Below, piece by piece: positions 1 through 64,000 of a stretch of DNA of 64,000 nucleotides. The DNA is from Bdellovibrio sp. 22V (lineage in GTDB: Bacteria > Bdellovibrionota > Bdellovibrionia > Bdellovibrionales > Bdellovibrionaceae): assembly GCF_030169785.1 (NCBI RefSeq), contig NZ_CP125854.1, positions 2,232,001 through 2,296,000 on the forward strand, in the 5' to 3' direction. The position numbers and the translations under genes are program-made. The notes under the pieces are model-generated. The model saw only the letters and a program-made list of their open reading frames with translations. It had not been told where the DNA came from and did not search any database. Position 1 is the stretch's first letter, and each line of letters opens with the position of its first letter.

Positions 1-225
1 TCTAGACGCTGGCCGCAAATCCAATCTGACTCGAACATTTCCTTTGGCATCTCGATAAAAGTCACCTGAGTGCGTTCGTCCGCTAGGGGCTGACCAGACA
101 TCCCTTTCACTTTGAACCACCTGAAGTGTCGCGGGATTATTGATCTGTTCTGATTCAATCACCAAGGCTTGCGCTTGGAAAGCTCCCAATAATAACGCCG
201 TCGAAACGATGATTTTTGTGATCAT
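1..225 (-). CDS. Secreted protein, 3' end cut by window edge
   Basis: The first 75 codons of a minus-strand gene are visible; the rest lies beyond base 1. The ATG at 225 is preceded by AAAGGA at good spacing. The N-terminus (MITKIIVSTALLLGAFQAQA) is a clear signal peptide, probably cut after AQA, so the product is exported to the periplasm or beyond. The mature part begins with a polar stretch rich in Q, S and R and shows no domain I recognise. No function is offered. Confidence 0.6.
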   Translation of the reverse strand, partial: MITKIIVSTALLLGAFQAQALVIESEQINNPATLQVVQSERDVWSAPSGRTHSGDFYRDAKGNVRVRLDLRPASR

Positions 226-392
226 ATATAGATCCTTTCTTTTGTTAAGTTAGCACGTCACGAAATTCGATTTTGCAACCCTCATGCCGGGAAAGTAGAA
301 AATAGTCTCGTGTTTAAACTCAGATAAAGAAGGCGTTCTCTCGAGGGAGACAAAAAAAGACGTGCGCTGGCGAGCGCATTAGACGCGCGATC

Positions 393-430
393 ACAGAAGA
401 TCCCTCGCGCGTGTTTCAGGAATCTTCTGT
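393..430 (-). terminator. Hairpin after the MFS exporter gene
   Basis: Arms at 393-405 and 418-430 pair over 13 positions with one mismatch around a 12-base loop. It lies just beyond the stop codon of the minus-strand MFS gene, where a terminator is expected. There is no T-run on the minus-strand side, so it may be a weak or Rho-assisted terminator or only an mRNA 3' stabiliser. Confidence 0.35.
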
Positions 431-444
431 TGTTAGTGAACGAA

Positions 445-1863
445 TTAATTCACAGACATTGCTCTTTTAGTAAGACTCATGGATTTCACCGCGACCAAAA
501 GGCAAATCACAGGGAGTACGGCAAACAAACACATCAACCAAAACGCTGCGCTCGCGGCGCCCGTCACTCCGCCAGGATTTGAAAGACCTGCGAAGTTTGC
601 GACCATGCCGGCGCTCGCAGCGCCAAAGGCGATGGCGAAAAGTTGGACTGTGGTCATGCCGCCAGCGGCGAGTCCTTGTTCATCTGTGGGTGCGTTTTGG
701 AAAACGCGGCTCACAAGGCTGGGCCATGCTAAACCAATTCCGAAGCCCACTAAAATCAACCCCACGCAGATTGGTGCGAGCAGTGTCCATTGCCCTGTGC
801 TCTGTTGCGGAAGAAAAACCGCTAATAAAACTAATCCACCAAGAACCAACGCGGGACCCAGCAGAACAAGTCGATCGCCTTTATCCTGCCACTTTGAACT
901 TAAGAAGGAAGCCACCGTCCAGCCAATCGCCATAAACGCACCCAAGTAGCCTGCCCACAGCGGAGACTGCGCATGCAGATTCTGCAACAAATAAGGCACG
1001 AAGATTTCAGGCTGCATACTCAACATCAAAAGCGCGATCAGAAAATAAATCACACCCAGCGGCGACGACAGGCTGAACGAATTTTTCGGTAAGAGCCGCG
1101 CCGAGGAAGTACTTTCCGCAATCGCGATAAGACCGATCATCGCCAAAGCGCCGACAAGACCCGCGATTTTCCAAGTCATATTCTCTGAAAGACTTCCTGT
1201 TGAAACCGCAAGCACGGCACCGCTTAAGAAAAGCAATTGCAAATAAGGGATCGGGGAGTCCGCGCTTTTATCATCGCTCTTTTTCGGTAAAGTAAAAAAC
1301 GCAAGAAGAGCAAATAACACCGCGATCGGAATCAGCGAACCAAAAGCCGTCCGCCATGCATTTTGTTGCGCGAACAAACCACCAACCGCAGGCCCTACCA
1401 ATGTTGCGATTCCAAACATTGCTGAGATTAAGCCGATAGAGCGTCCCCAAAGATTTTCTGGAAAGACCAGGCGGGTGACTCCGTAAGCGAGAGCATAAAG
1501 AAAACCTCCGCCGAGTCCTTGCAGGCTTCGGCCAATAAGCATCACCATCATGCTTGGAGCTAAAGTACAAATCAAAGTTCCTGCGGTAAACAAAGCCGTC
1601 GCGATAACGTAAGCTCCGCGCGGCCCGCTGTTTTTAAGTAACTTTGCTGTGAGTGCGGCTCCCAAAATTGAAGCGATCACAAATAGAGTTGTGGTCCAGG
1701 CGTAAAAAGCTAAACCACCGATCTCCTTCACCGCGGAAGGCATGATCGTGATCGCGATGTACATATTAAGTGCGTGAAGAGTCACGCCGCCGGCAAGTGC
1801 GACGGAGTAGATTCCGTTTTTTCCCGAAAGCAGATCTTTCCAACCTGCATTTTGACTTGTCAT
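445..1863 (-). CDS. MFS drug/proton antiporter-like exporter
   Basis: A 472-residue inner-membrane protein made of hydrophobic helices throughout, consistent with 12 to 14 membrane segments. The GRSLQGLGGG segment and the motif-C-like GIATLVGPAVGG in the fifth helix region are typical of major-facilitator drug exporters. The substrate cannot be read from sequence. The ATG at 1863 has a strong GGAGGA site, but that site lies in a perfect 10-bp hairpin (1868-1894). The TIGR02147-type regulator gene ends only 68 bases upstream on the same strand, so the two may be cotranscribed or regulator and target. It is not part of the tripartite pump operon at 3458-7207. Confidence 0.85.
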   Translation of the reverse strand: MTSQNAGWKDLLSGKNGIYSVALAGGVTLHALNMYIAITIMPSAVKEIGGLAFYAWTTTLFVIASILGAALTAKLLKNSGPRGAYVIATALFTAGTLICTLAPSMMVMLIGRSLQGLGGGFLYALAYGVTRLVFPENLWGRSIGLISAMFGIATLVGPAVGGLFAQQNAWRTAFGSLIPIAVLFALLAFFTLPKKSDDKSADSPIPYLQLLFLSGAVLAVSTGSLSENMTWKIAGLVGALAMIGLIAIAESTSSARLLPKNSFSLSSPLGVIYFLIALLMLSMQPEIFVPYLLQNLHAQSPLWAGYLGAFMAIGWTVASFLSSKWQDKGDRLVLLGPALVLGGLVLLAVFLPQQSTGQWTLLAPICVGLILVGFGIGLAWPSLVSRVFQNAPTDEQGLAAGGMTTVQLFAIAFGAASAGMVANFAGLSNPGGVTGAASAAFWLMCLFAVLPVICLLVAVKSMSLTKRAMSVN

Positions 1864-1867
1864 AATT

Positions 1868-1894
1868 CCTCCAATGACATGTTTTCATTGGAGG
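1868..1894 (-). promoter_or_regulatory. Hairpin sequestering the MFS ribosome-binding site
   Basis: Read on the minus strand, CCTCCAATGA and TCATTGGAGG form a perfect 10-bp stem with a 7-base loop. The 3' arm contains the GGAGG site for the ATG at 1863, so a folded transcript would hide it. Such structures act in translational control, but action here is inferred only from pairing. Confidence 0.55.
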
Positions 1895-1900
1895 TTACAA

Positions 1901-1918
1901 CCTCAACATTAGTTGAGA
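1901..1918. promoter_or_regulatory. Candidate operator with SoxR-box-like spacing
   Basis: CCTCAA-N6-TTGAGA is an 18-bp inverted repeat whose half-sites and spacing resemble the SoxR box CCTCAA-N6-TTGAGG of the MerR family. A second palindrome, GAGGTT-AC-AACCTC (1891-1904), overlaps it. Both lie between the TIGR02147 gene and the MFS gene. No MerR-family gene is in the window. The site could instead belong to the neighbouring regulator or be part of a terminator for 1932-2726. Confidence 0.35.
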
Positions 1919-1931
1919 TCAAGAGATGTCG

Positions 1932-2726
1932 TTAAGCGCGTTCAGTTAGTTCGAAGAAGCTCATCGTTAAACAATAGACAGAGTCGCGTGCTTCCATGGA
2001 TTGTACTTCCGTCATAAGTTCCGCACGGAAGGCGCGAATCTTCTCGACAAGTTCAGGAGATCTTTGGTGGTTGACTGGAATAAGCAAAGAGCTCTTGTCC
2101 CACTTCTTTCCTTTTGTCGGATCCATCGCCTCGTTGGACTTTTCAACCAACTGATTGTGGTAATTGCGAACAGCTAGATAGCTTTGACCGAAAGTAGAAA
2201 CACTTCCTTCCGAAGTCGGCACCCATTGTCCTTCTTGGTTCTTTGTGATGAGGTTCAGGTGAGCCAGTCTTTCCAAAGCTTTTTCGATAAGGTCTTCAGC
2301 AACACCGAGTTTTTTCGATAAGTTTTCAACTGTTGGGTTGAAGTCATGGAGGCGCAGAGTTTCAATGATGGCGAGGTGATACCAATCGGAGATCACACTG
2401 AATTGTTCTTCGCCGATATTTGCCAAGGCTTCTTTGCGTGCCTGAACGCGTTTTGCGGCCATGCTGCGAAGAACAGCGCTTCTTGCGTGCTCCGCCAAAG
2501 CCAAGTCCACGAAGAAATCTTTTTCTGAAGGACTGAGGTTGAGCTTCGTAGCTAGATTCATCGCACGCGTTTCAGAAAGTCCTACCTTGCCGTTAAGAAT
2601 TTCACTCAGACGAGAGCAAGGGACCTCCAGATCGCGAGCATAAGCGCGCAATGAATACGAAGGATTTTTCCTTTGTCTGCGTTCGAGTTCTTTAAGGATA
2701 TAGTCGCGATAATGATGCTTTGCCAT
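1932..2726 (-). CDS. TIGR02147-family regulator (HTH plus DUF4423-like)
   Basis: Product of 264 residues resembling the TIGR02147 family, which is expanded in Bdellovibrio and Fibrobacter. Residues about 1-60 contain a helix-turn-helix-like segment (SLRAYARDLEVPCSRLSEIL), followed by a long helical region and a second winged-helix-like part (about 125-185). The start is placed at the ATG at 2726 (MAKHHYRDY), where family-like sequence begins; the frame stays open to a GTG at 2807, but that part is unlike the family and has no ribosome-binding site. Members are thought to be DNA-binding regulators; no target is proven. The neighbouring exporter is a candidate target. Confidence 0.7.
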   Translation of the reverse strand: MAKHHYRDYILKELERRQRKNPSYSLRAYARDLEVPCSRLSEILNGKVGLSETRAMNLATKLNLSPSEKDFFVDLALAEHARSAVLRSMAAKRVQARKEALANIGEEQFSVISDWYHLAIIETLRLHDFNPTVENLSKKLGVAEDLIEKALERLAHLNLITKNQEGQWVPTSEGSVSTFGQSYLAVRNYHNQLVEKSNEAMDPTKGKKWDKSSLLIPVNHQRSPELVEKIRAFRAELMTEVQSMEARDSVYCLTMSFFELTERA

Positions 2727-2890
2727 GGCGATGGGTTTTAGCAATTTTTGAATAAGAGTCACTGCTCTAGTTGATAACGCGCTGCACTTCGTTCCAATTG
2801 ATTCCACGAGTTTACGAGATCTAAAGATTTTGTAATATTAACAACTTACAACTAAACAAAAGTGAATCTCGGGACTCAAATTACAGAGTC

Positions 2891-3352
2891 CTACAGCAGT
2901 TTGCCAACGAGTTCGCGAAAGAGGTTTTGCTCTTTTTGTGTAAGGGGAGCCAAGAAAGCTTTCTCAACGTCGGCGCGAATCTGCACGAGCTTTTCTAAAA
3001 CTTGCGCGCCTTTATCAGTCAGTTCGACAAGTTTGATGCGACGATCTTCTTTATCCGGAGTTCTGCGCACATATTTTTGTTTTTCCAAGCCATCAATAAA
3101 TTTCACCATCGAAGCTTTATCAATGTGCATGTCTTGTCCTAAGGCAATTTGACTGACGGGGCCGAGGATCTGAAGAAGTTTCAGGATACCGAGTTGTGGA
3201 CTCACAATCTTATATTTATCCAATTCCTGTGCGAGCATAGCTTTGTGTTTCATGGCGGCTTTCATCAGGCAATAACCAAAGTACTGGCGAAGCGCGGGGT
3301 GAACACCAGGAGTGTAACAGCCATCCGTGATCTTTATAGCTTTGGTTTTCAA
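2891..3352 (-). CDS. MarR-family transcriptional regulator
   Basis: A 153-residue protein with the MarR winged helix: recognition-helix region near DKASMVKFIDGLEKQ and the wing DKEDRRIKLVELTDKG, very typical of the family. MarR proteins usually repress adjacent exporter genes and release DNA on binding small phenolic or toxic ligands. The gene is divergent from the tolC/emrA/emrB-like operon and shares a 105-base intergenic region with two palindromes, so local control and autoregulation are likely. The start is the TTG at 3352, chosen for its AGGAGG site six bases upstream. Confidence 0.88.
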   Translation of the reverse strand: MKTKAIKITDGCYTPGVHPALRQYFGYCLMKAAMKHKAMLAQELDKYKIVSPQLGILKLLQILGPVSQIALGQDMHIDKASMVKFIDGLEKQKYVRRTPDKEDRRIKLVELTDKGAQVLEKLVQIRADVEKAFLAPLTQKEQNLFRELVGKLL

Positions 3353-3369
3353 GAAAGCCTCCTATTTGA

Positions 3370-3387
3370 TAACTCATTGATCAGTTA
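3370..3387. promoter_or_regulatory. Candidate MarR operator
   Basis: TAACT-c-ATTGAT-c-AGTTA is an 18-bp imperfect palindrome between the divergent MarR and efflux genes, the usual size and place for a MarR site. TTGAT occurs three times around it. Occupancy would cover the promoter region of both genes. Confidence 0.45.
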
Positions 3388-3400
3388 ATTGATAGTAACA

Positions 3401-3427
3401 CAAATCGTTTGCAACGCAAACGGTTTG
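3401..3427. promoter_or_regulatory. Second palindrome upstream of the efflux operon
   Basis: CAAATCGTTTGC and GCAAACGGTTTG are 12-base arms with one mismatch and a 3-base spacer. It sits 30 bases before the outer-membrane-factor start, downstream of the first palindrome. It could be a second operator or a 5'-leader hairpin in the efflux mRNA. Confidence 0.4.
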
Positions 3428-3457
3428 GGAGTAAAACGATTGAAGGTTAGGTGGCTT

Positions 3458-4780
3458 ATGACTTTCAGTAAAAAGCAGTACGCACTACTGGTCTCTCTTT
3501 TTTGTTCTTTTGTATCCCTCTCCTCCTTCGCACAAGGTCTTCAGTTGAGCGACGCTGTCGAGCAAGCTCTGGAAAAATCCCCTAAAGTCCAGCGGGCGGA
3601 GTCTCAATATCGTGAAACCGAATGGAAAAAGACAGAGAGTCTTTCCGGTTTCCTTCCTACGCTTTCAGCTCAGGCAAGTTATCTTTTTGATAAAAAGTAT
3701 GCACTGGTTGACGTGAACTTAAATGGCGCGCCACTGTCCATCCCGCAAGTCGTGCCGACAACAAACGCGTACCTGACGGCGCAGTGGTCGTTGTTTGATG
3801 GCTTTGCGAGTACGAATCGCTATCACAGCGCTTCTTCTTTTGAAGAGTCCGCAAAAAACGATTTCGACTGGACCCGTTTTCAGACAGAACGGGAAGTCAC
3901 AGTTCTGTTTTACAAGGCGGTCGCCGCGAAAGAACTGAAAGAGGTTGCGCAACAAAATGTGCGCGCCTTAGAGGATCATCTTAAAGACGTTCGTCTCTTT
4001 AAGAAAGTGGGTTCGTCTACAAACTTCGATGTTCTGCGCGTGGAAGTGCAGATGAGTGAGGCGCAATCAGAATTGCTCAATGCCACCGACAATGTCGATT
4101 TGTCGCGCGCGCGCTTAAGTGAAGCCTTGGGTTTGGATCAGGATGTTCCAGAGGTCGAAGGCCGTTTGCCTCGCCTTAAGCCTGAAGTGGTAGCGAAACT
4201 CGAAAAATCGCAAATCGAGGATCGTAAGGATTTACAGTCTTTGCGTAAAAAAGCAGAGGCCTTCGAATATCAGGAAAATTCTGCGGAAAGATATTGGGTT
4301 CCTCGGATTTCTTTGATGGGTCAGTATCAGTATTACAACAATCGCGACGATCGTTTTGATAATTACGATAATTTCCGTGATGCCTATCAGTTCGGTGTTA
4401 TGCTGAACTGGAATCTCTTCGACGGCATGACTTCTATTGCACGTTCAAAACAAAGCATCGAACAGAAATATCAGGCGGAAAAAACTTTGCGTCAGGCAGA
4501 ACTCAAAGCCAGCCGCGATTTTGATTTCTGGAAAAGAAAATATCTTTACTACTGCAGTGTCTATGAGGCGCGCCTCAGCGATATTGTGAAAGCGGAAGAA
4601 AGCGTTCGCCTGGCTCGCGAAGGACAAAAAGTTGGAGCCAGAACAAACACAGACGTACTGGATGCCGAGGCGGAACTTTATCGCGCCCGAGCGGGTGCGG
4701 TGAATGCGCAGATTGGCGCGATCGAGGCGATTGTCAGTCTGGAATTAAGTGTAGGACAGAAGTTAGTTCAGTTTAATTAA
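3458..4780 (+). CDS. TolC-family outer-membrane efflux protein
   Basis: Product of 440 residues with a signal peptide ending SLSSFAQ and the paired helical/beta repeats of outer-membrane efflux factors. Typical segments are LSDAVEQALEKSP near the N-terminus and TDVLDAEAELYRARAG near the C-terminus. The trimer would form the exit duct for the EmrAB-like pump encoded next. The start is the ATG at 3458 after AGGTGG; a TTG at 3389 in frame would add residues before the signal peptide and run through the palindromes. First gene of a three-gene operon. Confidence 0.9.
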   Translation: MTFSKKQYALLVSLFCSFVSLSSFAQGLQLSDAVEQALEKSPKVQRAESQYRETEWKKTESLSGFLPTLSAQASYLFDKKYALVDVNLNGAPLSIPQVVPTTNAYLTAQWSLFDGFASTNRYHSASSFEESAKNDFDWTRFQTEREVTVLFYKAVAAKELKEVAQQNVRALEDHLKDVRLFKKVGSSTNFDVLRVEVQMSEAQSELLNATDNVDLSRARLSEALGLDQDVPEVEGRLPRLKPEVVAKLEKSQIEDRKDLQSLRKKAEAFEYQENSAERYWVPRISLMGQYQYYNNRDDRFDNYDNFRDAYQFGVMLNWNLFDGMTSIARSKQSIEQKYQAEKTLRQAELKASRDFDFWKRKYLYYCSVYEARLSDIVKAEESVRLAREGQKVGARTNTDVLDAEAELYRARAGAVNAQIGAIEAIVSLELSVGQKLVQFN

Positions 4781-4791
4781 GGTTGGATAAG

Positions 4792-5640
4792 ATGGATAAA
4801 AAGAAAAAGATTCTTTCTGGTGTCGGCGGGGTCGCCGTTTTAGTAGCTCTTTATTTTCTTTACGAGCATGTGATGTACGTGACGACAGACAATGCGCAAG
4901 TGGAAGCGCATTCCGTCATGATCGCTGCCAAAGTCGGCGGCTATGTGAAAGCGGTCCATGTGACCGAGGGCTCTCGCGTAAAAAAGGGTGATGTGATGAT
5001 CGAGATCGACGATCGTGATTATCAGAATACCCTCAGACAGGCTAAGGGTGAACTGCTGTCGTTGGAAGCAAGAAAGCGCGATCTTGAGAAAAATCAAAAG
5101 CGCATTGCGGAGTTGTTCTCTAAAGGCGTCGTTTCGCAACAACAATACGACGGAGCTTCCACAGCGTTGGCGGAAGCCCGCGCGAAATACGAGGCTCTCG
5201 CAGCACACGTATCGCAAGCAGAGTTGAATTTTGAAAATACAAAGGTCGTGGCGCCATCCGACGGTTTCATCGCAAAGAAGGCGGCGGAAGTCGGTCAGTT
5301 GGCGAGCCCAGGCGTTCCTTTGCTTGGTTTCGTTGATGCGGGGGAGCGCTGGGTGACGGCGAACTTCAAGGAAACAGAAATTGAATCCATCCAGCCAGGT
5401 AAGCGTGTGTACATCGATGTCGATGCGATTTCAGGAAAAAGTTTCGAAGGTGTTGTCGAGTCAATCAGTTCTGCGACGGGTGCGACATTCACTTTGCTTC
5501 CGCCAGACAACGCGACGGGAAACTTCACGAAAGTCGTTCAGCGTGTTCCTGTAAAAATTAAATTTGAAAACATCAGTGCGAATGAAGTGGAAATTCTTAA
5601 AGCGGGTCTTTCCGCTTTCGTGAAAGTGCAAAAGCACTGA
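4792..5640 (+). CDS. EmrA/HlyD-family membrane fusion protein
   Basis: A 282-residue periplasmic adaptor anchored by one N-terminal membrane helix (about 8-24). It then shows the lipoyl half-motif AAKVGGYVKAVHVTEGSRVKKG, an alpha-helical hairpin (about 85-140) and the second half-motif near FENTKVVAPSDGFIAKK. It bridges the inner-membrane antiporter and the TolC-like duct. The start is the ATG at 4792, with AAGG at 4779; a TTG at 4783 lacks spacing. It lies 11 bases after the TolC-like gene and 7 before the EmrB-like gene. Confidence 0.9.
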   Translation: MDKKKKILSGVGGVAVLVALYFLYEHVMYVTTDNAQVEAHSVMIAAKVGGYVKAVHVTEGSRVKKGDVMIEIDDRDYQNTLRQAKGELLSLEARKRDLEKNQKRIAELFSKGVVSQQQYDGASTALAEARAKYEALAAHVSQAELNFENTKVVAPSDGFIAKKAAEVGQLASPGVPLLGFVDAGERWVTANFKETEIESIQPGKRVYIDVDAISGKSFEGVVESISSATGATFTLLPPDNATGNFTKVVQRVPVKIKFENISANEVEILKAGLSAFVKVQKH

Positions 5641-5647
5641 GGTCGTT

Positions 5648-7207
5648 ATGAAAAAGGAATCCGTACTGATTATTGTCGTCGCTGTGATGGCCTCTTTGTT
5701 AGAGATCATCGACGCTTCGATCGTGAACGTGGCTCTCCCGACTATGATGGGGAATTTAGGCGCCACGCTGGAAGATATCAGTATGGTGATCACAGGTTAT
5801 GCGATTGCCAATGCCATTGTTCTTCCTGTCTCGGCTTGGCTGGGTGAGCGTATCGGTCGCCGCGTTTATTTCCTGGGGTGTATTCTTCTTTTCACAGCCA
5901 CTTCGGTTGCGTGCGGTCTTGCCCCGAATCTAGAAACTCTTACACTCTTCCGTATTCTGCAGGGATTGGCGGGAGGCGCCTTATTGCCGACATCGCAAAC
6001 TTTGATCTATGAGCAGTTCCCGAAGGAAAAGGCGGGGATTGCCGGCGCGATCTTCGGGATGAGCGTGATGATTGGTCCGACATTGGGACCGACAATGGGT
6101 GGTTATCTGACGGACACATTTGGCTGGAGATCCATCTTTAATATCAATCTTCCCTTGGGGCTTATCGCTTTCTTTATCGGAGCGATGGTGATCTTCAACG
6201 TTGAAAAAGACCCGACTCAGAAGCACGAAAAGAAAGAGCTCGATATCTGGGGTTTAACGTTGCTCGTGCTCGGAATCGGGTGTCTGCAATACGTGCTTGA
6301 ACGTGGTGAAGCGGATGACTGGTTTTCTTCGAAAGTGATTTTGTTTAATACGATTGTTGCGACGATCAGCTTACCGCTTTTTGTGTGGTGGGAATTGCGC
6401 GTGAAAAATCCCATCATCAACGTGCGCCTTTTCTTAAAACCGCTCGTCTCAAACGGTGTGGCATTGATGGCCATGGTGGGATTTTTTCTTTACGGTGTGG
6501 TCTTCGTTCTGCCGATTTTTGTTTCGCGCACGCTGCACTTTGATGCCACGCAGACGGGCATGCTTTTTATTCCGGGCTCGCTCTTGACGGCGGCTCTTAT
6601 GCCTTTCGTCGGAAGGCAGATGTACAAAGGCACGAGTCCAAAAATGTTAATCCTTGTCGGATTGCTGTCATTGGAAGTGTGTCTGTTCCTGATGACGCAG
6701 CTTTCGCCGCTCTCTTCGGAAGGGGAGATCTTGCGGATGCTTTACGTGCGCGGTTTCGGGATGGCCTTTATTTTCGTTCCAATCAACTCTTCGATCTTAA
6801 GTCAGTTTAAGGGCATTGAAATGGGGCAGGTGTCGGGCTTGCTGAATCTCGCGCGACAAATCGGCGGCAGTGTCGGGATTGCGCTGATTGGAACCTTGTT
6901 AAATAAAAACAGTCATCAAAATTATTTGGATCTTACTTCGAAAGTGTCACTCTTAAACAGCAACGCTCAGAGCGCTTACTATTCCACGGCGAACGGCATG
7001 GCCGGTAAAATGTCAGATGGTCTGGGGATGGCGACGGGCAGTGAAGCGGCTTTACGATCTCTTTACGGCCGTATTCAGAATCAGGTGTTTATGTTGAGTT
7101 TTAAACAGCTGATGTTTTTGATGATGATTATTTTTGCCGTGTCTTTTATCCCTCTTTATTTCCTTCGTTATAAAGAGAAGACCAACGTCGTCGTGGATTC
7201 CCACTAG
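5648..7207 (+). CDS. EmrB-type DHA2 MFS drug antiporter
   Basis: A 519-residue inner-membrane transporter of the 14-helix DHA2 class. Diagnostic segments are LDASIVNVALPTM-like LEIIDASIVNVALPTM in helix 1, GERIGRR (motif A), FRILQGLAGGALLP, and GPTLGPTMGGYL (motif C) in helix 5. It would use the proton gradient to push hydrophobic compounds through the adaptor and outer-membrane duct encoded just upstream. The DHA2/HlyD/TolC order with a divergent MarR gene matches EmrRAB-type systems. The substrate is unknown. Confidence 0.92.
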   Translation: MKKESVLIIVVAVMASLLEIIDASIVNVALPTMMGNLGATLEDISMVITGYAIANAIVLPVSAWLGERIGRRVYFLGCILLFTATSVACGLAPNLETLTLFRILQGLAGGALLPTSQTLIYEQFPKEKAGIAGAIFGMSVMIGPTLGPTMGGYLTDTFGWRSIFNINLPLGLIAFFIGAMVIFNVEKDPTQKHEKKELDIWGLTLLVLGIGCLQYVLERGEADDWFSSKVILFNTIVATISLPLFVWWELRVKNPIINVRLFLKPLVSNGVALMAMVGFFLYGVVFVLPIFVSRTLHFDATQTGMLFIPGSLLTAALMPFVGRQMYKGTSPKMLILVGLLSLEVCLFLMTQLSPLSSEGEILRMLYVRGFGMAFIFVPINSSILSQFKGIEMGQVSGLLNLARQIGGSVGIALIGTLLNKNSHQNYLDLTSKVSLLNSNAQSAYYSTANGMAGKMSDGLGMATGSEAALRSLYGRIQNQVFMLSFKQLMFLMMIIFAVSFIPLYFLRYKEKTNVVVDSH

Positions 7208-7220
7208 ATTTTGAGAGAAT

Positions 7221-7367
7221 TTAGTTGCGGATAATTTGTGACAAAGAAGAGCTGGCGAAGAAAACGGGCTTTTGCGGTTGTTTAGCAGAAGCGATCTTTA
7301 TATAGCTGCTCAAAAGAAGCGCTAGAAAGATAAAGAACCAATTGCTGGGTGTTAACTGCAAAAGCAT
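7221..7367 (-). CDS. Possible small single-span membrane protein
   Basis: A 48-residue open frame starting at ATG 7367, 12 bases after the pgsA stop on the same strand. Residues about 9-26 form a hydrophobic span (NWFFIFLALLLSS) followed by a polar tail ending SQIIRN. The ribosome-binding site is weak and I recognise no family. It fills most of the gap between pgsA and the converging efflux operon. It could be a chance frame. Confidence 0.35.
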   Translation of the reverse strand: MLLQLTPSNWFFIFLALLLSSYIKIASAKQPQKPVFFASSSLSQIIRN

Positions 7368-7378
7368 AAACGTCCAAA

Positions 7379-7939
7379 TCAGCCTTTTCGGCTTTTAAGG
7401 TAACCTAAATAGTATTCGATACCGCTGGTTATACTCAAAATGACGCTGATCCACAAGACGGCGTAGCCGATTTTGTCCAAATAAGGCAGATACGGTTCCA
7501 TATTTCCAATAATTACAATGGGAATGGCCACCATCTGCATGGCTGTTTTCCATTTTCCCGCTGGTTTGGCCGCAATAATGATTTGATCTGCTGCAGCAAC
7601 GGAGCGGATACCGCCGATAAAGTTGTCGCGAGCCAGGATGATGATCACCATCCAAGCATCGATCTTACCTTGCGCCAAAAGCATCGCCAAAACACTTGTG
7701 ACCAAGATTTTGTCGGCAATCGGGTCCATGAATTTTCCAAAGTTGCTCACGGCATTGTATTTTCGCGCATAGTATCCGTCATAGTAATCCGTGATCGAAG
7801 CGAGAATAAAGCACACAGCCGCAGCGATATTCCAAGAGAGTGTGTTCGGCCACATCATTGCCACAATAACAGGCACAGCAAAGATGCGACTCATGGTGAT
7901 TCTCATAGGAAGATTCTTTTGAAACTCTGTAACAGACAT
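7379..7939 (-). CDS. pgsA: CDP-diacylglycerol--glycerol-3-phosphate phosphatidyltransferase
   Basis: Product of 186 residues. The CDP-alcohol phosphatidyltransferase motif is complete: DYYDGYYAR, then G eight residues on, then DPIAD. It makes phosphatidylglycerol phosphate from CDP-diacylglycerol and glycerol-3-phosphate in the inner membrane, the first committed step to phosphatidylglycerol and cardiolipin. Four to five membrane helices are visible. The ATG at 7939 follows AGAGGGG; the longer open frame to 8311 is antisense to the thioesterase gene and is not used. Which alcohol is used is inferred from overall similarity to PgsA. Confidence 0.85.
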   Translation of the reverse strand: MSVTEFQKNLPMRITMSRIFAVPVIVAMMWPNTLSWNIAAAVCFILASITDYYDGYYARKYNAVSNFGKFMDPIADKILVTSVLAMLLAQGKIDAWMVIIILARDNFIGGIRSVAAADQIIIAAKPAGKWKTAMQMVAIPIVIIGNMEPYLPYLDKIGYAVLWISVILSITSGIEYYLGYLKSRKG

Positions 7940-7993
7940 TTGCCCCTCTGCCGATAATTGACTAACCCTATCAACTGAGAATAGAAATAGGCA

Positions 7994-8404
7994 ATGTTTA
8001 TTCATCGTCACAAAGTTCAGTTTTACGAAACTGATTTGATGGGCATTGTCCATCACAGTAATTATCTGCGTTTTTATGAAGAGGCTCGGGTGGCTTGGGC
8101 GCACGCTAAAGGACTTCTTGATTACCAGAAGCCGGGCTCTGCCAGTCACTTCGCTGTTTATGAAACCCAGGTGAAGCACCTTAAACCGACCTTCTTTGGT
8201 GACGATCTTGAGATCGAAGTGCAGGCGCGTATTGATGGCAACCGCTTGGTTTTTCAATACCGTTTGCGTGGCCGTGGTAACAGCACGTGCTCTGTGGCGC
8301 AAACTGTTCACGTGGCGTTAGGACCTGATCTAAAATTATTAAGATTACCTGCTGAAATTAAAACCGTTGTGGAGAAAGAATCATGGACAGAAACCTGGCT
8401 TTAG
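7994..8404 (+). CDS. YbgC-type acyl-CoA thioesterase (hotdog fold)
   Basis: A 136-residue 4HBT-family protein. The segment YETDLMGIVHHSNYLRFYEEAR carries the active-site Asp and the HHSNY pattern typical of YbgC-like thioesterases. These hydrolyse acyl-CoA, and in Proteobacteria are often tied to Tol-Pal or lipid metabolism; no tol genes are here. The 3' end overlaps glpX by 22 bases, so translation is probably coupled. Confidence 0.82.
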   Translation: MFIHRHKVQFYETDLMGIVHHSNYLRFYEEARVAWAHAKGLLDYQKPGSASHFAVYETQVKHLKPTFFGDDLEIEVQARIDGNRLVFQYRLRGRGNSTCSVAQTVHVALGPDLKLLRLPAEIKTVVEKESWTETWL

Positions 8405-9345
8405 AATTTGTGCGTGTGACAGAAGCTGCTGCCGTTGCATCCGCTCGTTGGATGGGACGTGGAGATGAAAAATCCGCTGACGCTGCGGCCGTCGATGCGA
8501 TGAGAAAAGCTTTCGATGCTGTTCGTATGGATGGCACCGTTGTGATCGGTGAAGGGGAGCGCGATGAAGCTCCGATGCTCTACATCGGTGAAAAAGTCGG
8601 TCACAAAGATCCAGAGGCACCGGCGTTGGACATCGCTCTTGATCCTTTGGAAGGAACAACAATCTGTGCGACGGGTGGCGTGGGTTCCATCTCTGTTATC
8701 GCGGTGGCTGAAAAAGGCAAGTTCTTGCATGCACCAGACACTTACATGGATAAAATCGCTTGCGGTCCGGCGGCGAAAGGGAAAATCGATATTGATAAGT
8801 CAGCGACTGAAAATATTAAAGCGGTTGCGGAAGCTCTTCGCAAACCGGTGAGCGATGTGACGGTTGTGATTTTGAATCGTCCTCGTCACGAAGCTTTGAT
8901 TGCTGAAGCTCGCAGAACCGGTGCTCGTATTAACTTGATCGGCGACGGCGACGTTTCCGCAGCGGTGGCAGCGGCATGGCCCGACTCAGGTATTGATTTG
9001 CTGTTGGGTATTGGTGGGGCGCCTGAAGGAGTTATTTCCGCAGCGGCGATGCAATGTCTTGGCGGAGATTTCCAAGGTCGCCTCAAATTCCGAAATGAAG
9101 AAGAGAAAGCCCGTGCAAAACGCATGGGGGTTGCGGATCCCGACAAGAAGTATACAATTGACGAATTGGCATCTGGATCTGTGATGTTTATCGCAACCGG
9201 CGTAACAGACGGATCGTTGTTAAAGGGTGTGCGCTTCCTTCCAGAAGGAAAAGCAAAAACTCACTCTGTGGTGATGAGATCGGCAACAGGCACAATCCGT
9301 ACGATTGAAGCGCACCACGATTTGAACAGAAAACCGAAACAGTAA
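8383..9345 (+). CDS. glpX: Fructose-1,6-bisphosphatase class II
   Basis: A 320-residue GlpX protein, the usual length. Recognisable family segments are GDEKSADAAAVDAMR, VVIGEGERDEAPML, the metal-binding DPLEGT, and GIGGAPEG. It removes the 1-phosphate of fructose-1,6-bisphosphate in gluconeogenesis, as a metal-dependent cytoplasmic enzyme of the lithium-sensitive phosphatase fold. The start ATG follows GGAGAAAG and lies inside the thioesterase gene. A palindromic repeat follows the stop. Confidence 0.93.
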   Translation: MDRNLALEFVRVTEAAAVASARWMGRGDEKSADAAAVDAMRKAFDAVRMDGTVVIGEGERDEAPMLYIGEKVGHKDPEAPALDIALDPLEGTTICATGGVGSISVIAVAEKGKFLHAPDTYMDKIACGPAAKGKIDIDKSATENIKAVAEALRKPVSDVTVVILNRPRHEALIAEARRTGARINLIGDGDVSAAVAAAWPDSGIDLLLGIGGAPEGVISAAAMQCLGGDFQGRLKFRNEEEKARAKRMGVADPDKKYTIDELASGSVMFIATGVTDGSLLKGVRFLPEGKAKTHSVVMRSATGTIRTIEAHHDLNRKPKQ

Positions 9346-9351
9346 TCGGAT

Positions 9352-9380
9352 AGGAAAAAGGCACCAGGTACCTTTTTCCT
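9352..9380. repeat. Dispersed palindromic repeat, copy 1
   Basis: AGGAAAAAGGCACC and GGTACCTTTTTCCT form 14-base arms, 13 matching, around a central A. It lies 7 bases after the glpX stop and before the zinc-ribbon gene. The T-run in the 3' arm would let it work as a terminator. It shares the core GGNACCAGGTACC with copies at 10835, 51093 and 53558. Confidence 0.7.
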
Positions 9381-9394
9381 AAAAAAAAGGGATC

Positions 9395-9688
9395 ATGGAT
9401 ACGAAGTTAGTTTGTTTTAGTTGCAATAAAGAACTCTCGTTCTCGGGAACGATCGGACGACGCGAGGAATGTCCTCACTGTCGTGCGGATGTTCACGTTT
9501 GCAAAAACTGCGAGTTCTATGATTCCAAAGTGTATAACGAGTGTCGTGAAACTTCCGCGGATGTCGTTCGCGAAAAAGATCGCGCGAACTTTTGCGATTT
9601 CTTCTCTCCGCGCAAAGGCGGACCTGGTTCCGTTGATAAAGCCGCCGCTCTTCGGGCTGCCGCCGAAGCTCTTTTTAAAAAGTCGTAA
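9395..9688 (+). CDS. Small zinc-ribbon protein
   Basis: Product of 97 residues with CFSCNKEL, CPHCRADVHVCKNC and a later C-R-E/C-D-F pair, giving three CxxC pairs in the first 40 residues. These very probably bind one or two zinc ions. The rest is charged and ends in an Ala-rich helix. It is predicted soluble and cytoplasmic. I know no function; it could be a nucleic-acid-binding or protein-interaction module. Confidence 0.75.
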   Translation: MDTKLVCFSCNKELSFSGTIGRREECPHCRADVHVCKNCEFYDSKVYNECRETSADVVREKDRANFCDFFSPRKGGPGSVDKAAALRAAAEALFKKS

Positions 9689-9763
9689 CATAATCGTTCA
9701 GGCCTGCAGAAGGTCTAGGCGTCAAGTTGACTGAGTGTTAGCAAATAGTCACACTTGAAACAT

Positions 9764-10195
9764 ATGGCAAAAGCATCCACCACCGAAGTTTTCAATTGTA
9801 CGCCCGAACAATTTTTTAAAATCATCTCGGACTATGAAAAGTATCACGAGTTTCTTCCTGAAGTGAAAAAGTGCACTGTGCTTAAAACCGAAGGCAATAA
9901 GAAGCTTGTTGAGTACAATGTGCAAGTCATGAAGTCGTTCAAATACAATCTTTGGATGACTGAAAATGCTCCGAACAGCATCACTTGGGAATTCGCTTCC
10001 GGCGATATCTTCAAAACGTCTGTCGGCTCTTGGAAACTTGAAAACGAAGCCGGTAAAACGCGAGCGACGTACTCTGTGGAAGCGACATTCAGTATGTTTG
10101 TTCCCGGTCCGATTGCAAATGCGTTGGTCAGCGTGAATCTTCCCAATATGATTAGTTCTTATCACAAAAGAGTGAAACAACTTTATGGCGGCTGA
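9764..10195 (+). CDS. START/COQ10-like (RatA-type) lipid-binding fold protein
   Basis: A 143-residue SRPBCC-fold protein. The pattern CTPEQFFKIISDYEKYHEFLP and the C-terminal LPNMISSYHKRVKQLY resemble the COQ10/RatA polyketide-cyclase-like family. Members bind hydrophobic ligands such as quinones, or (RatA) act on ribosomes; sequence alone does not decide. The ATG at 9764 is preferred over a TTG at 9755; the upstream site is weak. It overlaps the next gene by 11 bases. Confidence 0.75.
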   Translation: MAKASTTEVFNCTPEQFFKIISDYEKYHEFLPEVKKCTVLKTEGNKKLVEYNVQVMKSFKYNLWMTENAPNSITWEFASGDIFKTSVGSWKLENEAGKTRATYSVEATFSMFVPGPIANALVSVNLPNMISSYHKRVKQLYGG

Positions 10196-10553
10196 TGGAA
10201 GTCACAAAAAGGACGAGAAAGACGCGGGAGATTTAAAAGGTCTCCTTGGCGATACTGTGAAAAAGGTTTTCACAGCCGGAGTCAGTGCGGCCTTTATGAC
10301 CGAAGAAAGTCTTCGCGCCTATGTCTCTGAATTGAAACTTCCCAAAGAAGCGCTGAATCTGCTTTTGCAAAGCGCGAATAAGTCGAAGGAAGAAGTCACA
10401 AATCGTGTGACGAAAGAAATCGTCAGCATCATTCAAAAGATCGACTTCGTTAAAGAGGCGTCGAAGTTTGCTGAAACCCATAAGTTCAAAATTACTGCGG
10501 AAATCGATATCGTAAAGAAAGATCCGCACGACCACGAATCTAAAAAATCCTAG
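10185..10553 (+). CDS. Helical protein of unknown function
   Basis: Product of 122 residues, charged at both ends, with two predicted amphipathic helices (about 30-65 and 65-105) and the segment SELKLPKEALNLLLQSANKS. It resembles small phasin-like or polymer-associated helical proteins, but I cannot assign a family. It starts inside the RatA-like gene, which suggests a shared transcript and possibly a joint role. Confidence 0.65.
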   Translation: MAADGSHKKDEKDAGDLKGLLGDTVKKVFTAGVSAAFMTEESLRAYVSELKLPKEALNLLLQSANKSKEEVTNRVTKEIVSIIQKIDFVKEASKFAETHKFKITAEIDIVKKDPHDHESKKS

Positions 10554-10566
10554 ACCACAGTCTGAC

Positions 10567-10593
10567 TCAAGTTGAGACAGTTTCGGCCGATAA
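10567..10593 (+). promoter_or_regulatory. Sigma-28-type promoter
   Basis: TCAAGTTG, 11 bases, then GCCGATAA: an exact -10 and 6 of 8 at -35 compared with the enterobacterial FliA consensus TAAAGTTT-N11-GCCGATAA. The -10 ends 7 bases before the ATG at 10601, so the transcript would begin at or next to the start codon. A matching promoter lies at 53458-53484. Confidence 0.5.
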
Positions 10594-10600
10594 GAGGAGT

Positions 10601-10831
10601 ATGGAAAATGCTCTTCTTAGTATTTTATCGGTGATTTTGTTCTGCGCTTGCTGCCATCAGTTTATCAAAACAGTGGTAACGCCCATCCCGCTTCTCGCAA
10701 CAGAGCGTCGTTATGCGCGTGCGGCTATGCAGCTTGGCAAGTTCTATAAATCCATCGCGTGGGGCACGATGACGGCGACATTCCTCATCGGTCTTGTCTT
10801 TTCGTTCCAGCAAGTTTTCACGCAAATCTAG
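10601..10831 (+). CDS. Small two-span membrane protein
   Basis: A 76-residue protein with hydrophobic segments at about 5-27 and 53-72 and a basic middle (ERRYARAAMQLGKFYKS), so probably both ends on the same side of the inner membrane. No family is recognised. GAGGAG ends only one base before the ATG, too close for a normal ribosome-binding site; together with the sigma-28-type promoter this suggests a leaderless start or a start misplaced by a few codons. Confidence 0.6.
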   Translation: MENALLSILSVILFCACCHQFIKTVVTPIPLLATERRYARAAMQLGKFYKSIAWGTMTATFLIGLVFSFQQVFTQI

Positions 10832-10834
10832 TCG

Positions 10835-10861
10835 GGAAAAAGGTACCAGCTACCTTTTTCC
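10835..10861. repeat. Dispersed palindromic repeat, copy 2
   Basis: GGAAAAAGGTACC and GCTACCTTTTTCC are 13-base arms with one mismatch around a central A. It sits between the small membrane protein and the aldehyde dehydrogenase gene and could terminate the first. Same family as 9352-9380. Confidence 0.7.
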
Positions 10862-10890
10862 TATGGCAGCCTCTTGGGTGGAGGTTGTTT

Positions 10891-12243
10891 ATGGAGTCTT
10901 TTTCAACAGTCAATCCGGCCACAGGCGATGTCGTTAAAACCTACACACATCTTTCTTGGGAAGATACGGAAAAAGAAATCATCAAAGCCTCGCAAGATTT
11001 TCAGCTCTGGCGAGCGGCCTCATGGGACGAAAGATCCCGCGTGTTGCATCTTTTAGCGCAGTCCTTGCGCCATCATAAAACGGAAATCGCGGAAGTGATG
11101 AATCGTGAGATGGGAAAACTTATTTCCGAAGGAAAAGCCGAAGTCGAAAAGTGCGCGGTGACTTGCGAGTATTATGCGAAAGAAGCTCCGGGCATGCTGC
11201 GCAATCAACCGGCTGCATCCCCTTACACTTCGGCGGAAGTCAGTTTTCAACCGCTGGGAGTGATTTTCAGTGTGATGCCTTGGAATTTTCCTTTATGGCA
11301 GGTGATTCGTTTTGCCGCTCCCGCATTGATGGCGGGGAATGTGATTTTGCTGAAGCATGCGGATCTCACAGCGGGAACAGCCGAGTTGATTCATCAAATT
11401 TTCTCTGAGCTCACTTCCGAATATCAACTTCTGCGCAATATTCACGTCGATCATGATACGGCGGCGCGAGTGATCGCGCATCCGCAAGTGCGAGGTGTGA
11501 CTTTCACGGGGAGCAGTGCCGGCGGTCGCGCGGTGGCGATGGAAGCGGCAAAGAATCTGAAAAAGATTGTTCTTGAGTTGGGTGGCAGCGACGCCTATCT
11601 CGTCCTCGATGATGCAGATATAAAAATGGCGGCGAAAATCTGTGCAAAAGCGCGCTTGGTGAATTGCGGACAAAGCTGTGTCGCCGGAAAACGATTCATC
11701 GTGCACGAGAAAGTCGCAAAAGATTTCATTCATCTTTTTGCGGAGGAAATGAAAGCGGCGGAGCTGGCTCCTTTGGCCTCCGTAAAGTTTCAAAAGCAAA
11801 TCATTTCGCAGGTGGAAAAACTCAAATCCTGGGGAGGCAAAGTCGTCTTGGGCGGTTCCGCGCCGCAAGGACCCGGCGCGTTTTATCCAGCCACCGTCGT
11901 GGTTTTTGAAAACGATCTTCCCGAGATTCACAAAGAAGAAGTGTTCGGACCTGTTGCATCGGTCTTTATTGTGGAAAGCACTGAGGAAGCTTTGCGCGTC
12001 GCAAACTCTTCGCCTTATGGACTCGGTGGCGGTATCTTCACCCAAGATATCGATAAAGGCCGCGAGCTGATTGAAAAAGAGTTGCAAGCCGGATTTGTCG
12101 TCGTGAATGATTATGTGAAGTCAGATCCGCGCATTCCCTTTGGCGGCGTGAAAGAATCTGGTTACGGCCGGGAACTGGGGCATTTTGGTATTCTTGAATT
12201 TGTGAATATTAAAACCGTCGCGGTCGTGAATAACGAAAAATAG
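10891..12243 (+). CDS. NAD(P)-dependent aldehyde dehydrogenase (semialdehyde type)
   Basis: Product of 450 residues of the aldehyde dehydrogenase superfamily. Visible are the NAD-site region VMPWNFPLWQ, the glycine motif FTGSSAGG, the catalytic base in LELGGSDAYLV, the nucleophile in NCGQSC, and the late EVFGPVASV and PFGGVKESGYGRE segments. Overall it most resembles succinate-semialdehyde dehydrogenases of the Sad/GabD kind, but the substrate is not proven. The ATG at 10891 with GGAGG was chosen; the frame extends to 10759 through the small membrane-protein gene without family-like sequence. Confidence 0.87.
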   Translation: MESFSTVNPATGDVVKTYTHLSWEDTEKEIIKASQDFQLWRAASWDERSRVLHLLAQSLRHHKTEIAEVMNREMGKLISEGKAEVEKCAVTCEYYAKEAPGMLRNQPAASPYTSAEVSFQPLGVIFSVMPWNFPLWQVIRFAAPALMAGNVILLKHADLTAGTAELIHQIFSELTSEYQLLRNIHVDHDTAARVIAHPQVRGVTFTGSSAGGRAVAMEAAKNLKKIVLELGGSDAYLVLDDADIKMAAKICAKARLVNCGQSCVAGKRFIVHEKVAKDFIHLFAEEMKAAELAPLASVKFQKQIISQVEKLKSWGGKVVLGGSAPQGPGAFYPATVVVFENDLPEIHKEEVFGPVASVFIVESTEEALRVANSSPYGLGGGIFTQDIDKGRELIEKELQAGFVVVNDYVKSDPRIPFGGVKESGYGRELGHFGILEFVNIKTVAVVNNEK

Positions 12244-12268
12244 AATGCGAAAATTTTCGAGGTAAAGA

Positions 12269-13222
12269 GTGGCCGTTTTAGCAAAGGCGAAGCAGGATTT
12301 AGATCATCACGTGTGGAAGTTGGTAAAGCTTCACTCTTTACAGGAAAAAAAGATTCTGGTGGCTCTTTCCGGTGGCATAGACTCCGTGGCCTTATTGCGA
12401 GTTTTTTCGAAAATCCATAAAAGAAATCTTTTAGGTGTGTGCTATTTTCATCACGGAGAAGATGCGAATCAAGAGTATCGCAAAGAAGCGCAAGTGTTTT
12501 GCGAAAAACTTTGCAAGAAATTGGGCGTGGATTTTTTCCCTCTGAAAGCCGCGGTTTTGGCGAAGTCCGAAGCGGAGTACCGCGAACTTCGTTATACAGC
12601 TCTTGAGCGCTTGATGAAAGAAGAAGGATTTCAGATTTTAACGACAGGTCATCATCGTGATGATCTTTTGGAAACGCGTTTGCTGCGTCTTATTCGCGGA
12701 ACCGGGGCGCAAGGTTTTCATTCGATGCATGTTTTGCGCGACGGTATTTTTCGTCCGCTTTTGGAAGTGACAAAGCGTGATTTAAAAAAATATTTGCGCG
12801 AAGAAAAAATCCGCAGCTTCGAAGATCCCTCTAACAAATCCTTAGACCCTTTGCGCAACTGGGTGCGCAACGAATGGTTGAAGGCTCTCGAAAAGCGCTC
12901 TCGCGGAGCCACAAGTGCTTTGGCGCGCTCTCTAGAAACCATCGCGCAAGAGATTGAGAATCGCCCGTGGGGAGATCTCTTGAGTCAAAATGAGGCTTAT
13001 AAGACACAGGGCCTTTCTCGAGGTTTTTATCTCACTTTAAGCCCTTTTGAGCAGAAAAGATTGCTGGCGCAATATCTTTTTGCCCTCGGGAAACGCGATT
13101 TTTCGCAATCTCATCTCGAAGAAATTCAAAAGCGCCTGGACAAGTCACAAAAAGTGATCACATTCAAGGTCGGTGGGTGTCATTGGGATGTTAACGCAGA
13201 GCAAATCAAGGTCCAGTCCTGA
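12269..13222 (+). CDS. tilS: tRNA(Ile)-lysidine synthase
   Basis: A 317-residue N-type PP-loop ATPase with SGGIDS near residue 35, then HHGEDANQEYRKEA and TGHHRDDLLETRLLRLIRGTG, all typical of TilS. It adds lysine to C34 of the AUA-reading tRNA-Ile, an essential step that switches its identity. The length fits a version with a shortened C-terminal domain. GTG start with GAGG. The tilS-ftsH order is widespread in bacteria. Confidence 0.92.
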   Translation: MAVLAKAKQDLDHHVWKLVKLHSLQEKKILVALSGGIDSVALLRVFSKIHKRNLLGVCYFHHGEDANQEYRKEAQVFCEKLCKKLGVDFFPLKAAVLAKSEAEYRELRYTALERLMKEEGFQILTTGHHRDDLLETRLLRLIRGTGAQGFHSMHVLRDGIFRPLLEVTKRDLKKYLREEKIRSFEDPSNKSLDPLRNWVRNEWLKALEKRSRGATSALARSLETIAQEIENRPWGDLLSQNEAYKTQGLSRGFYLTLSPFEQKRLLAQYLFALGKRDFSQSHLEEIQKRLDKSQKVITFKVGGCHWDVNAEQIKVQS

Positions 13223-13296
13223 TTTGAGAGAGGCAAATTCCGTGTAATCATGCTACCCTTGAGAATGACTTGGACTTCCGACTGAAAGGAAATGAA

Positions 13297-15240
13297 ATGC
13301 GATCAACTCAGAAAACGCTGGCTCTCTGGTTCTTCCTGATCATCATGGCTGTTTTTCTATTTCAAGCCTACGAGAGTAAGCATCAAAGAACTATTTCTGA
13401 CTTCAACTACTCTAAGTTCACTGAAGCTGTCAAAGCGGGCGAAGTGGCGACCGTCACTTTCCGTCAAGATACAAGTGAAGTTGTGGGGGAGATGAAGCCC
13501 GAATTCGAAAAGAAATATAATGGAACTCACTTCGCTATCGTGGGTAACACGCAAGACGAAGGTTACAAGTTTCTGCAACAACACGGGATCACGCCCAACT
13601 ACGAGCGTGCTGATACCGGTGGTTTTTTCCAGACGTTTATTGTGAACTGGTTGCCATTGATTTTGATCGTGGCGATGTTTTTATTTATTATGCGCCAGAT
13701 TCAAGTGGGTGGCGGCAAGGCAATGTCATTTGGCAAAAGCCGCGCGCGTCTGCTGACGGAGCACAAGAACCGCGTGACGTTTAAAGAAGTCGCGGGTGTG
13801 GACGAAGCCAAAGAAGATTTGCAAGAAATCGTGAGCTTCCTGAAAGATCCTAAAAAATACACAAAATTGGGCGGACGTATTCCAAAAGGGGTTCTCCTTG
13901 TAGGTCCTCCGGGAACAGGTAAAACTTTGCTTGCGCGCGCTGTGGCGGGTGAAGCGGGTGTGCCATTCTTCACAATCTCCGGGTCTGACTTCGTTGAGAT
14001 GTTCGTGGGTGTCGGTGCGAGCCGTGTCCGTGACTTGTTTGAGCAAGGTAAGAAAAACGCGCCATGCTTGATCTTTATTGACGAGATCGATGCTGTTGGT
14101 CGTCACCGTGGTGCTGGTATGGGTGGTGGTCACGATGAACGTGAGCAAACTCTGAATCAGTTGCTTGTCGAAATGGATGGTTTCGAATCTTCTGAAGGTG
14201 TGATCATGATCGCAGCGACAAACCGTCCTGACGTTTTGGATCCTGCCTTGTTGCGCCCAGGCCGTTTCGACCGCCGTGTGGTTGTGAACAAGCCAGATCT
14301 TAAAGGTCGTGAGCAAATCTTGAGTGTACATATGCGCAAAACGCCGTTGGGACCTGACGTTGAGGTTTCTAAAATCGCGCGTGGCACACCGGGATTCTCG
14401 GGTGCGGATCTTGAGAACCTTGTCAACGAAGCGGCTTTGATCGCAGCTCGTACCGACAAGAAGTATCTTGAGATGGAAGATTTTGAAAAAGCAAAAGACA
14501 AAGTCATCATGGGCTCTGAAAGAAAATCCATGGTGATTTCTGAAGAAGATAAAAAAGTCACGGCTTACCATGAAGCAGGTCACACTCTTGTGGGTAAGAA
14601 ATTGGAAGGTCTTGATCCTATCCATAAAGTGACGATCATTCCTCGCGGTATGGCGTTGGGTGTAACGCAAACATTGCCAGAGAAAGAAAGCGTTTCGTTG
14701 TCGAAGAATAAAGCTGAAAACATGATCGCGTTCTTGTTCGGTGGTCGTGCGGCGGAAGAAGTGATCTTTAAAGACATCACGACAGGAGCTGGCAACGATA
14801 TCGAGCGCGCGACTGAAATCGCACGTCGCATGGTATGCGAATGGGGTATGAGTAAGCTCGGACCTTTGGCTTTCGAAAAACGCAGTGGTGAAGTGTTCTT
14901 GGGTATGCAGTATGGCCACTCAGGACACAAAGATTACTCCGAGTCGAAAGCGGAAGAGATCGATGCAGAAGTTTCTAAAATTATCAACACAGGCTACACA
15001 TTGGCTGTGAAGATTCTTACGGATTATAAAGACGCTTTGGAGCGCTTGGCGCAAGCGTTGTTAGAATACGAAACAATCGACGGTCACGAAGTCGAAATGC
15101 TTGTGAACGGCGCTGCTGTCGCTGAAATCGAGAAGTACCGTTCTAACAAAAAAGACGGAGGCTTGGGTGCTGTGGTAGGAACTCCTAAAAAAGATTCCTC
15201 CGGCGACCCGGTTGGAAATACAGGACCTGTCACGATCTAA
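13297..15240 (+). CDS. ftsH: ATP-dependent zinc metalloprotease FtsH
   Basis: Product of 647 residues. Two membrane spans (about 7-27 and 110-135) flank a small periplasmic domain. Then come the AAA+ module with GPPGTGKT (about 203-210), [11 protein letters not shown] (Walker B), the second region of homology and [12 protein letters not shown], and the zinc protease domain with HEAGH near 425. It degrades misfolded and regulatory membrane and soluble proteins. The ATG at 13297 follows AAGGA; an in-frame TTG at 13270 is less likely. The C-terminal tail is Gly/Lys-rich. Confidence 0.95.
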
Positions 15241-15268
15241 AGTTTTCGCGTTGTAGAAGGGCACCTTG

Positions 15269-16081
15269 ATGTTGCAGCAGTTTGTCGACAACTTGATTTT
15301 CATCGTGCAGCACTTGCGTGTGCAAGATGCTATCGACATGCTGCTTGTTTGGATGGTTGTTTATCGAATCCTCGTTCTCATCAAGAGAACGGGGACGATT
15401 CAAATGCTCTCCGGCCTGGGTGTTCTTGCAATCGGTTATATCCTCAGTATCTGGCTTGAACTTTTCACGTTTAACTGGATTCTTGAAAAATTCTTCTCAA
15501 ATTTATTCGTGATTGTCGTTGTCTTGTTCCAGGGCGAGATTCGTCGTGCCTTGGCACATATCGGTAGCAATCCTTTCTTCACAGATGCCTCGACAATCCA
15601 AGAAACCCAAGTAATAGAAGAGATCGCCAAAGGGATTATCCTCACGGCTCAAAAGGGCTTTGGCGCTCTTGTGGTTGTGGAGCGCGAGATCGTTATCGAC
15701 TATCACATTGAATTCGGTACGGAGATGGAGTCCAAGGTTTCCGCGGAACTCCTAGCCTCGATCTTCCATCCGGAAAGCCCCATGCATGACGGGGCGGTTC
15801 TTATTCGTAATGGCAAAATTCATTCAGCAGGTTGCTTCCTGCCGCTCAGTAAAAACCCGGCGTTGGATAAAAACCTCGGAACTCGTCACAGAGCCGCGAT
15901 CGGCTTGACGGAAGAAACCGATGCTTTGGTTTTCGTTGTCTCTGAAGAAAATAAATCTATCGGTATCGTTCAAGGCGGTCATTTAAGCCCGAACGTGGAG
16001 CTGGGGGATATCCGTAAAGCCCTTTATGAAACCTTTGGACTTAAATACAAAGCCTTCTCGCAGCAAGGGGAGGTTTCGTGA
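15269..16081 (+). CDS. cdaA: Diadenylate cyclase CdaA
   Basis: A 270-residue membrane-bound diadenylate cyclase. Three N-terminal hydrophobic segments (about 10-80) precede the DAC domain with MHDGAVLI and GTRHRAAIG, the DGA and RHR motifs that bind ATP and metal. It converts two ATP to c-di-AMP. Neighbours ybbR and glmM are the standard partners, where YbbR and GlmM modulate cyclase activity and link it to cell-wall precursor supply. ATG at 15269 after GAAGGG; last 4 bases overlap ybbR. Confidence 0.93.
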   Translation: MLQQFVDNLIFIVQHLRVQDAIDMLLVWMVVYRILVLIKRTGTIQMLSGLGVLAIGYILSIWLELFTFNWILEKFFSNLFVIVVVLFQGEIRRALAHIGSNPFFTDASTIQETQVIEEIAKGIILTAQKGFGALVVVEREIVIDYHIEFGTEMESKVSAELLASIFHPESPMHDGAVLIRNGKIHSAGCFLPLSKNPALDKNLGTRHRAAIGLTEETDALVFVVSEENKSIGIVQGGHLSPNVELGDIRKALYETFGLKYKAFSQQGEVS

Positions 16082-16500
16082 AACGTCGCTGGTCGGGTGT
16101 TGTCACCGAGAATTTCAGTTATAAAGTCGTCGCACTTTTCATTTCCCTCATCCTGTGGCTCACTATTCTGGGGCGCCGGGACTTTGTTTTGAGTAAAAAC
16201 ATAGATATTGAGCTCATTACGGCTCCGGGAACGCAGGTGGTGGCGCAGACTACAGACCACATTAAAGTAAAGGTTTCAGGTCCCCGTTCATCCCTTAAGA
16301 AGTTCTTGGAGAGTTCTCTTTCTCAGAGTATTTCTCTTGATATTTCGCAAAAGGGCGAAGGGGTCGTTTATGTCGACATTCCTTTGAATAAAATAGAAGT
16401 CCCTATTGGTGTAAGAATTCTCGGCGTTCGCCCTAATCAGATTCAGGCGGAGGTCGTGAAAATGAAAGGACCTTCCGATGACGAACAAAAAGGTCAGTAA
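16078..16500 (+). CDS. YbbR-domain protein (CdaR-like), single domain
   Basis: Product of 140 residues: a membrane anchor (about 17-33, FSYKVVALFISLILWLTILG) and a periplasmic part with one YbbR repeat (FVLSKNIDIELITAPGTQVVAQ and VKVSGPRSSLKKF). Firmicute CdaR proteins carry three or four repeats; this one is short. It is expected to bind CdaA in the membrane. GTG start inside the cdaA stop; its end overlaps glmM. Confidence 0.85.
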   Translation: MKRRWSGVVTENFSYKVVALFISLILWLTILGRRDFVLSKNIDIELITAPGTQVVAQTTDHIKVKVSGPRSSLKKFLESSLSQSISLDISQKGEGVVYVDIPLNKIEVPIGVRILGVRPNQIQAEVVKMKGPSDDEQKGQ

Positions 16501-17878
16501 AGTGGAAAAAAAACATACTAAGCTCTTCGGTACGGATGGCATTCGTGGCACGGCCAATCAATGGCCTATGACTCCAGAAACGGTTGTAAAAATCGGCCAA
16601 GCCATCGGTTATCTTTTGCAAAAACAAGCGGCGGGTTCTCCTGCGGGCACTCGTAAAGTCGTTATCGGTAAAGACACGCGTTTATCGGGTTATATGATCG
16701 AACAAGCTTTGGCGAGCGGTCTGAACTCCATGGGTATCTTCGTGCAGCTTGTGGGTCCGCTGCCAACTCCTGGAATCGGTTATCTGACACGCACGATGAG
16801 AGCGGCGGCCGGTATCGTTATTTCCGCGTCTCACAATCCCTTTCATGACAACGGTATTAAAGTTTTCGGTCCGGATGGATTTAAGATCTCTGACGAAATG
16901 GAAAAAGAGATCGAGCGTTTGGTTCTTGAAGAAGACCTCACGCAGCTTCTTCCGCCCAGCAAAGAAATCGGTCGCACTCGTCGTATTGAAGACTCCCAAG
17001 GTCGCTACATCGTTTATGTGAAGGGCACGTTCCCTCTGGAGTACACTCTGGATGGAATGCGCATTGTTTTGGATACAGCCAATGGTGCGTCTTACAAAGT
17101 CGCTCCATCGGTTTTCCAGGAACTCGGCGCGGAAGTCATTCAAATGGGTGACGATCCTAACGGCACAAACATCAACGACAAGGTCGGTGCTCTTTATCCG
17201 CAAAAACTTTCTGAAGCGGTTTTGCAGTATCGTGCGGATGTCGGTATCAGTCTGGATGGTGACGCCGATCGCGTGATCATGGTGGATGAAAAAGGGGAGA
17301 TCGTAAACGGAGACCGTATTCTTGCGATCTGCGCATTGCACATGAAAGAGCGTGGCCTGTTGAAAGGTAATACTCTGGTCGCGACACAGATGTCGAACTT
17401 CGGTCTTGAAAAACGCATGAATGAGTCCGGCATCAAGCTTGTGAAAACAGGTGTTGGTGATAAATACGTTGTCGATGAGATGAGAAAAAATGGTTACAAC
17501 CTGGGCGGCGAACAATCAGGTCACATCATTTTCTTGGATCACACAACGACGGGTGACGGTTGTATCGCGGCTTTAAGTGTTCTTGCGGTGATGAAACAAA
17601 CAGGTAAAAAGATGAGTGATCTTAATCGCGTTTTTGAAGACGTGCCGCAGATCCTTATCAATTGCCGTGTTAAACGCCGTATTGAGTTGCACGATATCGC
17701 TGGTTACAACGATCTTATTCGCAGTATTGAAAAGAAACTCAACGGCGACGGCCGCGTCTTTGTTCGCTTCTCAGGAACAGAGCCGGTGATCCGCGTTCTT
17801 GTTGAGGGTCCGGATAAAACGCAGATCAATCAGTTCGCTGAAGAGATCGCGTCCTTCTTAGAAAAAGAGCTATCATAG
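16478..17878 (+). CDS. glmM: Phosphoglucosamine mutase
   Basis: A 466-residue alpha-D-phosphohexomutase. FGTDGIRG near the N-terminus, the phosphoserine loop ISASHNPFHDNG, the metal loop DGDADR, the sugar loop GGEQSGH and the phosphate loop RFSGTEPVIRV are all present. It converts glucosamine-6-phosphate to glucosamine-1-phosphate for peptidoglycan and LPS. The ATG at 16478 (AAAGGA upstream) overlaps ybbR by 23 bases; a GTG at 16502 with AAAAGG is an alternative 8 codons later. Confidence 0.95.
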   Translation: MTNKKVSKVEKKHTKLFGTDGIRGTANQWPMTPETVVKIGQAIGYLLQKQAAGSPAGTRKVVIGKDTRLSGYMIEQALASGLNSMGIFVQLVGPLPTPGIGYLTRTMRAAAGIVISASHNPFHDNGIKVFGPDGFKISDEMEKEIERLVLEEDLTQLLPPSKEIGRTRRIEDSQGRYIVYVKGTFPLEYTLDGMRIVLDTANGASYKVAPSVFQELGAEVIQMGDDPNGTNINDKVGALYPQKLSEAVLQYRADVGISLDGDADRVIMVDEKGEIVNGDRILAICALHMKERGLLKGNTLVATQMSNFGLEKRMNESGIKLVKTGVGDKYVVDEMRKNGYNLGGEQSGHIIFLDHTTTGDGCIAALSVLAVMKQTGKKMSDLNRVFEDVPQILINCRVKRRIELHDIAGYNDLIRSIEKKLNGDGRVFVRFSGTEPVIRVLVEGPDKTQINQFAEEIASFLEKELS

Positions 17879-17879
17879 T

Positions 17880-18605
17880 ATGAAACATAAAATTCGTTTG
17901 GGTGTGAATGTGGATCATGTGGCGACTCTTCGCCAGGTGCGTGGGGGAACTACGCCTTATCCAAATCTTTTGAACATGGTAAAAAAATCCGTGAAGGGTG
18001 GCGCTGAGCAAATCACCATCCATCTTCGTGAAGACCGTCGCCATATTCAGCTGGAGGACTTAAAGCTTCTCGCGAAGTCTTGTCCTGTGCCTCTGAATCT
18101 TGAAATGGCAGCGACACCGCAAATGGTGGCCTTCGCGAAAAAATATCGTCCTGACTGGGTGTGCTTTGTTCCTGAAAAAAGAGCGGAGCTAACAACGGAA
18201 GGCGGCCTCGACGTCAAGAAAGGCTTTAAGAAAATGGCTCCGATGGTTGAAAAACTTCAGCGTATCGGAATTGAGATTTCCATGTTCATCGAGCCGTCCA
18301 TTGAACAAGTGGAAGCGTCTTATGAAATTGGCGCGGATGCTGTTGAATTTCATACGGGAAAATGGGTTCACCTTTCAGGTGCACGCAAAAACGCCGAGTG
18401 GAAACGTCTCGTGGACGCTGCGGAATGGGCCAACTACCTGGGACTCAACGTGCATGCGGGACATGGTCTGGATTATGCCCATTCAAAAATGATCAACAAG
18501 CTTCCTCATCTTCAAGAAGTGAATATCGGTCACTCGTTGATTTGTTATGCTCTTGAAGAAGGTCTTGAAGCTTCTGTTCGTAAGATGCGAAAGATCTTGA
18601 AGTAA
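17880..18605 (+). CDS. pdxJ: Pyridoxine 5'-phosphate synthase
   Basis: A 241-residue PdxJ with LGVNVDHVATLRQ at the N-terminus, ITIHLREDRRHI, and the C-terminal LNVHAGHGL and EVNIGHSLI segments. It condenses 1-deoxy-xylulose-5-phosphate with 3-amino-2-oxopropyl phosphate to form pyridoxine 5'-phosphate in the DXP-dependent vitamin B6 route. It begins one base after the glmM stop and its stop overlaps the tsaE start. Confidence 0.95.
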   Translation: MKHKIRLGVNVDHVATLRQVRGGTTPYPNLLNMVKKSVKGGAEQITIHLREDRRHIQLEDLKLLAKSCPVPLNLEMAATPQMVAFAKKYRPDWVCFVPEKRAELTTEGGLDVKKGFKKMAPMVEKLQRIGIEISMFIEPSIEQVEASYEIGADAVEFHTGKWVHLSGARKNAEWKRLVDAAEWANYLGLNVHAGHGLDYAHSKMINKLPHLQEVNIGHSLICYALEEGLEASVRKMRKILK

Positions 18606-19051
18606 TGCCGACGATTCTGAACTCCGAAAGAACGGTGAGAAATCTCAGCGAGCTCAAAGAGTTCTGGAACGAATTTTTGCCTCACCTCAACAACCGCTGC
18701 ATTCTGTTGATGAGCGGTGAAGTGGGTGCGGGCAAAACAACCTCTGTACAAATGATCGCGGAGATCTTAGGAATGCGCGACGTTCAGTCGCCTTCATTTG
18801 CGATTCATCTGCGCTACGAAAATGCCCAAGGAAAATCCCTGGACCACGTGGATCTTTATCGCCTTAAAGACGACGACGATTTGGAAAGCTCCGGTTTTTG
18901 GGATTTGTTTTCAAGCAAAGAAGGGCTCGTCGTCATTGAATGGGCCAATCGCCTCGACTTCGATTATCTGCCTTTGAACTGGCAACGCGTAGAAGTCACC
19001 TTTACAAAAATCTCAGCAGAAGAAAGAAAAATCTCCTGCCGCCTTATCTAG
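18605..19051 (+). CDS. tsaE: tRNA t6A synthesis ATPase TsaE
   Basis: A 148-residue P-loop protein with SGEVGAGKTT (Walker A), VQSPSFAIH and the DHVDLYRL and VVIEWANR segments characteristic of TsaE (YjeE). It powers the cycle of TsaB/TsaD in forming threonylcarbamoyl-adenosine on tRNAs that read ANN codons. ATG start overlaps the pdxJ TAA by one base. Last gene of the plus-strand run; a weak GGCCC/GGGCC hairpin at 19056-19074 may terminate it. Confidence 0.92.
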   Translation: MPTILNSERTVRNLSELKEFWNEFLPHLNNRCILLMSGEVGAGKTTSVQMIAEILGMRDVQSPSFAIHLRYENAQGKSLDHVDLYRLKDDDDLESSGFWDLFSSKEGLVVIEWANRLDFDYLPLNWQRVEVTFTKISAEERKISCRLI

Positions 19052-19080
19052 GTCAGGCCCTCTTTTCTGGGGCCGGCGCA

Positions 19081-19737
19081 TTAATTGTATCCGTTTTTAT
19101 AAGCGAGTTCGTAGTCGGGGAAGAAGACCCGTTTCCAAACCGGAATTTTTTCGACGTCATCCGGAGAAACCACTTTTTTAAGTTCTAAATCGCCGACGGG
19201 ATTTCTGCCGACTTGGTCGCGCACGCGCAGACGGAACTGGTAAGGAATTTCAGTGCCGCGATATTGGTTTGAAAAGATTCCGCGCTTGTTATCGAAGGCT
19301 TCTTTAGCAGCTTGGCTGTAATCACTCGCAATGCGTTTTTCAAATGGATAGATGAAGTAAATGACTCCCCAGCCTTGTTTTAACATTTCCTTATTCACGT
19401 CCAGACCGTCTTTGAGCAAACGCCCCAGGACACGGCCGTGTTTGTCGACTTGGCTGTCGTCGGAAAGAGTCACAATGCTGCCATCAGGAATCAAACTTCT
19501 TAAGACATCGCGGGCTTTCAGAGCAACAGCTCCTTGCGTGTTTTTATAGAAATCCACTTCCGGAGTATCAACACCCATCAGACGCACTTTGTATTTTTGC
19601 GAATCCGCCACGCCGATCGCATTCAAAGTATCACCGTCGTGAACGCTCGTAACTTTGATTTGCAGGCTTTGAGCGTAAAGACTGACAGGAGAAAAAATGA
19701 ATACAAAGAGAAGAAGTTTTATAGAGATTTTTGTCAT
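19081..19737 (-). CDS. Secreted staphylococcal-nuclease-like nuclease
   Basis: Product of 218 residues with a signal peptide ending SLYAQS. The SNase fold is visible: VHDGDTLNA, YKVRLMGVDTPE (catalytic Arg and a metal ligand), an Ala-rich helix, and HGRVLGRLL with the second catalytic Arg. It probably hydrolyses DNA or RNA outside the cytoplasm. In a predator it could act on prey nucleic acid, which is inference. A C-terminal extension of about 60 residues follows the fold. Confidence 0.85.
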   Translation of the reverse strand: MTKISIKLLLFVFIFSPVSLYAQSLQIKVTSVHDGDTLNAIGVADSQKYKVRLMGVDTPEVDFYKNTQGAVALKARDVLRSLIPDGSIVTLSDDSQVDKHGRVLGRLLKDGLDVNKEMLKQGWGVIYFIYPFEKRIASDYSQAAKEAFDNKRGIFSNQYRGTEIPYQFRLRVRDQVGRNPVGDLELKKVVSPDDVEKIPVWKRVFFPDYELAYKNGYN

Positions 19738-19880
19738 AGGCAGGGACTATACCAAAAAGGTTCGCGTCCATCATCTGCTCTGAGCAAGAAGGTGAACTCT
19801 TCAGGATTGTCTACATTTTAAACAGTGAAGGGCGTTTCTGAGTGAGCTGGTTTTTGAAATATACTTAGAATAATCCGGGA

Positions 19881-19916
19881 AAAGACCCTAGAATAATCCA
19901 ATGATGAAGGGTCTTT
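19881..19916 (+). promoter_or_regulatory. Hairpin and direct repeats around a start codon
   Basis: AAAGACCCT and AGGGTCTTT are perfect 9-base arms whose 18-base loop holds the tandem ATGs at 19901 and 19904. The 11-mer TAGAATAATCC occurs at 19866-19876 and 19889-19899. No ribosome-binding site is seen, so folding could affect initiation directly. Confidence 0.35.
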
Positions 19917-20575
19917 CTCTCTTTAAGAAGTGTGTTTATGCCGCTGTGATCGTGGGGATCCTTTTCACGGGCTACAAGCTTATTCGCAACACGGGCAGGT
20001 CGAGTTCAGGGCTCCCGGATTTGTTCAGTGAAAACATTCAAGATCGCTTCTATGCCTATGCGACGAAAATCACGGGGAAGCAAAGTCTCTACGTCGCGAA
20101 ACTCAATCAGATGGAAGTTTTTGAAAGAACTTCTGAGGCAAAAGCCTTGTGGTTTGCGCTTCCTTCCATCGTCGTCAAAGCGGAAGTTCCCGTCGAGTAC
20201 AACTACTACGTGAATCTGACAAGCGGCTGGCGTTTTGAAGTTATTGAGAATGTGCTCCACGTTTTTATCCCTGAACTGACGAACAGCACGCCAGCTATTA
20301 ATATCGCGAAGCTCAAGGTGGGAGTGGCAAAGGGCAGTCTTCTTCGCAACGAAACTGATGTTGTGAAACGTTTTGAACAGGAGCTCCCGGGACTCTTGGT
20401 GGAGCGAGGAATTGAACATCGCAACCTCGTGCGAGAGCAGGCAAGAGCGTCCGTCGAAGGATTCGTTAAAGCTTGGATTGAAAGTTTTGTGTCGCGAAAA
20501 GGAACTGCTTATAAAATTCAAGTGCTGTTTCCGGGCGAAAAGCCCGCGCAAAACACGGAATCGCAAATAAAATAA
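19901..20575 (+). CDS. Membrane-anchored protein, DUF4230-like
   Basis: Product of 224 residues with one N-terminal membrane segment (about 8-25) and a soluble remainder. VEYNYYVNLTSGWRFEVIENVLHVFIPEL followed by a helical tail resembles the layout of DUF4230 proteins, but this is a weak call. It is predicted periplasmic or extracytoplasmic. The tandem ATG start has no clear ribosome-binding site and lies in a hairpin loop. It converges on the minus-strand gene 12 bases beyond. Confidence 0.6.
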   Translation: MMKGLSLFKKCVYAAVIVGILFTGYKLIRNTGRSSSGLPDLFSENIQDRFYAYATKITGKQSLYVAKLNQMEVFERTSEAKALWFALPSIVVKAEVPVEYNYYVNLTSGWRFEVIENVLHVFIPELTNSTPAINIAKLKVGVAKGSLLRNETDVVKRFEQELPGLLVERGIEHRNLVREQARASVEGFVKAWIESFVSRKGTAYKIQVLFPGEKPAQNTESQIK

Positions 20576-20586
20576 ACCGCGCGGTC

Positions 20587-22074
20587 TTAGGCGGCTTGAA
20601 GACCTTTGATAAAGTCGACAGAGAGTTTTTCTGCGAGATTCAAAGAGACTTTGTTGTAAGCGGATTTCTCTGCAAAACCCATCAGCATACCGACGAGCTT
20701 TTCATTTACAATAATAGGTGCAATCGTGACGTGATCAGGGATTTTCCCCTGGTTCCAGCCTTCGAAAAACTTCTCGTTGATTTCGTTCAATGAAATGTAG
20801 CCGTGGAAGGACTTTTGCGTGGAAGCCACGATATTAAAGATGCTGGGAGTTTGCAGCGGGAAGCGCATGCTTGTGTCGCGCATACCTTGGAAGTTTTCAT
20901 CCCAGGCAAACGCCGTTAACTGTGTTTCTTGCTCATCCAAAGTCAAGATCATGGATTTGTCGAAGTGCGCTTTCATTTCGCTTAAAATCGTTTTGATTTT
21001 TTCGCCCATGGCTGCGGCATTTTTCTTTTTCAACTTATCAAGGGCAAAGTTGCCGCTCGCCACAGGATTGATGGTGGGTTTCGCAACTCCGGCAGGACGA
21101 GGCGTGATAGGAATCGGCTTATTGCCAAAACTGTCTTCAAAAGGAGGCGGCAGTTCTGACTTCGGTGGTGGAGGCGGAATATTTGCTTTCTTCGGCGCAG
21201 AAGATTCACTTGCAACAGGTGCAGAAGCACTGGCAACAGGAATTGCCGGGATTTCTTTCGCAGGAGCAGCGGCCTTAGGTTCAAGCTCCGTTGCAAGCAT
21301 TTCTAATGCGTCATCCGCAGATGAAGACACCACGGTTTTAGCGTCGCGAGATTCGACAGCTTCAGCCGGCTCTAAAGAAACCGCTTCTGTGGTTGCGACA
21401 GGTTCTTCCGTTTTTGGCGAAAGAGCTTCCAGACGAATCACAGTGGGGCCGTCAAACAAGCCATCCATCGTTTCAGAAGGTTTTCCCGAAGACTCATCAT
21501 CCAAAGAAAGAACTTCCAAAGAAGGCGAAGAAGTCGCTGTGTTTTCTGCAACAGCAAGGTCATCAAAAGAGAAACTGTCAGAAGGACCTTTCGCTGAAGT
21601 CGCTACGGAAAGATCCATGCCTTCCGGCGCTTCCTCGATACTAGATGTGACCGCGGAAATCGGGAGGGCCGCTCGTTCCGGATGCAATTTGTTCCATGCG
21701 CTTTCGAGACTTTCGAAATCGGCAAGGACAAGGATGCACGAAGGAGTAGAAGGAAAATCCTGCGGCGGCTGAAGACATGCTACGATGAGGGAACCATCCC
21801 ACTCCGCCACAGGCAGACACTCCGCAGACCACGGGTAATGGGTCGCCCACTTTGCGAACATTTCCTGGGACACGGGAGTCTCTGTAAAAAATCGTGACTG
21901 AAGCTTTGGCAAATTAAAATGGGTCATCGCCCAATTTAAATATTCCTGAGAGCTGAGGCGTTGTTCTTTCAAGGCGTAACCCAAAAGGCTTAAGTGCGAA
22001 CCACTTTGTTCAAAAGATTCGGTAAGTCCTTGAAGTTGCTCTTTAAAATGTTCAAACCAAGCATGATAACTCAT
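20587..22074 (-). CDS. MshEN-like N-domain, long linker and GAF-like C-domain
   Basis: A 495-residue protein in three parts. Residues about 15-110 (LLGYALKEQRLSSQEYLNWA, FNLPKL, then VAEWDGSLIVACLQPP) follow the layout of MshEN domains, the N-terminal part of type II/IV secretion ATPases that can bind c-di-GMP. Residues about 140-345 are a low-complexity Ala/Pro/Glu/Ser linker with PPPPP. Residues about 350-495 look GAF-like. No ATPase domain is present. ATG at 22074 is chosen by where the domain begins; upstream is a possible sigma-28-like promoter but no ribosome-binding site. A signalling or scaffold role is inference. Confidence 0.6.
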   Translation of the reverse strand: MSYHAWFEHFKEQLQGLTESFEQSGSHLSLLGYALKEQRLSSQEYLNWAMTHFNLPKLQSRFFTETPVSQEMFAKWATHYPWSAECLPVAEWDGSLIVACLQPPQDFPSTPSCILVLADFESLESAWNKLHPERAALPISAVTSSIEEAPEGMDLSVATSAKGPSDSFSFDDLAVAENTATSSPSLEVLSLDDESSGKPSETMDGLFDGPTVIRLEALSPKTEEPVATTEAVSLEPAEAVESRDAKTVVSSSADDALEMLATELEPKAAAPAKEIPAIPVASASAPVASESSAPKKANIPPPPPKSELPPPFEDSFGNKPIPITPRPAGVAKPTINPVASGNFALDKLKKKNAAAMGEKIKTILSEMKAHFDKSMILTLDEQETQLTAFAWDENFQGMRDTSMRFPLQTPSIFNIVASTQKSFHGYISLNEINEKFFEGWNQGKIPDHVTIAPIIVNEKLVGMLMGFAEKSAYNKVSLNLAEKLSVDFIKGLQAA

Positions 22075-22082
22075 CTGGTTGT

Positions 22083-22109
22083 TTATCGGTATTTTGAGAC
22101 AGAACATAA
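22083..22109 (-). promoter_or_regulatory. Weak sigma-28-like promoter candidate
   Basis: On the minus strand TTATGTTC, 11 bases, ACCGATAA. The -10 matches 7 of 8 and the -35 5 of 8 positions of the FliA consensus. It ends 8 bases before the ATG at 22074, again pointing to a near-leaderless transcript. Less certain than the promoters at 10567 and 53458. Confidence 0.25.
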
Positions 22110-22272
22110 GCAAATCCGAGGTCTAGTCTAGCTTTATTCCGTTCCTGGCGTTCTGAGTCCCTGGGGTGTGCATGAATTTATTGCACCTTAGTTAACGCAA
22201 TAGACACCCTAAAACCTCAGATATTCTTAGGAGTTTTCAATACTTAAGAAATGTGCTAGTTTCCTGCGACCT

Positions 22273-23478
22273 ATGATTCAGACCAAAGCATTCTGCTATT
22301 TCGACCATAATGCCACGACTCCCGTGTGCAAAGAAGTTCTCGAGGCCTTGCCAGAGTTGGCGCAAGCTTGGGGAAACCCGAGTTCTATTCATTGGGGTGG
22401 TCGTCAGCCGAAGAACATTCTTCGTGAAGCAAGAAAAGCGGTGGCTGATGCTGTTGGTGCGAGCACGCTAGAAATTGTTTTCACTTCTGGTGGAAGTGAA
22501 GCAAACAACACTGTGATCAAGGGTCTTTTTGATTATTATCAAACAGCGCAGTTTCTAACTCCTGAACAACGCCGTCGTACGCACTACATGTGTTCAGCTG
22601 TTGAGCATCCCGCAGTCATTAAAGCGATGGAGCATTTGAAATCTCTCGGAGCTCGCGTGGATTTCATTCCAGTCAATCGCCGTGGGGAAATTGATATGGC
22701 GTTTTATGAAAGCCATCTTTCCGAAGAAACAGCTTTGGTTTCTGTGATGTTTGCAAACAATGAAACAGGCACACTCTTTCCAATCAAACAAATGGCTGAG
22801 ATCGCTCACAAGAAAGGCGCTTTGTTTCACACGGATGCTGTTCAAGCTTTCGGTAAAGTGCCGGTGAACTTGCATGAGCTTGGTGTGGACTTCGCGTCGT
22901 TCTCCGGTCACAAGTTTTACTCTGTGAAGGGATCTGGATTTTTATACTCACGTAAGGGATCGAATTTCAGCTCTTTGATTAACGGCGGAGGTCAAGAAAG
23001 ACACCGTCGCGGTGGGACTGAAAACACGCTCGGCATTGGTGCTTTAGGTGTTGTCGCAAAACGTGTCGCCCTTATTCCTGAAAAAGCAGAGCAGATGGCG
23101 AAACTTCGCGATCATATGGAAGCACGCATTCTTTCCGAGATCGAAGAAGTTACGATCACCGCCGGTGAAAGCCCGCGTTTACCAAACACCAGCTCGTTGG
23201 TTCTTAAAGGCGTGGATGGTGAAACTATGTTGATGTCCTTGGATATCAAAGGGTATGCGGTCTCAACGGGAGCAGCCTGCTCCAGCGGAAACCCGGAACC
23301 AAGTCCCGTTCTGCTTGCGATGGGGCTGACTCGCGAAGAAGCGCAAAACAGTTTGCGTGTGAGCATCGGTTGGGAAACCACTTTAGAGCAAGTGAATGCG
23401 TTTGTAGAAGCATTGAAAGTCGTGGTCGCAAGGTTGCGATCTTTACAAAATGATGAAGGAGACTCTTGTCATGTCTAA
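22273..23478 (+). CDS. Cysteine desulfurase (NifS/IscS family)
   Basis: A 401-residue PLP enzyme. [26 protein letters not shown], the PLP lysine in SGHKFY and the sulfur-accepting cysteine in [12 protein letters not shown] are all present. It takes sulfur from cysteine to form a persulfide for tRNA thiolation and iron-sulfur clusters. The gene overlaps mnmA by 8 bases, so supplying sulfur to MnmA is its likely main task. No iscR or iscU is adjacent. Confidence 0.92.
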
Positions 23479-24553
23479 AGGGAGAGTCCTTGTTGCTATG
23501 AGCGGAGGCGTGGACAGTTCAGCCGCGGCTGCGCTCTTGGTCGAACAGGGTTATGAAGTGATTGGTGCTACGATGCAAGTATGGGATTACTCCACTTGCG
23601 ATATCGAAGAAGGCAATGGCACCTGCTGTTCAAGCATCGACGTGGATGATGCGCGTGCGGTGGCCGACCGTTTGGGAATTCCATTTTACGTTCTTAACTG
23701 CGAGGCAAAATTCCGTGCTGCCGTCATTGATCCTTTTTTGAAAGCGTATCTGGAAGGACAAACGCCGCTTCCATGTGTGAACTGCAACACGTATTTAAAA
23801 TTTGATCATCTTGTGAAAAAGATGAAAGAGCTTGAATGTGATTACCTGGCGACAGGTCACTACGCGAAAATCGTTTACGATGAACAAGGTCGCGCGTCCA
23901 TTCATACGTCGACGGACGATTGGAAAGATCAAACCTATTTCTTATTCACGATCGATCCGGCCTTGGTGCCTAAACTTTTGTTCCCTGTGGGTGATATGAA
24001 AAAGCCAGAAGTGCGCGCATACTCTGAAAGCCGCGGTCTGGTGACAGCTCGTAAAAAAGACTCGCAAGGGATTTGTTTTGTCGGTAATCAAGGCTATCAA
24101 AACTTTATCAAAGGCCAAGTGGATAAAACGATCCTGGCTTCAAAAAAGGGTTTGATTAAACGTTATCCTCACGGCGAAGTGATGGCTTCACACGAAGGCA
24201 TTCATAACTTCACATACGGCCAGAGCAAAGGCCTTGGCATGGATCATCACGAAAAACTTTTTGTGATCAAGATTGATGCTCAAGACAACACGGTATGGGT
24301 CGGTGACGAACAATATCTTTTCGCCAACGAAGTCGATGTGGTTGATCCTCAACTTCTTGGTACTATTGAAGACGGCGAAATTATGAACGTAAAGATCCGT
24401 TATCAACACAAGGGATCTCCCGCGCAGGTTTTCAAAACGGACAACGGCTTTAAGTTGAAATTTCAAGAGCCGCAAAGAGCCGTTACACCTGGACAAGCAG
24501 CGGTGTTTTATCGTGATCGTGAACTTGTGGGGGGCGGATGGATCACCCTGTAA
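23471..24553 (+). CDS. mnmA: tRNA-specific 2-thiouridylase MnmA
   Basis: Product of 360 residues with the PP-loop AMSGGVDSS, the catalytic cysteine in PLPCVNCN and the second cysteine in DSQGICFVG. It thiolates U34 of tRNAs for Lys, Glu and Gln. The ATG at 23471 has AAGGAG nine bases upstream and overlaps the end of the desulfurase gene; an ATG at 23450 in frame is less likely. The 3' end overlaps mtaB by 16 bases. Confidence 0.95.
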
Positions 24554-25881
24554 AGTATCAAGTTCATACTTTTGGTTGTAAGGTGAATACTTACGATGCG
24601 GGGTTGATTCAAAAGAATCTTAACGCCAACGGTTTTATGCCGGTTGTTTCCGGAGATAAAACCGCGCGCGTTCACGTCCTTAATACGTGTGCTGTGACGG
24701 CAGAAGCGACGAAAGAAGCTCTTCGTTATATCCGTCGTTTAAAAGTGAAAGATCCGTTCTGCACGGTTGTTGTGACAGGGTGTGCGGCGCAGGTGGATAC
24801 AGGCTCGTTCTCGAATCTGCCGGGTGCGGATTTGGTTGTTGCAAACTCTCACAAAGGTTCTCTGCCAGAGCTTCTGACAAAACACTTTCGTGGTGAACTG
24901 ACTGAAAAAGTTTTTAAGTCGAACATCTTTAAAAAAGAAGACCTGGAAGCGGGTGGCGGAATCGAGAAAAGCCACACGCGCACCTTCCTCAAAATTCAGG
25001 ATGGTTGTAATAGCTTCTGCACGTACTGTATTATTCCCTACGCGCGGGGCAAGAGCCGCTCTATTTCGGTTGCGGATCTTGTTCAGCGTATTAATGATCT
25101 TTATGCGGAAGGTTCCCGCGAAGTCGTTCTGACGGGCGTTCACATCGGAGATTATGAAGATGAAGTGGGCGGCAAGAAGTACGTACTTGAAGACCTGATC
25201 GAAAATCTTTTGGCGAAAACCAAAATGCCTCGCTTCCGTCTTTCAAGTCTTGAGCCTGTCGAAGTCTCTGAAAGACTTTTGGATCTTTATCAAGACTCGC
25301 GCCTGTGCCCGCATTTTCATATGAGCATTCAAAGTGCTAATACCGACGTTTTGTTCCATATGAAACGCAAGTACACGCAAGACGACGTTCGTAAATCTTT
25401 GGAAGCCATTGCCGTGCGTGTTCCGAATTCATTCGTGGGCATGGATGTGATTACGGGTTTCCCAACCGAAACGGACGAGCAATTCCAAGATACTTATACG
25501 ACTTTAAGTCAGCTTCCTTGGACGAAGCTTCATGTCTTTCCATATAGTGAAAGACAAGGCACGCGTGCGGCGGCGATGGATGTTTCCGTGTATCCGCACA
25601 TTCGCGCGGAACGGGCGGCGCAATTACGCAATTTGAGTTTGTCCCGCTATCAGGATCAGGCGCAATTGCAAATCGGTTCGACGAAAAAAGTTTTGGTTCT
25701 GAAAAATGCCGCAAAAGGCGGGCAGGGCCTTAGTCATGATTATTGGCCGGTGAATATCCTCGGTGCTGACAGCTTCCTTGAACACTGGGCGGGCCAAGAG
25801 GTTGATGTTAAGATTACGGGTTACGATCATTCCAATAAACAGCACATGGAAGGTCACTTGCAAGGCGAGGTGATTTCATGA
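24538..25881 (+). CDS. mtaB: tRNA t6A37 methylthiotransferase MtaB-like
   Basis: A 447-residue methylthiotransferase of the MiaB/MtaB radical-SAM group. The N-terminal UPF0004 domain has TFGCKVN, NTCAVT and VTGCAAQ cysteines for one cluster; the radical-SAM site is [11 protein letters not shown]; a C-terminal TRAM-like part follows. [10 protein letters not shown] and the size favour MtaB, which turns t6A into ms2t6A, over MiaB. tsaE, needed for t6A, lies 5.5 kb upstream. Confidence 0.88.
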
Positions 25882-26567
25882 GTGAGTTGGAAAAACGCCT
25901 TGGTTACACATTTAAAAATCCGGCTTTGTTAGAACGTGCTCTAACTCATAAGAGTTATGCAAACGAGCTCAAAAACACGATTGAGCATAACGAGAAGTTG
26001 GAATTTTTAGGGGACGCCGTTTTGGATCTTGTTGTCGGGCAGTTTCTTTTTGAAAGATTCCCGAATGATACCGAAGGCGGTCTTTCTAAAAAGCGCGCCA
26101 GTATCGTGAATGAAGAAGTTCTTTCCGAGTTGGCTCTGGAGATGGGGTTAAATAAGCGCATGCTTCTTGGCAAAGGGGAGACTCTCACCGGGGGAGCCAC
26201 AAAGCCCCGCCTGATCTCATCCTCCTTTGAAGCCATCATCGGGGCTTTGTATCTTGATGGCGGTTTTGATGTGGCTCAGGCTTTCATTCGTCAGGAATTC
26301 ACACCGCTGGCAGAGCGTGTGTGCGGGACGGAAGATTTCGAAAAAGATTATAAGACACGTTTGCAAGAGCTCGTGCAAAAAGCTCTGAAAGAGACACCTC
26401 GGTATGAGGTTCTTGCTGAAGAAGGACCTCCTCATGATCGCCAGTTTCTGGTTTGTGTGAAAGTGAAAGAGGAAGTCTGGGCGCAAGGTAGAGGACGTAG
26501 TAAAAAGAATGCCGAGCAGTCCGCGGCGAAATTAGCATTAGAGATGAAATACAAGGAGACGAATTAA
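25878..26567 (+). CDS. rnc: Ribonuclease III
   Basis: A 229-residue RNase III. The signature NEKLEFLGDAVLDL and the second catalytic segment SSFEAIIGALYLDGG give the acidic metal ligands; the C-terminal double-stranded RNA-binding domain ends with SKKNAEQSAAKLAL. It cleaves double-stranded RNA in rRNA and mRNA processing. Overlaps mtaB by 4 bases and precedes era by one base, the classic rnc-era order. Confidence 0.96.
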   Translation: MSELEKRLGYTFKNPALLERALTHKSYANELKNTIEHNEKLEFLGDAVLDLVVGQFLFERFPNDTEGGLSKKRASIVNEEVLSELALEMGLNKRMLLGKGETLTGGATKPRLISSSFEAIIGALYLDGGFDVAQAFIRQEFTPLAERVCGTEDFEKDYKTRLQELVQKALKETPRYEVLAEEGPPHDRQFLVCVKVKEEVWAQGRGRSKKNAEQSAAKLALEMKYKETN

Positions 26568-26568
26568 A

Positions 26569-27480
26569 ATGGGTTATAAAGCGGGATTTCTAGGTCTGAT
26601 CGGACAGCCGAATGCAGGGAAGAGCACATTGATGAACTTCCTTGTCGATGAAAAGGTGTCCATCGTCTCTGCCAAACCTCAGACGACTCGCCGTCGTATT
26701 TTGGGGATTTGGAGTTCGGAAGCAGGGCAGATTGTTTTTGTCGATGCTCCGGGCGTGATTAAAGCGGATAAAGGTTTGAACAGCTTCTTGGCGAAAGAAG
26801 CCGAAGACGTGATTGATAATTCCGATGCATTGCTTGCGATTGTCAGTGTCGATGAAGAGAAGCCGGAAAATGCAGAAAAAGTGATCGACATGGTTTCTAA
26901 AAGTGGCAAGCCGTGGATCGGTGTTATCACAAAGACTGACATCGAAGAAAAAGCTCACCGTATTATGATTCTAAAAAAGATGATCGAAGAGCGCGGAGGA
27001 AAAGCATTCTCTGTTTCCGTTAAAGAATCCGCGAAGGATGAAGAAGAGCGCGAAGCTCTTTTGATTGATTTCTTGGAGCTTTTGCCGGAGTCACCCGCGC
27101 CTCTTTACGATATCGAACTTTTCACGAATGAAAACATGCGTGAAATGGCGTCGGAAATTATTCGTGAAAAGTGCTTCGAAGCGCTTCACCATGAAATTCC
27201 ATATTCGTTGGCAGTGCGTATCATAAAATTTGATGAAGAAGCCAAGCCTGTACCGAAAGTTCATGCAGAGATCATCGTCGCGAAGGAAAGTCATAAAGCC
27301 ATCGTGATCGGAAAAGGCGCTGAAGTGATCAAAAAAATCGGTATGGATGCGCGTAAAGAAATTGAAAAACTCATGGACGAAAAGATCTTCTTGGATTTGA
27401 ACGTCGCATGCAAACCAGAATGGTTCGACAACAAACGTATGATGAAGGAGTTGGGTTATGTCATTAAATCCGAGGGCTGA
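26569..27480 (+). CDS. era: GTPase Era
   Basis: A 303-residue protein with GQPNAGKST (G1), DAPG (G3), TKTD (G4) and a C-terminal KH domain around VIGKGAEVIKKIG. Era binds the 3' end of 16S rRNA during 30S assembly. The last 23 bases overlap der. Three consecutive genes rnc-era-der form an RNA-processing and ribosome-assembly group. Confidence 0.96.
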   Translation: MGYKAGFLGLIGQPNAGKSTLMNFLVDEKVSIVSAKPQTTRRRILGIWSSEAGQIVFVDAPGVIKADKGLNSFLAKEAEDVIDNSDALLAIVSVDEEKPENAEKVIDMVSKSGKPWIGVITKTDIEEKAHRIMILKKMIEERGGKAFSVSVKESAKDEEEREALLIDFLELLPESPAPLYDIELFTNENMREMASEIIREKCFEALHHEIPYSLAVRIIKFDEEAKPVPKVHAEIIVAKESHKAIVIGKGAEVIKKIGMDARKEIEKLMDEKIFLDLNVACKPEWFDNKRMMKELGYVIKSEG

Positions 27481-28798
27481 GTTCGCGCCGAAGGTGGCGA
27501 TCATCGGTCGTCCCAACGTAGGCAAATCGACTTTATTTAATATTATTACGGATACACGTAAGGCCGTGGTGAAAAACCAAGCGGGAGTTACTCGTGATAT
27601 CAACATTGAACCTGTTGATATCTGGGGTAAGCAGTTTGATCTTATCGACACAGGCGGTATCACGGAGGCGGGCGACATTTTCTCGAAGCTTATTCGTGAA
27701 CAAGTGACCGAGTTTCTTCACTCCGTCGATTTCATCGTGGCGGTGATGGACGGACGTTCAGGCCTTATGCCTGAAGACCGTGATATCATCCGTGTGGCGA
27801 AACAAACGGGTAAGCCGTTTCTTCTTGTTATCAACAAAGTCGACAAAGTTGTCGATGAAGAGATGATTAAAGCCGACTTTTACGAGTTCGGCGTTGATAT
27901 GATCGCATGTTCTTTTGAGCAACGCCGTGGCGTGGGTGAAATCCTTGAGTGGATCACGAATCAAATTCCTGAAGCCACTGCCGCTGTAAAAGAAGGCATG
28001 AATATCGCGATCGTCGGCAAACCGAATGTCGGTAAGAGCTCGATCTGTAACTGTCTTCTTGGCGCAAATCGTATGATCGTATCGGACGTTGCCGGAACGA
28101 CGATTGACTCCGTGGACTCTCCGTTTATTTACAACGGCAAACGCTACACATTGGTGGATACGGCGGGTCTTCGTAAGTCGGCGAAGCGTGAGGAAGATCT
28201 TGAGATCATCTCTGCGTTTAAATCCCAAGAAGCGATCCGTCGCGCCGACATCGTGCTTTTGATGGTGGATGGTACCATCGGACCTACGGATCAAGATGCG
28301 CGCATCATGCAGGCGATCTTGGAAGATCACAAAGGCGTGATCTTGGTGGCGAATAAATCGGATTTAGGCGGTCGCGAGATTCCTGAATACCGCAAGACAT
28401 TCCGCGAGCAAGTTCAGCGCACGTTCCATTTCTTTGATGATGTGAACGTGGTCTTTACAAGTGCAAAAACAGGCTATGGAGTGGAAGAACTTTTCGAGAT
28501 GATCGAAAAAGTTTCTGATCAAATGAACTTCCGCGTTCCAACAGCGGAGCTCAACGACTTCTTCTTTGAGACGATTCGTAAAGCTCCAGCTCCTGTGTGG
28601 GGAACGACGAACGTAAAGTTTTATTACCTTACACAAACTTTCCAGCGTCCTCCGGCGTTTATTGCGTTTGCAAATCATCCGGATGGCGTAACGAATTCTT
28701 ATCGTCGCTTCTTGATTAAGAACATCAAAGAACGATGGGGCCTGCACGGTCTTCCGATTCGTATTTTCTGTATGAAATCACGCAGAGGTTCCGAGTAG
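27458..28798 (+). CDS. der: Double-domain GTPase Der (EngA)
   Basis: A 446-residue protein with two GTPase domains in tandem: GRPNVGKST/DTGG/NKVD, then GKPNVGKSS/DTAG/NKSD, followed by a KH-like domain ending in HGLPIRIF. It acts in 50S ribosome assembly. The ATG lies within era after AAGGAG, so translation is probably coupled. Confidence 0.96.
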   Translation: MSLNPRAEFAPKVAIIGRPNVGKSTLFNIITDTRKAVVKNQAGVTRDINIEPVDIWGKQFDLIDTGGITEAGDIFSKLIREQVTEFLHSVDFIVAVMDGRSGLMPEDRDIIRVAKQTGKPFLLVINKVDKVVDEEMIKADFYEFGVDMIACSFEQRRGVGEILEWITNQIPEATAAVKEGMNIAIVGKPNVGKSSICNCLLGANRMIVSDVAGTTIDSVDSPFIYNGKRYTLVDTAGLRKSAKREEDLEIISAFKSQEAIRRADIVLLMVDGTIGPTDQDARIMQAILEDHKGVILVANKSDLGGREIPEYRKTFREQVQRTFHFFDDVNVVFTSAKTGYGVEELFEMIEKVSDQMNFRVPTAELNDFFFETIRKAPAPVWGTTNVKFYYLTQTFQRPPAFIAFANHPDGVTNSYRRFLIKNIKERWGLHGLPIRIFCMKSRRGSE

Positions 28799-28799
28799 T

Positions 28800-30164
28800 A
28801 TGGCAAAACGCGGCTCGTGGAGAACACGCTTTGGATTTTATCTTTTGGCTATCGGCTCTGCCTGTGGTCTGGGTAATATGTGGCGTTTTCCCTACGTGGT
28901 CGGCGAAAACGGCGGTGGCGCTTTCATTCTGATTTACGTTTTTATGTCCTTGGCGATCGGTGCGCCGATGCTGATTTCAGAATTGATTGCCGGCAAAAGC
29001 AGTCGTCGTTCCGTGATCGTGGCGACTCAACAGCTCAGTAATAAAGCCGGTCGTGGATTTCGCTGGGCCGGTCGCTTTGCCGTTATCTTAAGTATTGTTG
29101 TTCTTTCCTACTATGCGGTGATCAGTGGTTGGGTTTTGCATTTTATGACGCAATTCCTGATCTCGCTTTTTAGTCCGCCCGAGATGGTTACGGCGAAAAC
29201 AAATCTTGCCGCTTTGATGTCGAATGGCTGGCTGCAGTTGATGTTAGCGAGCGCGCATCTTCTTATTACGGTCGTAGTGGTTGTAAAAGGGGTGCAAGAA
29301 GGTTTGGAAAAGTGGATCAGTTATATGATGCCGCTTTTTGCGATCCTTGTGATCGTTCTTGTTATGCGTTCATTCTCCCTTCCTTCGACTCCGGAAGTTT
29401 TGCGTTTCCTTTTTTATCCTGACTTTTCAAAACTGACATTGTCGTCTTTGAATCACGCTTTGGGGCACGTGTTTTTTACGTTGTCCGTGGGTTTTGGGAC
29501 GATGGTAACGTTTGGTTCTTATATGCGTGAAGAAGATCACGCACCGACAGCGGGCTTTCGCGTCACATTGGTGGATACGGCGATTTCTTTGATCGCTGTT
29601 GTGATGATTTTTCCGGTCGCATTCCAGGCAACCAACGTTCCTTTGACGGATCCGGCTTTGATGTTTGAAGTTTTGCCTCGTTATCTTTTGGGGATTCGCG
29701 GGGGGACTCTTTTCGGTTTGGCTTTTTTTGCGTGTTTGTATATGGCAGCCTTGAATGCCAGTATTGGTTTGCTGGAGGTTGTGGTTTCCAACTGGGTGGA
29801 CGCGCAAAAGCAGATGGAGCGGGGAAAGGCCACGTGGTATTCAGGCCTTATCGCTCTTGTGCTGACGACTTTGCCGGCGCTTTCAAGCTCTGTCTTTAAA
29901 GACGTCCGTGTTGCGGGAAGATCGTTGATCGAGTCCTTAGATTCATTGCTGATCAATTGGCTTTTACCGCTTGTGGCTCTAGCGCTTCTTATCGCGTACT
30001 ATCGTGGAACTTCGGAAAAAGAAAAAGAGCTGAGCTTTGTCGATAAAGACAAGTTCGTCAGTTACACAATGTATCCGCATTGGATTTTTATCTTGCGTTG
30101 GGTGGCTCCCGCAGTCATTGTTCTAGCACTTGCTATGCAAGTGATCGGTGTTTTTTCCAAGTAA
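28800..30164 (+). CDS. Sodium:neurotransmitter symporter family (LeuT fold)
   Basis: A 454-residue membrane protein of the NSS/SNF family. The first helix carries AIGSACGLGNMWRFPYVVGENGGGAF, the sodium- and substrate-binding unwound segment of LeuT-type transporters. About 11 to 12 helices follow. It would import an amino acid or similar compound with sodium, which suits an organism feeding on prey hydrolysis products; the substrate is unknown. One base after der, so probably in its operon. The stop lies in a palindrome shared with the converging gene. Confidence 0.88.
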   Translation: MAKRGSWRTRFGFYLLAIGSACGLGNMWRFPYVVGENGGGAFILIYVFMSLAIGAPMLISELIAGKSSRRSVIVATQQLSNKAGRGFRWAGRFAVILSIVVLSYYAVISGWVLHFMTQFLISLFSPPEMVTAKTNLAALMSNGWLQLMLASAHLLITVVVVVKGVQEGLEKWISYMMPLFAILVIVLVMRSFSLPSTPEVLRFLFYPDFSKLTLSSLNHALGHVFFTLSVGFGTMVTFGSYMREEDHAPTAGFRVTLVDTAISLIAVVMIFPVAFQATNVPLTDPALMFEVLPRYLLGIRGGTLFGLAFFACLYMAALNASIGLLEVVVSNWVDAQKQMERGKATWYSGLIALVLTTLPALSSSVFKDVRVAGRSLIESLDSLLINWLLPLVALALLIAYYRGTSEKEKELSFVDKDKFVSYTMYPHWIFILRWVAPAVIVLALAMQVIGVFSK

Positions 30165-30179
30165 TCCTTTACAAAGGAT
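30164..30179. terminator. Palindrome spanning two converging stop codons
   Basis: ATCCTTT-AC-AAAGGAT is a perfect 7-base inverted repeat over the ends of the symporter gene and the minus-strand gene, whose stops are only 4 bases apart. The 2-base loop is tight and there is no T-run; a bidirectional end signal is possible but unproven. Confidence 0.3.
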
Positions 30180-31908
30180 CAGGGTGTCCGTCGACTCTGA
30201 GTTGGAAAAGGAAATACGGCGGAATACAAGCGCCTTTTCCTGCTTTAGTCCTCATACAGATGTAATCACTTCGACAAGGCGTGAATTCGTCACAAGCTTG
30301 TAAGCTGCCCGGTCGGGTATTTTCGGCAAGGCACGCTGTGAAAGGTCTTTTCTTAGCGAGACAATTATTCAAACCGTAAAGATCTGCGATCGCACCGCAA
30401 GTTTCTCCGACTTTGAGGTTATCACAGCCTCCCGAGCACATGCCTCCGGGGAAACCAACGCGAGTTGTTTCACAGTGGTTTTGGTTTCCACAAGACATCG
30501 CCAGTGCATCTTTCAGATAATCTTTATGAGCATTTGCGGTTTGGGAAATGCTGCCGGGTTCACACGGATTGCCAGCGATACGAGAATCAGGAAGGCATTC
30601 GCCAATCTCTGCATTGTTTCCCGGTGTGATAACAGGAATGCACTTTAAACCCGAAGCGCAAGCCCAGGCCTTGTATTCACTGCCAAGCCCACAATAATCA
30701 TTCATTTTTCCAGGCCTTTGTGGATCCCGTTCGGAAAAGGGACGGGAGTTGTCGGGCGTCTGTCCTTTAAGAACAGCTTCCACGTATTTTTGGCGACGAG
30801 GCAATTCCTCTATCATGTGTGGTGACTGAGAAGAGAAAATGGAATTTGCGAAAACCGTTTTTGCAGAATCTTTTCCTAGAAAGTGAAATCCGGCAATGGT
30901 GCGACCCTGGTGGCAGCCCACACAACTCATGTCGTTAAGACGTCGTCGTAAGGAGGACGCACCGTAAATGTTTTTAAGTTTCGAATAGTCGATGGATGCG
31001 AAATCTTCTTTTTTAAAGATTAAATCAAAAGGCCTATTGGCAAGACGATTCATACCATGCAAAGCGAATGAGGCTGTTTTGCCTGTCAGAAATTTCTCTG
31101 GAATATTTAAAACACCTTGATCCAGGGCTTGAATATTTTCCGGCTTTAGAAGCCAAGAGAGAAGTTCTTTTTTCTTCGCGGGATCTCTAAGCAGTTCCAG
31201 ATTCGGGGTGTTTTCAAGAGGACTGAGTTTAAGTCCTCCGTTTGGAAGTGCGCGATAAACCCGCATAATATATTCCGCATGGCCGCCCATATCCCCGCGA
31301 ACAGTGGAGGGCCAGCGCACGGCCTGAAGATTCATTTCCACTGACTTTAAATTCGCAGATGTGGCCCACTCTTTCACGGTTCTCTCATTCAAGGTCGCCA
31401 GAGCTTTTGCAATTGTCATGCATCCCGGGGCAGCAGGCAGGAGGTAAACCGTATTGATAGTCAATGGCAGGCGGGATGTCACAAGAGTCCCGTTCTGCTG
31501 CTTTTCATAAGACAGACGGTAAATCAAGCGAAGTTCTCCGCAAGAACCTGGATCGAAAACCGCCCGATCCATGCGATTCACAACACCCACAAGCTCAAAA
31601 TGTGCCGCTGGTGATTTCAACCAACGAATATCAAAGAGGCGGTGCGTGTACTTCATGCCGACACCCAGCTTAGGATCAGATTTTTGTAGTTCTTTTAAGT
31701 CTTGATCAAGATCATTCACCAAAGATTGATAAACAATATTCTCAAAGAGTTTTTGATTGTTCTCTGCGTGTTTGCGAAAAACTTGCAAGCTGAGCGAAAG
31801 CCCCGCGCGTTCAATTTTATCAAGTGAAGAAGGATCTTCAACGAGCAAGTCCTGAGCAAACGCCATAGACGCGATCAAAAAACTTAGAACGAAAATAATT
31901 GTTTTCAT
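30169..31908 (-). CDS. Secreted Cys-rich protein with one c-type haem motif
   Basis: Product of 579 residues with a signal peptide ending SMAFAQ. A single CxxCH (C329-V-G-C332-H) sits in NDMSCVGCHQGRTIAGFHFLG, as in one-haem cytochrome domains of di-haem peroxidase relatives. The C-terminal 200 residues hold many cysteines (CGLGSEYKAWAC, CGNQNHC, CSGGCDNLKVGETC, CDEFTPC), suggesting a disulfide-bonded extracellular module. No known family assigned. The ATG has a weak ribosome-binding site. It is expected in the periplasm or on the surface; an electron-transfer role is inferred only from the motif. Confidence 0.7.
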   Translation of the reverse strand: MKTIIFVLSFLIASMAFAQDLLVEDPSSLDKIERAGLSLSLQVFRKHAENNQKLFENIVYQSLVNDLDQDLKELQKSDPKLGVGMKYTHRLFDIRWLKSPAAHFELVGVVNRMDRAVFDPGSCGELRLIYRLSYEKQQNGTLVTSRLPLTINTVYLLPAAPGCMTIAKALATLNERTVKEWATSANLKSVEMNLQAVRWPSTVRGDMGGHAEYIMRVYRALPNGGLKLSPLENTPNLELLRDPAKKKELLSWLLKPENIQALDQGVLNIPEKFLTGKTASFALHGMNRLANRPFDLIFKKEDFASIDYSKLKNIYGASSLRRRLNDMSCVGCHQGRTIAGFHFLGKDSAKTVFANSIFSSQSPHMIEELPRRQKYVEAVLKGQTPDNSRPFSERDPQRPGKMNDYCGLGSEYKAWACASGLKCIPVITPGNNAEIGECLPDSRIAGNPCEPGSISQTANAHKDYLKDALAMSCGNQNHCETTRVGFPGGMCSGGCDNLKVGETCGAIADLYGLNNCLAKKRPFTACLAENTRPGSLQACDEFTPCRSDYICMRTKAGKGACIPPYFLFQLRVDGHPDPL

Positions 31909-32022
31909 GACGAGATCGTAGAGGGCAGATGAGAACTAAGTCACGTTGCAATCAAACAAGAGACCGACTCTCGACTCTTTTGTCTCGAATTTTAAGAAAT
32001 TGTGCTTTGCCTTTGTGAAAGA

Positions 32023-32796
32023 CTAGAAGTTCATTCCTAAAATAAAGATGAAATTGTAGAAGTCGCCCGTGAGATTTTTATCGAGCTTTTCGGTGCCGTC
32101 GACGTAGGATTTGTTTTCGTCAGCGAAGTTCACAAAGTTGTAAGTTCCTTGAAGACCCAAATAAGCTTTCTTACGCATCAAAGGAATCTCAAGACCGGCA
32201 CCGATATCAAAGCCCATCGTCGAGTCACGGCTAAAACCGTCAAGGCCGGCGATCGTGTAAGTGCGGTAGAACTGCGCCAAGCCCCCGATGATGTACGGGT
32301 TTAAGTCCGCAAGGCCGCGGGTGACGTTTTGTGTGTTCATGTAATACTTTAAGTCGAAATTTACCGACGTGATGGAGACGTTACCAGTATAGGTCTTTGA
32401 CTGATTATTCACGGTAAAGTTCACGGCGTGGTCGCCTGTTTGGAAACCCAAACTCATCGCCAGGCTCAAATCAAAGAAGTAGCTGAGGAAAATACCGAAA
32501 GTCGGTGCGGCCTCATAAGCATCCGCAAAGTTTCCTGTGAAGCCACGGTAACCGCCCGCAAGACCAATCGTGAAGAAACGGCCGTTACGGAAAAAGTTGA
32601 TATCCGCTTCTTCGTCGGATTCTTCATCGAACTCAGAATAGTCAGTGAACGGATCGTAAGCTTCGTCGGGATCAACCTGAGAGATAAGATAAGATTTGTG
32701 ATCTGATTGAGCATGAGCCTGAAACGGAATAGCGAGGCTAAGACCAAGCACAAAAGTAAGTAGGCCAAGTTGATTGAATAGCGCTGTGGTTTTCAC
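32023..32796 (-). CDS. Outer-membrane beta-barrel protein
   Basis: Product of 257 residues with a signal peptide ending FQAHAQ, an acidic N-terminal segment (EFDEESDEEAD) and alternating amphipathic strands, ending in phenylalanine (FIFILGMNF) as needed for barrel insertion. Eight to ten strands are likely, as in OmpW/OmpA-like small barrels. The GTG at 32796 with GAGGGGG was chosen; the open frame to 32844 lacks a signal for initiation and would bury the signal peptide. Function unknown. Confidence 0.78.
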   Translation of the reverse strand: MKTTALFNQLGLLTFVLGLSLAIPFQAHAQSDHKSYLISQVDPDEAYDPFTDYSEFDEESDEEADINFFRNGRFFTIGLAGGYRGFTGNFADAYEAAPTFGIFLSYFFDLSLAMSLGFQTGDHAVNFTVNNQSKTYTGNVSITSVNFDLKYYMNTQNVTRGLADLNPYIIGGLAQFYRTYTIAGLDGFSRDSTMGFDIGAGLEIPLMRKKAYLGLQGTYNFVNFADENKSYVDGTEKLDKNLTGDFYNFIFILGMNF

Positions 32797-32906
32797 TGTG
32801 ATCCCCCTCTTAGTATTATCGAATAAAAGGGGGTAAAACTTCAAAAAAAAGTATCAAATCGAAGTCCAGTCTTCGCGATTTGTCTCAATTCGAAACAGGC
32901 CTTTTC

Positions 32907-33455
32907 CTAGAGAGGTTCCTCGAGCGCTCTTTCGATAGTTTTTGTGATGCTATTAGACGATGGCTTTGTAATGGAACTCCAGCGGTCAATAACTTCCCCA
33001 CGACGGTTGATGAGGAACTTTTCAAAGTTCCAGCTCACATCTTTAAAAAGAATGCCGGGTTTTTGTTCCGTTAAAAACTGATAAACGGGTTGTTTGTCGT
33101 CGCCCTTCACCGGAGCTTTTTCAAAGAAGGGGAAAGTGACGCCATACTTTTTTTCGGCGAAGGATTGCACTTCGGCGGCGTCGCCTTTTTCCTGCTTGAA
33201 GTCATTGGAGGGGAACGCCAAGACAATGAAGCCACGACTTGCGTATTTTTTGTACAAGTCCTCAAGTTCGGAAAGTTGCGGAGCAAAGCCGCATTGTGAG
33301 GCGGTGTTCACGACAAGGACAACTTTCCCTCGATAAGTCGAGAAATTGACCTTTTTTCCCTGCAGAGTCGTGGCTGAAAGTTCGAAGAAGTTTTTCGCCG
33401 TCTCCGCCTGCGCCAGCGGGGCGAATAAGAGGGATAGAAGGAAAATAAAACGCAT
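32907..33455 (-). CDS. Exported glutathione peroxidase-family protein
   Basis: A 182-residue thioredoxin-fold peroxidase with a signal peptide ending LAQAE. The peroxidatic cysteine is C55 in NTASQCGF; FPSNDFKQE and WNFEKFL supply the usual Gln/Asn and Trp of the active site. It reduces peroxides, probably with thioredoxin-like donors since bacterial forms often do not use glutathione. The ATG at 33455 follows GGAGG. Periplasmic location would protect against oxidants outside the cytoplasm. Confidence 0.88.
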   Translation of the reverse strand: MRFIFLLSLLFAPLAQAETAKNFFELSATTLQGKKVNFSTYRGKVVLVVNTASQCGFAPQLSELEDLYKKYASRGFIVLAFPSNDFKQEKGDAAEVQSFAEKKYGVTFPFFEKAPVKGDDKQPVYQFLTEQKPGILFKDVSWNFEKFLINRRGEVIDRWSSITKPSSNSITKTIERALEEPL

Positions 33456-33626
33456 AACGACCTCCATCGTGAAACAGTCTAAAGGGCCCTCTCTTTTTTC
33501 ACAAGAAAAAGGCCGATACAGTGTTTAGATGCAGTGCGCGGCTTTGACTTTGAAACAGCCTGATTTTCTAATCTTTAAGAGCCTTTAGGTAATCCTGCAA
33601 AGCAATTAGAGGAGTTCAAAACATCG

Positions 33627-34928
33627 ATGGAGTTGGGAAGTCCCGTCATCTTGATTTCTGCTTTTGGTCGCGGCCACTGGTTGGCTGCCGCTTTAGCGCA
33701 AGAAGGTATTAAAACAACCTTGGTCGATGTGTCTTCGAAGTTGGGCGTATGGCCTTCAGAAGACGTTGAAGGTCCATTTGGTTTTTTTCGTAATGAGCGC
33801 ATCTCTGAATCTCAGCTAGAAAGACTCTATGCTGACGATCCTTACGAAGAAGTTTCTAATGGATTCACTTTGTGGTTAAGTCAGGGACCTTTCGAGTGCA
33901 AAGGCCCGACGACAAAATTCAAAATCGACACCTCGACGCTGGCTCCACCTATCAAAGAATATCTTCTTGGTGGCGTGGGCGGCAAAGCGGCAAAAACTCT
34001 TTACAAAAATCTCGATGCTTTTAATTTTGAAAAAAGTTGGTTGCTGCACTTGGGGCATCAGTGGGCGGGAACGACTTACAAAGCGAATGCGCAAGCAGCT
34101 CACGTCGGGGCTTCGCTGCCGCTTTTTTCTTCTTATCTTGTTCGTCGCGCGACTCGCAATGGTTTGGAAAAATCACTCGAGTGGTTGGCAACAAAAGGTG
34201 TTGAAGTTCTTCGTCCTCAGCAGATCGTCGACGTTTCCTTCGGTGGAGGAAAGTCGATCACGGGCCTTGAGCTTGCTGGAGAAAAACAAGGTCTCTTCCG
34301 TCTTGAGCAGATCGTGTGGATGTTGAGCAGTGAGGAAACGTATTATCTCAATGAACGCCTGGGAAAATACTTTTTCCCGGAAGGACCTCTCGAGCCGGAA
34401 TGGTGCTGGGTCCGTTATCGTCTGGGTTTACAGCAATGTTTTGAAAGAGATCATTTGCCGCTGCATACGGTAGTAATGGCGGATTTGGATTCGCCATGGA
34501 CTCATGAAAACATGATGATCCTACAAAGAACGACTTTGGCGGATCAATTCGATGTGTGGATGAGAATTCCGACCGTGCAGCGTTTTAACAAGGAATATCT
34601 CACGACACGCAGTCTGCGTATGAATAAACATCTCGCAGAAAGAATGTCTCTTTGCGATCCGCAAGTGCTGAGCTTCCCGCAAGAATATTATTACACTTAC
34701 GCTCAACTGGGAGCTTCGCGTTTCCCGGTGTTTGGGGAAAAGCAGACGTCACGCCGGGGGAAAGTTCTTTTTAGCAACTTGCACCTCGATGGTCCTGAAG
34801 TGTGGCCGCATTACTCGTGGGGATCTTACTTTGAACAGCACGAATCGATTCAAGCGAGCATCGTGCAGTGGTGGAAAGAGAAACTCCTGCGTGAACAAAA
34901 AGAGAAAAGAAAGGAACAAGCCACGTGA
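33627..34928 (+). CDS. Conserved protein of unknown function, possible nucleotide-binding fold
   Basis: Product of 433 residues without signal peptide or membrane spans. The N-terminus (VILISAFGRGHWLAAALAQEGIKTTLVDV) looks like a degenerate Rossmann beta-alpha-beta unit, as in FAD-dependent amine oxidases, with ELAGEKQG and a late LFSNLHLDGPEVWP segment. The normal GxGxxG is replaced by AFGRGHW, so cofactor binding is doubtful. The GAGGAG site is 14 bases from the ATG. Its end overlaps purB by 4 bases, so the two are probably cotranscribed. Confidence 0.6.
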   Translation: MELGSPVILISAFGRGHWLAAALAQEGIKTTLVDVSSKLGVWPSEDVEGPFGFFRNERISESQLERLYADDPYEEVSNGFTLWLSQGPFECKGPTTKFKIDTSTLAPPIKEYLLGGVGGKAAKTLYKNLDAFNFEKSWLLHLGHQWAGTTYKANAQAAHVGASLPLFSSYLVRRATRNGLEKSLEWLATKGVEVLRPQQIVDVSFGGGKSITGLELAGEKQGLFRLEQIVWMLSSEETYYLNERLGKYFFPEGPLEPEWCWVRYRLGLQQCFERDHLPLHTVVMADLDSPWTHENMMILQRTTLADQFDVWMRIPTVQRFNKEYLTTRSLRMNKHLAERMSLCDPQVLSFPQEYYYTYAQLGASRFPVFGEKQTSRRGKVLFSNLHLDGPEVWPHYSWGSYFEQHESIQASIVQWWKEKLLREQKEKRKEQAT

Positions 34929-36208
34929 TCGAAAGATACACTCGACCTGAGATGGGCCTTTTGTGGCACTCAGATCAACGATTCGGAAAAATGATGGAAG
35001 TAGAAATCGCGGTGGCGGAAGTTCAAGCGCAGATGGGGATCATTCCCAAAACGGCGGCGAAAGCGATCAGACAAAAAGCGCGCTTCAACGTCAAGCGTAT
35101 TTCGGAAATTGAAAAAGAAACCAAACATGATGTTATTGCGTTTGTGAGCAATCTTGCGGAAAATGTCGGTCCTCAAGGAAAGTTCATTCATTATGGTCTG
35201 ACTTCTTCAGATGTCTTGGATACGGCGTTCAGCTTGCAAGTCCGCGAAGCAGGCATTGTTCTGATGAAATCCATCGACGCTCTTGAAAAATCTTTGCAAG
35301 GTCTGGTGAATAAACATGCGGAGACGCTTTGTGCGGGACGCACGCATGGAATGTTTGCCGAGCCGACGACGTTCGGTTTTAAAATGGCGGGCTTCCTGGC
35401 CGAAACAGAACGCAATAAAAAACGCGTTAAAGCCGCGCTCGACAATATGATGATCTGCAAGTTGAGCGGAGCGGTGGGAACTTATTCTTCTCAATCCGTG
35501 AAAGTAGAAACGGCTGTTGCGAAAAAATTAAAGCTCAAGCCAGAGACGATCGCAACGCAGGTGATTCCGCGCGATCGTCACGCCGAAATGCTTTTGGCGT
35601 TGGCAATGTTGGGAACGGGACTTGAGCGCCTGGCGGTTGAGCTGCGTCACCTTCAGCGCAGCGATGTGGCTGAGGTCACGGAAGGTTTCACCAAAGGGCA
35701 AAAAGGTTCTTCCGCGATGCCACACAAAAAGAATCCGATCAGTGCGGAGAATATCACGGGCCTTTCCCGTTTGTTACGCGGTTACGCTCTCGCCGGGCTT
35801 GAAAACGTGGCGCTGTGGCACGAACGCGATATCAGTCACTCCTCTGTCGAGCGTGTGGTATTCCCGGATGCTTTCATCGTGGCTGACTACGCATTAAACC
35901 GTATGAGCATCTTGCTTGATGGTCTGGACGTAAATAAAAAACGCATGCTGGAAAATATCGACAGTTCACAAGGACAGATTTTCAGCTCGCACGTTCTTTT
36001 GGCGTTGGTGCAAAAAGGCATGATCCGCGAAGAGGCCTACGCACTTGTTCAACGTCTTTGTCACTCTTTGGGTTATGGCGAACATTTGAAAGACAAGCTG
36101 CTTGTTGACGACACTGTTCGTGAGCTTTTAAAGCCCAAAGAGATCGACGAGATCTTCACAGGTAAAAAACATAAAAAAGCAATCAAAGACGTGATTAAGA
36201 GAGTTTAG
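34925..36208 (+). CDS. purB: Adenylosuccinate lyase
   Basis: A 427-residue fumarase-superfamily lyase with the signature GSSAMPHKKNP, plus THGMFAEPTTFG and TSSDVLDTA. It acts twice in purine synthesis: forming AICAR from SAICAR, and AMP from adenylosuccinate. Length and motifs fit the shorter bacterial PurB. GTG start overlapping the stop of the preceding unknown gene. Confidence 0.94.
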   Translation: MIERYTRPEMGLLWHSDQRFGKMMEVEIAVAEVQAQMGIIPKTAAKAIRQKARFNVKRISEIEKETKHDVIAFVSNLAENVGPQGKFIHYGLTSSDVLDTAFSLQVREAGIVLMKSIDALEKSLQGLVNKHAETLCAGRTHGMFAEPTTFGFKMAGFLAETERNKKRVKAALDNMMICKLSGAVGTYSSQSVKVETAVAKKLKLKPETIATQVIPRDRHAEMLLALAMLGTGLERLAVELRHLQRSDVAEVTEGFTKGQKGSSAMPHKKNPISAENITGLSRLLRGYALAGLENVALWHERDISHSSVERVVFPDAFIVADYALNRMSILLDGLDVNKKRMLENIDSSQGQIFSSHVLLALVQKGMIREEAYALVQRLCHSLGYGEHLKDKLLVDDTVRELLKPKEIDEIFTGKKHKKAIKDVIKRV

Positions 36209-36213
36209 TAAAA

Positions 36214-37146
36214 ATGGCGCAATGGAAGTTTTTTAAAGAGAATGACATTATCGACGTGGTGGCGCCAGGGTACCCGTCGCAGCCTCACGAAGTTGAGGGT
36301 GCGCGCGAGTTTCTGAAAAAATGGAACTTGCAAGCGCGTATTCCAAAGGGACTTATCAAGCCGCATTTTTTGCATGCGCACGAGGACGAACAGCGTTTTG
36401 CTTTTTTGAAGGCGGCGATTGAATCCAAGGATTCTCGTGTGATTTGGTGTTTGCGCGGCGGTTACGGCAGCAATCGTCTGCTTCCTATGCTCGCAAAACT
36501 TAAAAAACCCAAAGAGCCCAAGTTGTTGATTGGAATCAGCGATATCAGCTCTTTGCACACTTTTTTCATTCAGGAGTGGGGTTGGTCGACGTTGCACGGT
36601 CCGTTATTGGATCGTCTGGGAAGAAATCTTGTTTCTCCGAAACATGAAAAAGAACTGCATGACATTCTTTTCGGAAGAACGAATGAAATTGAGTTTAAAA
36701 AGTTAAAGCCGCTTAACGAGGCGGCACGTAAAGTGCGCAATCTGAAATCAAAAGTTGTCGGTGGGAATCTCACGGTTTTGCAAAGCACTCTGGGAACACC
36801 TTGGCAGCTTGAGACGAAAAAATCTCTTTTGTTTGTGGAAGATTTAGGCGAACGCGGTTATCGCATTGATAGAATGTTTGAACAATTCCGTCAGGCGGGA
36901 CTTTTCAAACAATGTCATGGTCTTATTCTTGGCGATTTCCTTGGCGGGGAAGAGCCTGCGACAGGAAAGAATAATTTTAAACTGGTATTTAAACGTTGGG
37001 CGCAAGATCTCGACATTCCGCTGTTCCAAGGTTTGGAGGCAGGGCATGCGATGGTGCAAAGGCCTGTTCCATTCAACACGCCTTGTGTTTTGAATGCGGA
37101 AAACGGCAAAGCTCGTCTCGTCATCAAGACGGGTGGAGGTAAGTAA
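36214..37146 (+). CDS. LD-carboxypeptidase (peptidase family S66)
   Basis: A 310-residue S66 serine peptidase without signal peptide. IWCLRGGYGSNRLLP, the nucleophile region IGISDISSLH, the FVEDLGERGYRIDRM segment with the catalytic glutamate, and LEAGHAM with the histidine fit LdcA/MccF proteins. LdcA cleaves the terminal D-Ala from tetrapeptides in the cytoplasm during murein recycling. Location next to a serine hydrolase and mpl supports this role over microcin immunity. Confidence 0.87.
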   Translation: MAQWKFFKENDIIDVVAPGYPSQPHEVEGAREFLKKWNLQARIPKGLIKPHFLHAHEDEQRFAFLKAAIESKDSRVIWCLRGGYGSNRLLPMLAKLKKPKEPKLLIGISDISSLHTFFIQEWGWSTLHGPLLDRLGRNLVSPKHEKELHDILFGRTNEIEFKKLKPLNEAARKVRNLKSKVVGGNLTVLQSTLGTPWQLETKKSLLFVEDLGERGYRIDRMFEQFRQAGLFKQCHGLILGDFLGGEEPATGKNNFKLVFKRWAQDLDIPLFQGLEAGHAMVQRPVPFNTPCVLNAENGKARLVIKTGGGK

Positions 37147-37148
37147 AA

Positions 37149-38210
37149 ATGAAGTTTTCAGTCTTAGAGAAAAATTTAATGAAGCAACTGGAAGAACGTA
37201 TTCGCGATACGACTCCCGGAGTGATGGTGCGGGCTTATCAAGGCGGGCGTATTATTTGTGACGTCGCTGTGGGGAATACTTACGCGTACTATGACCTTGC
37301 AAGCTTGACGAAAGTGATCTTCACAACACAAGCGATGATGTATGCTTATGAGTTGGGAAAATGGAATTTCGAGACGAAGGTGGCGGATCTTCTTTCTTGG
37401 TTCCCGCACAAAGAAACGAAAGTCACTGAGCTTCTTACGCACAGCTCAGGCCTTGCTTGGTGGCTGCCGCTTTATCAAGAGATTAATATGCAGTTGCCGA
37501 CAGAAAAACGCCGTGAACAGCTGCGTGATATTTTAAAAAGTCTTAAGATCGAAAAACAAGAAACAGCTGTCTACTCTGATGTTGGCTTTCTGGTTTTGGG
37601 TTTTGTTCTGGAAAAGATTTTCGACAAACCTCTTTTGGATGTTTGGGAAGATACAAAGAACAAGTTCTATCTTGGAACAACTTTGGAGTTCCATCCCGAT
37701 AATCAATTCACGACAAGAGCGCAGTTGTTTGCTCCGACCGAAGAATGTCCCGTGCGTAAAAAGCTGATCCAAGGCGAAGTTCATGATTTGAACTGCTGGT
37801 CTTTGGGTGGGGTTTCCACTCACGCCGGACTCTTTGGCAGTATCGACGATATCGGTTGGTTCTCGTTGCATTTGCGTTCGCAATTGATGGGTATTGCTCG
37901 TTATTCTATTCGACAAAAGACGGCTCAGCTATTCGCGAAACGCGCGCTTCCCGAGGGAAAAGGCGATTGGGCGATGGGCTATATGATGCCGACTCCGGGT
38001 TCGGCGAGTTGCGGAAGTTACTTCTCTTTGGATTCTATTGGTCATACAGGATTTACCGGAACGTCGATTTGGTACGATCCAAAGATGGATATGAGTGTCT
38101 TGATCCTTTCAAACAGAGTACTCTATGGATCAGACAACAAAGCCTTTGGAAAATTACGTCCTGACATACATAATTGGATTGTCGAAAATTATCGCCGTAG
38201 CGGAGTTTAG
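37149..38210 (+). CDS. Beta-lactamase-family serine hydrolase
   Basis: A 353-residue protein of the class C/AmpH-like beta-lactamase superfamily: SLTK gives the SxxK nucleophile and base, YSD replaces the usual YxN, and HTG near 300 replaces KTG. No signal peptide is visible, so it is probably cytoplasmic, unusual for the family. Between an LD-carboxypeptidase and mpl it may process muropeptides or D-amino-acid peptides. Antibiotic hydrolysis is not implied. GGAGG precedes the ATG. Confidence 0.8.
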   Translation: MKFSVLEKNLMKQLEERIRDTTPGVMVRAYQGGRIICDVAVGNTYAYYDLASLTKVIFTTQAMMYAYELGKWNFETKVADLLSWFPHKETKVTELLTHSSGLAWWLPLYQEINMQLPTEKRREQLRDILKSLKIEKQETAVYSDVGFLVLGFVLEKIFDKPLLDVWEDTKNKFYLGTTLEFHPDNQFTTRAQLFAPTEECPVRKKLIQGEVHDLNCWSLGGVSTHAGLFGSIDDIGWFSLHLRSQLMGIARYSIRQKTAQLFAKRALPEGKGDWAMGYMMPTPGSASCGSYFSLDSIGHTGFTGTSIWYDPKMDMSVLILSNRVLYGSDNKAFGKLRPDIHNWIVENYRRSGV

Positions 38211-38263
38211 GGCGGGAACCCACAGAACGGGCGGGAGCCCACAAAGTGGAGCGCCGCAGGCGC
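38211..38263. repeat. Tandem repeat and GC hairpin in a leader
   Basis: Two 18-base units (38211-38228 and 38230-38247) share GGCGGGARCCCACA, followed by the hairpin GCGCC-GCA-GGCGC at 38251-38263. The block fills the gap between the serine hydrolase and mpl and would lie in the mRNA just before the mpl ribosome-binding site. It is unlike surrounding sequence in GC content. Confidence 0.55.
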
Positions 38264-38279
38264 GGAACTGGAGTAGTAA

Positions 38280-39689
38280 ATGAATTTAAAAGCAGGAAGC
38301 CACATTCATTTGATGGGTATTTGTGGAACGGCGATGGCCTCTCTTGCGGGACTTTTAAAAGACCGCGGGTATAAAATCACGGGCAGTGATTTGAACCCTT
38401 ATCCTCCGATGTCAACGCAGCTTGAAAGCCTAGGTATTGCTATCATGAAAGGATACAAGGCAGAGAATCTGCATCCACAGCCGGACTTTGTTATCGTGGG
38501 AAATGTGATCTCTGCAAATAATGAAGAAGCGCAAGAGCTGATGAAGCTGGGCATTCCTTACACATCTTTGCCAAAAGCAATGGGTGAATTCATTATCGGC
38601 TCGCGGGAAAGCGTTGTGATTTCAGGAACGCACGGAAAAACAACGACGACGTCCATGATGTCATGGGTGGCGGAAAATGCGGGCGTGAAACCAGGCTTTC
38701 TTATCGGTGGAATCCCCAAAAACTTCTCGCAATCTTTCAAAAATCCAGAGGGAAATTTCTTTGTTATCGAAGGGGATGAGTACGACACGGCTTTCTTCGA
38801 CAAAGTTCCCAAGTTTGTTCACTACCGACCAAAACATGTGATCTTGACGTCGGTTGAATTCGATCACGCCGACATCTATAAAGATTTGCAGGCGGTGAAA
38901 GATTCTTTCGCGCGTTTGATGAAGTTGATTCCGGAGGAAGGAACCTTGCTTGCGTGCGCGGAAGACGCGAACGTGATGGAACTTCGTGCTCTGGCAAAAT
39001 GCAAAAATTCTTTCACGTATGGTTTTAATAAGGACGCGGACTTCAAGGCGAAAGTGCTTTTCCAGAATGAAAAAGGTGTGGGTTTTGAAGTTCATCATCG
39101 CGGTGAGATCTTGGGTCCTTACTCCATGCAGATCACAGGCGATTACAACATTCTCAATGCAACGGCTGTTGTGGCGATGTCGAAAGTTTTAGGTTTCTCT
39201 GAAAATCGTATTCAAATCGCGATGGAGTCTTTTGAAGGAGTGAAACGCCGTCAGGAAATCCTCGGCGAGCCTAACGGCATTCTGGTGATCGAGGATTTCG
39301 CGCATCATCCAACAGCAGTGCGTGAAACAGTGAAGGGCATTCAAAAGAAATATCCCGGCCGCAAAGTGTTCTCGGTGTTTGAGCCAAGAAGTGCGACCTC
39401 TCGTCGTAAGGTTTTCCAAAAAGACTATGTGGAGGCGTTTAAAGGATCTCACGAAGTTCTTTTGGCGAAGGCTTTTGACCAATCGAAAATTGACGAAGAA
39501 AATCGTTTTTCTTCTCACGAGTTAGTCGCCGATTTGCACACATCCGGTGTCAAGGCGGAAGATTTTGACTCTGCAGATCAGATCGTTTCTGCGCTTAAAT
39601 CGCGTGCAAAAAGAGGCGATGTCATTCTGATTATGAGCAATGGCGGCTTCGATGGCATCTATGGCAAACTGATGAGCGCTTTATCTTAA
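38280..39689 (+). CDS. mpl: Murein tripeptide ligase Mpl
   Basis: A 469-residue Mur-ligase-family protein. IHLMGICGTAMASLAGLL at the N-terminus, the P-loop GTHGKTTTTS, DYDTAFFDK-type EGDEYDTAFFDK and FAHHPTA match Mpl and MurC. Mpl joins recycled L-Ala-D-Glu-meso-DAP tripeptide to UDP-MurNAc, bypassing de novo synthesis. EGDEYDTAFFDK and the length favour Mpl over MurC. With LD-carboxypeptidase upstream this forms a recycling cassette. An imperfect hairpin overlaps the stop codon. Confidence 0.9.
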   Translation: MNLKAGSHIHLMGICGTAMASLAGLLKDRGYKITGSDLNPYPPMSTQLESLGIAIMKGYKAENLHPQPDFVIVGNVISANNEEAQELMKLGIPYTSLPKAMGEFIIGSRESVVISGTHGKTTTTSMMSWVAENAGVKPGFLIGGIPKNFSQSFKNPEGNFFVIEGDEYDTAFFDKVPKFVHYRPKHVILTSVEFDHADIYKDLQAVKDSFARLMKLIPEEGTLLACAEDANVMELRALAKCKNSFTYGFNKDADFKAKVLFQNEKGVGFEVHHRGEILGPYSMQITGDYNILNATAVVAMSKVLGFSENRIQIAMESFEGVKRRQEILGEPNGILVIEDFAHHPTAVRETVKGIQKKYPGRKVFSVFEPRSATSRRKVFQKDYVEAFKGSHEVLLAKAFDQSKIDEENRFSSHELVADLHTSGVKAEDFDSADQIVSALKSRAKRGDVILIMSNGGFDGIYGKLMSALS

Positions 39690-39756
39690 GATAGCGCTCT
39701 TGATGCGTAGCGTTTTTGAGTGAATTGGCGGGTCGGCTTAGCTACTTTTTTTGCCT

Positions 39757-42285
39757 ATGTCGAATCTCACGCCACTCATGAAACAGTTCTGGGACATTAA
39801 GTCCGTTCATCAAGATAAAATCCTCCTTTTCCGTATGGGGGATTTCTTTGAAATGTTCTTTGACGATGCGGTGAAAGCGGCTCCGGTTTTGGGGATCGCT
39901 CTCACGCAAAGAAATAAAAAATCACAAGATGAAACGCCGATGTGTGGTGTGCCTCACCATTCAATCGCAGGTCCTATCAATAAACTTCTTGCTGCCGGTT
40001 TTAAGGTCGCGATTTGTGATCAGCTTGAGGATCCCAAGATGGCGAAAGGGATCGTTAAAAGAGGCGTGACGCGCGTTCTGACTCCCGGAATGGTTTATGA
40101 CTCCGACACATTGGACGGCACGAAGCCGCACTATCTAGTGAGTTTGGATACGGACTCCGTCAGCTTTCTTGATACGACAACCGGCGAAGCCTTTTATCTG
40201 AAATCAAAAAAGACATCGGATCTTTTGCGTTTGATCCAAATCCTGCCTGTCGCAGAGATTGTGATCTCGAAAGACGACGAGGCTTTGCTGCAAGGTTTTG
40301 AAGGCGTTTTGATCAGCCATCACGAAGAAGTGGCCGATGCTCTTCATCCGCTTCTAAAAAACACGGCGCCTCTTTCCGCGGCAAGACTTGTGTCGTACGT
40401 AAAAAATCTTTCTGGTGAAGAATCTCTTGCGACCTTGTCTCCATTTGTCGAAAGAGACCTTGAGCATCGTCTTGAGATTTCTGGAACGACACTTCGTCAC
40501 TTGGAAATCTTTTCTACTTATAAAGGCGAAGGCTTAGGCAGTCTTTTCCATGCGATCAATCGCACGCAGACCTCGGCGGGCAGCCGTTTGATTCGTCAAT
40601 GGCTGAGCTTTCCGTTGCGTGATTCTAAAGCGATCGAAGCGCGTTTAAACTCTGTTGAGTTCTGGCGCAGCCACGTTGTTGAATTGAAACGCGTGCGCCA
40701 AATCCTGGGCCAAATGGGCGACATCGAAAGACGTCTTGGAAAGATCTCGCAACCGCAATGCAACGGGCGCGACTTGTTGGCGTTGGCGGGCAGCGTTCAT
40801 GCCGGAATCAGCGCACTGGAAGTTCTTGTACATGCAACTGGCGGCAGCGCCAATTTTGAATCTCTGCGCGGGTTGGCTTATAAAATCGAGCGCACTCTTG
40901 TTGAAGATCCGCCGTTGGCGACGAAACAGGGTTACTTGATTCGTCAGGGCGTTTCTGCTGAGCTCGATGAATTGATTGAACTTTCTACGCATTCACAGAC
41001 TCTTGTCGCGCGTATGGAAGCGGAAGAGAAAGAAAAGACGGGCATCTCCAGTCTTAAGATCCGCTATAACAACGTTTTCGGATACTACATCGAAATCACG
41101 AATACGCATAAAGACAAAGCGCCGGCGCACTATCAAAGAAAACAAACTTTGACGAATGCGGAACGCTACTGCACGGACGAGTTGGTCGAGCTGGAAAGAA
41201 AAGTCTTAAGCGCCAACACGAAGCGTGCGGATCTGGAATTTGAATTTTTTGAAGCTCTTCGTAAAGAGATTCTCGCGCAATGTCCAGCGTTGTTGGCTTT
41301 GGCGCATGAGTGTTCTGAAGTCGACGTTGTTGCGGGACTCGCATGGCTTAGTCTTGAAGAAAAATACGTGCGCCCTCAATTCACTCAAGATGGCTCTTTG
41401 AAATTAAAAGCCAGCCGTCACCCGGTTGTTGAACAAACGGTGAAGAAAAACTTCGTGGCAAACGATATCGAACTTCGCCCGCATTCCTGTTTGCTTTTGA
41501 CGGGCCCGAATATGGCCGGTAAGTCGACATTGATGCGACAAGTGGCTTTGATGGCGATCTTGGCGCAAATGGGATCCTTCGTGCCTGCGGATGAAGCGCA
41601 ATTGCCGATTTTTGATGCGATCTTCACGCGTATTGGTGCAAGCGATCAGTTGTCAGAAGGTCTTTCTACTTTCATGGTGGAAATGACAGAGACCTCTGCG
41701 ATGTTGAAAAACGCGACAAAAGACTCTTTGGTTATTCTTGATGAAGTAGGGCGCGGCACCAGCACCTTCGACGGAATGTGTTTGGCGCAATCCATTCTTG
41801 AACATCTTTTAAGCGAAGTGAAAGCGTTGACGTTCTTTGCGACACACTACCATGAGCTGACAAGCCTGGATCAAAGCTTCGGGCAAATCGTCAATGCCCA
41901 CATGACCGTGGCAGAAAGAAACGGCGAGATTCGTTTCCTGCACACTTTGGTGAAAGGTCCTGCTCTTAAATCCTACGGGGTGCAAGTGGCGGAGCTTGCG
42001 GGCTTACCTGCTTCCGTCACAAAACGCGCGAAAAGTCTTTTACGTGATATTGAATCCCGTCGCGTTCAAGCAAGCAGTCAGCTATCTTTGTTGGATTCAT
42101 TGGGATCTGACGTCGCAGTAGTGGAAGCTCCGTCTGAGGTCTTGGTTAAAGAAGTTCCTGAAGACATTAAGAGTTTGATGGCGGAAGTGGAGAAATATCC
42201 ATTGATGCAAATGAGTCCACTCGATGCCATGAACCAAATCGCGAAATGGAAAGAGATCGTCGCTCGTTCCGCGCAGGAAGTGTAA
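39757..42285 (+). CDS. mutS: DNA mismatch repair protein MutS
   Basis: An 842-residue MutS1. The mismatch-reading motif GDFFEMFFDDA (Phe-x-Glu) is near residue 25; the C-terminal ATPase has GPNMAGKSTLMRQ, the DEVGRGTSTFDG Walker B/signature and FFATHYHEL. It recognises base mismatches and recruits MutL. The ATG at 39757 is chosen since the family begins there; a TTG at 39751 is in frame. No strong ribosome-binding site is seen. Confidence 0.96.
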   Translation: MSNLTPLMKQFWDIKSVHQDKILLFRMGDFFEMFFDDAVKAAPVLGIALTQRNKKSQDETPMCGVPHHSIAGPINKLLAAGFKVAICDQLEDPKMAKGIVKRGVTRVLTPGMVYDSDTLDGTKPHYLVSLDTDSVSFLDTTTGEAFYLKSKKTSDLLRLIQILPVAEIVISKDDEALLQGFEGVLISHHEEVADALHPLLKNTAPLSAARLVSYVKNLSGEESLATLSPFVERDLEHRLEISGTTLRHLEIFSTYKGEGLGSLFHAINRTQTSAGSRLIRQWLSFPLRDSKAIEARLNSVEFWRSHVVELKRVRQILGQMGDIERRLGKISQPQCNGRDLLALAGSVHAGISALEVLVHATGGSANFESLRGLAYKIERTLVEDPPLATKQGYLIRQGVSAELDELIELSTHSQTLVARMEAEEKEKTGISSLKIRYNNVFGYYIEITNTHKDKAPAHYQRKQTLTNAERYCTDELVELERKVLSANTKRADLEFEFFEALRKEILAQCPALLALAHECSEVDVVAGLAWLSLEEKYVRPQFTQDGSLKLKASRHPVVEQTVKKNFVANDIELRPHSCLLLTGPNMAGKSTLMRQVALMAILAQMGSFVPADEAQLPIFDAIFTRIGASDQLSEGLSTFMVEMTETSAMLKNATKDSLVILDEVGRGTSTFDGMCLAQSILEHLLSEVKALTFFATHYHELTSLDQSFGQIVNAHMTVAERNGEIRFLHTLVKGPALKSYGVQVAELAGLPASVTKRAKSLLRDIESRRVQASSQLSLLDSLGSDVAVVEAPSEVLVKEVPEDIKSLMAEVEKYPLMQMSPLDAMNQIAKWKEIVARSAQEV

Positions 42286-42291
42286 ACGATC

Positions 42292-44613
42292 ATGGCAAAA
42301 AAAGGTTTTCTTTCCTCGGAACAATGGGAACAAGCGAAAGAAGTCTTAACGCCGCCTCTGATGACACCTGACGGAGATGTTCGTCAGGTGTTTTGTTTTT
42401 CAAGCGAGAATTTCTCCGCATGGCTTGGAATGCGTTTAGAAGAGAGTTTTAAAACCTCCCCGGAATGGAAAGACTGTCATCCGGTAATTCTTGGCTCTTG
42501 GGCGCGTGGCGAGCTCTCGCCGAAATCCGACATTGATCTTTTGTTCTGCGGTGATGAAGAAAAAGTAAAAAGTTTCGTTCATCGTATGCAAGAGCAAGGT
42601 CTTAAGCTGCGCTATCGGATGCCGCAGAATCCGCAAGACTGGACCGAGAACGTCGAAGCTTTCGATATTTTATCTTTACTCAAAGGACGTCCGTGGACGC
42701 CCGAAGCGGCCCAGAAACTTTTTGAACAACAGAAAGCCATCTGGAGTAAAAAGAAACACTACCGCCGTATTTTACTCAAAGCCGTTAAGGAAGAACGAAA
42801 AAAACGCGCCGAGAGATTTGACTCCATCACAAATTATCTGGAGCCGAATATAAAATTCGGACCCGGTGGCTTACGGGATCTTGAGCAAGGTCTTCAGATT
42901 TATGAACTCTTTGCGGAAAAATTCACTCATCCTGGTCATGCGCTAAATGTTCTTCGTTATTACCGCAGTTACCTTTTGAATATTCGTCAGAAGCTGCATT
43001 TGGAAGGTCATGGAGATATTCTCTCCAATGCTGTGCAATTCGATATTGCGCGCTGGATGGGATTTAAATCGAACAAAGATTTTATGCGCGATCTTCAGCG
43101 CGGTCTTTCCCGCGTGCATTTTTACTCCGACTGGATTGTCGAAGTTGCTGAGGCTTCGGATAAAGAACTTAAGCAGATCGAACAGCTGGAATTTTCCAAG
43201 TCCGACGATCTTGTGTCTGTGTTACATAAAAATCCCAGCGTACTTGTGCAAAAGAAAGTCCGTGAAAATCTTGATGCGCTTCTTCCAGACAAGGCGGAAA
43301 AAACATCGGCGCGTCGGCGCGGAAAAGCTCTGGAGCAGGTTCTTTCGGTGAAAGCCGCCGATGAATTTCTGGTGAGCGTTTTTCGCTCGCGTTTGATCGA
43401 CAAACTGGTTCCTGAAGTCCGTCGCTTGGTGGGTTACGTACAGCACGATCAATATCATCGCTTCACCGCTGATTCACACATCATGCAAGCGTGTCGCGAA
43501 GTAAAACGCATTTATCAAAAGCCTCGCGAGTTGGGGCCTCTGCAATTTATTCACAAAGAGCTCAGCCCTGAAGACTGGCGGATTCTGTCTTGGGCATGTT
43601 TGTATCACGATCTGGCAAAGGGTTTAGAATCCGGCGACCATCATTCTGATTTAGGTGAACAGATCGTCGAGCGGGATTTCCGCAAGTACGGTTTTGCCAA
43701 AGGATTTACGGAGGAAGTAAAGTGGATGGTGAAAAACCATCTCGAGCTTTCCCAAGCCGCTTTTAGAAAAAATCCTAAAGATCCGAAAGTGTGGAACGAG
43801 CTTCGCGAAAAAGGAATTGAAGGCGCGCGACTTTTGCGTCTGGCTCTTTTTACAGCGATTGATATTCGCGCGACAAATCCTGAGGCGTGGAACGAATGGA
43901 AAGCAAAGCTTCTTAAAGAATTAGTACTCAGCCTGCAGTCGAAGAAAGTGCAGGATTATTTTGACTTCCAAAGATGGGGAGCGCGCAAAAAATTAAAAAT
44001 CGCTCCTGAACTTGTCGAAGAATTGGGACCTGTTTTGCTGGACAGTCTGGCGATCAAAGATCTTGTCGACGATCTAAAGAAAGCAGAATCCACCGAGACG
44101 TCGTTAAAGCCATGGGTTTATAAAACTCGTAAAGGTGAAATCTGGATTCGCTTCCACGAAAAAAGAGATCGCAAGGGTCTTCTGAGTGATTATGTGGGTC
44201 AGCTTTATTCTCTCGGCTTGGGAATTCGTCACGCCGCTATTCACACCATTCCGAAAGTAGGCGTGTACGATTGGTTTCAAGTGACAACGTCCAAGAGTAT
44301 TCCCCAGATTGCCAAGCTCTTGGAAAATTCACAGCTAGGAACGAAACCAGTTCCTGATGTGCGCTTTGATAGTATTCAACTTGTCAGTGCTGACGATAAA
44401 GAATGGGTGATCAGCTTTAAAGGTCCCGATCAGGCGGGTCTTTTGGCTTCGGCCGCGAGATCATTAAGTGATGCCGGCGTCAGTGTTAAATCTGCGCGCG
44501 TGCATACGTGGGGCCGTCAGGTGGACGATATCTTTTTCGTGAAGACTTTGAGTGGAGAACCTCAAGAGCTGATTGCTTCGTTGAAGTCCAAGTACAAGAT
44601 TGGCGGAACTTAA
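42292..44613 (+). CDS. glnD: Bifunctional PII uridylyltransferase/uridylyl-removing enzyme
   Basis: A 773-residue GlnD. The nucleotidyltransferase site is GSWARGELSPKSDIDLLF, the region FGPGGLRDLE is conserved, the HD hydrolase site is YHDLAKG with HHSDLGE, and ACT-type domains lie in the last 150 residues (ISFKGPDQAGLLASAARSL). It senses glutamine and adds or removes UMP on PII proteins. No glnB or glnA is in the window. ATG lies 6 bases after mutS. Confidence 0.92.
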   Translation: MAKKGFLSSEQWEQAKEVLTPPLMTPDGDVRQVFCFSSENFSAWLGMRLEESFKTSPEWKDCHPVILGSWARGELSPKSDIDLLFCGDEEKVKSFVHRMQEQGLKLRYRMPQNPQDWTENVEAFDILSLLKGRPWTPEAAQKLFEQQKAIWSKKKHYRRILLKAVKEERKKRAERFDSITNYLEPNIKFGPGGLRDLEQGLQIYELFAEKFTHPGHALNVLRYYRSYLLNIRQKLHLEGHGDILSNAVQFDIARWMGFKSNKDFMRDLQRGLSRVHFYSDWIVEVAEASDKELKQIEQLEFSKSDDLVSVLHKNPSVLVQKKVRENLDALLPDKAEKTSARRRGKALEQVLSVKAADEFLVSVFRSRLIDKLVPEVRRLVGYVQHDQYHRFTADSHIMQACREVKRIYQKPRELGPLQFIHKELSPEDWRILSWACLYHDLAKGLESGDHHSDLGEQIVERDFRKYGFAKGFTEEVKWMVKNHLELSQAAFRKNPKDPKVWNELREKGIEGARLLRLALFTAIDIRATNPEAWNEWKAKLLKELVLSLQSKKVQDYFDFQRWGARKKLKIAPELVEELGPVLLDSLAIKDLVDDLKKAESTETSLKPWVYKTRKGEIWIRFHEKRDRKGLLSDYVGQLYSLGLGIRHAAIHTIPKVGVYDWFQVTTSKSIPQIAKLLENSQLGTKPVPDVRFDSIQLVSADDKEWVISFKGPDQAGLLASAARSLSDAGVSVKSARVHTWGRQVDDIFFVKTLSGEPQELIASLKSKYKIGGT

Positions 44614-44623
44614 AAGCTCCGCC
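44602..44623 (+). terminator. Terminator of the mutS-glnD unit
   Basis: GGCGGAACTT and AAGCTCCGCC form a 10-base stem with one mismatch, starting inside the last glnD codons and followed by TTTAAAT. It faces the converging small gene at 44632. Confidence 0.5.
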
Positions 44624-44631
44624 TTTAAATC

Positions 44632-44838
44632 TTAGTGAGACTGGTTGTTGTTCTTCTTTTTAGAAGCGCCCGTGATACCAGTATGATTGCGCCAGTTGTA
44701 TTGAGGATCTGTTTTTGTGCGATTGTGCCAAGCTTCCCATTTCTTTTTAGGAAGTTTGTGGGAGACATTTCCTTTTTCGTCGAAAATATCTGGGTCTTTG
44801 CCGAACAAAAAGTCACCGATGGATTTGAGAATTCCCAT
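44632..44838 (-). CDS. Small basic protein, unknown function
   Basis: A 68-residue protein beginning MGILKSIGDFLFGKDPDIFD and ending in a Lys/Asn-rich tail. The amphipathic N-terminus could touch a membrane; no span or motif is recognised. A strong AAGGAG site supports translation, but its SD pairs with an upstream 5' arm (44846-44888). Another frame overlaps it but lacks a comparable site. Confidence 0.65.
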   Translation of the reverse strand: MGILKSIGDFLFGKDPDIFDEKGNVSHKLPKKKWEAWHNRTKTDPQYNWRNHTGITGASKKKNNNQSH

Positions 44839-44845
44839 TTTTAAA

Positions 44846-44888
44846 ACCGCTCCTTAGATTGCGTTCTTTAATATAAGCCAGGAGCGGT
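44846..44888 (-). promoter_or_regulatory. Inverted repeat covering a ribosome-binding site
   Basis: On the minus strand ACCGCTCCT and AGGAGCGGT are perfect 9-base arms with a 25-base loop. The 3' arm contains the AGGAG of the gene starting at 44838. The loop holds TATATT, a possible -10; if that promoter is used the 5' arm is not transcribed, so the hairpin matters only for longer transcripts. Confidence 0.4.
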
Positions 44889-44935
44889 GTTTTGGGGAAG
44901 ATTGAATCAAGGAACTTATGCTACTTGTCAAAAGA

Positions 44936-45199
44936 CTAGGATCTTGGATTCGCGCAGACGTCGATAATATCGAGGCCTTTATCCTCAGAGACTTTTCCAG
45001 GTCCTTTATAGAAATTAAAGCACTGTTGAGCCGCCATTTCATAGGCTTCTTCATAGCTTCCGGCTTGTTTCTTGATCTCGAGAGACTGCCCCGAGAGTTT
45101 GTATTTAAATGTGTACTCTTTGCTTCCCGCATCTTTGCTCACCCATGCGAAAGAGCTGCATGAGAAGGCCATCACTGCGATCATCATTAGTGTTTTCAT
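44936..45199 (-). CDS. Small secreted protein
   Basis: An 87-residue product with a signal peptide (MKTLMMIAVMAFSCSSFA) and a mature part of about 69 residues with two cysteines (AAQQCFNFY, IIDVCANP) that could form one disulfide. AAGGGGG precedes the ATG. No family is recognised. It is transcribed toward the 68-residue gene and could share its transcript. Confidence 0.7.
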   Translation of the reverse strand: MKTLMMIAVMAFSCSSFAWVSKDAGSKEYTFKYKLSGQSLEIKKQAGSYEEAYEMAAQQCFNFYKGPGKVSEDKGLDIIDVCANPRS

Positions 45200-45273
45200 A
45201 AGTTCCCCCTTGTTCAGGTTTCAATCTTTGTTTTTTAAGAGGAGCAAGGGGCAGGCCAACCTCCCTCAACTGG

Positions 45274-45356
45274 GACCCTCGCCCGCGCTTGTAACTACTG
45301 GAAATAACGAGGGAAAACAGTCTCAAATTGGGTCAACTCTAGAGCGGGGCGAGGGT
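45274..45356. repeat. Long-range inverted repeat between divergent small genes
   Basis: ACCCTCGCC (45274-45282) and GGCGAGGGT (45348-45356) are perfect arms 65 bases apart in the 244-base gap between two divergent secreted-protein genes; a related CGAGGG lies at 45309-45314. It may be a paired operator or a structured non-coding RNA; nothing else was recognised in this gap. Confidence 0.35.
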
Positions 45357-45443
45357 GCCGGGAAGTGACAGCTCCGGGAATGCGGTTGAATATGTTTTAG
45401 ACAGTGGCTAAGCTCGAAAATGAACTCAACAAGGACGTTTTAA

Positions 45444-45917
45444 ATGAGATTAATTCTACTTACACTCTTGGCTCTTTTTTCTGTTTCGCAAGCTCAAGCG
45501 ATCACTCGCGGCCAGTTCACAGGAATGCAGTTTATGGTGAATATCGCCTCTGTCGCCTATGATGGCTCAAACGACAGCTCTCCGCAGATTCTTTTTGATG
45601 CTATGGACCGCCCTGAGCAGGATTCCATGCTCGGTAGAGGTAAAACTCTGGAGGCTCCACAAAAGGTTTTGAATTTCATTTGTGCGCGTAAAGGTGAGAA
45701 CAATTACCAATGTTCCATTTACATACATCAGTCCTCATTCGGGCGTATTGCTCCGGGGAAAGCGCGTTTTGACGTGCGTGGAGAGCAGGCCAAGGCGCTT
45801 TTTGAGCAGTTCCATTCGCAAAATGGCCGCTTCACGTTCCGTGACGAAGCCAACACTTTTGGTATTGAGGCCACGCCCGAGCGCTTCGTGATGGTATATG
45901 AAGCAGATGGCATATAA
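45444..45917 (+). CDS. Secreted protein of unknown function
   Basis: A 157-residue product with a signal peptide ending SQAQA. The mature part has two cysteines (FICARKGENNYQCSIYI) spaced for a beta-hairpin disulfide and a compact mixed composition. AAGGA precedes the ATG at 45444. I recognise no family. It is followed by the hairpin that leads the next gene. Confidence 0.68.
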   Translation: MRLILLTLLALFSVSQAQAITRGQFTGMQFMVNIASVAYDGSNDSSPQILFDAMDRPEQDSMLGRGKTLEAPQKVLNFICARKGENNYQCSIYIHQSSFGRIAPGKARFDVRGEQAKALFEQFHSQNGRFTFRDEANTFGIEATPERFVMVYEADGI

Positions 45918-45962
45918 ATAATATTCAAAAGCACCTGAATAGACCGGATGTTTGTGCTATAG

Positions 45963-45987
45963 AAGCCCTCGAAGCGAGGGCTTTTTT
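45963..45987 (+). terminator. Intrinsic terminator that also holds the next gene's RBS
   Basis: AAGCCCTCG-AAG-CGAGGGCTT is a perfect 9-bp stem followed by a run of T ending right before the ATG at 45988. It is a textbook Rho-independent terminator for the gene ending at 45917, yet its 3' arm contains GAGGG seven bases from the next start codon. It may attenuate or translationally gate the App1-like operon. Confidence 0.75.
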
Positions 45988-46791
45988 ATGAAAAACGGTA
46001 TCGCATTATTTCTGTTTCTTTGGTCTCTGGGAGCGTCGGCGCAGACTCTTTTTGTGAGTGATGTGGATGACACGATCAAGCTTGCCAATGTGAAGGATCT
46101 GGCCGAAGCGGCTCGTTATGCCTTTGATGATGAAAGCCGCTTCATGGGTATGAGCGAGCTCTATCATCTTCTGAAGCGCGACCAGCCTGATATTCATGTC
46201 GTGTATCTTTCAAAAGCTCCTGAGTGGTTCATGGGCGGCACGCACCGTCGCTTCTTAAAAAACGGGAACTTTCCTGAAGGCCGCTATATTCCGCGCACGA
46301 ATTACGATAGCGACGTTCATAAATTAAAAACCCTGCGCGGTCTTATCGCCGAAATCAAACCACAAAAAGTCATTCTTATCGGCGATAACGGCGAGCAGGA
46401 CGCTGATATTTACAAGGCCATCGCCGATGAAAATCCCGGCGTCGAGTTTACGCAGTTTATTCGCATTGTATATTCCCGCAACTCTTTCGTAGAGTGGGGA
46501 GCCCGACTTCACGACGGTCAAGTTGGCTTTGTCACTCCTATTGAAGTAGCCTTGGATCTGGAAGAAAAGCGCTTTCTGACTTTTTCTTCTCTGCAAAGTT
46601 TGATGCACGAATTGGCTCCGAAAATTCTTATGCAGAAATCCCACGGAGCGAAAGGGGAAGTGGCATTCCCTTATTTTATGAACTGCCGTAACTTCGTTTG
46701 GAAGTGGGACGCAAGTCTTCCGCGTTTTGAAATTCTTGAGATGTTCAAAGCGCGTTTGGCAGATCGTTGTCAGCCGCAAAGTATTCTATGA
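45988..46791 (+). CDS. App1-like (DUF2183) exported phosphatase
   Basis: A 267-residue product with a signal peptide ending LGASAQ. FVSDVDDTIK is the HAD-like DxDDT motif, VVYLSKAPEWF and ILIGDNGEQD complete the catalytic core of the DUF2183/App1 phosphatidate phosphatase family. In yeast App1 removes phosphate from phosphatidate; substrate here is unknown, and export suggests an envelope or prey lipid. The ATG at 45988 begins the signal peptide; an in-frame start at 45952 is in the terminator stem region. Confidence 0.82.
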   Translation: MKNGIALFLFLWSLGASAQTLFVSDVDDTIKLANVKDLAEAARYAFDDESRFMGMSELYHLLKRDQPDIHVVYLSKAPEWFMGGTHRRFLKNGNFPEGRYIPRTNYDSDVHKLKTLRGLIAEIKPQKVILIGDNGEQDADIYKAIADENPGVEFTQFIRIVYSRNSFVEWGARLHDGQVGFVTPIEVALDLEEKRFLTFSSLQSLMHELAPKILMQKSHGAKGEVAFPYFMNCRNFVWKWDASLPRFEILEMFKARLADRCQPQSIL

Positions 46792-47600
46792 TTTTAAAGT
46801 ACCAGTTACCTCGTGTTTATGAAAATCTCCTTCCGCGAGAGATTCTTGATTTCTCTCCGGAAGAAAAGAAGGCGACTTGTGATACGTGCGCGATGTCTCG
46901 CCCACGACACAAAGGAAAAGTGCACTACCGCGAAGATTTGAAATGCTGCACGTTTCATCCGTTTCTTCCAAATTACATGGTGGGGGCTCTTTTCAACGAA
47001 ACGTCTTCAACCGAGGCGCACCGTATTTTTCGCGATAAAATTGAACGTCGCGAATACGCACTTCCCATTGGCATGGTCGCACCGGTTCGCTATCAAGTGG
47101 AGTTCAATCATCGTACAGAAAACGAATTCGGGCAGAGGGAAGATTGGCTCTGCCCTTACTACAATAAAGAAAAACAGAACTGCAATGTGTGGCGCAATCG
47201 CGGTGTCGTATGCACGACGTTTTTCTGTAAAAGCTCTTACGGCAAACCGGGATTGAAGTTCTGGGAAAAATTGAGCAGCTATCTTTGGTATGTGGAACTC
47301 GCACTGCTTGAAGAAGCGCTTGTGATGTTGGATTTCTCTCCGCGCCAAATCATGACGTTGTTGGATTATCACAACCGCTTTGAAGGAACCGCTGCGGAAA
47401 AGAAATCCTGGGTTCTGCCAGAGGCGAAAGCCAAAGAACTTTGGAATGGTTACTATGACGATCAAGAAGGTTTTTATAAAAAATGCTTCGATGTGATCGC
47501 GAATCTTGATAAAAAATCTTTTCACGAAATGCTTGGCGAACAAGGACAAGCTCTCGAGGAAGATATCTTCACCATCTTACCGAATCTGAAAGTGATTTAA
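46788..47600 (+). CDS. Eight-cysteine protein, possible Fe-S or zinc binder
   Basis: A 270-residue cytoplasmic protein. Cysteines at 31, 34, 53, 54, 122, 132, 142 and 147 make CDTC, KCC, CPYY and CNVWRNRGVVCTTFFC groups, somewhat like the Cys clusters of YkgJ-type proteins. Eight cysteines could hold two clusters. The ATGA overlap with the App1-like gene and a 3-base gap before sufE suggest one operon and support Fe-S binding. No catalytic function can be assigned. Confidence 0.7.
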   Translation: MILKYQLPRVYENLLPREILDFSPEEKKATCDTCAMSRPRHKGKVHYREDLKCCTFHPFLPNYMVGALFNETSSTEAHRIFRDKIERREYALPIGMVAPVRYQVEFNHRTENEFGQREDWLCPYYNKEKQNCNVWRNRGVVCTTFFCKSSYGKPGLKFWEKLSSYLWYVELALLEEALVMLDFSPRQIMTLLDYHNRFEGTAAEKKSWVLPEAKAKELWNGYYDDQEGFYKKCFDVIANLDKKSFHEMLGEQGQALEEDIFTILPNLKVI

Positions 47601-47603
47601 GAA

Positions 47604-48041
47604 ATGCTCAGCATCCAAGAAAGACAGAACAAAGTGATTCACGATTTCTCCGCTCTTGCACAGTGGGAAGATCGCTATAAAAAAATCATCGAGATGGGTA
47701 AAGCTCTTCCGGAAATGCCGGAAAATTTGAAGACAGAGCAGAACGCCGTGAAGGGTTGCCAGTCGCAAGTCTGGCTCTCTGCGAATCTCAATGACCAAGG
47801 TCAGATGCAGCTGCAAGGTGATAGCGACGCCCTCATCGTGAAGGGTCTTGTGGGTCTTCTTTTGTATGTGTATTCAGGTGCAACTCCGAATGAAATTCTC
47901 TCGACACCGCCAGAGTTTTTGAAAGCTTTGGGCTTCGAAGGAAACCTTTCTCCGAGCCGGGCCAACGGCTTGCATTCGATGCTTAAGCAAATCAAACTCT
48001 ACGCGACTGCCTTCGATTATCTTTTGAAAACAAAAAAATAG
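47604..48041 (+). CDS. SufE-family sulfur acceptor
   Basis: A 145-residue SufE-like protein. AVKGCQSQVWL contains the conserved sulfur-accepting cysteine; the N-terminal FSALAQWEDRYKKIIEMG and C-terminal SRANGLHSMLKQIK segments are typical. It takes persulfide sulfur from a desulfurase for Fe-S assembly. No sufBCDS genes are adjacent; the desulfurase at 22273 is the only one in the window. Confidence 0.9.
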   Translation: MLSIQERQNKVIHDFSALAQWEDRYKKIIEMGKALPEMPENLKTEQNAVKGCQSQVWLSANLNDQGQMQLQGDSDALIVKGLVGLLLYVYSGATPNEILSTPPEFLKALGFEGNLSPSRANGLHSMLKQIKLYATAFDYLLKTKK

Positions 48042-48075
48042 TTTGTTTTTCATTCACGATCCCCACAAACTTTTT
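48040..48075 (+). terminator. Probable terminator after sufE
   Basis: AGTTTGT (48040-48046) and ACAAACT (48065-48071) are perfect arms around an 18-base loop, preceded by A-run and followed by TTTT. The stem is AT-rich and modest. Confidence 0.4.
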
Positions 48076-48082
48076 ATGAGGG

Positions 48083-48103
48083 GAATGTTCAGGATGAACA
48101 TTC
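48083..48103 (+). promoter_or_regulatory. Perfect 21-bp palindrome before the secreted protease
   Basis: GAATGTTCA-GGA-TGAACATTC has perfect 9-base arms and ends two bases before the AGAGGGG ribosome-binding site of the protease gene. It could be a repressor operator or an mRNA hairpin. It does not match the published Bdellovibrio LexA box (TTAC-N3-GTAA). Confidence 0.5.
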
Positions 48104-48115
48104 AGAGGGGAAAAA

Positions 48116-48985
48116 GTGAAAAGGAATTCATTCGTAGCGGCCGTCAGTGTCGCAGTAGCAGCAACGTTTTCAGTTGGATTTGTTAACATCACACCCAAAG
48201 TTATTTACGGAGAAGACAATCGTCGCGACGTTTATGAAGTGCCTCGCGCCGACATTCGTGAAATCGCGGATTCGACAGTGGCATTGATCCCGACAAGAGA
48301 TCTTTCTACTCAAGCCGGCGGACTTGTGAAAATCAACTCGTCTCAATACGGTGTTGATATGAATCTTTGCTCTGACGAACCTTTCTTCGATCAACCGACG
48401 GCGGCAAACTGTTCAGGCTCACTTGTGGGTGATGATTTGATCGCAACGGCCGGTCACTGCGTAAGTAATTCTGATTGTTCAAAATACGCTTTCGTTTTCG
48501 GTTTCAAAATGAACAGCGCTAAATCCGGTCCCGAGACAGTTCCTGCAAGCGAAGTATACAACTGTAAAGAAATCGTCGCGCGTGAATTTACGGGCCAACA
48601 AGACTACGCTCTTGTGCGTTTGGATAGACCTGTGCGCGGTCACCGCATTTTGTCTTTGCAAAAAACGCCTGTGCAACCGGGTGATGCGATCTACGTTGTC
48701 GGTCACCCCTCAGGATTGCCGACGAAAGTAGCTGATGGCGCCAACGTGCGTGCTCAACAAAAAGGTTACTTCCAAACGAACTTGGACACTTATGGCGGTA
48801 ACTCCGGTTCTGCGGTTTTCAATGCCGAGACTCACGAAGTTGTAGGTATTCTTGTGCGTGGCGCTCAAGACTTCACTTACGACAGAGCAAGACAATGCAC
48901 AACAAGCAACAAATGCTCTAACGACGGTTGCCGCGGCGAAGATGTCACGAACATCTCTTACATCGTCGACGCTCTTAATAAGTAA
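48116..48985 (+). CDS. Secreted trypsin-like serine protease
   Basis: A 289-residue chymotrypsin-fold protease with an N-terminal export signal (VAAVSVAVAATFSVGF). The triad is readable: TAGHC (His), QDYALVRL (Asp), GGNSGSAV (Ser). The fold resembles glutamyl endopeptidase/V8-like S1B proteins; a disulfide-rich C-terminal tail (CTTSNKCSNDGC) follows. GTG start with AGAGGGG. Secreted proteases are numerous in predators and this may act on prey proteins, which is inference. Confidence 0.88.
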   Translation: MKRNSFVAAVSVAVAATFSVGFVNITPKVIYGEDNRRDVYEVPRADIREIADSTVALIPTRDLSTQAGGLVKINSSQYGVDMNLCSDEPFFDQPTAANCSGSLVGDDLIATAGHCVSNSDCSKYAFVFGFKMNSAKSGPETVPASEVYNCKEIVAREFTGQQDYALVRLDRPVRGHRILSLQKTPVQPGDAIYVVGHPSGLPTKVADGANVRAQQKGYFQTNLDTYGGNSGSAVFNAETHEVVGILVRGAQDFTYDRARQCTTSNKCSNDGCRGEDVTNISYIVDALNK

Positions 48986-49021
48986 TCCGCTTAAGTTTTA
49001 AAGTCTGAATCTACACCTAGT

Positions 49022-49049
49022 AAAAAAGGGAGCGTGAGCTCCCTTTTTT
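49022..49049. terminator. Bidirectional intrinsic terminator
   Basis: AAAAAAGGGAGC-GTGA-GCTCCCTTTTTT: a perfect 12-bp stem with a 4-base loop and T-runs in both directions. It ends the protease transcript and the converging secreted-protein gene, whose stop codon touches it. Confidence 0.85.
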
Positions 49050-49407
49050 ATTTTAACTCCGTGGATTCCTCAGGAACTTGCTCATTCTGATCGGGCATTT
49101 GTTGAATTGCTCCAGAGGCTGGACATTCTGTGCTGTGCGCTTCCGTATCGAGTTGGGCCATATCAGTCCACTCATCGGATTGAGGTCGAGCAGGTGGGCA
49201 CGCTAACAACGAAGGATTTTGCTGAACGCTTGCGGGATCTCTTCGCAGAGATTCATCTTCGCTCAGCATTTCTTCCCGCATTTCCTCACGCTCAACGAGG
49301 TTCTGAGCATCGTAAGGAGTCCCGTTAACCTGTTGGTTCGTTGTAGGGGAGCCATTTGTGAAATGAGGAATTACAAGGAGTGCAAGAGCTAGTAGAGCGA
49401 GTCTCAT
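49048..49407 (-). CDS. Small secreted acidic protein
   Basis: A 119-residue product with a signal peptide (MRLALLALALLVIPHFTNG) and a highly polar Glu/Gln/Pro-rich mature part with two cysteines (LLACPPARP, STECPASG). It is probably disordered. GGGAGG precedes the ATG. No family recognised. Stop codon lies in the bidirectional terminator. Confidence 0.6.
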   Translation of the reverse strand: MRLALLALALLVIPHFTNGSPTTNQQVNGTPYDAQNLVEREEMREEMLSEDESLRRDPASVQQNPSLLACPPARPQSDEWTDMAQLDTEAHSTECPASGAIQQMPDQNEQVPEESTELK

Positions 49408-49454
49408 AACTGCCTCCCTTGTAAGAGAGTTAATAACCCGAACTAGCCTTATTT

Positions 49455-49489
49455 TAACACATCCGCCTGACTTCAGAACGGATGTGTTA
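49455..49489 (-). terminator. Hairpin downstream of the YebC-family gene
   Basis: TAACACATCCG and CGGATGTGTTA are perfect 11-base arms with a 13-base loop, 20 bases past the stop of the minus-strand yebC gene. No clear T-run follows on that strand. Confidence 0.45.
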
Positions 49490-49509
49490 TTTAACGCTGG
49501 ACTATGTGA

Positions 49510-50208
49510 TTAAATCGTTGCGTGAACGCGATGAGTGTCGTCCATATCGTCGAGGTAGTTCAAAAATTCCTCAACTTCTTTTCTTTGCTCGTCACTCAGT
49601 TCTGTGATGTTTTTCGCTTTATAAGAAAGCTCACCCTTGGTGATTTTCCAACCACGTTTCGTGAGAGCTTCACGAACAGCATCAAGATCTTCCGCATTTG
49701 TGTAGAACTCGTAAGTTCCTTCATCCACGTAAACTTCGTTCGCCCCGGCTTCGATCGCTTCTTCATCTGGATCGAAAGTACCTTCTTTTGTGCCTTCAAT
49801 AAGGCCCACGCGATCAAACATCCATGCCACAGAACCGACCTCGCCCATATTGCCTTCATGCGATTTGAAAGCATGGCGCATGTCAGGGGCAGTTCTGTGT
49901 TTGTTGTCCGTTTGGCATTCAACGATCACGCCCACGCCATGCGGACCGTAACCTTCATAAGTGATCTCTTCGATAATTTTTCCGTCATCCAAAAGACCCG
50001 CGCCTTTTTTAATCGCGCGTTCGATCGTATCATTCGGGCAGGAAACTTTTTTGGCGGCATCGATAGCAAGGCGGAGACGAGCATTGGCTGCGGGATCAGG
50101 ACCACCGGCTTTCGCAGCGACTGCAATCTCGCGCGCAAGTTTTGTGAATATTTGACCCTTTTGTTGGGCCTTTTCTACTTTTCCGGCGTTTTTCCATGAT
50201 TTTCCCAT
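49510..50208 (-). CDS. yebC: YebC/PmpR-family protein
   Basis: A 232-residue member. MGKSWKNAGKVEKAQQKGQIFTKLAREI and GYGPHGVGVIVEC are the family hallmarks. YebC proteins have been described as DNA-binding regulators and more recently as translation factors for proline-rich stretches; which applies here is open. ATG at 50208 follows GGAGA; five extra in-frame codons exist upstream. Confidence 0.92.
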   Translation of the reverse strand: MGKSWKNAGKVEKAQQKGQIFTKLAREIAVAAKAGGPDPAANARLRLAIDAAKKVSCPNDTIERAIKKGAGLLDDGKIIEEITYEGYGPHGVGVIVECQTDNKHRTAPDMRHAFKSHEGNMGEVGSVAWMFDRVGLIEGTKEGTFDPDEEAIEAGANEVYVDEGTYEFYTNAEDLDAVREALTKRGWKITKGELSYKAKNITELSDEQRKEVEEFLNYLDDMDDTHRVHATI

Positions 50209-50309
50209 ATATCTCCATAGCACAGTGAAATTAATAAATGCTGCGCCACCGCTATTGCACCAAATGAGGAAATAATTGGCAAGAATAGGAGCGGGATGTA
50301 AAAGACCGT

Positions 50310-51092
50310 ATGTTCACTTTTTCAGTCCCGGATGTCTGGGAAAAGATCGAAAACATCGAAAAGTCCTGTGAGGCCGCTCTAAAACTGAGCACTCCTTGGG
50401 AGCTGGTTCCAGAAGAGCCCGCTCGCGATGTCCTCATTTTGCATCCCAAGCTCCACCCTCCGAAAAAAGGATTCTCCACCATCGAGGGGCAGGCGCGCAT
50501 GCTGCACGATTTGGCTAGCATTGAACTGCAAGCGATGGAGTTAGGGGTCAGAACGCTGGTTGAGTATCCCGATGCACCTCAAGGCTTTAAAGAAGAACTT
50601 CTGGCTGTGACGGTTTCCGAAGCCCAGCACTTGCGTATGTGTCTGGAGGGAATCGAGTCCTTAGGATTTAAGTGGGGAGACTGGCCGGTGCATGCGGCTT
50701 TATGGCGCGCGGTCGATAAGGAAGATTCTTTGTTGGATCGTATCTTGATCGTGCATCGTTATCTTGAGGGCAGTGGGCTTGATGCCGGCGACACTTTAAT
50801 CCGTCGCTTGGAAGGAACCGCTGGCAAACAAACGATTCAAAAAATCGTGAAACAAATCAACTTTGAAGAAATCGGTCACGTCGACTTCGGTTCGCGCTGG
50901 TATCGCCACATCTGCCGCGACGAAAAAATCGATCCCGCACAAGACTTCCCAGAGCGCATGAACTCTTTAAGAAGCCGTCTTCCCAAGCGCATCGAGCCGC
51001 TCAACCACGATCTTCGCAAAAAAGCCGGCTTCACCGACGAAGAAATCGCTTACTACGAAACCCTCCGTCAAGACTTCCTCATCCCCCGATAG
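50310..51092 (+). CDS. DUF455-family ferritin-like protein
   Basis: A 260-residue all-helical protein of the DUF455 family. Metal-ligand candidates are in HDLASIELQAMEL, VSEAQHLRM and FEEIGHVDFGSRWY, the Glu/His pattern of ferritin-like di-iron carboxylate proteins. Catalytic function is not established. It converges on the pseudouridine synthase gene; a short palindromic repeat lies right at its stop. Confidence 0.82.
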   Translation: MFTFSVPDVWEKIENIEKSCEAALKLSTPWELVPEEPARDVLILHPKLHPPKKGFSTIEGQARMLHDLASIELQAMELGVRTLVEYPDAPQGFKEELLAVTVSEAQHLRMCLEGIESLGFKWGDWPVHAALWRAVDKEDSLLDRILIVHRYLEGSGLDAGDTLIRRLEGTAGKQTIQKIVKQINFEEIGHVDFGSRWYRHICRDEKIDPAQDFPERMNSLRSRLPKRIEPLNHDLRKKAGFTDEEIAYYETLRQDFLIPR

Positions 51093-51105
51093 GGTGCCAG
51101 GCACC
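51093..51105. repeat. Dispersed palindromic repeat core, copy 4
   Basis: GGTGCC-A-GGCACC, perfect arms, in the 15-base gap between two converging genes. It has the core of the copies at 9352, 10835 and 53558 but lacks the A/T-run arms. Confidence 0.5.
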
Positions 51106-51107
51106 TG

Positions 51108-51842
51108 TTAGTCGAGGGATTCGCCGTCTTCGAGGAAGCGCCATTTTCCTTCGGGGAGGTCGCCCAGGCGGAGTTTGCCGATGCGCACGCGTTTAAGGCC
51201 AGTGACTTTGAGTCCTACGGCTTCGCACATGCGGCGGATTTGACGTTTTTTTCCTTCGCGCAGAACAAAGCGCAATTGGTCTTTATTCAGCCATTCGACT
51301 TTTGCGGGTTTTAAGGCTTTGCCGTCTAAAGATAAACCGTGATTAAGAAGTTTCAATTTCTCGTCAGGCAAAACGCCTTGCACGCGCACGATGTATTCTT
51401 TCTCGACTTTGGATTCTTCACCAATGATCTTCTTCGCGATACGGCCGTCTTGCGTGAAAAGCAAAAGACCTTGCGAGTCGATATCCAGGCGCCCCGCCAC
51501 GGCAAGACCTTGAAAATGTTCCTGGCGCAATTTCGTTTTCGAAGTGCCGAATTGATTTTCTGGAGTGATCAACTTAATCGCCGGCTGATAAGGAGGCTCG
51601 GGTTGCGCCGACACGTAACCAATAGGTTTGTTTAAAATAATTGTCGCCAAACGTTTTTGCTGTTTCAAGGCTTGCGCTTCGAGTGTGATCTTCACGTCCG
51701 GACTGACCTTGGTTCCCAATTGATCGACCTTCACGCCATTGACCAAGACCAAGCCTTTCGCGATGTACTCGTCAGCTTCACGGCGCGAGCAAATGCCTTT
51801 TTCAGCCATCAGTTTGGATAAACGTACTTTGTCTTCGCTCAT
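51108..51842 (-). CDS. rRNA pseudouridine synthase (RsuA/RluB/RluF family)
   Basis: A 244-residue enzyme: an S4 RNA-binding domain ([21 protein letters not shown]) followed by the catalytic domain with [10 protein letters not shown], the active-site Asp in [13 protein letters not shown], and [13 protein letters not shown]. It isomerises a specific uridine in rRNA, most likely in 23S RNA. RluF and RluB cannot be separated with confidence. The ATG overlaps the stop of the pterin synthase gene by 4 bases. Confidence 0.88.
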
Positions 51843-52228
51843 AGGCGGATCTCCGTCCACAGATTGTCCATTTCATAGAGTCGGAGATAAGAAAGATCCT
51901 TCTCGGAAACATGGAGCTTAAATTTGTTCAAAAAATAGAGAGCGATATTTTCCGTCGTCGGAATTTGCTCTTTGAATTCGGGAATCACAAAGTTTAGATG
52001 TTCATGATCCAGAATGCTTGTCAGACGGTAAAGCAGTTCTTGGTAGCTTTCTTTTTTATCGGAAAGCTCTGCGGCAGCAACACGAAAACCGACCTCTAAT
52101 TTATAATTATGCCCGTGACCGTATTGCGTATAACAACGGCCAAAGGTTGCGAGATTTTTTTTCTCATCCCACTGCGGTTGAGAATAAAAATGCGCACTGC
52201 TAAAAGAACTCACCAAAGTCAGAATCAT
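51839..52228 (-). CDS. 6-pyruvoyl-tetrahydropterin synthase-like protein
   Basis: A 129-residue PTPS/QueD-superfamily protein. Zinc ligands are H13 (SSAHFYS), H38 and H40; the catalytic motif is C32-x5-HGH in [14 protein letters not shown]. QueD of E. coli has C-x3-HGH, while animal PTPS has C-x5-HGH in FGKC-N-rich context, so this one looks like the tetrahydrobiopterin-pathway type. It would turn dihydroneopterin triphosphate into 6-pyruvoyl-tetrahydropterin. The gene overlaps an SDR gene upstream and the pseudouridine synthase downstream, 4 bases each. A queuosine role is the alternative. Confidence 0.8.
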
Positions 52229-52971
52229 TTGAGGTTGATCCCGCCGTCGACAGGAAGAATCGCGCCAGTGATCCAGCTTGATAAGTCTGACCCCAAGAAG
52301 TAAGCCGCGCGTGCGACATCTTCAGGGACACCGATGCGTCCTAGCGGTTGCAGGTTCTTCATGCCTTCAAGGGCCTGAGCTTTTTCTTCTTTAGGAAGAG
52401 AATGAAAACTATGAATCGGGGTGTCTACCAAACCCGGGCAAACGCAGTTCGCGCGGATATTAAACGGACCGCCTTCCAAAGCGAGGCTTTGGGTCCAGTT
52501 GATCATTGCAGCCTTCGCAGCTGAATAAGCTGAGGTCGGGCCTTGCGGGCGCATGCCTAAAGTGGAGGAGATATTCACAATGTTTCCGCCACCGTGCTGT
52601 TTGAAATAAGGAAAGAAAGCGCGAGCCACACGCAGCGGAGCAATCATGTTGATCTCAAACTGTCGGCGCCAGATTTCATCGCTGCCTTCTTCGGTTGTGT
52701 GTCTTTCAAAGATCCCGGCATTGTTAACCACGACTTCCACGCGGTGAACCTTCATGCTGAGAACTTCATCGAGCCGTTTGTTAAGGGCCGCTTCATCGGT
52801 CATATCGCAAGAAAGCAACGTCGCACCACTGCGACATTTCAAGGCAACCTCCTGCAGACGTTCTTTGTCGCGTCCCATGAGGTACACGAAATAACCGTTT
52901 TTGGAATATTCAATGGCGATGGCAGCTCCGATGCCGCTGCTGGCACCGGTGATCAAGGCAGCTTTTTTCAC
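52225..52971 (-). CDS. Short-chain dehydrogenase/reductase
   Basis: A 248-residue classical SDR: TGASSGIG cofactor motif, NNAG, the catalytic Ser in NISSTLG and YSAAK, and a C-terminal ITGAILPVDGG typical of FabG-like enzymes. It reduces a carbonyl with NAD(P)H. Its 4-base overlap with a PTPS-like gene makes a sepiapterin- or pteridine-reductase role possible, but sequence alone does not show this. Confidence 0.85.
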   Translation of the reverse strand: MKKAALITGASSGIGAAIAIEYSKNGYFVYLMGRDKERLQEVALKCRSGATLLSCDMTDEAALNKRLDEVLSMKVHRVEVVVNNAGIFERHTTEEGSDEIWRRQFEINMIAPLRVARAFFPYFKQHGGGNIVNISSTLGMRPQGPTSAYSAAKAAMINWTQSLALEGGPFNIRANCVCPGLVDTPIHSFHSLPKEEKAQALEGMKNLQPLGRIGVPEDVARAAYFLGSDLSSWITGAILPVDGGINLK

Positions 52972-53027
52972 ACGAATCCTCTTTTTGCTGGACTCATGTT
53001 AGCAAAGACGGGGGCCGAAGAGAAGTT

Positions 53028-53120
53028 ATGTCCATGCGCGAAGCGTTCACAATCAGCTTTAAGTTTTTCTTTGTCGGCCTCTTGGTGTTTGGGGCCCTCT
53101 TTGCGCACTTCTAAAGTAAT
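53028..53120 (+). CDS. Possible 30-residue membrane peptide
   Basis: ATG at 53028 opens MSMREAFTISFKFFFVGLLV and continues with a hydrophobic helix to ALLK. A purine-rich GAAGAGAAG lies upstream and a strong terminator follows 14 bases after the stop, which argues for a real transcription unit. No family known. Confidence 0.35.
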
Positions 53121-53133
53121 ACTTTAAAAAGAA

Positions 53134-53159
53134 AAAGGCCGGGGAATGCCGGCCTTTTG
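53134..53159. terminator. Intrinsic terminator
   Basis: AAAAGGCCGG-GGAATG-CCGGCCTTTT: perfect 10-bp stem and a 6-base loop, A/T-runs on both sides. It lies between the small plus-strand frame and the converging small Cys protein. Confidence 0.8.
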
Positions 53160-53184
53160 TTATTAACGGAGTTAAAGTGCTTTC

Positions 53185-53403
53185 TTAAGCGGCTTTTTTA
53201 GCTACGTAATGATAGTACTTTTTGTCGAAGTCCGATGCCTTCATACCATCTTTCGTAATCAAACCCGCCTTAAACCAATCAAAGTGCTCGGCACAGAAGC
53301 CGGCCTTTTCTGATTTCTTTTTGCAGCCTTCCCCGCAGCAGCGAGCAGACTCTAAAGAAACAACATTGTTCGGGATTTGTTTTTCGAATTTTTTGTCAGC
53401 CAT
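53185..53403 (-). CDS. Small Cys-containing protein under a sigma-28-type promoter
   Basis: A 72-residue soluble protein; ESARCCGEGCKKKSEKAGFCAEHFDWF gives four cysteines and a histidine that may bind zinc. The C-terminus (KYYHYVAKKAA) is aromatic and basic. GGGGGTC precedes the ATG. A good sigma-28-type promoter lies 55 bases upstream, so it may belong to the motility or attack-phase set. Function unknown. Confidence 0.72.
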   Translation of the reverse strand: MADKKFEKQIPNNVVSLESARCCGEGCKKKSEKAGFCAEHFDWFKAGLITKDGMKASDFDKKYYHYVAKKAA

Positions 53404-53457
53404 TAAGTGACCCCCAGTTGAAATCTTAAGCTGGTTGAATGTCTTAAGACATAAGAC

Positions 53458-53484
53458 TTATCGGCGACGCAAAATCTTACTTGA
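53458..53484 (-). promoter_or_regulatory. Sigma-28-type promoter
   Basis: On the minus strand TCAAGTAA, 11 bases, GCCGATAA: exact -10 and the same TCAAGT -35 as at 10567. Expected transcript start near 53451, giving a leader of about 48 bases to the ATG at 53403. The palindrome GTCTTAAGAC (53441-53450) would lie at the transcript start. Confidence 0.6.
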
Positions 53485-53557
53485 GGACTTCGAAAGAAAC
53501 TCGGGTTGAGTTTCATGTATCTCAAAATGAAACGGTATTAAACAAATTAAGCGGATG

Positions 53558-53584
53558 GGGAAAAGGTACTAGGTACCTTTTTCC
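53558..53584. repeat. Dispersed palindromic repeat, copy 3
   Basis: GGGAAAAGGTACT and GGTACCTTTTTCC, 13-base arms with two mismatches around a central A. It abuts the stop codon of the cNMP-EAL gene and can act as its terminator. Confidence 0.65.
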
Positions 53585-54786
53585 TAGATGAGCTTGAGGA
53601 ATCGGCCCATGTCGACGGGCTTTGAGAACAAATAGCCTTGGCCAAAACGAGCGCCCAGGGTTTCAAGAACTAGGCATTCTTCGTTATTTTCGATGCCCTC
53701 GGCGATGATCTCGATGTCCATGGCGTGCGCCAAGTGGATGATCGAACTGACGACCGCTTTGGATTTGGGATCGTTTAAAACTTTCATGACGAAAGAGCGA
53801 TCGATCTTCAAAAAGCTGATCGGCATTTGCGTCAGATACTGCAAACTGGAAAAGCCCGTTCCGAAGTCATCGATAGAGATGGCATATCCTTGATTGCGAC
53901 ACTGGTTTAACGCCTCCAAAGCAATCGCACCATCCATCATGATTCTTTCGGTCATTTCAAGTTTGATGTTTTTAGTTTGCAGATCGTGCTTTTCGCGCAG
54001 GTCTTCCAGATTGTTTACGAAATCAGAGTGCGTAAACTGACGGCCCGAAATATTGATACTCATCATGAAGTCGTCAGCCATTTTATCTTTTTTATTCAAA
54101 CGCAATTGATCTTGAATCGTGCGCAAATCTTTTAAAGCCTGATTGATAATCCAGTGACCAATAGGAATGACCATCGAGGAGTTTTCAATCACGTCGATAA
54201 AAAGATTCGGGGATACCAAGCCGTGTAAGGGGCTGTTCCAGCGCAATAAAGCTTCGCAGCCTGTGATTTGTTTGGTCTTTAAATTCACGATCGGCTGGTA
54301 AAACAATTCGAATTCTTTATTCTGAAACGCTTGAAAGATCTGATTTTCAAGTTTGATCTGATCTAAAGCGCTTTGCGTTCCGTCGTCTCCGGCGCCGGAG
54401 TTGTCGAACTCCACGTCAGCGATCTTTGTGCCGCCGGGGGTGTTGATGTTTTTACGGCGCAAACGTTTTAAAAGAACACGCATCAAAAGTTGCACGACTT
54501 TATCGGCGGTAGAGACACGTTCAAGAACTTGCTGTTTCGTGACGATAGCTAAACGAACATCTTCCAACGCGCGCACGGAGGCAGAGCGGTTTTGATTGTC
54601 GATCAAAGCCATCTCGCCAAAGATTTCACCTTCGCCGAGAATTGTCAGAGGAATTTCTTCTTTGTCTTTGCTGATGTAAATCAGCACTCGGCCTTTTTCG
54701 ATGATATAGGCGCAGTCACCTGCGTCGCCTTCGCTGAAAATGATCTGATCTTTATGTATCTCGACGGACTGAGTTGCTGAATTCAT
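53584..54786 (-). CDS. Cyclic-nucleotide-controlled c-di-GMP phosphodiesterase (cNMP-EAL)
   Basis: A 400-residue protein: cNMP-binding domain at about 5-115 (FSEGDAGDCAYII, GEIFGEMALI and the RSASVRA phosphate cassette) and EAL domain at about 150-400. The catalytic set looks complete: EALLRW, EMTE, DDFGTGFSS, KIDRSFV, AEGIE, GQGYLFSKP. It should hydrolyse c-di-GMP to pGpG under control of cAMP or cGMP. The same layout and length are known from B. bacteriovorus Bd1971, a cAMP-sensing phosphodiesterase; orthology is likely. Predicted cytoplasmic. Confidence 0.92.
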   Translation of the reverse strand: MNSATQSVEIHKDQIIFSEGDAGDCAYIIEKGRVLIYISKDKEEIPLTILGEGEIFGEMALIDNQNRSASVRALEDVRLAIVTKQQVLERVSTADKVVQLLMRVLLKRLRRKNINTPGGTKIADVEFDNSGAGDDGTQSALDQIKLENQIFQAFQNKEFELFYQPIVNLKTKQITGCEALLRWNSPLHGLVSPNLFIDVIENSSMVIPIGHWIINQALKDLRTIQDQLRLNKKDKMADDFMMSINISGRQFTHSDFVNNLEDLREKHDLQTKNIKLEMTERIMMDGAIALEALNQCRNQGYAISIDDFGTGFSSLQYLTQMPISFLKIDRSFVMKVLNDPKSKAVVSSIIHLAHAMDIEIIAEGIENNEECLVLETLGARFGQGYLFSKPVDMGRFLKLI

Positions 54787-54797
54787 AGACTCCCATT

Positions 54798-56258
54798 TTA
54801 GGGCTTAGGATGTAGGTCCGACAAGTCCAGCTGATTCATTTGATTCAATTTCCAGCCTACAAATTCCGGTTTAGCCAGCATCGAGAAATGGATGGCTCCC
54901 AACGGAATCATGAGATGGTTTTCCATCAGATACTGCGCGCCCTTCAGGCACCACTTCTTTTGTTCATTTGTGTTCGCTGCATTTGCGAGCGAGGACAAAA
55001 TCTTTTGGTAATCATCGGATTTAATGCGCAGATAGTTCTCGGGACTCGAGGGCGAGAAAGTTTCAAGTGCGGCCAAACAGGTCGGGCGATCCGGAGCGAC
55101 TCCTTTGCGGAATATCGCCGGGGGTTTTTGCGCCAGAATTTGCAGGAACACCTTGTTTTCTTTCACTTCCAAATGCGTATTAATGCCGGCGTTCTTGCTC
55201 CACTGATTTTGCAGCCACTCGGTGGCGCGTTTGTGGTCTTCGCCGCCCAAAGCGGAAAACATCAAAGTGTAGGTGGGACTGTTTTGCACTTTCGGCACTT
55301 TTTTAAGATCAAAATCAAAGCACGGCGCTTTTTCAGGAAACCAAGAGTCGGGAAGTCCTATGCAGCCGGGTTTGCCTTCCGAAGAAAATATTTTTTGCAG
55401 TTCTACGTAGTTCAGCGAGTACGTTAAAGCCTCGCGCACATCTTCACGAGCCGCGAGATCCGGCCCAAATCCTAAGTAGTCAAGGCGAGTGACGGGGATC
55501 CAATAAAAGTCAGTGCGGGTTTTGTATTTAGGAATGAACAGCGTGGGCAAACGACGCAAAAACTGCAATTCATTTTTTTCATAAAGCTGTAAGGCGATGG
55601 TGTCTTCCTCGACGAAAAGAAACTCCACGACGGGGCGCGCGGGGTGCGCGAACTTGTATTGCGTATTAGGCTCTAAAACGATCTTGTGGCCTTTTTTCCA
55701 TTCACGCATTTTGTAGGGACCGGAATAAACAGAAAGATTTTCTTTTGTGGGAGCGAGGAGGAAGTTCGCAAGATTGTATTCGAAATCAGGGTCGGGAGTT
55801 TGAAATTCAAACTTCAAAGTGAGCTCGTTCGGAGCTGTAACCCCAAGGCTTTCCATATTCTTTTTGCCGGAGTAGATGTCCTCCGCATTTTTAATTTTAA
55901 AAAGAAGATCTGCGCGAGGGGCCGCGGTTTTGGCGTTAAGAATTTTTTTATAAGTACGCAGGAAATCTTGCGCCAGCAAAGGGGAGCCGTCACTCCACTT
56001 AAGATCTTTTTTCAGAGTGCAGATGAGATTCTTTTTCTTGTCGCATTTACAGCCGAGAGCTAAATCCGGAACGAGGCCTTTCTTGTCATCGAAAGTAAAG
56101 AGATTGCGATATAGATTTCCTAAAAGATAACTTGAAGCGGAGGTGCGCTGTTTGTTCGGGTCAAGCCCGCCTGGTTCATTCGCCAAATGAAGACGAAAAA
56201 CTTTTTCTGCCGCCAAAGACCCCGATGCCCAAAGTAGAATCGCCAAGAAGATTTTCAT
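54798..56258 (-). CDS. Extracellular solute-binding protein (OppA/SBP family 5)
   Basis: A 486-residue periplasmic binding protein with a signal peptide (MKIFLAILLWASGSLAAE). ANEPGGLDPNKQRTSASSYLLGNLYRNLF and KKDLKWSDGSPLLAQDFLRTYKK are typical of peptide-binding SBP5 proteins. It probably binds oligopeptides for an ABC importer, but no permease or ATPase gene is nearby. The ATG at 56258 begins the signal peptide; the open frame extends 62 codons upstream over the terminator. Ribosome-binding site weak. Confidence 0.85.
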   Translation of the reverse strand: MKIFLAILLWASGSLAAEKVFRLHLANEPGGLDPNKQRTSASSYLLGNLYRNLFTFDDKKGLVPDLALGCKCDKKKNLICTLKKDLKWSDGSPLLAQDFLRTYKKILNAKTAAPRADLLFKIKNAEDIYSGKKNMESLGVTAPNELTLKFEFQTPDPDFEYNLANFLLAPTKENLSVYSGPYKMREWKKGHKIVLEPNTQYKFAHPARPVVEFLFVEEDTIALQLYEKNELQFLRRLPTLFIPKYKTRTDFYWIPVTRLDYLGFGPDLAAREDVREALTYSLNYVELQKIFSSEGKPGCIGLPDSWFPEKAPCFDFDLKKVPKVQNSPTYTLMFSALGGEDHKRATEWLQNQWSKNAGINTHLEVKENKVFLQILAQKPPAIFRKGVAPDRPTCLAALETFSPSSPENYLRIKSDDYQKILSSLANAANTNEQKKWCLKGAQYLMENHLMIPLGAIHFSMLAKPEFVGWKLNQMNQLDLSDLHPKP

Positions 56259-56310
56259 GGGAAAAGTGTAACCACAATTACCGGGAAAAAGAAGAGAAGA
56301 TTTAGAAAGT

Positions 56311-56338
56311 AAAAAGGCCTCCGTGGGGAGGCCTTTTT
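56311..56338. terminator. Bidirectional intrinsic terminator
   Basis: AAAAAGGCCTCC-GTGG-GGAGGCCTTTTT, a perfect 12-bp stem with 4-base loop, 9 bases past the stop of the acyl-CoA dehydrogenase gene. It separates it from the solute-binding protein gene. Confidence 0.85.
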
Positions 56339-56346
56339 CATAAGAA

Positions 56347-57513
56347 CTACTTATCGAGTTCCATCTTTGCAATTGTTTGCAATTGCATATTTGTTGTTCC
56401 TTCGTAGATCTGGCCGATCTTAGCGTCGCGCCAGAACTTTTCAACTGGGTACTCTTTAGTGAATCCGTTGCCGCCGAAGAGGTCGATCGCTTTAGAAGTG
56501 ATTTTCTCAGCCGCGCGAGAAGCGTAAAGTTTCGCCATAGCTGCCGCTTCGATGAAATCTTGGCCAGCGTCTTTCAAACGAGCTGCATTGTAAACCATCA
56601 AACGAGCTGCTTCCAGCTCTGTGCGCATTTCAGCCAATTGGAATTGCACGCCTTGGAAATGAGCAATTGGTTTTCCGAATTGCTCACGGCCTTTCACGTA
56701 ACCAAGAGCCGCTTCGTAAGCGCCTTGGGCGATACCGATCATTTGGGCGCCGATACCGATACGACCTTCGTTCAAAGTTTCGATAGCAATTTTATAACCT
56801 TTGCCGACTTCGCCAAGAACGTTCGCTTTAGGAACTTCGCAGTTTTCGAACAAAAGTTCGCAAGTAGAAGAAGCGCGGATGCCCAATTTGTCTTCTTTTT
56901 TGCCGACTTTGAAACCAGGGAAATCTTTTTCAACGATGAACGCTGTGATGCCTTTGTAGCCTTTCGCGTGATCGATGTTGGCAAATACGATGAACACATT
57001 CGCTTCTTTACCGTTTGTGATCCAAAGTTTTGAACCGTTCAAAACCCATTTGTCACCTTTGTCTTCCGCTTTCAACTTCAAGGCGAAAGCGTCAGAGCCG
57101 GAAGAAGACTCAGAAAGAGCGTAAGCGCCCACCCATTCTGTCGCCATTTTACCCAAGTACTTTTCTTTTTGCGCTTCCGTTCCCCATTTAAGGAACGCAT
57201 TTGTCGTCAAAGTGTTTTGCACGTCAACAAGGACAGAAACTGAACCGTCAACGCGGCCGATTTCTTCAACAGCCAGGCAGGCCATTGTGAATGTTGAGCC
57301 AGCGCCACCGAATTTTTCCGGAGTCTCGATACCCATCAAGCCCATTTCGAAAAGTTTTTTAACGATCGCAGGATCCATCTCTGCTTTTTCGTCCATGTGT
57401 GTCACATGAGGTTTGATTTCAGATTCAGCAAAAGCGCGAACCGCATCACGGAAAGCCGCTTCGTCTTCAGAGAGCATTGTGAGAGCTGGACGTGCATTAG
57501 TAACGTCAGACAT
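56347..57513 (-). CDS. Acyl-CoA dehydrogenase
   Basis: A 388-residue FAD enzyme. ALSESSSGSDAFALK and KLWITNGKEA bind FAD and substrate, REQFGKPIAHFQGVQFQLAEM is the second signature, and IYEGTTNMQLQTIAK carries the catalytic glutamate region. It oxidises an acyl-CoA to the enoyl-CoA in beta-oxidation, passing electrons to ETF. The sequence is closest in feel to short-chain/butyryl-CoA dehydrogenases. Single-gene unit with its own terminator. Confidence 0.92.
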   Translation of the reverse strand: MSDVTNARPALTMLSEDEAAFRDAVRAFAESEIKPHVTHMDEKAEMDPAIVKKLFEMGLMGIETPEKFGGAGSTFTMACLAVEEIGRVDGSVSVLVDVQNTLTTNAFLKWGTEAQKEKYLGKMATEWVGAYALSESSSGSDAFALKLKAEDKGDKWVLNGSKLWITNGKEANVFIVFANIDHAKGYKGITAFIVEKDFPGFKVGKKEDKLGIRASSTCELLFENCEVPKANVLGEVGKGYKIAIETLNEGRIGIGAQMIGIAQGAYEAALGYVKGREQFGKPIAHFQGVQFQLAEMRTELEAARLMVYNAARLKDAGQDFIEAAAMAKLYASRAAEKITSKAIDLFGGNGFTKEYPVEKFWRDAKIGQIYEGTTNMQLQTIAKMELDK

Positions 57514-57662
57514 TGAGTATCTCCATTCGAATAAGTTATAACAGTGGCGCTGAAAATATCTGCTTCAAAGAAATTATTCAAGGCCTTGGAAAGACGAGAG
57601 CTTTTCTCTTAACAAGCTGTGTTACACTGTTTGCACTTTAAATAAGCAAGTGTTTCGACATG

Positions 57663-57678
57663 CTAGACAAGAGTCTAG
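57663..57678. promoter_or_regulatory. Small palindrome upstream of the M50 protease
   Basis: CTAGAC-AAGA-GTCTAG, perfect 6-base arms, in the 187-base divergent region between the acyl-CoA dehydrogenase and M50 genes. Possible operator or leader hairpin 23 bases before the ATG. Nothing else recognisable in this region. Confidence 0.3.
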
Positions 57679-57700
57679 GTGTGATTTAGCGTGAGGTGAT

Positions 57701-58363
57701 ATGGATTTCGTCGAAATTGGCGCCAAGATAGGTATTTACTTTATTCCGTTTCTTTTTGCACTCTGCTTCCATGAGTACGCTCACGGCTGGGTGGCGCGTC
57801 GTCGCGGTGATAACACGGCCGAGATGATGGGACGTTTGACGATGAACCCCGTGGCTCATATGGATATGATCGGCACGCTGATCCTTCCGCTGGTGTCCAT
57901 CGTTCTTGCAACACCGATCTTTTTTGGATGGGCCAAACCTGTTCCTGTCAACTCGCGCAATCTTAAAAATCCCCGCGTGGATATGTTCTGGATTGCATTA
58001 GCGGGACCTCTTTCAAACATTCTTTTGGCTGTTGTTGGCGCGGTTCTTATCGCTCTTGTGGCGAAGTATTTTCTGACCTTGAGTTACGCTAGTGGTCTTA
58101 TCGAAATTCTAAAGACCTTTATCGTGACCAACTTGTTTTTGGCCTTCTTTAATATTTTGCCTCTTCATCCTCTTGACGGAGGAAAAGTGTTGGCGCGTTT
58201 TCTTCCGGCGCAATTGAACTACAAGCTGGAACAAAACGAGCACATCACGAGCATGGTTCTTATGGCCCTGGTTCTTACAGGTGTATTACGCGTTCTCGCG
58301 GTGCCTGTGTTCTGGAGTTATAACCATCTTGTTACTCTTGCTTTGGGAGGTTTCGGAATATGA
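57701..58363 (+). CDS. Site-2-protease-family membrane metalloprotease (M50)
   Basis: A 220-residue inner-membrane protease with HEYAHG (zinc site) in the second hydrophobic segment and NILPLHPLDGGK (third zinc ligand). About five to six membrane spans, no PDZ domain; this is the short M50B type whose substrates are unknown. GTGAGG ends close before the ATG. Overlaps trpS by 4 bases; the M50-trpS-scpA-scpB order recurs in related bacteria. Confidence 0.88.
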   Translation: MDFVEIGAKIGIYFIPFLFALCFHEYAHGWVARRRGDNTAEMMGRLTMNPVAHMDMIGTLILPLVSIVLATPIFFGWAKPVPVNSRNLKNPRVDMFWIALAGPLSNILLAVVGAVLIALVAKYFLTLSYASGLIEILKTFIVTNLFLAFFNILPLHPLDGGKVLARFLPAQLNYKLEQNEHITSMVLMALVLTGVLRVLAVPVFWSYNHLVTLALGGFGI

Positions 58364-59388
58364 CGGCTGAAAACAGCTCTGTAAATCCAGCTCCCGCTCC
58401 TGCGCGTAAAGTGCGCGTGATGTCGGGAATGCGTGTCACGGGTCGACTTCATATTGGTCACTATTGGGGAGCTTTGCAAAATTGGCTGAAGCTTCAGGAC
58501 GAGTATGAGTGCTTCTTTGGCGCGATGGATTGGCATGGCATGACCACGGCCTATAAAAATCCGAAAGACATCGGCCCTTGGACTCGCGAGATGATCGCCG
58601 AGTTTTTAGCTTGGGGTATTGATCCTGAGAAGGTGACTTTGTTCGTGCAAAGCCGCGTTCCCGAGCATCTTGAACTCAATATGATCTTCACCAACCTCAC
58701 TCCGATGGGCTGGTTAGAGCGCGTGAATACTTGGAAAGACGCGATTGAAGAAATGAAAGCCAACGACACCTACAACTTGGGTCGTTTCGGTTATCCTGTT
58801 CTTCAGGCGGCGGATATTGCGATTTACCGCGCGCAAAAAGTTCCAGTCGGTGCGGATCAGATTTCTCATTTGGAGATCTCACGCGAGATCGTGCGTCGTT
58901 TCAATCATCTTTATAAGGCGAAATTGCCAGAGATGACGCCGCTCTTGACGGATATTCCATTGGTGCCGGGATTGGACGGTCGCAAGATGTCCAAGTCTTA
59001 CGGCAATACATTGTTCTTAACTGAGGATTCTGAAAAAGATCTGAAGAAAAAAGTAAATATGATGGTCACGGACCCGGCGCGAGTTCGTCGCGAAGATCCG
59101 GGCGAACCCACAAAATGTTCAGTCTATGGGTATCATAAACTTTATTCTTCAGCGGAAGACGTGTCATGGGTGGAAGCGGGCTGCCGCTCAGCCGGAATCG
59201 GTTGCGGGGATTGCAAAGGCCGATTGGCTGCGAACATCGAAAAAATGTCCCAAGGCCCGCGCGAAAAGAAAAAAGAGTTGTTGAATAATCCAAAGCTGCT
59301 TGATTCAATCATCGACGCTGGATGCGAAAAGGCACGTAAGGAAGCTCAGAAGACTTTGGAAATCGTGCGTTCTAGTATGAAATGGTAA
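58360..59388 (+). CDS. trpS: Tryptophanyl-tRNA synthetase with Fe-S-type cysteine motif
   Basis: A 342-residue class I synthetase with RLHIGHYWGAL (HIGH at 31-34) and GRKMSKSYGN. It charges tRNA-Trp. The C-terminal domain contains C253-x21-C275-x6-C282-x2-C285, nearly the same spacing as the [4Fe-4S] site (C-x22-C-x6-C-x2-C) of Thermotoga maritima TrpRS, which helps bind the tRNA anticodon. No second trpS is in the window. ATG overlaps the M50 stop. Confidence 0.95.
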   Translation: MTAENSSVNPAPAPARKVRVMSGMRVTGRLHIGHYWGALQNWLKLQDEYECFFGAMDWHGMTTAYKNPKDIGPWTREMIAEFLAWGIDPEKVTLFVQSRVPEHLELNMIFTNLTPMGWLERVNTWKDAIEEMKANDTYNLGRFGYPVLQAADIAIYRAQKVPVGADQISHLEISREIVRRFNHLYKAKLPEMTPLLTDIPLVPGLDGRKMSKSYGNTLFLTEDSEKDLKKKVNMMVTDPARVRREDPGEPTKCSVYGYHKLYSSAEDVSWVEAGCRSAGIGCGDCKGRLAANIEKMSQGPREKKKELLNNPKLLDSIIDAGCEKARKEAQKTLEIVRSSMKW

Positions 59389-59404
59389 GAGGGGACCATC
59401 TTTC

Positions 59405-60412
59405 ATGAGTATTACAGTTCAGTTGCCTAAATTTGAAGGACCTCTAGGGCTTCTTCTTTACCTTATCCGTAAAGAAGAAATGGATATCATGGACATCAAA
59501 GTTCATGAGATCACAAAGCAATATCTTGAATACATCAAATTGATGAAAGAGTTGGATCTTGAAGTCGCCGGCGAGTTCGTCGCGATGGCTTCGACATTGA
59601 TTCAAATCAAGTCTCGCATGCTTCTGCCTCAATACGATGAAAATGGCGAAGTGATCGAGCAAGAAGATCCGCGTAAAGAGCTTGTACAAAAGCTGCTTGA
59701 ATACCAAAAATACCAAGAGGCGGCGAAGCTTCTTTACGATCGTCCTTTGGTCGGTCGTGATGTTTGGTTGCGTGGAACGCGCGAGTCTTTGGATACCAAA
59801 GAAGAAGAAATTGTTCTTGAAGACAATGCCTTGTTCTCTTTGATTGCGACCTACCGTCGTGCACTTCGCTCTGTGAAGAAAAAAGTGCACCAAGTGGCGG
59901 CGAAAGCACAATCTATCGCCAGCCGTGTTTTGGAAATCAAAGATCGTTTGATTGTGGGTCAAAAGACCACACTGATGGAGCTTGTCACGACGACGGAAAA
60001 CCGTGCGCGTCAGGCTTTGATCACGTTCCTTTCTCTTTTAGAGCTTGGAAAAATGGGCTTCGTCAGCCTTTATCAAAGCGAAGCTTACTCTGACATCTGG
60101 GTGGATACGAAAAAGCCGATTGAAACCGACGTTCTGGCTCGCGTGGAAGAATACGATTCTATGCGCGCAGACGAAGTCGCGGCGAAAATGATGGAAGATT
60201 CGAAAAAAATCTCTGCGGAAGAAGAGCTGATGCTCGCGGAAGCGGAAGAAAACATGGAAGAACAAAACACACAGCTTCAAATGGATCTTGGAGTCGATTT
60301 TGTTGAAGATGAAGCGTCGGCTTTGCTTGCTGATGCGGGTGCAGATATCGCCACGGATGACGAAATCTTAGCTGCTGAAAACGAACTTTTTAAAGAAGAC
60401 GCGGAAGTTTAG
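59405..60412 (+). CDS. scpA: Segregation and condensation protein A
   Basis: A 335-residue kleisin. The N-terminus LPKFEGPLGLLLYLIRKEEMDIMDI is the ScpA signature and binds the SMC neck; the C-terminal part before the acidic tail would bind the SMC head. ScpA is usually about 250 residues; here the last 85 residues are acidic and Ala-rich. It forms the SMC-ScpA-ScpB chromosome-organising complex with the next gene. GAGGGG precedes the ATG. Confidence 0.93.
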   Translation: MSITVQLPKFEGPLGLLLYLIRKEEMDIMDIKVHEITKQYLEYIKLMKELDLEVAGEFVAMASTLIQIKSRMLLPQYDENGEVIEQEDPRKELVQKLLEYQKYQEAAKLLYDRPLVGRDVWLRGTRESLDTKEEEIVLEDNALFSLIATYRRALRSVKKKVHQVAAKAQSIASRVLEIKDRLIVGQKTTLMELVTTTENRARQALITFLSLLELGKMGFVSLYQSEAYSDIWVDTKKPIETDVLARVEEYDSMRADEVAAKMMEDSKKISAEEELMLAEAEENMEEQNTQLQMDLGVDFVEDEASALLADAGADIATDDEILAAENELFKEDAEV

Positions 60413-60423
60413 TAGAGGGGACA

Positions 60424-61884
60424 ATGTCAGAAGAAAAAGACGAATTGATGAACGATGAATTAGATCATTCTGAGGTTGAAGCTGAGGAATCAGAAGAGCT
60501 TTCTTCTGAAGAAGGTGTAGAGACTGAGGCGTCGATTTTCCTTCAAGAAGAGGAAGAATCCGAAGGTTTCCTGCCTGAAGCATCTGATGAAGATGTCGAA
60601 GATATGGAAGCATCATCTGAAGATGACGTGTCTGTAGAAGGTACGGAACTTGACGGTTTTGATTCTGCTGAAATTGAAGAGACGGAGTTTGTTGAAGAAG
60701 AACGTCTTGAAAGTATCGTTGAGTCGGTGCTTTTTGCCTCTGATCGTCCGGTAAGCCTCGCTTCTTTGAAAATGCTCTTTAAAGGGACAAATATTAAAGG
60801 CGACAAAATCCGCCGTGCTCTTGATCAACTGGCTGTGGAATATGCCGGCGGCCGTCGTGGTGTGACTTTGGAAGAAGTTCCAGGTGGCTACCAGTTGCGC
60901 ACAAAAATCGACAATATGGATTTCTTGAAGCGCACGTTGAAAACACGTCAATTCAAACTTTCCGGTCCGGCTCTCGAAGTTCTTTCTATCGTGGCTTACA
61001 AACAGCCAACGGTAAAAGCGGAAGTCGATGAGATCCGTGGCGTTGAATCGGGTCACTTGTTGCGTGCTTTGATGGAAAAGAACTTGGTTTGCTTCGAAGG
61101 TAAATCCGAGCTTCCTGGCCGTCCTATGCAATACGGTACGACAAAAAAATTCTTGGAAATCTTCGGTTTAAGAAGCTTGAAAGAACTTCCAACATTGTCA
61201 CAAATCGACGAGTTGTTGCCGGAAGGTATCGACGAACAGCAAGCGGAAGAAAAACCGACGTTGTCGACAATCACGGATTCTATGTCTGAGACTTTCGTAG
61301 GCTCTTACTCACAAGGTGAAGAAGAGTTGATGAAGATCCAAGAACAATTGGAAGACATTTCTACGACGACAAACTTCTTTGAAGAAGAAAAACGCCGTCA
61401 GGCTGAAAAACGCGATCAAGAGCGCGCACAGAATATCCGCGATGCTTTGGCATTCGGCGAACCAGTGTCCACTCGTGATGCGAACTGGTTGAAGAAATAC
61501 GACGAAGCTTTGGCGGCAGGAACAACTTTGGTTGCTATCGCGGCCGAGAAAAAAGCGAACTTCATGAAGAAGCCAGCGGCTTCTGTAAATGAAGACGGTG
61601 AAGTTTCTGCAGACACTGCGGAAATATCTGAGTCTGCGGAAGGTGTTGAAGAGGGCGAAGGTCTTGAAGCTGCCGAAGCGGATCTTTCTGACGATGAAAT
61701 GTCTGAAGAAATGTCCGACGAGATGACTGAAGCCATTGAAGACTTCGACAATGACGAAGACTTGGAAGAAGCTTCTGACGATCAACTTTTCGCTGATGGA
61801 GATGAAGAATCTTCTGACGAGGAAGAATTGCCTTTCCTAGGTGAGGCAGACGATATTGATGAAGAAGGCGAAGCTTCTGTTTAA
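60424..61884 (+). CDS. scpB: Segregation and condensation protein B with long acidic extensions
   Basis: A 486-residue protein. Residues about 94-270 are the ScpB double winged helix (ESVLFASDRPVSLASL, LSIVAYKQPTVKAEVDEIRG, PGRPMQYGTTKKFLE). Residues 1-93 and about 375-486 are extremely rich in Glu, Asp and Ser, with a charged coiled segment between. Ordinary ScpB has about 190 residues, so over half of this protein is extra. ScpB dimers bind ScpA. The 3' end overlaps the next gene. Confidence 0.93.
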   Translation: MSEEKDELMNDELDHSEVEAEESEELSSEEGVETEASIFLQEEEESEGFLPEASDEDVEDMEASSEDDVSVEGTELDGFDSAEIEETEFVEEERLESIVESVLFASDRPVSLASLKMLFKGTNIKGDKIRRALDQLAVEYAGGRRGVTLEEVPGGYQLRTKIDNMDFLKRTLKTRQFKLSGPALEVLSIVAYKQPTVKAEVDEIRGVESGHLLRALMEKNLVCFEGKSELPGRPMQYGTTKKFLEIFGLRSLKELPTLSQIDELLPEGIDEQQAEEKPTLSTITDSMSETFVGSYSQGEEELMKIQEQLEDISTTTNFFEEEKRRQAEKRDQERAQNIRDALAFGEPVSTRDANWLKKYDEALAAGTTLVAIAAEKKANFMKKPAASVNEDGEVSADTAEISESAEGVEEGEGLEAAEADLSDDEMSEEMSDEMTEAIEDFDNDEDLEEASDDQLFADGDEESSDEEELPFLGEADDIDEEGEASV

Positions 61885-62416
61885 GGCTCTGCTGAGCCTT
61901 TGGATTGTCTATAATATATTGACCATGTTGGTGATGCCCAATGTAGGAGCCTACTTTGGGCGGGTCACATCTAAGTTTATCACGCCCTATGCGAACACCG
62001 TGGGGCTGAATGCCAGCTGGAATTTCTTTTCTCCAGATCCGGCACACACAATGTACATTCGGTATGTCGTTCGTTACCTCGATGAAGAGGGCAATGAAAC
62101 AAAGGAATCGGTCGAAGGATTTTTCCCTGAAGAGAAAAATCTTGGGATCTCGTCACCGTTCCGCAAAAGAGAACTCTATGCCATGCGCTTTATGGTCATT
62201 GATCCTAAGCGTTTGCGGGTCTTGCTAGGTCCTTGGCTGTGTCGTCAATATCCTGAAGCCACGTCTATTGAGATGGAACACGTCATTGAAACAGTGCCTC
62301 CGTTAGATCAAGTCGTCACTTTAAAGGACGAAACCGTGAAAGATCTTTCCCAAGAATTGCAGTTCATCCGTGAGTATCATTCCTGCACGGGTGGCTCTGA
62401 CGAGGAGGCTTTATGA
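61859..62416 (+). CDS. Membrane-anchored partner of the HTTM protein
   Basis: A 185-residue protein with one N-terminal membrane segment (about 6-24) and a soluble part containing NASWNFFSPDPAHTMYIRYVV. I recognise no named family. The ATG at 61859 lies inside scpB (GTGAGG upstream); a GTG at 61841 is an alternative. The stop overlaps the HTTM gene by 4 bases, so the two are almost surely translated together and may form a complex. Confidence 0.68.
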   Translation: MKKAKLLFKALLSLWIVYNILTMLVMPNVGAYFGRVTSKFITPYANTVGLNASWNFFSPDPAHTMYIRYVVRYLDEEGNETKESVEGFFPEEKNLGISSPFRKRELYAMRFMVIDPKRLRVLLGPWLCRQYPEATSIEMEHVIETVPPLDQVVTLKDETVKDLSQELQFIREYHSCTGGSDEEAL

Positions 62417-63318
62417 TGAAGCAGCTTTGGCAGCGCTGGGACCGTTTTTGGTTTGCTCCGCAGAATTTATTGGGCTTAGCGTGGATGCGCATTGTTCTAT
62501 GCGGAACAATGCTCTACATGTACATCATTCGCTTTGCTAATTTGAAGTATTATACCGACGAGAGTTTCATTCCGCGCTCTTTGGCATTGGAAGTGATGCA
62601 CGATCTATATCGTCCGTTTTTCCTTTGGAGTTTTTGGCCGGACTCGATGAATTTCGCGGCTCATCTGTTGCTCGTTGTTCTCTTGTTGCTTTTAACTTTG
62701 GGAGTGGGCGGGCGTTGGGTTATGTGGCTGGCATGGGTGATCAATGCCGGTTTTATTCAGCGTAACTATGCGGTGAATTTCGGTGCGGATATTATCGCAG
62801 CATTGTTTTTATTTTATATGTCCTTCACGCAGTCTTGCGAAAGATTGAGTGTTCTTAATTTGTGGCGCAAAAAAACGGCGTTCAAAGAATCCGACATGAT
62901 GAGTTCTTTGATGATCCGTATGATGCAATTTCAGATCTGCGTGATTTACGGATACACAGGATGGGAAAAGCTCAAGGGTGGAAGCTGGTGGGATGGAACG
63001 GCTCTATGGAGTGTTCTTGCAAACCCACAGATGACAACGCTGGATTTTTCGTTCTTGCGGGCGATTCCGTGGGTGATCCCGGTGATTGCTTATCTGACAA
63101 TTATTTTTGAAGTTTATTTCCCGGTGATGGTGGCTTGGCCGAAAACACGTTACTTGTGGCTACTTCTTGGCGTCGGTTTTCATATAGGTATTGGTGTCTT
63201 TATGGGGCTCGGACCTTTTGCAACGACGATGATGTCGACGTATTTCCTTTTCTTGGAGCCGCGGCATTTGCAAAACGCCAAACAGCATCTGCCGTTTAAA
63301 CTCTTCAAAACGACTTAA
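62413..63318 (+). CDS. HTTM-domain membrane protein
   Basis: A 301-residue protein with about eight membrane spans. WMRIVLCGTMLYMYIIRF, the NFGADIIAALFLFYMSF segment and YTGWEKLKGGSWWDGTALW fit the HTTM domain family, related to the membrane part of vitamin K-dependent gamma-carboxylase. No carboxylase C-domain is present. Function in bacteria is unsettled. Together with the preceding gene it follows scpB in one transcription unit. Confidence 0.8.
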   Translation: MMKQLWQRWDRFWFAPQNLLGLAWMRIVLCGTMLYMYIIRFANLKYYTDESFIPRSLALEVMHDLYRPFFLWSFWPDSMNFAAHLLLVVLLLLLTLGVGGRWVMWLAWVINAGFIQRNYAVNFGADIIAALFLFYMSFTQSCERLSVLNLWRKKTAFKESDMMSSLMIRMMQFQICVIYGYTGWEKLKGGSWWDGTALWSVLANPQMTTLDFSFLRAIPWVIPVIAYLTIIFEVYFPVMVAWPKTRYLWLLLGVGFHIGIGVFMGLGPFATTMMSTYFLFLEPRHLQNAKQHLPFKLFKTT

Positions 63319-63319
63319 A

Positions 63320-63352
63320 TTGAGACAAAGAAAAGACTTGGGAGTGTCTCAA
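63320..63352. terminator. Inverted repeat after the HTTM gene
   Basis: TTGAGACA (63320-63327) and TGTCTCAA (63345-63352) are perfect 8-base arms with a 17-base loop, right after the HTTM stop. An alternative fold pairs GACTTGGGA with TCTCAAGTC inside it. No T-run; may be a weak terminator or an operator. Confidence 0.4.
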
Positions 63353-63422
63353 GTCTGGACCCTTAGCAAAAACTGATTTAGCTCCGATAAGGTCTCTATT
63401 ATCCTAAAGGGGTGGGGGATCT

Positions 63423-63908
63423 ATGAAATCTTCAGCGCTCAAGATTATGGTTTTAACCAGTCTTCTTATGACTTTGGCGAGCTGTTCGCCAATTCAGGGC
63501 AATTCCCTTTTAACAGATCAAAAAGATGATCCATCGACTCATACTTTGGATAAAACTCCGAAGCAGGAAGAGATTTATCTGAAATCTTTCAGTCCTTCGG
63601 CGGCGGCATCGGGCCTTTCAAAGATCGAAATTTCAGGTGAGTGCTACGTTTCAACATACCCCTCCCACGATATCATTTCTTACGTGAACGGAACGCAAAG
63701 AGCCGTTTTGGATTTGAATGCCACAACAGCGGCCGGTGCAGGGATTGCCACTTGTAAGAATGGAAAATTCAATTTGGCCATCGAAACAGGTTCTTGGGCT
63801 GCGGGCGTTTACACCGTTCGCCTTGTTCTTCGAGCGTATGAGGCCAATAATCCAACACCGATCACCAACGACGCCCAAGGTGCGAGTACACTGACAGTCA
63901 CTCGTTAA
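63423..63908 (+). CDS. Lipoprotein of unknown function
   Basis: A 161-residue product with a lipoprotein signal: LLMTLASC gives the lipobox and lipidated cysteine near residue 21. A disordered linker (about 22-48) leads to a beta-rich, Ig-like domain (YLKSFSPSAAASGLSKIEISG to LTVTR) with two cysteines (GECYVS, ATCKNG) likely joined. It would be anchored to the outer membrane. GGGGTGGGGG precedes the ATG. Confidence 0.75.
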   Translation: MKSSALKIMVLTSLLMTLASCSPIQGNSLLTDQKDDPSTHTLDKTPKQEEIYLKSFSPSAAASGLSKIEISGECYVSTYPSHDIISYVNGTQRAVLDLNATTAAGAGIATCKNGKFNLAIETGSWAAGVYTVRLVLRAYEANNPTPITNDAQGASTLTVTR

Positions 63909-63925
63909 TCGGGGACACTCTTGTC

Positions 63926-63980
63926 CTCAAATCTTAATTTCTGCGAAATTTGAGTCAAAGCGACACCATATTTTTATGGT
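63926..63980. promoter_or_regulatory. Paired palindromes at the window edge
   Basis: CTCAAAT (63926-63932) pairs with ATTTGAG (63948-63954), and ACCATA-TTTT-TATGGT (63965-63980) follows. A GGACA-CTCT-TGTCC hairpin at 63913-63926 directly follows the lipoprotein gene. Together they may be a terminator and the control region of a gene beyond the window. Confidence 0.3.
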
Positions 63981-64000
63981 ATAGGTCTTGCTTTTTCGTC

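Follow-up and report, generated by a model that had tools for sequence, protein, structure and literature searches.

In E. coli, sigma-28 promoters have the form TAAAGTTT-N11-GCCGATAA, and to our knowledge most of them work without an activator. In Bdellovibrio bacteriovorus HD100, 92 of the 140 attack-phase promoters were described as carrying the consensus TTAAG-N16-CCGATA (Karunker et al. 2013, PMC3627812, available part), and FliA appears in the literature as the chief sigma factor of the attack phase. According to the available part of the same paper, a third of the attack-phase promoters lack a FliA motif, and their control and the co-factors of FliA were left open. The accessible text of PMC5430801 reports that deletion of fliA was not achieved in B. 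bacteriovorus, where a plain fliA mutant is not to be had, and that Bdellovibrio FliA activates the flagellin and flp1 promoters in E. coli. Here we describe a promoter of this type in Bdellovibrio sp. 22V, within a window of 64,000 nucleotides (NZ_CP125854.1, positions 2,232,001 to 2,296,000). Positions without a prefix are those of the window.

The promoter upstream of the 72-aa gene

53185..53403 (-), gene for a 72-aa C-C-C-H small protein of a class-specific family
53458..53465 (-), -10 element GCCGATAA, from sequence and CCGATAA conservation
53477..53484 (-), -35 element TCAAGTAA, from sequence and TNAAGT conservation

The sequence that had been predicted at 53458-53484 is present on the minus strand as TCAAGTAA-N11-GCCGATAA, about 55 nt upstream of the 72-aa gene, the ATG of which is located at 53403. 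Its -35 element reads TCAAGT(AA) from 53484 to 53477. A scan of the whole genome (3,601,631 bases, single contig) with the exact pattern TCAAGTNN-N11-GCCGATAA returned three sites, 53458 and 10567 of the window and C1:2966187, compared with none in the control. Within the window, TNAAG-N15-CCGATAA with at most one mismatch occurs six times (1.11 expected), and the N16 version, TNAAG-N16-CCGATAA, occurs once at the same tolerance (1.10 expected). Genome matches of TNAAG-Ng-CCGATA for g = 12 to 18 number 13, 4, 4, 18, 32, 8 and 9; the 88 matches stand against 38 in the control, which implies much chance background. Both N15 and N16 are enriched, and N16 is the commoner of the two. The spacing, which had been called exact, is so by the E. 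coli rule; it is not the N16 published for Bdellovibrio and more frequent in this genome. The predominance of N16 in the source genome agrees with the published consensus (PMC3627812, available part). N15 looks like a second spacing class beside N16.

The genus conserves both promoter elements, the distance between them and their placement before the gene, and the class Bdellovibrionia does so more loosely. The 72-aa gene is found in all 24 genus genomes, and in each of them a CCGATAA -10 element is located 54-63 nt before the start codon. TNAAGT at N15 was observed in 23 of the 24 orthologs, and the remaining one has TCAAG at N16, which suggests that the two spacings are exchangeable. The -35 element is TAAAG in 15 orthologs, TCAAG in five, TTAAG in three and shifted in one. 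Across the 24 rows, the -10 element is invariant, and the fraction of the commonest base is 0.92 in the -35 region, 0.59 in the spacer and 0.44 in the upstream DNA. More distant class homologs were taken from 28 loci, of which L290 and L300 (no pattern match) and L128 and L284 (duplicates) were dropped. A relaxed N15/N16 promoter lies within 160 nt of the gene in 20 of the 24 homologs retained and is absent before the other four. By spacing, N15 accounts for 15 and N16 for eight, and every other spacing from 10 to 21 gives 0-5.

This conservation is decisive for the claim that chance is an unlikely source of the motif. If TCAAGT and GCCGATAA had met here by accident, with the gene expressed from some other promoter, the background of loose FliA patterns noted above would be the natural explanation, but the promoter is kept in 24/24 genus and 20/24 distant orthologs, and a simple scan of the region gave no sigma-70-like site near the 72-aa gene. 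The conservation refutes such a coincidence, which we regard as extremely improbable. It is also improbable, though somewhat less so, that the promoter is real and is read by a different sigma factor that recognises a similar -10 element. Below its curated cut-off, the FliA model has three more matches in the genome, two of which have long sigma-like frames, yet only one gene exceeds the cut-off (C1:936176-936847, 281.8 bits vs 189.6), and the promoter activation by Bdellovibrio FliA in E. coli noted above (PMC5430801, accessible text) also speaks against another factor. The segment 53458-53484 is very probably the sigma-28 (FliA)-type promoter of the 72-aa gene. FliA would recognise it and start a short mRNA for the 72-aa zinc-finger-like protein, and the role of FliA suggests that the gene is on in the attack phase.

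As far as the sequence tells, this is a typical promoter of the Bdellovibrio FliA class. Compared with E. coli sigma-28 promoters, the -10 element GCCGATAA and the spacing are identical, and most orthologs here have TAAAG. Unlike the E. coli promoters, a palindrome is located upstream of or over the -35 element in many cases here. This kind of promoter is already known, because it matches the published Bdellovibrio FliA/attack-phase consensus (PMC3627812, available part). It resembles the FliA promoters of HD100 described there in its TNAAG -35 and CCGATA -10 elements and in the many uncharacterised genes downstream, and differs from them in its N15 instead of N16 spacing, its deeply conserved leader and its accompanying palindrome.

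Flagellin genes had been expected among the hits of a genome scan. The exact pattern is found at none of the seven flagellin-type loci, which formally goes against the expectation, but relaxed N15/N16 matches (CCGA fixed, at most two mismatches) lie upstream of five of them, with four at N15 and one at N16 versus one each at N14 and N18. Relaxed promoters also occur upstream of a TarH-domain chemoreceptor (N15), a Flp1-like pilin and other genes. Separately, a sigma-28-type N15 motif, TAAAGTCCTGCGTAAGTATTCCGATA, was observed at G000:C1:420643 (-), 46 nt upstream of a ClpP protease gene.

The palindrome GTCTCA-N3-TGAGAC

10564..10578 (+), palindrome GACTCAAGTTGAGAC, overlapping the -35 element of the 10567 promoter
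10567..10593 (+), second sigma-28-type promoter TCAAGTTGAGACAGTTTCGGCCGATAA, from exact pattern and conservation
10601..10831 (+), 76-aa gene, predicted leaderless or nearly leaderless mRNA
53519..53533 (-), degenerate palindrome copy with two mismatches, centre 62 nt upstream of the first C of the -10 element

The original prediction of a sigma-28-type promoter before a small Cys protein gene is borne out by the conservation in all 24 genus orthologs, and the proposal that genes of uncharacterised small proteins share this promoter class fits all three exact sites, which precede genes of 72, 76 and 68 aa and have conserved promoters. The 76-aa gene downstream of 10567 was found in 24/24 genus genomes, and its ATG starts at about the expected transcript start, hence the predicted leaderless or nearly leaderless mRNA. 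All 24 orthologs carry TCAAG, followed at N15/N16 by CCGA[T/A] in 22 and by CCGAC in two. The C1:2966187 promoter precedes the gene of a 68-aa Cys-containing protein. Its palindrome-embedded -35 element is kept by 15/15 close orthologs (14 with N15-CCGATAA, one with N16-CCGAAGA), and the six more distant matches of the gene search that were examined do not have a palindrome-embedded promoter.

The TCAAG of the -35 elements at 10567 and C1:2966187 is part of an inverted repeat, GTCTCAAGTTGAGAC. The idea that TCAAGT is a -35 signature common to 53458 and 10567 does not survive this comparison. In the 10567 promoter it makes up half of a conserved palindrome, and in that at 53458 it is a minority variant of TAAAGT, so the two promoters have it for different reasons.

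With at most one mismatch, GTCTCA-N3-TGAGAC occurs at 80 genome sites compared with 11 for the reversed control, and 15 of the sites are exact. The 24 genus genomes hold 346 exact copies versus four for the control (summed from the table), and exact copies were found in 129/143 class genomes. Context was examined at 71 of the 80 sites, 24 of them within ORFs of 120 aa or longer. A search reaching 200 nt from each of the 71 palindromes gave 10 promoter motifs (at most one mismatch) at N15 and 13 at N16, compared with 0-3 for any one of ten other spacings; two sites contribute to both the N15 and the N16 count, and the two discovery sites are included. Of the 23 N15/N16 promoters, 21 are located downstream of the palindrome or overlap it. 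Around 57 exact palindromes in six other genomes, picked from the listed class-wide matches, 12 N15/N16 promoters were observed versus 13 over the ten other spacings together, and all 12 are downstream of or overlap the palindrome. For most palindromes, no FliA promoter could be recognised in the vicinity.

Upstream of the 72-aa gene, 20/24 orthologs carry one palindrome copy with at most two mismatches (one control match), and the other four have no copy at this tolerance. Measured from the first C of the -10 element, the palindrome centre lies 40-75 nt upstream in 19 orthologs and 145 nt upstream in one. A looser palindrome (at most three mismatches; two control matches) was found in 12/24 distant homologs. 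The distances in the orthologs cluster at -40, -50/51, -62 to -64 and -74/75, with -55, -59 and -145 off phase. This is suggestive of helical phasing, which is not visible at the other palindrome sites, and we do not claim it.

A 15-bp sequence with two-fold symmetry fits a dimeric factor, and such a factor probably does bind the palindrome. The putative dimeric transcription factor would bind GTCTCA-N3-TGAGAC and tune the 72-aa gene along with many FliA-type promoters, acting from upstream like an activator or over the -35 element like a repressor, as at 10567. The arrangement of the sites suggests activation where the palindrome is upstream and repression where it overlaps the -35 element. 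The palindrome is apparently an undescribed, class-wide DNA control motif. No description of GTCTCA-N3-TGAGAC was found in a literature search made partly by titles and covering few subscription journals, and the available parts of PMC3627812, PMC5430801 and PMC12622784 do not describe it. The promoter belongs to a known regulon, and what it uncovers, the palindrome, matters more than the promoter itself. At FliA-type promoters, the palindrome would be a specific bait for finding an attack-phase regulator.

Several individual palindromes were recorded. The one at G000:C1:2766264-2766278 (L220) lies 85 nt before a TIGR02147-family gene, possibly encoding a self-regulating factor; this is the sole candidate regulator noted, and a weak one. 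A long ORF other than fliA holds an exact copy at G000:C1:935898-935912, about 200 nt before the fliA frame. Five palindromes (G000:C1 539954, 543409, 2302238, 2415203 and 2994840) precede genes whose products have a signal-peptide-like start with TYQGRI, and we presume that these may be Mosaic Adhesive Trimer fibre proteins. Signal-peptide-like starts occur downstream of palindromes in 28/50 cases compared with 19/56 window genes (p 0.03), which is a hint at most given the crude rule used.

The leader and the reading of the repeats

53423..53450 (-), possible 5' hairpin, GUCUUAAG (53450-53443), 12-nt loop and CUUAAGAU (53430-53423), from conservation and folding
53440..53451 (-), 12-bp palindrome TGTCTTAAGACA in the leader, alternatively read as a DNA operator
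53450..53451 (-), predicted transcript start, from usual sigma-28 geometry

The transcript of the 72-aa gene would begin near T53451/G53450, for which there is moderate support, and continue into a conserved leader. The TG at the predicted start is invariant in 24/24 orthologs, and in most of the 24 rows the leader reads TGTCTTAAGACANTNAACCAGCTTAAGA. Mean pairwise identity over the stretch 7-36 nt downstream of the first C of the -10 element is 0.87, compared with 0.56 at third codon positions. Two CTTAAG boxes in the leader can pair over 8 bp, including one G-U, around a 12-nt loop, and the first pair would involve the first or second base of the predicted transcript. For 34-nt leaders, z is -1.6 or lower in 7/8 genus representatives, and the mean of the eight is -2.11; L049 lacks the hairpin and has a z of +0.67. 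The pairs hardly vary within the genus, so covariation is absent there. At the class level, where the sequences differ, leaders fold better than controls (mean z -0.92 vs -0.14, p 0.0105). This set comprises 19 of the 24 homologs, hand-chosen and including L286, which has a weak promoter outside the 20/24 count. The control comprises 25 of 50 N15/N16 sites that have an ORF no more than 90 nt downstream, enough sequence and no covering ORF of at least 150 aa, with the studied site excluded. Five full-length leaders fold no better than shuffles, and an Rfam search of the promoter/gene region gave nothing near the gathering score.

The mRNA of E. coli ompA has a 5'-terminal stem-loop. Like it, the predicted hairpin would sit in a short leader, at or directly beside the first base of the transcript. 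Unlike ompA-type stabilisers, which do not need it, the sequence here is almost invariant in the genus, and both the start and the hairpin are predictions. If formed, a 5'-terminal hairpin from the leader inverted repeat could slow decay of the mRNA in a non-growing swimming cell.

Neither the leader nor the upstream palindrome has a single possible reading. The chances that the leader acts as an RNA hairpin appear to us evenly balanced. It could also be a DNA operator, formed by TGTCTTAAGACA at the transcript start and the second CTTAAG box, a reading to which we give appreciable weight, somewhat short of even, as each box is itself palindromic, is nearly invariant in the 24 rows and keeps a fixed distance from the -10 element; the class-level folding argues in the opposite direction, since leaders of the class differ in sequence and still tend to fold at this position more than control leaders do. 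A minority reading that retains some credit takes the upstream palindrome as an operator or DNA feature of general use, not specially linked to FliA promoters. It accords with the many sites that have no clear FliA promoter nearby, the 24/71 inside ORFs of at least 120 aa and some sigma-54-like matches in the vicinity, an equivocal signal (17 at the right spacing, 6-7 at most others and 15 at one wrong spacing). It does not account for the enrichment of N15 and N16 alone near the palindrome, nor for the placement of the promoters downstream of or overlapping it (21/23, and 12/12 in other genomes).

With the palindrome read as the site of a factor and the leader as a hairpin, a joint picture can be drawn in which one class-wide factor works with sigma-28, activating from upstream and blocking over the -35 element, and a class-wide 5' hairpin sits on the zinc-finger mRNA; we hold this whole picture tentatively, at slightly less than an even chance. 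If it is true, FliA and the palindrome factor would together set the attack-phase programme, with surface-protein promoters among the targets. A literature search by titles, among the matches listed and with few subscription journals covered, returned no description of the conserved leader, and none is given in the available parts of PMC3627812, PMC5430801 and PMC12622784. The leader palindrome TGTCTTAAGACA was also considered as the operator of a regulon and rejected, as it is not enriched genome-wide (eight sites with at most one mismatch vs seven in the control).

The 72-aa protein and its neighbourhood

53133..53158 (-), terminator-like hairpin after the 72-aa gene (two in the region vs 1.0 expected)
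53584..54786 (-), upstream gene, Bd1971 ortholog (cNMP-binding + EAL)

The 72-aa family was found in 98/143 genomes of the class Bdellovibrionia and 50/68 genera, and it is absent from all 14 genomes of genus g17 (G044-G057). In 31 aligned members, C22, C27, C37, H40 and the W43-F44-K45 run are invariant, and this C-C-C-H ligand set is that of a zinc-binding small protein, as judged from the predicted ligands. The protein of the window matches no Pfam or NCBIfam model. Membership in Zf_WRKY19 (PF24906) was considered and rejected, because the window protein is unmatched and four of the 31 members match weakly (best E 3.8e-4). The family shares with the WRKY19-type zinc finger a C-x4-C followed by C-x2-H, and differs in that 27/31 members, including the window protein, do not match the model. 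A structure model of the 72-aa protein is of modest confidence (mean pLDDT 68.6), and sequence and structure searches gave no convincing PDB match for the family. Our best guess is that the protein is a small zinc finger with a role in attack-phase cells. Lineage-wide and placed under a FliA-type promoter, this zinc-finger-like protein would be a plain knock-out target.

The gene upstream is the ortholog of Bd1971, a cAMP-sensing c-di-GMP phosphodiesterase whose expression reportedly spans the whole predatory cycle (PMC6717892, available part). On the other side, a 28-codon ORF, MSMREAFTISFKFFFVGLLVFGALFAHF, at window positions 53028-53114 (+) is convergent with the 72-aa gene and possibly encodes a membrane microprotein. 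A similar frame was observed at 24/24 genus loci (L045-L068), with 40-75% identity outside its own genome.
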